A stretch of DNA of 20,580 bases. Origin: a virus. The translations under genes were made by a program, and so were the position numbers. The notes beneath the pieces were generated by a model that saw only the letters and a program-made list of their open reading frames with translations, did no database searches and was not told the origin of the DNA. The DNA lies in IMG/VR virus record IMGVR_UViG_3300010148_000162, positions 1 through 20,580 of that record. The stretch is one strand, 5' to 3'. Shown piece after piece: positions 1 to 20,580 of this stretch. Each line of letters starts with the position of its first letter. The stretch's first letter is position 1.

Positions 1-2338
1 TTGGTGAAAATCTTTTAACCCATATACTTAATGAAAAACTACCACTTATACTAAAATTATAATCATCTGATTTAAAAAACACTTCATCATCTTGACCAGC
101 ACTCGCACTTTGAAAGAACATTGATTTACCATATTGTCTTCCATGAACTTCAACACCATCTCCTATAGTTGGTGTACCAGCCTTGGAGCCTGTATTTCCA
201 TTACTACTAAAATCTGTTAACATAGAGTCCACTAATTCACTACCTGAAGTTTGTGAATCTACATTCCAATAACCTTGTAAACTTGATGATAAAGTATTTG
301 TATTAAAAATATGAAACAATTCGCCTGCAGGTGAAAATGAACCAGAAAACGCTAGTCCAACTGACTCAGAATTATGAGTTGATAACCGTGCGTAAAAACC
401 ACTTGAATCTCTAACAAAATATGTACCTAAATCATCTTGGGCTACTTTTGGATTTTGTATGACATTTATTGTTTGAACACTTGTATTTGTAAAATCACTA
501 ACAAATGACATATCACCTTGAATTTGATATGGTTGTCCATTAAAATCATCAATAGAAAAATTTCTAGCTGGTGCAAAATATGATTGTGATGCCTCAAAAA
601 TATATCTATGATATGACTCACTAGCAAGATGTGGATTTAGTATTGTATTTTGAAATTTTGATTTATCTGGTAAAGGAACACCAAACCCATTTAATGATGG
701 GTCACTATTAGTGTTTTTAAATTGAAGTGAACTACCAGTAACTGCTATTGCTAAAAAAGATAAATAAATAGAACTACTATAATTAAAGAATGGTTTATCG
801 TGAACATAATATTCTTTTGTGAATAAATTTTCAACACCATTGTTTAGACCATCATTATTTGTATCAGAGGTATGTTTATAAATAACATCAAACCCATTAC
901 TTGAATTTAATTTAGTTCCATTAGATTTTACATTAGCATAGTTTTTTCCTAAACCCGGTGCTGATGCACTAGAATCACTTTGACCATCATAATATAAAAA
1001 TCTTTCGTAAGGTGTAAATGAATTTATTTCTTTATTTATAAGTTTAAAGTTGTTTTTTCTAACATCTATTACATAATCTGAATCACCCGTTATTGATGAA
1101 GATACATTTAATGATTTAGATATTTCACTATAATAACCTTGAATAGTTTCAACTTTTCTTTTAAAGTTTTGCAACTTCTTTTTAGCAGAACCAAAAAATA
1201 CGTGATTTTCATATTTATTAAAATTAGTATTTAGGTTAGGGTAGTCATAAATACTTTGTGAAATAAAAGTATCAAGTGTAGTTTCACTGATTGATTGACT
1301 TAATTCATTATAATTTTCAAACCCAATCTGAGCACCATCTTGATTTATCCAATTTTCAAATTCATCTTTTTGTAAACCATCACCAAAAAATACCTCAGCT
1401 ACATCTGAATAATAATAAATATCTTGGGTTTGTGTTGTTAAAGTTTCTTGTTCAATTGTGACTCTATTTAAATTTGATAAATTAAATGGAACAGCTTCAT
1501 ATAATTTTAATATCAAGGATTGATTGTCTCTACCATCAGTTACTCTATCAAATGTATAATTTGTTATTGGTATATGATTACCATCACCAATATTTAAAAC
1601 ATGTTTGAATTGATATTTGTAATTTGGATTTGGTATTTCTTGTTCAAATGTTATTGAATTTTCATCATCATCAATTATAAATTCAGGTTCAAAATTATTA
1701 AATAAATTTGTTAATTCACTAATTATTTGTGAATTGTTTACTAAAGGTTGATTTAAAATTTTTAGTCGTATTTCTTTTCTTGATGTTGAAATTTGTTTTA
1801 CAATAAACTCATAAATTTCTTGTTGTATTTCTACATCACCACCGGTATCACCCTCTAAGTCACCAGTATCAGCTATTGGATTTAGATTGAATGGATTAAT
1901 TTGATTTAAGAAATCAATTTGTATTTTATAATTACCTTGTGGTAATCCAAATGTATTAAATATTTCATTTGGTTTTATATAAAAATTGTTAAATGATACT
2001 TCATCAAAATAATTTGATTCTTGATTAGATAAAGTTCTAAAAATTTTAAAATCATTTAATTCACTATTACCATTCGAATCAATTCCACCAATTTCTTTTG
2101 GTGTAGGACTTCCAAATGGTAGTGTATTTACTAAAAATGAAGATGCTGAAAGTGATGAGAAAAATATAGCTTTTCCATCTATACCTTTTGATGCGTCAGG
2201 TAAGTCAACAATATTATTTATTGCTTCTATTGGATAAATTATTATTCTAACATAATCTGATTCCGATAGTACACCAGTTGTTTGAGATAAAATTAAATCT
2301 CTATCATTTTCATTAAAATCAAATTCAAATTGTGACAT
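1..2338 (-). CDS. Large phage structural protein with LamG-like domain, partial (3' end outside window)
   Basis: An uninterrupted frame of 779 codons starts at ATG 2338-2336 (MSQFEFDFNENDRDL...) and runs off the left edge without a stop, so the C-terminus is missing. The start overlaps the stop of the upstream 745-aa gene by one base (TAATG), which suggests translational coupling. Around residues 370-405 there is a segment with HVFFGSAKKKLQNFKRKVE, probably helical. Near residues 700-779 the text looks like the beginning of a LamG/concanavalin-like domain: LQGYWNVDSQ, DFSSNGNTGS, YGKSMFFQ, then SGSFSLSIWVKRFSP. LamG-like folds in phage tails usually bind glycans or serve as surface decoration. 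Position, size and composition (Ser/Asn/Thr-rich, beta-rich, no signal peptide) fit a baseplate-peripheral or tail-fibre protein. The reading frame is certain, the LamG call is likely, and the exact role is inferred. Confidence 0.85.
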   Translation of the reverse strand, partial: MSQFEFDFNENDRDLILSQTTGVLSESDYVRIIIYPIEAINNIVDLPDASKGIDGKAIFFSSLSASSFLVNTLPFGSPTPKEIGGIDSNGNSELNDFKIFRTLSNQESNYFDEVSFNNFYIKPNEIFNTFGLPQGNYKIQIDFLNQINPFNLNPIADTGDLEGDTGGDVEIQQEIYEFIVKQISTSRKEIRLKILNQPLVNNSQIISELTNLFNNFEPEFIIDDDENSITFEQEIPNPNYKYQFKHVLNIGDGNHIPITNYTFDRVTDGRDNQSLILKLYEAVPFNLSNLNRVTIEQETLTTQTQDIYYYSDVAEVFFGDGLQKDEFENWINQDGAQIGFENYNELSQSISETTLDTFISQSIYDYPNLNTNFNKYENHVFFGSAKKKLQNFKRKVETIQGYYSEISKSLNVSSSITGDSDYVIDVRKNNFKLINKEINSFTPYERFLYYDGQSDSSASAPGLGKNYANVKSNGTKLNSSNGFDVIYKHTSDTNNDGLNNGVENLFTKEYYVHDKPFFNYSSSIYLSFLAIAVTGSSLQFKNTNSDPSLNGFGVPLPDKSKFQNTILNPHLASESYHRYIFEASQSYFAPARNFSIDDFNGQPYQIQGDMSFVSDFTNTSVQTINVIQNPKVAQDDLGTYFVRDSSGFYARLSTHNSESVGLAFSGSFSPAGELFHIFNTNTLSSSLQGYWNVDSQTSGSELVDSMLTDFSSNGNTGSKAGTPTIGDGVEVHGRQYGKSMFFQSASAGQDDEVFFKSDDYNFSISGSFSLSIWVKRFSP

Positions 2339-4575
2339 TATAATGCTCCTTTTGTATTACCTTTTTTAGGAACTTTTATAAATGAATCTCTTCTCATAGG
2401 TTCACCTTTTCTCGTTTTTTTAACTTTATAATCACCTATTAACAATCCTTTGTTTGAATTTCCACTCGAATCATAAATAGATTTACCACTTAATTCACCT
2501 GTATTTAATTCTAATTTACAACTTTGTTTTAAATCATTATCCTGATTGTCATTTATAAATATCTGTCCGACTGAACTTTTCGTTGGAAATTTATTAGTGT
2601 CACCATTATAAAATAAATCATCATATGGTATAAAATTATTATTACGAACTGCAGAAATATTAAGTAAATCATATATATTGTAACTTTTGTTAAAATATCT
2701 AAATTGTTCTAAATCCATTTTTTTTATTGATTTTCCTAATTCATCATTTTCTAAATCATTTATTAAGGACCTTTCATCAATAATATCTGTATTACCAATA
2801 TTACCACTACTTAAACTATTTTGCACACTAGTTTTATAATTTGAGTTTTCATCAACACCACCAATAACTAATGTTGTGTGAGGCCAAGGGATTGTGGTAT
2901 AATCATTACCACCCACCTCTCCAAAATCTGAAGCTGCAGAGATAGGTATATCTAAATAAATTCTAGCCTTACCAAGTTTCCATCTACCTAATTCATTTGT
3001 ATCTGAATTATAACTTATAGTAATGAATTTAATTGTTTTAATACCAGGTGTTAAATAAGTATGTTTCATTTTTGAAACATCTGTATTGTATAATCCTTGA
3101 CTTTTTAATTCTCTTAAAGTTAATAAATTATCAGGTCTATTGTTTAAAAAATCTTCTAATGTTTTTATTTCATCATTTACATCATCCCAATCAATTACAA
3201 AATATATAAAATCTGTTGCAATTACTGAACTAGGCACTAAATCTCCCCCAAAAGCCGTCTCAATTTCTTCTAAAGGAAAAAGGTCACCTTGTTCTATAAT
3301 AATTTCGCCTGTATCAGAATAAAATGGAGCAAAAAAAGGATTTTCAAGAAAATAATTTAAATAAAATTGCACAGTAGCCGGAGCTGAAGCTTGAAATGAT
3401 TCAAAGGTATTGTTAGGATAGTAGCTTTGTAAATCAACCTCATTTTGATTACCAGACAAATCAGTAACACCAAAAGTAGTTTGTACAAAATAATTAGTAA
3501 AAATTATTGATGGTGATGTGTCTGCTGCAAGGTATGAATTATTTAATTGTTGTGCTGGGTTTATTTGTAAAAACAAACTTGTGTCAACATCATTCAAAAA
3601 AAATGGGAATGGTGGTTGTACTTTAGCACTATATTTTTCCAGAATATTACTATCAATACCTTCATTGGAGTCACCACCCAATGTATTAATACTTACGTTA
3701 AATGTTGTGACTTTAAAAGCAGCTGCTTCTGCTCCACCTCTTCCCCCACCACCTGTACGGGTATTATCAGCAACACCACCTTCCCAATTAAGTTTTGTTA
3801 TTTTACCTTGTGGGTCGCTTTCATCTGTAAATAACTCAAGATTATTTATTTTATAAACTTGTATTCTTTTTTTTCTTCTATCTGTTCCAAACCATCTTCT
3901 AGCATCACCACGCATCCATATTGCAAAATAAATTTCATTATTATCTTGGTCATCTATGATTTTAGTATTGATAGGCGGATTATTAGAACTTGTTGTAAAC
4001 GCTTCAGTAATTACGTAGTCTTGACCACCAGGTAAATCATCATTAAATTCAGGGTTACCACTCACAATTTGTGGTGCAAATCTTGTAACAATCTCTACAC
4101 CCTCTATATCATCAATATTACCTAAACCTTGTTTAGCTCCTCTTCTACTAAAAGTTTTATTATAAAAACAAAACTCATCAGTTCCATCATTTAAAACATC
4201 ATTTAATTGATTATAGGTCGCATTTTCAGGTCTAACACCTGAAAGCTTTCCGTTAAATGAATTAGCATCAAAAAGAAATGCTTTTATTCTAATATTTTTT
4301 ACTTTATAATTCACACCAGAGTTATCAACTTTTATATCATCAATGGTTATAAATGATGAACCTGAAAATTTCATATTATTTTCAATTATCACTTCATTTA
4401 TTTTTGAACCATAAGTGGTTGTATGTAAATCTTTTTCTTGAAATTTATCATTGTTTTCTGGTAAACTTATGGAATCTTCATACACAATTGGAGTTGATGA
4501 ATATCCATCTGGAAAATTATATTGACTTGTATCACCTACTTTTGGTTGGTCTATTATAAATAATTTCTCAGCCAT
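2338..4575 (-). CDS. Large baseplate/tail structural protein with degenerate PKD-like domain
   Basis: This 745-aa protein has no family recognisable by name. Near residues 270-288 there is a Gly/Ala-rich linker (RTGGGGRGGAEAAA). Around 455-520 a PKD-like stretch is visible: VIDWDD, where a canonical PKD has DWGDG, followed by HTYLTPGIKTIKF. Then come IGGVDENSNYKTS (about 569), ELGKSIKKMDLEQFRYFN (about 607) and a 44-residue C-terminal end starting DSSGNSNKGLLIGDYK and finishing KGAL. The same motifs occur in the same order in the upstream 1612-aa protein, so the two are probably diverged paralogues. Both flanking junctions are TAATG one-base overlaps, which places the gene in the late structural operon. 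No catalytic motif, signal peptide or membrane segment is seen. It is inferred to be a peripheral baseplate or fibre-attachment component; assignment to T4 gp8 or gp10 on position alone would be a guess. Confidence 0.85.
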   Translation of the reverse strand: MAEKLFIIDQPKVGDTSQYNFPDGYSSTPIVYEDSISLPENNDKFQEKDLHTTTYGSKINEVIIENNMKFSGSSFITIDDIKVDNSGVNYKVKNIRIKAFLFDANSFNGKLSGVRPENATYNQLNDVLNDGTDEFCFYNKTFSRRGAKQGLGNIDDIEGVEIVTRFAPQIVSGNPEFNDDLPGGQDYVITEAFTTSSNNPPINTKIIDDQDNNEIYFAIWMRGDARRWFGTDRRKKRIQVYKINNLELFTDESDPQGKITKLNWEGGVADNTRTGGGGRGGAEAAAFKVTTFNVSINTLGGDSNEGIDSNILEKYSAKVQPPFPFFLNDVDTSLFLQINPAQQLNNSYLAADTSPSIIFTNYFVQTTFGVTDLSGNQNEVDLQSYYPNNTFESFQASAPATVQFYLNYFLENPFFAPFYSDTGEIIIEQGDLFPLEEIETAFGGDLVPSSVIATDFIYFVIDWDDVNDEIKTLEDFLNNRPDNLLTLRELKSQGLYNTDVSKMKHTYLTPGIKTIKFITISYNSDTNELGRWKLGKARIYLDIPISAASDFGEVGGNDYTTIPWPHTTLVIGGVDENSNYKTSVQNSLSSGNIGNTDIIDERSLINDLENDELGKSIKKMDLEQFRYFNKSYNIYDLLNISAVRNNNFIPYDDLFYNGDTNKFPTKSSVGQIFINDNQDNDLKQSCKLELNTGELSGKSIYDSSGNSNKGLLIGDYKVKKTRKGEPMRRDSFIKVPKKGNTKGAL

Positions 4576-7500
4576 TAAAATGCTCCATCCGCTTTTGATT
4601 TATTAGTTGGTTGAAAGTTTTTTCGTTTCAAAGGTTGTAAAGTTTCTTTTTTAAAAGTTGGTTTATAATCAGTTATTGTAAAACCTAAATTTTCATTACC
4701 ACTAAAATCATCCAATACATTATTATCTAAAAATTCACCTACGATACTAATTAATAAATTATTATCTGTATCATTATCATCCGTTATTGGCCCTTGTATT
4801 GGAAATGGTATTTTATTGTTTGGAAATTCATCATCAATAAATTTTCCATCAGCTCCATATTTAGGTAATACAGGATAATAATATAATTGATTTTCATTAA
4901 CATGATTTGGATTTATATCTATCCATTCTTGTTCTGAAAAAGTGTCTATATTTAAACTCAATAAATTCCAATAAACACCATCATTAGATAATGTAAACGT
5001 ATAAGTTTCACCTCTTTCAAGTGATGTTAAGTTTCCTACCCAACCAAGAACTGCATTATATGTTGTAGCTTGTCCCTCTGATATGATACTATTTATTCCA
5101 TTTGGTATATTGTTTTCGTTTATTTCTAAACTATTACCAAACCATTGAATAGTATCCCCATTTAATAAATTTACCACACCATCTCTATGAAATATAGAAA
5201 GGTTATCTGGAATTATATTTTTCCAATATTTTTCATTACTTGGTGTTCCTACTTCTTCTTCTATTTCATTATCAACACCAAACAACTCCCAAATTGACTT
5301 CGGTTCATTGTAGTATTTAATACAAGTTACATCTGTATCATTTAAAGATTTACCTAACTCCGATTGTAAAGGATTATAACCATAAGTAGTAATTTCAGAT
5401 TCATCTGGTACAATTAAGTTGTTAGGATGTAGTTGTAAGTTTTGTGCCCCTACTAAATACTGTGCTTCTCGAGGAAAAATTGGGTCATAACTATCATAAA
5501 TTGATTCTTGTAGGGCATCAATACCAACTTCTTTAAAAAATTCAGGAGCTCCTCCATATGTAGTTAAAAAAGCCCAAACGTCAAATCTACCTAAATTCTT
5601 CCATTTATCAAGATTGGGTTGATAAAATAAATTTTGTAAATTATTAACATCAATACTATTAGTCAAGTCAAATTCTTGAAAATATTTTGGAAATGGTAAA
5701 TTGGATAATTGTTCCATGTATTGTTTTCTTGTATTATAACTTTCTGTACTGTCATCATCAAATAGATTTAAAAATAAATCAAAGTTGATTCCATGTGTAC
5801 CCTCACCATCTATGTCAAAATTCATACATTGAGTTATTGCACTATTTGAAAATGTTAATCTACCATCAGTACCTTGGCCACCGTAGTCAGTATACATAAC
5901 TTCTGTACTATTATAATTAGGTTTAATGCCTATTTTGTATTCACTACTATCAAAATATTTAAATAAATTGTTCGTATCAAATTGGCCATCTAAAGTTAAA
6001 TAGTAACCTTCTTCAGCATTCCAAAATAATACGTTAGACTCTTGTATTTCAAAATTTGGATTAGTCTGTATAAATTGATGATTCAATTCACCTATAAAAC
6101 CGATTCTTTGGTACAAATCCTCAGTACCAGTAATGAAGTCAAAATATTGAGCTTGTTGAGCTGTAAGTTTTAATATAATCATATCTGATGCAACACCATC
6201 AGGATGTCCTTCATCACCAGGTCTTGACCATAAAGGACTTTGTTGATTGTAACTTGATATAAATTCAAAAGAACCATTACTGAAGTTTAAATTATTTATA
6301 TAAAATTCATCATCATTTTTAATTAAATTAAATTCTGGATGTTCTTCTGGAGCTGATATGTTTATATTTCCATATTGTTCAAAGTAAGGAACAATTGAAC
6401 CTATTGGATTAATATTAGACTCTTGTATAAAGCTTTGTAAAAAACTATCATCCATTTTTAACAATGCTTTTTCTAATTTTAATTTAGTGCCTAGGTTTTG
6501 ATATTTAATACTAGTACGAGAATCATCATCTAAAAAACCTAACATTCTTTTTATTGTTTTATAATAATTACTTTGTTTAGAAATACCACCAATTATTGGT
6601 AAAGTGTTTTTATATGGTATGAATGAAAAACCATCAGAGTTTAAATATGTAAAATCTTCATCCAACCCTTCATTAACATTTATTCTTAGTTTAAATTTCC
6701 TATTATTAATTAAACCTATTGGTTCTCCATCTCTATCTGCTTTTAATCTTAACATATAACCAGTGACTTCAAATACACCACTTTCCTCATAGGTGTGATA
6801 TAAAGCCTTTTCTTCATCAATTTGTTCAGGTTCGGTTGTAAATTCTTTAGGTGAACCATCACCCCAATCAATATCATAAATATAAAATAAACCTTTTTTA
6901 AAATCTTGATATATTGGTGTTCTTTCAACATCTAAAATTTTTTCAGATGGATATCTTGGATAAAAATAAAATTGTGCTTCCAATGGAGCAGACGTATCTT
7001 TATAAGCTTGTAATTGACTTGGTATTGTTTTATCATAATATTCTGTTAATTCACCTACACCATAGTTACCAACTGATATTTTTTTTCTTACATCACAATC
7101 AGGATAAAAATCATATGATTCATATACTTCGAAATTGTCAAACATAACTTGTCCACTAAACTGGTCACCTGATTGTACAAAGAAATTTAAACTTTTTACT
7201 TTACCAAAATTTATATGTGAATTATTCAATTTAAAATCAAATTCAAAATCTTCCCATATATTTTCCTCAAAATTATTACATTTAAACAATCCTCCAAAAT
7301 TTGAAGATAATTGATTTTCAAAGTTCGCATTTGGATATGTGGATGAATTAAAAGCACCTTTTGTTTCAAAATGGTCACGATTATTTGTACCAACAATACT
7401 ATTTGCAGGTACACTAGTATCGTGTAAGTCTCGACTTAAAATACCAACTTCAACATCAGGAAATGTATTGTTTGGATTCTTGACTGTTGTTTTCATTTTA

Positions 7501-9413
7501 AATTTAATTTTTAAAGAACTTGCAGGATTAATTTGGTCTGATGTTGCATCATAAATTTTTTGAGTTTGATTTAACACCCTATATTTATTCTCTGTAGGAG
7601 GATATGATGTACCGTACAATTCAGGTAATGAGGGGTAATTTGCGATTGAATCTGTAGATGGATAATCAGAATCATCAATTAAACCGGAATTTATGAAATA
7701 TGAATACACATATGGATATTGTTTGTGAAAAAAATCATAATATTCACTAACATCAGTGTTAGATGACCAAGAAGAAAATGAAGTAAAAACTAAACACCTT
7801 TTGTTAGAAAATGCTTTATTTTGTCCATCTGGTAGTTGACTAAAATCCACCCATGTAGCTATTTCTGGTGCTTTACCTTTAGCTTTATTTTGAGTATCAG
7901 ATAATGTTTCACTATATCGTGTTACAAAAAATGGTGCGTAACCTTGTGCACCAAGAGCAACAGTATTTATAAGGCTAGTAGCATTAATGTGAATAAAGTA
8001 TGCACTTAAATCTTCACCAAGTCTAGCATATGGATAGTACCCACCATAACCTGTTTGTAATTGATTATCACCTCCACTATAATTAGGGCTTTGTAAAAAA
8101 TCATTTGAATCTGAAATTCTTTGGTCATAATTTAAATCAGTATCATCTATTTCTTTTATATTTTGGCGACTAGTACCAGATTTTTTAATATCAAAACGAA
8201 CACCATTTATATTTAAAAAATGCCATCCACCAGCTGGTTTAGCTGCTATTGAAGGGTCATTACCAGCTGCTCTAACTGAATATCTTTTCTCAATTCTTTT
8301 ACAATCTCCATTGGTTATAAGATTAATATTTTCAATTTGGTTAAATTTTTCATCTGAAAAATTAAATGGTAAATTTAAGTAATCGATATTATCATCATCA
8401 AAAAAGAACAAACCTAGTGGTATTCTTTTATCTTTATTGTTTTCATCAAAGTAAGCTTCTAAGTTATTATGAATATTAACACCTGAAGAAGATATTGCAC
8501 TAAATGCATCAATACTTCTTAAAAGTGTTTGTTCTAAACCAGGTACACCAAAATTACTTGAAATTTGTTCTACAACATTATTTTCATTTTCAGTTGTTGT
8601 TTCAGTTTCTTCTTCTATATCTGCAGTTATTTCTTCGTCTTCTTCTACAAGTATTTCTCCATCATAAATACGAAGTACATTATCACCATTCAAAGAATTT
8701 GTATCAATTAATTGTGTAACACCAATGGGTAATTGTTCACCACTTATATAACCATCAGGTCTATCTAATATATGATATTTTTCTTTAAAGTAAGTAAATA
8801 CTTGTTCTGCATCTGGATTATCTTCAAAATATGATTGACCATACTTTAAGTCTTCTGTTACACCAGGACCATCAGCTGAAGGATAACCTATTCCCCCAAT
8901 ATTCATTCTTACTTTAGTATCTTCAAAATTTCCTCTACAATAAACACCACGAATTTTACATTCAATTAATTCATAACCTTGTATTTCATTTTCAGGTAGA
9001 GCAGTATAATATTCTAATAATTGTCTAACCGTTGGTAATTCTATTTCTCTTGAAGTATTTTGTCCTCCACCAAAATTTTCACCAAAGTCACTTATTGAAG
9101 CACCTATTTGTCTACCAAAAGTTTCTTCATTTATTGTAGTAATGGTCTCACCTGCATCAGGTTCAAAATCTGATGTTAAATCAATTGAATTAAAATAGGC
9201 GTCTAATGATGGATTATATTTTGCAACTTTGTACTCAAGGTCTAAATATATATCCAAATCAGCACCATTACCATCACCATCCATACCAGTGCCAACTTCA
9301 CCTATAAAATCAATAGGTATTCGATAAATTGTATTTTCTGGATTTACAGAATCGTAATTTATAGATATAAGATTATCTATTGCAAATGGATTGTGATTAT
9401 CATTATGAGGCAT
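4575..9413 (-). CDS. Giant modular baseplate-region protein: jelly-roll-like region, PKD domain, conserved C-terminal module
   Basis: At 1612 aa this is the largest gene here. An acidic low-complexity stretch lies near residues 250-280 (EEETETTTENENN). From about 358 the text INLITNGDCKR resembles the NGDFE opening of carbohydrate-binding jelly rolls, and GQVMFDNFEVYE near 765 resembles their closing strand, with long insertions between. A clear PKD domain follows at about 835-905 (YDIDWGDGSP ... YHTYEESGVFEVTGYM). Then come IGGISKQSNYYKT (about 939), ELGKSLNDTDVTCIKYYN (about 1350) and a 44-residue end (DFSGNENLGFTITDYK ... DGAF) shared with the next gene. In T4 the large wedge protein gp7 is encoded just after gp6, and this could be its positional counterpart, but I see no sequence basis for that. 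It starts four bases after the 560-aa gene stop and ends in a TAATG overlap. PKD and jelly-roll folds suggest surface or glycan binding on the virion. Confidence 0.88.
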   Translation of the reverse strand: MPHNDNHNPFAIDNLISINYDSVNPENTIYRIPIDFIGEVGTGMDGDGNGADLDIYLDLEYKVAKYNPSLDAYFNSIDLTSDFEPDAGETITTINEETFGRQIGASISDFGENFGGGQNTSREIELPTVRQLLEYYTALPENEIQGYELIECKIRGVYCRGNFEDTKVRMNIGGIGYPSADGPGVTEDLKYGQSYFEDNPDAEQVFTYFKEKYHILDRPDGYISGEQLPIGVTQLIDTNSLNGDNVLRIYDGEILVEEDEEITADIEEETETTTENENNVVEQISSNFGVPGLEQTLLRSIDAFSAISSSGVNIHNNLEAYFDENNKDKRIPLGLFFFDDDNIDYLNLPFNFSDEKFNQIENINLITNGDCKRIEKRYSVRAAGNDPSIAAKPAGGWHFLNINGVRFDIKKSGTSRQNIKEIDDTDLNYDQRISDSNDFLQSPNYSGGDNQLQTGYGGYYPYARLGEDLSAYFIHINATSLINTVALGAQGYAPFFVTRYSETLSDTQNKAKGKAPEIATWVDFSQLPDGQNKAFSNKRCLVFTSFSSWSSNTDVSEYYDFFHKQYPYVYSYFINSGLIDDSDYPSTDSIANYPSLPELYGTSYPPTENKYRVLNQTQKIYDATSDQINPASSLKIKFKMKTTVKNPNNTFPDVEVGILSRDLHDTSVPANSIVGTNNRDHFETKGAFNSSTYPNANFENQLSSNFGGLFKCNNFEENIWEDFEFDFKLNNSHINFGKVKSLNFFVQSGDQFSGQVMFDNFEVYESYDFYPDCDVRKKISVGNYGVGELTEYYDKTIPSQLQAYKDTSAPLEAQFYFYPRYPSEKILDVERTPIYQDFKKGLFYIYDIDWGDGSPKEFTTEPEQIDEEKALYHTYEESGVFEVTGYMLRLKADRDGEPIGLINNRKFKLRINVNEGLDEDFTYLNSDGFSFIPYKNTLPIIGGISKQSNYYKTIKRMLGFLDDDSRTSIKYQNLGTKLKLEKALLKMDDSFLQSFIQESNINPIGSIVPYFEQYGNINISAPEEHPEFNLIKNDDEFYINNLNFSNGSFEFISSYNQQSPLWSRPGDEGHPDGVASDMIILKLTAQQAQYFDFITGTEDLYQRIGFIGELNHQFIQTNPNFEIQESNVLFWNAEEGYYLTLDGQFDTNNLFKYFDSSEYKIGIKPNYNSTEVMYTDYGGQGTDGRLTFSNSAITQCMNFDIDGEGTHGINFDLFLNLFDDDSTESYNTRKQYMEQLSNLPFPKYFQEFDLTNSIDVNNLQNLFYQPNLDKWKNLGRFDVWAFLTTYGGAPEFFKEVGIDALQESIYDSYDPIFPREAQYLVGAQNLQLHPNNLIVPDESEITTYGYNPLQSELGKSLNDTDVTCIKYYNEPKSIWELFGVDNEIEEEVGTPSNEKYWKNIIPDNLSIFHRDGVVNLLNGDTIQWFGNSLEINENNIPNGINSIISEGQATTYNAVLGWVGNLTSLERGETYTFTLSNDGVYWNLLSLNIDTFSEQEWIDINPNHVNENQLYYYPVLPKYGADGKFIDDEFPNNKIPFPIQGPITDDNDTDNNLLISIVGEFLDNNVLDDFSGNENLGFTITDYKPTFKKETLQPLKRKNFQPTNKSKADGAF

Positions 9414-9417
9414 TTAT

Positions 9418-11100
9418 CTATACCTTGAAACCACGAGCTCGTAGTAAGTCTGTTCTTGAAATGATTTCAACTTTACATCTATTTCCTTTATTTGATTTAT
9501 CTACATAATCTATACTTGAAAAACCATCTTCAGTCGCTCCACCTTGTGTCATTATAACGTGATTTAACCAATAGTCTGCATTTGTAACATTGAAATCAGA
9601 ACCAGGTTCATCTATATCTGGATTGTAAGTTGCACATATGAAATACCATTCGTTGAAATTTTCTGGTATGTTTGTATAATTTAAAATTGCTCCCTCATCA
9701 GCCGTTGAAAAATAATAGTCTTGTTCTTTATCTAAATCAGGAGGATTAAACTTACTTTTTGGAATATTACCCATACCTAATGCTGAATCTCGCAATCCTC
9801 CATCATTTTCAGTTGAATAATTTCCTCCTTCTCTAACTTGTAATCTAACAAATCTTTCTGTGTTTGAATTTTGAAATAAACCTAATTCTTGTTTATGATA
9901 TGGTGAATTACTATCAATATATTCATCAAAAGTTTGTATCACAGTCCTATCAGAATTAGATATTTTATCTTCTTTATTTATTACAAAAGTTTCTAATCTG
10001 AATCCAAATGGATTTTCTTCTCTTGTTGGATTTCCAAAATTAAACAAAGTACCTGTTGAAACTTTATCTAAAAATCTAACCCACATTGTAATGGTAAAAC
10101 CTGTATCTAAATAAGTTGGGTTACTTGGGTCTAAACCCTCAATAAAATCTTGATTTGTGTTACGAATAATAATACCTTGATTTGGATTTCTAAATTTTAA
10201 GTAACCACTTGATTGATTAAAATAAGTAGGTCTATCATCTTGAAGTTCTTCTACATCTTCCAATATATCAGTCAAATAAGGTAACACAGTATTATAAATA
10301 TCTTCAATTGTTCTTGTTGAGTTTGTATCATTAGCCGTGCCTTTTAATCTGTGTATAAAAGCATCTTGTTCATCGATGTTTCCATCTTGATTATCTTGAG
10401 CATATGAAATACTAAAATTTTTGTTATAGTCAATTGAACCTGTCCAAGCATTACTTCCACTTACTCTATCTACATAATTATCGTTATCCAAATCAAATTC
10501 AGGTTGTGGTGGCAATAGTGCATTTAATTCTTGAAAAAATCTAACAATTCTAGCTTGTCTTGTGTCACCACTTGGAAGTAATTCAAAAATATTTGTATCT
10601 AAAAATTCTTCAGCTTGTGGTATATTAACAATAGATGATGATTGTTCTAATGAAATAAATTGACTTATGTTAAGTGGATTGAGTATTTGATTTTCACCAT
10701 TATTGGTTACTGATTTAAATATAACATCGGATAAATTTGCACTAACAAGTGGATTACCCAATTCGGTTATTGATATAATGTATTCCCCACTATTTAATCT
10801 TGCTATACCAATAGTGACATTATTTATATCAATAATATTGTTAGCAAGGTTACTTATTATACTAACAAAATTTTGTACGTCATTATCTTCAGATATATTT
10901 ATCTCTGCTAGTAAATCACTCTCATTAGCTCTTTCATCTTTTTGGTATAATATTAAGTTATCACTAGTGTTTCTACCAATTTTTAATTGGCCATTTTTAA
11001 TTGTAAGTTGATTATTATTTAAAACTTGTTTATCAACTACTGAACTTTCAATTAATTCTGAAGCAATTCTATCTAATAATTGTTCTACTGTAACAGCCAT
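9418..11100 (-). CDS. Structural protein with C-terminal LamG-like (concanavalin-like) domain
   Basis: This is a 560-aa protein. The N-terminus (MAVTVEQLLDRIASELIES) is helical and the following 200 residues are unassigned. At about residues 290-490 there is a LamG-like domain: YLKFRNPNQGIIIRN, then GFTITMWVRFLDKVSTGTLF and later NEWYFICATYNPD, the usual order of strands in LamG/Laminin_G_3 domains. The extreme C-terminus is basic (CKVEIISRTDLLRARGFKV) and does not match the C-terminal module of the 745- and 1612-aa proteins. The gene begins one base after the stop of the 380-aa gene, with a GAGG ribosome-binding site inside that gene's end. No signal peptide or membrane segment is seen. It is inferred to be a baseplate or fibre component that may contact cell-surface glycans; the domain call is good and the role is inferred. 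Confidence 0.85.
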   Translation of the reverse strand: MAVTVEQLLDRIASELIESSVVDKQVLNNNQLTIKNGQLKIGRNTSDNLILYQKDERANESDLLAEINISEDNDVQNFVSIISNLANNIIDINNVTIGIARLNSGEYIISITELGNPLVSANLSDVIFKSVTNNGENQILNPLNISQFISLEQSSSIVNIPQAEEFLDTNIFELLPSGDTRQARIVRFFQELNALLPPQPEFDLDNDNYVDRVSGSNAWTGSIDYNKNFSISYAQDNQDGNIDEQDAFIHRLKGTANDTNSTRTIEDIYNTVLPYLTDILEDVEELQDDRPTYFNQSSGYLKFRNPNQGIIIRNTNQDFIEGLDPSNPTYLDTGFTITMWVRFLDKVSTGTLFNFGNPTREENPFGFRLETFVINKEDKISNSDRTVIQTFDEYIDSNSPYHKQELGLFQNSNTERFVRLQVREGGNYSTENDGGLRDSALGMGNIPKSKFNPPDLDKEQDYYFSTADEGAILNYTNIPENFNEWYFICATYNPDIDEPGSDFNVTNADYWLNHVIMTQGGATEDGFSSIDYVDKSNKGNRCKVEIISRTDLLRARGFKV

Positions 11101-11101
11101 T

Positions 11102-12244
11102 TTAATTCCTCTTAACTATAAATTCAAAATCATTATCGAATATTTGTTCTTGTCCATCATTATATTTTAACTTATAGAGTATTTTATAAACTCTATCAGG
11201 ATAGAACCCATCTAAATATTGAATAAAATAATTTGAATTACTATCACAACTTAGTTGTGTATAACTTACACCTTGATTATCTTCAAATGGTACAATGAAC
11301 TCATCTGTGGCAACGTCTTTAATTGCGTAAGAACCACTTCCTTCAGGTATGAAAGACCCAGTTACTGTCTGAACTGATGTTGTGAATGATTTTTGTATGT
11401 ACCTTTTTCTACAACCAACTCTAAACTTTACTCTATCACCTACTTTATAACTTTCTCTTAAACCTTTCATAAATAAAAAATTATCGTCTAATCCACTTAC
11501 ATTTAATTGATTTAATGAACCTGTATTTGAACCCGTACAAGGTAAATGGTCATCCCAACGTACCTCAATTTGTGGTGAGTAAATGGTATGTGTATTTCTT
11601 GAAAAGAATTTTAAATGTCCAAATGTTTTATCATCTGTTTCTTGACTACCACTAAAACGAATTAACATTCCATAATTTTCTTCTTGACCTGTGAACCACA
11701 TATTTACCATATTAGTCACATCAATATTAACATCAGGTGATACATTATTAAAAGATTGTACTGAAGAACTAACTGTATAAACTGTAACACCATTATCAGC
11801 CCATGGGATAGCAGTGGCACCAATTGGATTACTACGATTTTTAAAACTACATCCGTTTGTGTTTTTAGGATTGTCACCAAATTTACCTGTACCTTCAGTC
11901 CAAGATTGAGATATCGGTTTTACATCTAAAATATATTCTTCAGTCATCTCAGCATTACCTTCAGCTTCATAGAGTCTTAAATAAAATTTTGAACCAGAGT
12001 CTGAACCAGTTTCAGGAAAAGGTATTGTCCCATCAACCATTGATTTAGATAACTCAGTAAATTCAGTTCCACTAAACTGAACTAGTGCTCTTGTTTGAAA
12101 ATCAAAAGAATTATTAAAAAATTGTTTTTTAACCTCAAGTATTTGGTCTCGTCCAAAGTTTTGGTCTGTGAAAGAAGTACCATCTATGTTACTACTACCG
12201 CTTGAAATCCAAGTGTCTTGATTTGGAAAAATAAAATGATGCAT
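11102..12244 (-). CDS. DNRLRE-domain-like structural protein
   Basis: This is a 380-aa protein. Residues 1-230 have the hallmarks of a DNRLRE-type (CBM96-like) beta-sandwich: an opening FPNQDTWISSGSS, then NFGRDQILEV, TRALVQFSG, a long strand-rich middle with ISQSWTEGTGKFGDNP, and the closing DVTNMVNMWFTGQEENYGML. The remainder (about 250-380) is beta-rich and ends FEFIVKRN, possibly an Ig-like fold. DNRLRE domains in bacteria are associated with polysaccharide binding; in a phage tail this would fit decoration or receptor contact. The gene follows gp6 directly with a TAATG overlap and precedes the LamG-like 560-aa gene, so it sits where T4 has gp7. The start MHHFIFPNQDT is fixed by that overlap. 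Confidence 0.85.
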   Translation of the reverse strand: MHHFIFPNQDTWISSGSSNIDGTSFTDQNFGRDQILEVKKQFFNNSFDFQTRALVQFSGTEFTELSKSMVDGTIPFPETGSDSGSKFYLRLYEAEGNAEMTEEYILDVKPISQSWTEGTGKFGDNPKNTNGCSFKNRSNPIGATAIPWADNGVTVYTVSSSVQSFNNVSPDVNIDVTNMVNMWFTGQEENYGMLIRFSGSQETDDKTFGHLKFFSRNTHTIYSPQIEVRWDDHLPCTGSNTGSLNQLNVSGLDDNFLFMKGLRESYKVGDRVKFRVGCRKRYIQKSFTTSVQTVTGSFIPEGSGSYAIKDVATDEFIVPFEDNQGVSYTQLSCDSNSNYFIQYLDGFYPDRVYKILYKLKYNDGQEQIFDNDFEFIVKRN

Positions 12245-14493
12245 TATCTAACTCTCCCCTGTATGTTTTCGTTCGGATTCTTTAATTCAAAAACCGTTGG
12301 TGTTGATAACTTTGGTGGAACAATAATTGTACCATCATCTGAAAGTGCTGTTTTAAAATCATATTTATATCCATATCCTAAATCTTCGGTCTGTTGCATG
12401 GATGGTGGTTCAAAATCAGTATCAAAAGAATAACTAAATAATTGTCTTGTAAAGGATTGGTCATTAGTGTTGTCCGTATAAAAATCATCTTTGAATTGTG
12501 AAATAGTAATGTGACCGATGGAACGAACACCCTCTACACCCATTAATTCAAATTCTAATTGACTTTTATAAATTGGTTGATTGAATTGCATTTTTTCAAT
12601 TCTAAAATACTCTTTAATTTTTTGAATACAATTTAATTTGACTTGTTGTTTATTGGCATATTTTTCAGCTATAACATCAAAAAACACACCAAAGTTTACA
12701 ATGTAACCATCTTGAATAGTTAAAACATCTGTCATAATTTTAAAATTTTGTAAATATTTTTTTATATTTTGTTTTAATAAAGGTGAAACATTATTACTTA
12801 GACCCATGATATTTGAATTAGGATTTCCAACTAATTGTTTTAGATTATTATAACCCAATATATAAATATTAATAGTGCTTAGGAAAGAAAGTTGACCTAA
12901 AGATTCTTGTTCAAATATTCCTTTATTTGTATTATATTGTGAAATAGCTAAGTCATAAAAATTACCTGATTGAAACGCAATTAATATTTGATTTACTATC
13001 GAAGATACTTCACCAGTTTGTTGAGCAGTCAGTAAATCTTGTTGTATATTTAATAACTGATTGGTTACATTTTGAGATGAGTTAACAAAATTATTATAAG
13101 AATTAAAATTTGAAAGACTAAGTCCTTCGCTATAGTCTTGATTATCACCACCTCTTGCCACGTATACTTTTGCTATATTTCCAAACTTACTTGGAAGATG
13201 TAGAACTCTAGCTTCATAATCTTCTTTTGTAACACATCTGTTTTGTGTTGAGAAAAACGCTTTTGCTTGTTCTTTTATTTCAATAATATCTTCACTATCT
13301 TTACCACCAATTGCTGGCTTTGAATTGTTGACACTTTGTAACGTAAAATTACTTTGTCCATTTTGAGCATTTAAAGTTGGTGTTGTGCTTAAATCACCAC
13401 TTGGTACATTGGAATTAATACCTCCACCTACTCGATAAGTAATTGTTAAAGTTGTGTTGTTTGGTGTTTCACCAAGTGTTGAGTAAAAATCACCTAACTG
13501 ACTACTAATAGAAGAATTTAAATTTTGTGTTTGACCTGGTACGACTATACCAAGTTGTTGTGTATTTATAAATCCTTCATCAACTAATTGTCCGTTTTTC
13601 AAAACACCATTTCCAAATACTAATGATGTTGTATTGTCTTCATTTGTTTCTCGTGTAAATCTTTTTGTTGTTTTTATATACTCCAATGAGTAAGGGACTG
13701 CAGATGACATTTCCAGTCCTTCGGAATCTGCATAAGCTGAGTCTCTATTTATATCATCTGTATAATGAGTTTCAATTGGAACTTTATCTTGTGCTAAAAA
13801 ATCAACTTCATACCATTTATTATTATTTGAATCTATACAAGAAATAATGTCAATCACATTTGTATCAGGTATGATAATAGTTTTAAATTTTTCAGGTGTT
13901 CCAACTTGAAAAGAAATAGTTTTTTCAGTAGCACTTATGGCTTTGACTGTTCGTGTTAGTGTATAATTAGATACTAATCCAGCGTCATCCGTATCAAATA
14001 TAGTTTCTGTATCACCTGAACCTGATACTCTAAAATCAATCGGTTCTAGTGTTGTAAAAATTGTATTAGAATTAGTTGAAGAGACTACCTGAACACCAGC
14101 ATCAAATGTTCCAGCTTTGGAATAATCAACTTTCGTTGAGTCACCTGGTGATACAGGAACATTAGCAGTAAATTCTAAATCTACAAAAGCAGGAACAATT
14201 GGTTTAACTTTGTATCCAAACATTTTTGCCATAGTGATTATATTTCTTCTCTCTTCTGCTAATGGTAATAACATCTCACGATATTGCTGGTCGATATAAA
14301 AAGACAACACATCACCAACATATGCGTTCATTTCTAATAACATCATACCAGGTGATGTTTCATTAAAATCACGATAGGTGTTAGGAAAATATGATTTAGC
14401 ATAATTAATAAGTGACGACTTTAATGATGTAAAATCTTTATTTAAATAATTTACATTTGATTCTTTAAAATTTTCTTTACCATATGTTGGCAT
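12244..14493 (-). CDS. gp6: Baseplate wedge protein gp6 (baseplate J family)
   Basis: This 749-aa protein (T4 gp6 is about 660 aa) closely resembles gp6 of T4-like phages, especially marine ones. The N-terminal signature includes NYLNKDFTSLKSSLINYAK and SPGMMLLEMNAYVGDVLSFY, with YFPNTYRDFNE just before it (residues about 15-65). The central part contains the baseplate J-type segment (TKEDYEARVLHLPSKFGNIA, about 420-440). The C-terminal part has VNFGVFFDVIAEKYANKQQV and YKSQLEFELMGVEGVRSIGH, as expected for this family. In T4, gp6 dimers form the inner baseplate ring that ties the wedges together. It starts 13 bases after the gp25-like gene, with GGAG about seven bases before the ATG. The gp25-gp6 order is the same as in cyanophage baseplate clusters. 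Confidence 0.93.
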   Translation of the reverse strand: MPTYGKENFKESNVNYLNKDFTSLKSSLINYAKSYFPNTYRDFNETSPGMMLLEMNAYVGDVLSFYIDQQYREMLLPLAEERRNIITMAKMFGYKVKPIVPAFVDLEFTANVPVSPGDSTKVDYSKAGTFDAGVQVVSSTNSNTIFTTLEPIDFRVSGSGDTETIFDTDDAGLVSNYTLTRTVKAISATEKTISFQVGTPEKFKTIIIPDTNVIDIISCIDSNNNKWYEVDFLAQDKVPIETHYTDDINRDSAYADSEGLEMSSAVPYSLEYIKTTKRFTRETNEDNTTSLVFGNGVLKNGQLVDEGFINTQQLGIVVPGQTQNLNSSISSQLGDFYSTLGETPNNTTLTITYRVGGGINSNVPSGDLSTTPTLNAQNGQSNFTLQSVNNSKPAIGGKDSEDIIEIKEQAKAFFSTQNRCVTKEDYEARVLHLPSKFGNIAKVYVARGGDNQDYSEGLSLSNFNSYNNFVNSSQNVTNQLLNIQQDLLTAQQTGEVSSIVNQILIAFQSGNFYDLAISQYNTNKGIFEQESLGQLSFLSTINIYILGYNNLKQLVGNPNSNIMGLSNNVSPLLKQNIKKYLQNFKIMTDVLTIQDGYIVNFGVFFDVIAEKYANKQQVKLNCIQKIKEYFRIEKMQFNQPIYKSQLEFELMGVEGVRSIGHITISQFKDDFYTDNTNDQSFTRQLFSYSFDTDFEPPSMQQTEDLGYGYKYDFKTALSDDGTIIVPPKLSTPTVFELKNPNENIQGRVR

Positions 14494-14506
14494 GTTTTAT
14501 CTCCAA

Positions 14507-15025
14507 TTAATATCCACCACCTGTAACAGTAGTTGATACTCCACCAGTTGTACTACTAACAGAATCCGTTCCTGCTGTGTCACTTGTGAAATTTAAATCT
14601 ACTGAGTCTAAAGTGTTGGGGTCTCTTTTAATATTAAATAATATTTTTACTCTTATTTCATTCAACGGAATAACTGAGTTATTATCATTACTAAAAATTT
14701 GTATGTCTCGTACTTCTACAAAAGGTAACCAAAACTCTATTTTATCTAATATAACGTCTTGTATACTAATTAAATTTTCAGGTGTAATTTGTTCAAATAA
14801 AAGTCGTCTCAATCCTATTCCTAAATTCGGTTGAAATAATCTTTCACCTTCTTCTGTTTGTAATAAATTTCTTATGTTGTTTTTTACAGCTTCAATGGTT
14901 GTTGAAGTGGTCGCAAAAAATCCATCTTTATCATCACCTCTACGAATTGGTAAATCAACACCAATTTTAATATTAGTATCATTATCTTCTACAAAAGGTT
15001 TTCGTGACGTATCTCTAATAGCCAT
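14507..15025 (-). CDS. gp25: Baseplate wedge protein gp25 (GpW/gp25 family)
   Basis: At 172 aa it is longer than T4 gp25 (132 aa). The core (about residues 18-135) shows the family pattern: IGVDLPIRRGDDKDGFFATT, AVKNNIRNLLQTEEGERLF, then PNLGIGLRRLLFEQITPEN and EFWLPFVEVRDIQIF. In T4 gp25 nucleates wedge contacts with gp6 and the sheath; despite the historical name it is lysozyme-like only in label and is considered structural. The last 25 residues are Ser/Thr/Gly-rich (SSTTGGVSTTVTGGGY), an extension beyond the usual family length. The ATG shares a base with the stop of the 184-aa gene (TAATG), and gp6 follows. Confidence 0.93.
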   Translation of the reverse strand: MAIRDTSRKPFVEDNDTNIKIGVDLPIRRGDDKDGFFATTSTTIEAVKNNIRNLLQTEEGERLFQPNLGIGLRRLLFEQITPENLISIQDVILDKIEFWLPFVEVRDIQIFSNDNNSVIPLNEIRVKILFNIKRDPNTLDSVDLNFTSDTAGTDSVSSTTGGVSTTVTGGGY

Positions 15026-15579
15026 TATAAATAATCCTCAATATCTTCTCTAAATACTTTAACAGTAGTATTTTGTCTTTGTCCATCTTCATCATCTACA
15101 TTAAAATTTTCTACAGATTCTGGGTCTTCACCAATTATAACATAAGCTTTCGATTGTAACACACCAGCTGGTAAATTAAATGGTGTTTTAGCACCACCTT
15201 CCAATAAAGGAGTAACAGCTTTTTTTATTTCATCCTCCAACGAATCAATAAGTGAACCAAGTCCAACTGGTTCTGCAAGTTTTCTTAAAGTTTTTAAAAC
15301 AGGTTGATATTCACCTAATAAAGTATCTATCTCAATATTTGCTGGTAAATCATCAGACTTTAATTCTTCTATCTGAACAGGTGCATTGATTTTTGTAATA
15401 GTGAAATCAAGTGAACTTATAAACGTGGCTATGGCTTCTGCTTGATAATGAGCTACTCTTTCAATAAATACACCCTCTTTAATTTCAGGTATTGAATTTT
15501 TGTCTATACCAGTATCTTCCATAGCCTTCACTGTAGCTTGAATTAAATCCCACTTTAAACCCTCTTGTTTTAATGCCAT
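15025..15579 (-). CDS. Unassigned baseplate-cluster protein
   Basis: This 184-aa protein is not recognised. It starts MALKQEGLKWDLIQATVKAM, is rich in acidic residues and predicted helix over the first 110 residues, and has a Gly/Pro-containing segment at about 125-140 (LEGGAKTPFNLPAGVL) followed by a strand-like YVIIGEDPES and an acidic tail. There is no membrane segment or signal peptide. It lies between the 132-aa protein and gp25, two bases after one stop and overlapping the next start by one base, so it is probably made together with the baseplate core. It could be a wedge or hub accessory protein or an assembly chaperone; the sequence does not decide. Confidence 0.8.
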   Translation of the reverse strand: MALKQEGLKWDLIQATVKAMEDTGIDKNSIPEIKEGVFIERVAHYQAEAIATFISSLDFTITKINAPVQIEELKSDDLPANIEIDTLLGEYQPVLKTLRKLAEPVGLGSLIDSLEDEIKKAVTPLLEGGAKTPFNLPAGVLQSKAYVIIGEDPESVENFNVDDEDGQRQNTTVKVFREDIEDYL

Positions 15580-15581
15580 TA

Positions 15582-15980
15582 TTATCTTCCGATTTTGTTT
15601 TTAGATTTTTCTATTGACTTTTCTAATACTTCACTATAATCTTTATTTAAAAATTCACTCATAGGGTCACTTGATGGCACAACTTGTGGTTGTTGATTCA
15701 TCATATCACCATATTGTTTTCCAACTAATTCATTCATTCTGTCAGAAGTAAACTCTCCACCACCTAATGTTTTCCAATCACCATCTTGAGCTGTTTCATT
15801 CAATACATCATTCAATATTGAATTTTTTGTAAAAGATTTTTTCTCAACGATTTTCTTTGGTTGTGATTTGGATTGAATTGGTTGTTTCAATTCAGTTATT
15901 ACCTCTTGAATTGCCATCGCAACTTCTTCTCTAACGATTTGTCTAATTATAGTTTTTATATTTGGTTTTTTCTTTTTCAT
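15582..15980 (-). CDS. Small basic-N-terminus protein of the baseplate cluster, unassigned
   Basis: This is a 132-aa protein. A very lysine-rich start (MKKKKPNIKTIIRQIVREEV) leads into a helix suited to a coiled coil (about residues 8-35), followed by a Lys/Ser/Gln-rich linker and then low-hydrophobicity text with DWKTLGGGEFTSDRMNELVG and a charged C-terminal helix (KSIEKSKNKIGR). Similar basic helix-plus-disordered proteins are common in phage structural operons, but I cannot name a family. It is preceded by GAGG five bases before the ATG and follows the hub gene by 10 bases. It is possibly a scaffold or hub-associated factor; this is inference only. Confidence 0.78.
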   Translation of the reverse strand: MKKKKPNIKTIIRQIVREEVAMAIQEVITELKQPIQSKSQPKKIVEKKSFTKNSILNDVLNETAQDGDWKTLGGGEFTSDRMNELVGKQYGDMMNQQPQVVPSSDPMSEFLNKDYSEVLEKSIEKSKNKIGR

Positions 15981-15990
15981 AACTTCCTCT

Positions 15991-17259
15991 TTAATTTGGT
16001 TCTATAAAATGATTATTACTTTTTATCGTATTAAATGTTTTTTTTAATTCATCAATAGTATTTAAAATTTCCCCTGCACTACCTTGCACTGGGTCTTGAG
16101 TACCCAATTGGGTCATGATTTTAATTTTTGGTATTAAGTCAACAATTGATTCCAATACCTTAATTAAATTATCTGCTAATACTAAATTATCCATAGACCT
16201 TGAAGAACCTCCAACTATTGGACTTCCTAAAAATGTTTGTCCAGAAGAAATTATTAAATCATCTACGGTGGATATTGTTAAATTTTCTCTAGCCCCAATG
16301 TGTATATTTTTTTTAGATGATAAATATATATCATTAAGTTTTGAATTTATTATAATTCTATCAGAATGAACCAAAGTTTGATTTCCATTGTAACCATAAA
16401 GTAAACCACTATCACCACCATTAGTGTATGTTATTAAATCCTCCATATATCTTGGAAGTTCTTCTTCACCTGGTAAAATTAAATCTGATGCTAAAGTAAA
16501 ACCATTTATAGTTTCAACATCATTACCATTGTCAATACCAAAAGCATCAAAATGGTCAGCTATAGTCCCATTTGCAGTTATACTAATAAGACTTCCATCA
16601 GCTAAACTTTCTTCCTCATTATTAGACATTCTTTGATTTGAAATAAAAATATAAGGATTTACACTACGACTACCGATTCTAATACTATTACCATGTCTAC
16701 CTTCAAGAATGGTATCACCTGTTGTTTCAAAAATAGTATTATTTAACTCAAGATTAGGTTTATGTCTTTTTGTAAGTCTTTTATAAGTTGTTCTTTTATC
16801 AAAGTTTAAACTTTCACCTTTAACACCTCTATTACTTAAACTTTCCTCCGATACACCCATTTTCTTTTCTGTCAATATTTCTTTATTAAAAGATGGGTCA
16901 TCATTCCAAGTTGGACTATTATTTAATGTATTTAAAGGGCCTAAATAATAATTTATTTTACCAATGGTACATAGTAGAACCGGGTCTCCTTTTGATGGTA
17001 CATCATGCATTGTTCTTAATAATGGAAAATATCTATATTTTTCTCCAATACTAGCTCTTGATTTAAAAACTTTATCACTATAGTGAGGTAAAGCTATTAT
17101 TGTATTTATTGTATTTTCACCTGCCCATTCAAAGCTTTCTTCGGAATGTACAACATCTACAACATATCCTGGAACAAATTGTAAATAGTAAGGTACTCTT
17201 ATTCTTTTATGTAGAAATCCCTTAACATCTTTTCCCTCTGTTACAAATACTGAACCCAT
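15991..17259 (-). CDS. gp5-like baseplate hub/needle protein with OB-fold and octapeptide beta-helix
   Basis: This is a 422-aa protein. Residues about 15-115 look like the OB-fold of tail hub/spike proteins: RVPYYLQFVPGYVVDVV, YRYFPLLRTMHDVPSKGDPV and CTIGKINYYLGPLN. Residues 179-199 carry GDTILEGRHGNSIRIGS, a motif I associate with phage hub proteins. Residues 300-340 form five near-perfect eight-residue repeats with alternating hydrophobics (see the repeat entry), like the C-terminal needle helix of T4 gp5 and VgrG. The C-terminus (about 355-422) is helical and could trimerise. T4 gp5 has a lysozyme domain between OB-fold and helix; none is apparent here. It is expected to form the membrane-piercing needle at the centre of the baseplate. 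Its ATG directly abuts the upstream stop, and a GGAGG inside that gene's end serves as ribosome-binding site. Confidence 0.85.
   Translation of the reverse strand: MGSVFVTEGKDVKGFLHKRIRVPYYLQFVPGYVVDVVHSEESFEWAGENTINTIIALPHYSDKVFKSRASIGEKYRYFPLLRTMHDVPSKGDPVLLCTIGKINYYLGPLNTLNNSPTWNDDPSFNKEILTEKKMGVSEESLSNRGVKGESLNFDKRTTYKRLTKRHKPNLELNNTIFETTGDTILEGRHGNSIRIGSRSVNPYIFISNQRMSNNEEESLADGSLISITANGTIADHFDAFGIDNGNDVETINGFTLASDLILPGEEELPRYMEDLITYTNGGDSGLLYGYNGNQTLVHSDRIIINSKLNDIYLSSKKNIHIGARENLTISTVDDLIISSGQTFLGSPIVGGSSRSMDNLVLADNLIKVLESIVDLIPKIKIMTQLGTQDPVQGSAGEILNTIDELKKTFNTIKSNNHFIEPN
16240..16362 (-). repeat. Octapeptide repeats encoding needle beta-helix
   Basis: Codons 300-340 of the hub gene encode DRIIINSK, (L)NDIYLSSK, KNIHIGAR, ENLTISTV and DDLIISSG. 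Each unit has the pattern x-[NDR]-[IL]-x-[IL]-[SGN]-[STA]-x, with a single inserted Leu after the first. This is the arrangement of the intertwined triple-stranded beta-helix of T4 gp5 and VgrG needles. The repeats are at protein level; the DNA units have diverged. Confidence 0.65.
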
Positions 17260-17664
17260 TTAACCCTCCGAATATCCTTTTTGAATTGTTTTATCTTTTA
17301 TTGTTTCTAATCTATGACTTTCTTTTTGTAAATCATCCACAGTATCTTGAAGTGTTCCCATTAGTTCAGCTTTTTCTTCATCACTTAATAACATTGATTC
17401 ATCTGATTCACCTTGTGATTTAGATATTATTCTTTGTAATACACCAGCGAGTTTTACTAAGTGTTCATCATTACGAACAGCAGTATCCATATATTCTTTG
17501 ATTATTGGTGCAACCAACACTACATCATCAATGGTTGTTATAAATCCGTGTATTTCTGATATTAACAAATCAATTTGAGTTTTACGTTTTGTAGTATTTT
17601 CGTAAATATCTTTTGTTAAGTCTTGAAAGGTTTTACCTTCAAATATTTCTTTTTCATTTGACAT
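17260..17664 (-). CDS. Small helical acidic protein, first gene of the baseplate unit
   Basis: This 134-aa protein is not recognised. It is almost entirely predicted helix with long heptad-like stretches (TFQDLTKDIYENTTKRKTQI near residues 12-31; LMGTLQDTVDDLQKESHRLE near 100-119) and no membrane segment, and it ends KGYSEG. A ribosome-binding site AGGAG sits five bases before the ATG. It is the first gene after the intergenic gap and terminator, and the hub gene begins at the very next base after its stop. It might be a tail assembly chaperone or a small coiled-coil structural protein; neither is proven. Confidence 0.82.
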   Translation of the reverse strand: MSNEKEIFEGKTFQDLTKDIYENTTKRKTQIDLLISEIHGFITTIDDVVLVAPIIKEYMDTAVRNDEHLVKLAGVLQRIISKSQGESDESMLLSDEEKAELMGTLQDTVDDLQKESHRLETIKDKTIQKGYSEG

Positions 17665-17724
17665 ACAATCTCCTGTGAATGTACTTATTCATATATAAAT
17701 ATAAAAATTGTAAGAAATTGTTTG
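17665..17724 (-). promoter_or_regulatory. Probable promoter/leader region for the baseplate operon
   Basis: Apart from the terminator beside it, this is the only non-coding stretch of any length in the window. It lies between the terminator and the start of the 134-aa gene. It holds a good ribosome-binding site (AGGAG at 17670-17674) and a very A+T-rich block (minus strand TATATTTATATATG). A T4-type late promoter TATAAATA is not present on the minus strand here, so the promoter itself cannot be pinpointed. The location after a terminator and before the structural genes is the reason for the call. Confidence 0.3.
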
Positions 17725-17753
17725 AAATAAAAAACCCTCATTTAAGAGGGTTT
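17725..17753 (-). terminator. Rho-independent terminator after the sigma-factor gene
   Basis: An eight-base-pair perfect stem (AAACCCTC at 17732-17739, GAGGGTTT at 17746-17753) with a six-base loop is followed, on the minus strand, by TTTTTTATTT. It lies six bases beyond the stop of the sigma gene. The T-tract is much stronger on the minus strand than on the plus strand, so it should end the right-hand transcription unit. Confidence 0.85.
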
Positions 17754-17759
17754 AATATT

Positions 17760-18461
17760 TTAAAAGAATGAACCTGAGGAATCTAATGAGATGGTGCCGT
17801 GCTTATAAAACTTATTTATAAGTTTTCGATAGTGTTTTTTTAGAACATTAACTACAGAGGTTATATGAGCTGTTTCAACATCTGTCATTTCTCTAATTAA
17901 AATGTAAATGGCTTTTTTATTGAAGTTTTCTATTTCATCTCTCTGTTTCATTAAGTCAATAATTGCATATCCTATTTTTAAATCTCTATCTTTTTTAAAA
18001 ATGATATTTAAGTTATCATCAAAATAGTCTATTATTTCTGTTGTAAATACCTCATAATCGGAGTCTTGAAAAACATCTCTGTCTGCTTTCCTATCTAATA
18101 CTTCCATTTTATCATGCGTTTTAAGTTTTTTATAATTATTATTATTGTGAAGAATTAAATAGTTTTTTGCTACAACTGAAAAATAACTAAATGCTTTTGA
18201 ACCTTTAGTGTGGTCATATTTATGAATATTCATAACCATAAAAGCTACAACTTCATGTTTTACATCATTAAAACCATAATCAAAATATGTAAATTTAAAT
18301 GTATTAATTATGTTTTCAGCTAACTTATCGAAAGCTGCATGTATTCTATGTTGATATATATTATTTCTTTCTACATCATCATTTGATGAATTGTATTCAA
18401 TAATAGCATCTTGAACCTCTTGTCCAAAATATACTTTTCTTTTAGCTTTCTTTTTTGGCAT
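17760..18461 (-). CDS. gp55: gp55-like late-transcription sigma factor
   Basis: At 233 aa it is longer than T4 gp55 (185 aa). Residues about 45-110 look like sigma region 2: AAFDKLAENIINTFKFTYF, DYGFNDVKHEVVAFMVMNIH, then YDHTKGSKAFSYFSVVAKN, which parallels the FDETKYKNPHAYIT stretch of T4 gp55. In T4, gp55 binds host RNA polymerase core and recognises the TATAAATA late promoter, and its C-terminal tail docks on the gp45 sliding clamp. Here the C-terminus (HGTISLDSSGSFF) ends in two phenylalanines and may play the same docking role. Between lies an extra helical segment (about 125-215). The start is fixed by GAGGAG upstream, and the gene overlaps the 92-aa gene by 20 bases. It lies directly before the baseplate genes it would be expected to activate. 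Confidence 0.87.
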   Translation of the reverse strand: MPKKKAKRKVYFGQEVQDAIIEYNSSNDDVERNNIYQHRIHAAFDKLAENIINTFKFTYFDYGFNDVKHEVVAFMVMNIHKYDHTKGSKAFSYFSVVAKNYLILHNNNNYKKLKTHDKMEVLDRKADRDVFQDSDYEVFTTEIIDYFDDNLNIIFKKDRDLKIGYAIIDLMKQRDEIENFNKKAIYILIREMTDVETAHITSVVNVLKKHYRKLINKFYKHGTISLDSSGSFF

Positions 18462-18720
18462 TTATTGTCTCCTCTTCAAATATTCCATCTAAGGATAATT
18501 GAATTTGTTTTAATTGTTTAAAGAAAAAATCAGTTTCATCATCTGATTCATAGTGTCCTTTAGAATCGACAAGTTTCATTTTCTCGGTTGAGAACTTTAT
18601 AACTTGTTGAATTTGTAAAATCAATTCTTCGTATTGTGTTATTCTTCTTAATGAATAATACACCAATGTAGATGTAAAGATACTAATTAAAAAAAACAAT
18701 ATTGTTAAACCTATCCACAT
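18442..18720 (-). CDS. Small single-pass membrane protein
   Basis: This is a 92-aa protein with one hydrophobic segment at about residues 2-25 (starting MWIGLTILFFLISIF), then the basic SLRR, a helical coiled-coil-like stretch (QYEELILQIQQVIKFSTEKM) and an acidic cytoplasmic-type tail. The topology suggests an N-terminal anchor with the bulk inside the cell, because positive charges follow the segment. An AGGAG ribosome-binding site lies a few bases before the ATG. Its 3' end overlaps the sigma gene by 20 bases, so the two are probably coupled. Function is unknown; membrane tethering of a phage process is possible but not shown. Confidence 0.85.
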   Translation of the reverse strand: MWIGLTILFFLISIFTSTLVYYSLRRITQYEELILQIQQVIKFSTEKMKLVDSKGHYESDDETDFFFKQLKQIQLSLDGIFEEETINAKKES

Positions 18721-18729
18721 AATAATCTC

Positions 18730-19455
18730 CTAATTAAAAAGTTCATCAAACTTAGCTTTCATATTATCTATTTGTTCCTTTGGAACTTCTTTATGTTTGG
18801 TCACACCTTCATCTGAGTGTTCTTCTTCACCTTGTAACCAAGTTTGTTTTTCACATATAGTTGATAACCAATCACCAAAGTGAACTATTGAACCGAGAAC
18901 ATGTCTCGTATCTACATAAGATTTAAAATAAGTTTCAGCTGCTGGGTCGAATAGACCATCAGCACAAATTATAGCTTTATAGACATGTGGATTAATATCA
19001 ATATGATATTTAGATAGTAACCACAGAGCTCTATCATGTACTGTCATGTAGTCTAAATCTTTATTATGAGTGTAATATTCTTTTAGTTTTTTTCTTCTCC
19101 AATCATCAGTTTGGTATTTGTAGTAGGGTTGTGTTCCATCACCAAGTTTACCTAAATCGTGAAACATAGCTGCTAATACCACATCCGAGTCTGAATGTAT
19201 TACCTCTACACCATTTGATTCATATTGTCTTTTAATCATAAGTGAATTTTTAATCACGTGTAAAATGTGGTCAAGATACCCACCTTTAAAACAATTATGA
19301 TAATTAGGTCTACCTGATGCTGGTGCAGTTTTATATTCTGTTTCAAAGTCATTATGTAACTTTAGAATATTTTCTTTTTGTTCACCTTCGAAATGTTCAT
19401 CAATGATTGACATTAATTCATTCCAATTACTATCCATTTGTTCTTGATTTATCAT
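18730..19455 (-). CDS. HD-domain metal-dependent phosphohydrolase
   Basis: This is a 241-aa protein. The HD signature is complete: H63 in GGYLDHILHV, H99-D100 in MFHDLGKLGDG, and D195 in HFGDWLS. The layout NYHNCFKGGYLDHILHV is reminiscent of HD hydrolases acting on nucleic acids or nucleotides, such as YhaM-type exoribonucleases and phage nucleotidases, but the substrate cannot be read from the sequence. The C-terminal 40 residues are charged and helical. The start overlaps the stop of the DruA-like gene by four bases (ATGA), so the two are translated together, and the membrane protein follows nine bases later. It is likely cytosolic, acting on nucleotides, RNA or a signalling nucleotide during infection. 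Confidence 0.88.
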   Translation of the reverse strand: MINQEQMDSNWNELMSIIDEHFEGEQKENILKLHNDFETEYKTAPASGRPNYHNCFKGGYLDHILHVIKNSLMIKRQYESNGVEVIHSDSDVVLAAMFHDLGKLGDGTQPYYKYQTDDWRRKKLKEYYTHNKDLDYMTVHDRALWLLSKYHIDINPHVYKAIICADGLFDPAAETYFKSYVDTRHVLGSIVHFGDWLSTICEKQTWLQGEEEHSDEGVTKHKEVPKEQIDNMKAKFDELFN

Positions 19456-20537
19456 CTTCCAACTTCTCCTAAATATTTTTCTTTAGCTTGTTCATAAGTT
19501 AAACCAAATAACTTATCCCAAAAATGTAATTCTGATTTTACTTTATTATCAGATTTTAGTTTATCAAATCTTTTTTCTGCTTTTGGTTTCCACCATTCAG
19601 ATATTAAATTATTATAATTTACGAAATTCTGCCTTAATTTCAAAGAACTTTTTTTTATATTGTTTTGTAAAAAATCATTTGTGTTTTCATAGAATGGACA
19701 AAAATATACTCCTCTCTTTTTATCACTTTGATAATCTTTTAATTTTAATTCACATTCTTTAAAAATTCTAATATCTAAATTAGACCTTACTTTTCTTTTT
19801 TCACCAAAGTACTCTTCCCATACTCGTATCATTTCTTTTGGAAGTTTTAAAGGAATCTTTCCTGTGGTTTTACCTCTCTTCTTAAATGTTGGCATATTGT
19901 TATATTGTGAACATGTGCCGTATAAAGATGTGGTTGACATACCAACTAATATATCATTATATTTATCTTCCCAAGCTTTTCTAATTACATCTGAAGTTAT
20001 CATTAATGCCATAAGTTTACCACCAAGAAAATTATATCCAAATGGTTGAATCGGTATTATAGCTTGTGCACATGCTACATTGTTTAACTTTTTATTTTTA
20101 AATCTATTGTCTCTTGTCCAACCAATATATTTATCTCTTGCACCTAAATCACCAAAGTCTGAAGTTACTGTTAAAGCTCCAAGATATTTTTCAGTAGTCT
20201 TATCTATAACTAAAAATTTAAGATTACGACCAGGATTAGAAACATTTTTAAAACTTGAAGTAAAACGAATTAAATAACGCCAATCATCAAGTTGTTCTTT
20301 AGTCTCAACTAAAATAACTTTTGGTTTTAAATTTGATATATTTGATTCATTCCATAATTTATTTTTTAATGTATTGATTTTGAATTGTTCACCTATACAA
20401 TTTTGAATTTCAAAATATTTATCATAGAAAACAGCTTCTGCAGAAGATTGTTCTTTTTTCATTTTTATATAATTAATTATCTTCTGTTTTTCAGAATCTA
20501 AATTAAATGTATTGTCGAAAAATTTATCTACCAACAT
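19452..20537 (-). CDS. DUF4338/DruA-like phage protein
   Basis: This is a 361-aa protein. Residues about 100-232 follow the DUF4338 (DruA) pattern: NLKFLVIDKTTEKYLGALTV, ARDKYIGWTRDNRF, NNVACAQAIIPIQPFGYNFL, then a helix (WEDKYNDILVGMSTTSLYG) and GTCSQYNNMPTFKKRGKTTG. DruA is a component of type I Druantia anti-phage systems, and related DUF4338 proteins also occur in phages, where their role is not established. The N-terminal 95 residues and C-terminal 130 are charged and helical, suggesting nucleic-acid contacts. The last 16 residues (LTYEQAKEKYLGEVGR) nearly repeat the end of the upstream gene. The ATG lies inside the last codons of that gene, a 14-base overlap. The family call is by eye; a DNA-binding or modifying role is inference. 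Confidence 0.78.
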   Translation of the reverse strand: MLVDKFFDNTFNLDSEKQKIINYIKMKKEQSSAEAVFYDKYFEIQNCIGEQFKINTLKNKLWNESNISNLKPKVILVETKEQLDDWRYLIRFTSSFKNVSNPGRNLKFLVIDKTTEKYLGALTVTSDFGDLGARDKYIGWTRDNRFKNKKLNNVACAQAIIPIQPFGYNFLGGKLMALMITSDVIRKAWEDKYNDILVGMSTTSLYGTCSQYNNMPTFKKRGKTTGKIPLKLPKEMIRVWEEYFGEKRKVRSNLDIRIFKECELKLKDYQSDKKRGVYFCPFYENTNDFLQNNIKKSSLKLRQNFVNYNNLISEWWKPKAEKRFDKLKSDNKVKSELHFWDKLFGLTYEQAKEKYLGEVGR

Positions 20538-20580
20538 CTTTTAAATATTTCTCTCTAGCTTGTTCCCAAGTCATATTAAA
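20524..20580 (-). CDS. C-terminal end of a gene sharing its tail with the DruA-like neighbour, partial
   Basis: Only the last 18 codons and the stop (TAA at 20526-20524) are inside the window: FNMTWEQAREKYLKDVGR. They align without gaps to the end of the 361-aa protein (FGLTYEQAKEKYLGEVGR), with 13 of 18 positions identical. The gene overlaps the 361-aa start by 14 bases. The upstream gene is therefore probably a paralogue in tandem, or at least carries the same C-terminal tag. The rest lies beyond the right edge. Confidence 0.75.
   Translation of the reverse strand, partial: FNMTWEQAREKYLKDVGR

Follow-up and report, generated by a model that had tools for sequence, protein, structure and literature searches.

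The right edge of the window, the whole 20,580-nt stretch of DNA analyzed here, raises the question of why a marine phage would carry in tandem two genes related to DruA, a defense protein in bacteria. A preliminary description of this DNA had noted that the two genes share a C-terminal tail, explained the match either as a tandem duplication of a DUF4338-type protein or as a short docking tag on two different proteins, and offered DNA modification, counter-defense or superinfection exclusion as possible functions.

The tandem gene pair and its C-terminal tail

The features of the locus, all on the minus strand, are as follows:

18730–19455, minus: HD-domain phosphohydrolase (phrog_28876, metal-dependent phosphohydrolase), with an ATGATAA junction
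19452–20537, minus: DruA-2, a 361-aa DUF4338/DruA-like protein with a predicted GNAT core (PF14236, E 6.6e-24)
19455–19499, minus: C-terminal tail of DruA-2, T347 to R361, ending in VGR
19902–19934, minus: T202-T-S-L-Y-G...S210-Q-Y212 motif of DruA-2
20031–20048, minus: Q164-P-F-G167-Y-N169 loop of DruA-2, with a putative cofactor role
20524–20537, minus: 14-base overlap of the DruA-1 stop with the DruA-2 start
20524–20580, minus: last 18 codons and stop of DruA-1

Only these terminal codons of DruA-1 are visible in the window, the remainder of the gene lying beyond the contig edge; they are identical at 57 of 57 bases to the 3’ end of DruA-1 in the relative L002. The partial frame (20580–20524) ends in FNMTWEQAREKYLKDVGR and the DruA-2 gene (20537–19452) in LTYEQAKEKYLGEVGR, each followed by its stop, so that 11 of the 15 tail positions are identical, and the 14-base overlap noticed earlier lies at 20524–20537 with both genes on the minus strand. 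When ORF tails of these phages were paired at random 300,000 times, five or fewer identities in 15 residues were the outcome in almost every case; a small hump at 7–14 identities was attributed to homologous ORFs among those sampled.

Translation of the upstream gene, a check that the preliminary description had suggested, was carried out in four relatives (L002, L007, L009 and L011), where the full DruA-1 is a protein of 387–394 aa that matches DUF4338 along its length and aligns with DruA-2 end to end at ~39% identity (E ~4e-92). The PF14236 scores are 73–77 bits for these full copies and 85 bits for DruA-2, against a curated cut-off of 27, which bears out the naming of the 361-aa protein as DruA-like. 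The paralogue lies directly upstream of the 361-aa gene in L002, L003, L004, L005, L006, L009, L010 and L011, is two genes away from it in L007, and is present in every relative whose sequence reaches upstream of that gene; the 14-base overlap is repeated in relatives with an adjacent pair, with ATA replacing ATG in L010. On these alignments, DruA-1 and DruA-2 are a tandem duplication. That two unrelated proteins merely carry a common docking tag could be entertained on the window, which shows the upstream gene’s tail only, and now has next to no probability: the full-length relatives refute it, the tail is family-wide, and its motif occurs in none of the 5,664 other ORFs searched in the same loci.

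A search of phage genomes for the tail, also proposed earlier, found it conserved: each of the 81 phage homologues in the alignment has Arg as its last residue, and 75 have a terminal VGR, the usual C-terminus being W/Y-E-x-x-K-x-K-Y-L-x-x-V-G-R and that of a second subfamily IIR, while only 305 of the 5,664 other ORFs end in Arg. In phages of this clade, the start codon of the next gene lies within the tail codons, GATGTTGGTAGATAA at the DruA-1/DruA-2 junction and AGGAGAAGTTGGAAGATGATAA at the DruA-2/HD junction, the latter with a Shine-Dalgarno-like AGGAG and a 4-base overlap of the HD start with the DruA-2 stop (ATGATAA), which suggests translational coupling at these junctions. Distant phages with other neighbors keep the tail, which nucleotide constraint does not explain, and the C-terminal residues therefore probably matter to the protein. 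The VGR-type DruA of phage HTVC008M (L018:7902-9041) lacks ~50 residues in its C-terminal third compared with its relatives.

In a quick tree of 110 proteins (no bootstrap, midpoint root), DruA-1 falls among the single-copy proteins of L022 and L023 (99% SH-aLRT), and DruA-2 forms a long-branched group inside the same clade of 22 rows (88%). Purifying selection acts on both copies (dN/dS 0.05–0.21); both keep the family-wide invariant residues, and the other family residues that are lost differ between them. This combination is consistent with two functional proteins whose roles have diverged. A tandem pair of another kind occurs at L098:1454-3994, where an IIR-type DruA is directly followed by a VGR-type DruA.

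As for the other neighbors named in the preliminary description, the HD hydrolase beside the DruA-like gene was upheld by its PHROG match (E 2e-11). The late sigma factor was not: the 233-aa protein at 17760–18461 (minus strand) matches no Pfam, PHROG or NCBIfam family, nor did blastp align it with gp55 as annotated in two pelagiphages, so that a gp55 identity is not supported by these searches.

Predicted fold and the DruA family

In the confident AlphaFold2 models of DruA-2 (pLDDT 88) and DruA-1 (pLDDT 93), added helices surround a core that, among PDB structures, matches GNATs best. With VIA, the top match of DruA-2 is Mom (8bv8; Z 9.9, 179 residues, rmsd 4.8), followed by GNATs at Z 9.2, which by the rule of the tool is a tie with Mom; the top match of DruA-1 is also Mom 8bv8 (Z 9.9, 166 residues, rmsd 4.0), here clear of the rest (next 8.7). 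Foldseek gave only weak GNAT matches for both models, and a PDB sequence search with the DruA alignment gave no match. DUF4338 has been called a GNAT domain in a published analysis of Dnd systems (PMC10853773). DruA-1 and DruA-2 are thus predicted to have a GNAT fold with extra helical parts, and a fold shared with other GNATs does not fix the substrate. Two conserved motifs stand out. In the Q164-P-x-G167-x-N169 loop, Q164, P165, G167 and N169 are invariant in 81 of 81 homologues, and the loop agrees with the GNAT acyl-CoA motif (R/Q)xxGx(G/A) except at the final position. T202, T203, S210 and Y212 are likewise invariant (81/81), and the stretch from T202 to Y212 is a candidate active-site strand with a tyrosine that may be catalytic.

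Within the defense-system models of PADLOC, only DruA models were matched (DruA1 model, E 1.4e-17); an NCBIfam search of the DruA proteins gave no match. Both phage copies match PF14236 over the DUF4338 region, as DruA of Druantia does, but they differ from it in being phage-encoded and duplicated and in having added N-terminal helices and the conserved VGR C-terminus. They also differ in their surroundings, since the MZB/DUF1998 domain, by which the DruE helicase of Druantia is recognized, was found neither nearby nor in any of 12 related records, of which W01–W03 are complete phage genomes and the others may be partial contigs; control genomes were positive. The DruA-like proteins of phrog_19197 and of Synechococcus phages belong to the same family as the pair (E 3e-29 and 6e-29), but the latter, in cultured Synechococcus phages such as S-SSM7, have IIR ends and are single genes adjoining clamp-loader genes, unlike the tandem VGR pair. 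One Synechococcus phage record with the IIR type is already labeled ‘methylcarbamoylase mom’. The DUF4338 proteins of Mosig EXVC030M and HTVC008M are of the same VGR subfamily (38% and 31% identity to DruA-2, respectively); each phage has one VGR-type copy, downstream of gp46-like genes, unlike the tandem pair, and in Mosig EXVC030M a deformylase lies just upstream of it. Near the HTVC008M DruA, the gene at L018:6334-7338 has a weak beta-glucosyltransferase PHROG match (E 1.4e-4) and is possibly another DNA-modification gene. Cellular relatives numbered zero in one contig scan and eight contigs from metagenome bins in another, the latter probably being binned phage DNA.

Mom genes and the sequence bridge

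Mom is an enzyme of phage Mu that chemically disguises the phage DNA by modifying adenine. The window itself holds no Mom gene, and a direct link was not seen at the sequence level: hhalign gave no signal between the long DruA family and Mom, and the Mom profile PF25680 matched neither DruA-1 nor DruA-2 at E 1. A family of compact DUF4338 proteins bridges the two. In single-pair comparisons of alignments built in this analysis, to which the hhalign E-values apply, an alignment of 24 compact proteins matched the long DruA family at 99.7% (E 2.6e-27) and the Mom set at 96% (E 4.4e-9, 186 columns). Controls with another GNAT family, peptide deformylase, gp46, HD, MazG and RecA, and with reversed Mom or DruA profiles, gave no match. 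The kinship of DruA to Mom, as we read it, rests on this compact bridge together with the predicted fold. Two phages of the tandem clade have a compact DUF4338 gene of 191 aa as a third copy (L105:1700-2272 and L106:3234-3806, both minus strand), starting with TTG and lying between DNA primase-like and cytidylyltransferase-like genes. The TTG start of this compact gene accounts for a TAG that appeared to lie inside a third match to DruA in G006 and G013.

Gene order in relatives points the same way. Between its DruA-1 and DruA-2, L007 has two Mom genes with overlapping ends (PF25680, E 2.8e-38 and 1.9e-50), and L023 has the order Mom-Mom-DruA-DNA polymerase inside a run of replication genes. 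The compact family abuts Mom in ~10 distinct loci, for example in the order DUF4338-DUF4338-Mom-Mom-Mom in L113; adjacency in 4 of 12 compact loci has a rough binomial probability of ~3e-7, given a background of 7 Mom genes in 2.16 Mb of these phages. For the long family, Mom adjacency was seen at two loci only (chance ~0.05). The presence of a long DruA within 6 kb of Mom at 10 of 80 loci was set aside as evidence, since a rough estimate from genome size and copy number predicts a similar figure. Elsewhere, long copies are found among genes of replication and recombination (gp46, a DnaB-like helicase, a RecA-like protein or a clamp loader) or near peptide deformylase, which in part of the long family is a commoner neighbor than Mom. 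Tandem arrays with two to four Mom-family genes were also seen in the marine phage loci L112, L113, L146 and L148.

Relative to Mom, the pair combines likeness and difference: Mom (PF25680, 8bv8) is the top structure match of both models, level with other GNATs in the case of DruA-2, is connected by the sequence bridge and shares operons in relatives, but DruA-1 and DruA-2 are larger, have no Pfam Mom match and show no evident S-x-A-D motif. Since that motif of Mom is not evident, their product may differ from that of Mom.

Proposed function and rival explanations

Kinship to DruA and, via the bridging family, to Mom makes it probable that DruA-1 and DruA-2 are enzymes of DNA modification and not components of a defense system. 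The reading toward which we lean, with somewhat better than even confidence, is that they are duplicated, Mom-related GNAT acyltransferases that modify the phage’s own DNA and shield it from host nucleases. With acyl-CoA as cofactor, they would act around replication, in the manner of Mom, and attach an acyl-derived group to bases of that DNA; the two copies may differ in site or chemistry. Among the three functions offered in the preliminary description, DNA modification is the best supported; superinfection exclusion and a Druantia-like role found no support, the DruE mark being absent from the 12 records searched.

Because deformylase often neighbors part of the family, the main rival is protein acylation, in which the pair would be GNATs acting on proteins, for instance N-termini freed by the phage deformylase, host RNA polymerase or translation factors. 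Most GNATs have amines of proteins or small molecules as substrates, and peptide deformylase is the commonest near-upstream neighbor of the single-copy VGR family (42 loci, redundant copies included; e.g., L051:1468-2178). Some phage GNATs are also known to act on host RNA polymerase (PMC7824862). Yet the deformylase does not adjoin the tandem pair, the IIR type or the Mom-linked copies, and the bridge family is akin to Mom and abuts Mom genes; we consider protein acylation unlikely, though a serious competitor.

The remaining readings take the likeness to Druantia at face value. Phage DruA-like proteins might bind or poison a host Druantia complex by mimicry, as the PADLOC match to the DruA1 model could suggest, but proteins of this family occur widely in pelagic and cyanobacterial T4-like phages, with a conserved core and C-terminus of their own, and their genes usually lie among replication genes; we give mimicry little credence. 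The pair might instead belong to a Druantia-like system on the phage, serving inter-phage competition or superinfection exclusion, a suggestion made earlier that draws on the defensive role of bacterial DruA; with the DruE mark in 0 of 12 records, three complete phages among them, this is very improbable. Over both, we prefer modification of the phage’s own DNA by the duplicated acyltransferases.

No biochemical mechanism for DruA was found in the open-access literature searched, and the homology path from DruA to Mom, together with the shared operons, provides a concrete, testable hypothesis that DruA-type proteins acylate DNA. If this is true, base modifications await discovery in pelagic and cyanobacterial phages that are abundant and in several cases cultured. 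A broader version, about which we are doubtful, is that all DUF4338/DruA proteins, including DruA of Druantia, are Mom-related DNA modifiers and that in marine T4-like phages several different base modifications are written by arrays of DruA and Mom paralogues; L007/L105 has five DruA and Mom paralogue genes in one partial genome.

DruA-like proteins in phages were already known from the Mosig annotation, from the unnamed phrog_19197 and from the Phold paper (PMC12774648), in which no mention of the tandem VGR pair or the Mom link was found. To judge from the open-access literature, in which no paper was found to combine DruA with Mom and acetyltransferase, what appears new is the duplicated pair, the C-terminus common to the family, the bridge to Mom and the operons shared with it. 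DruA-like proteins also occur outside phages: the BFVD structure matches A0A3G4ZXG3, A0A5K0UAJ3 and A0A3G4ZRA1 are uncharacterized giant-virus proteins (Faunusvirus, Yasminevirus and Dasosvirus) with 16–24% identity.
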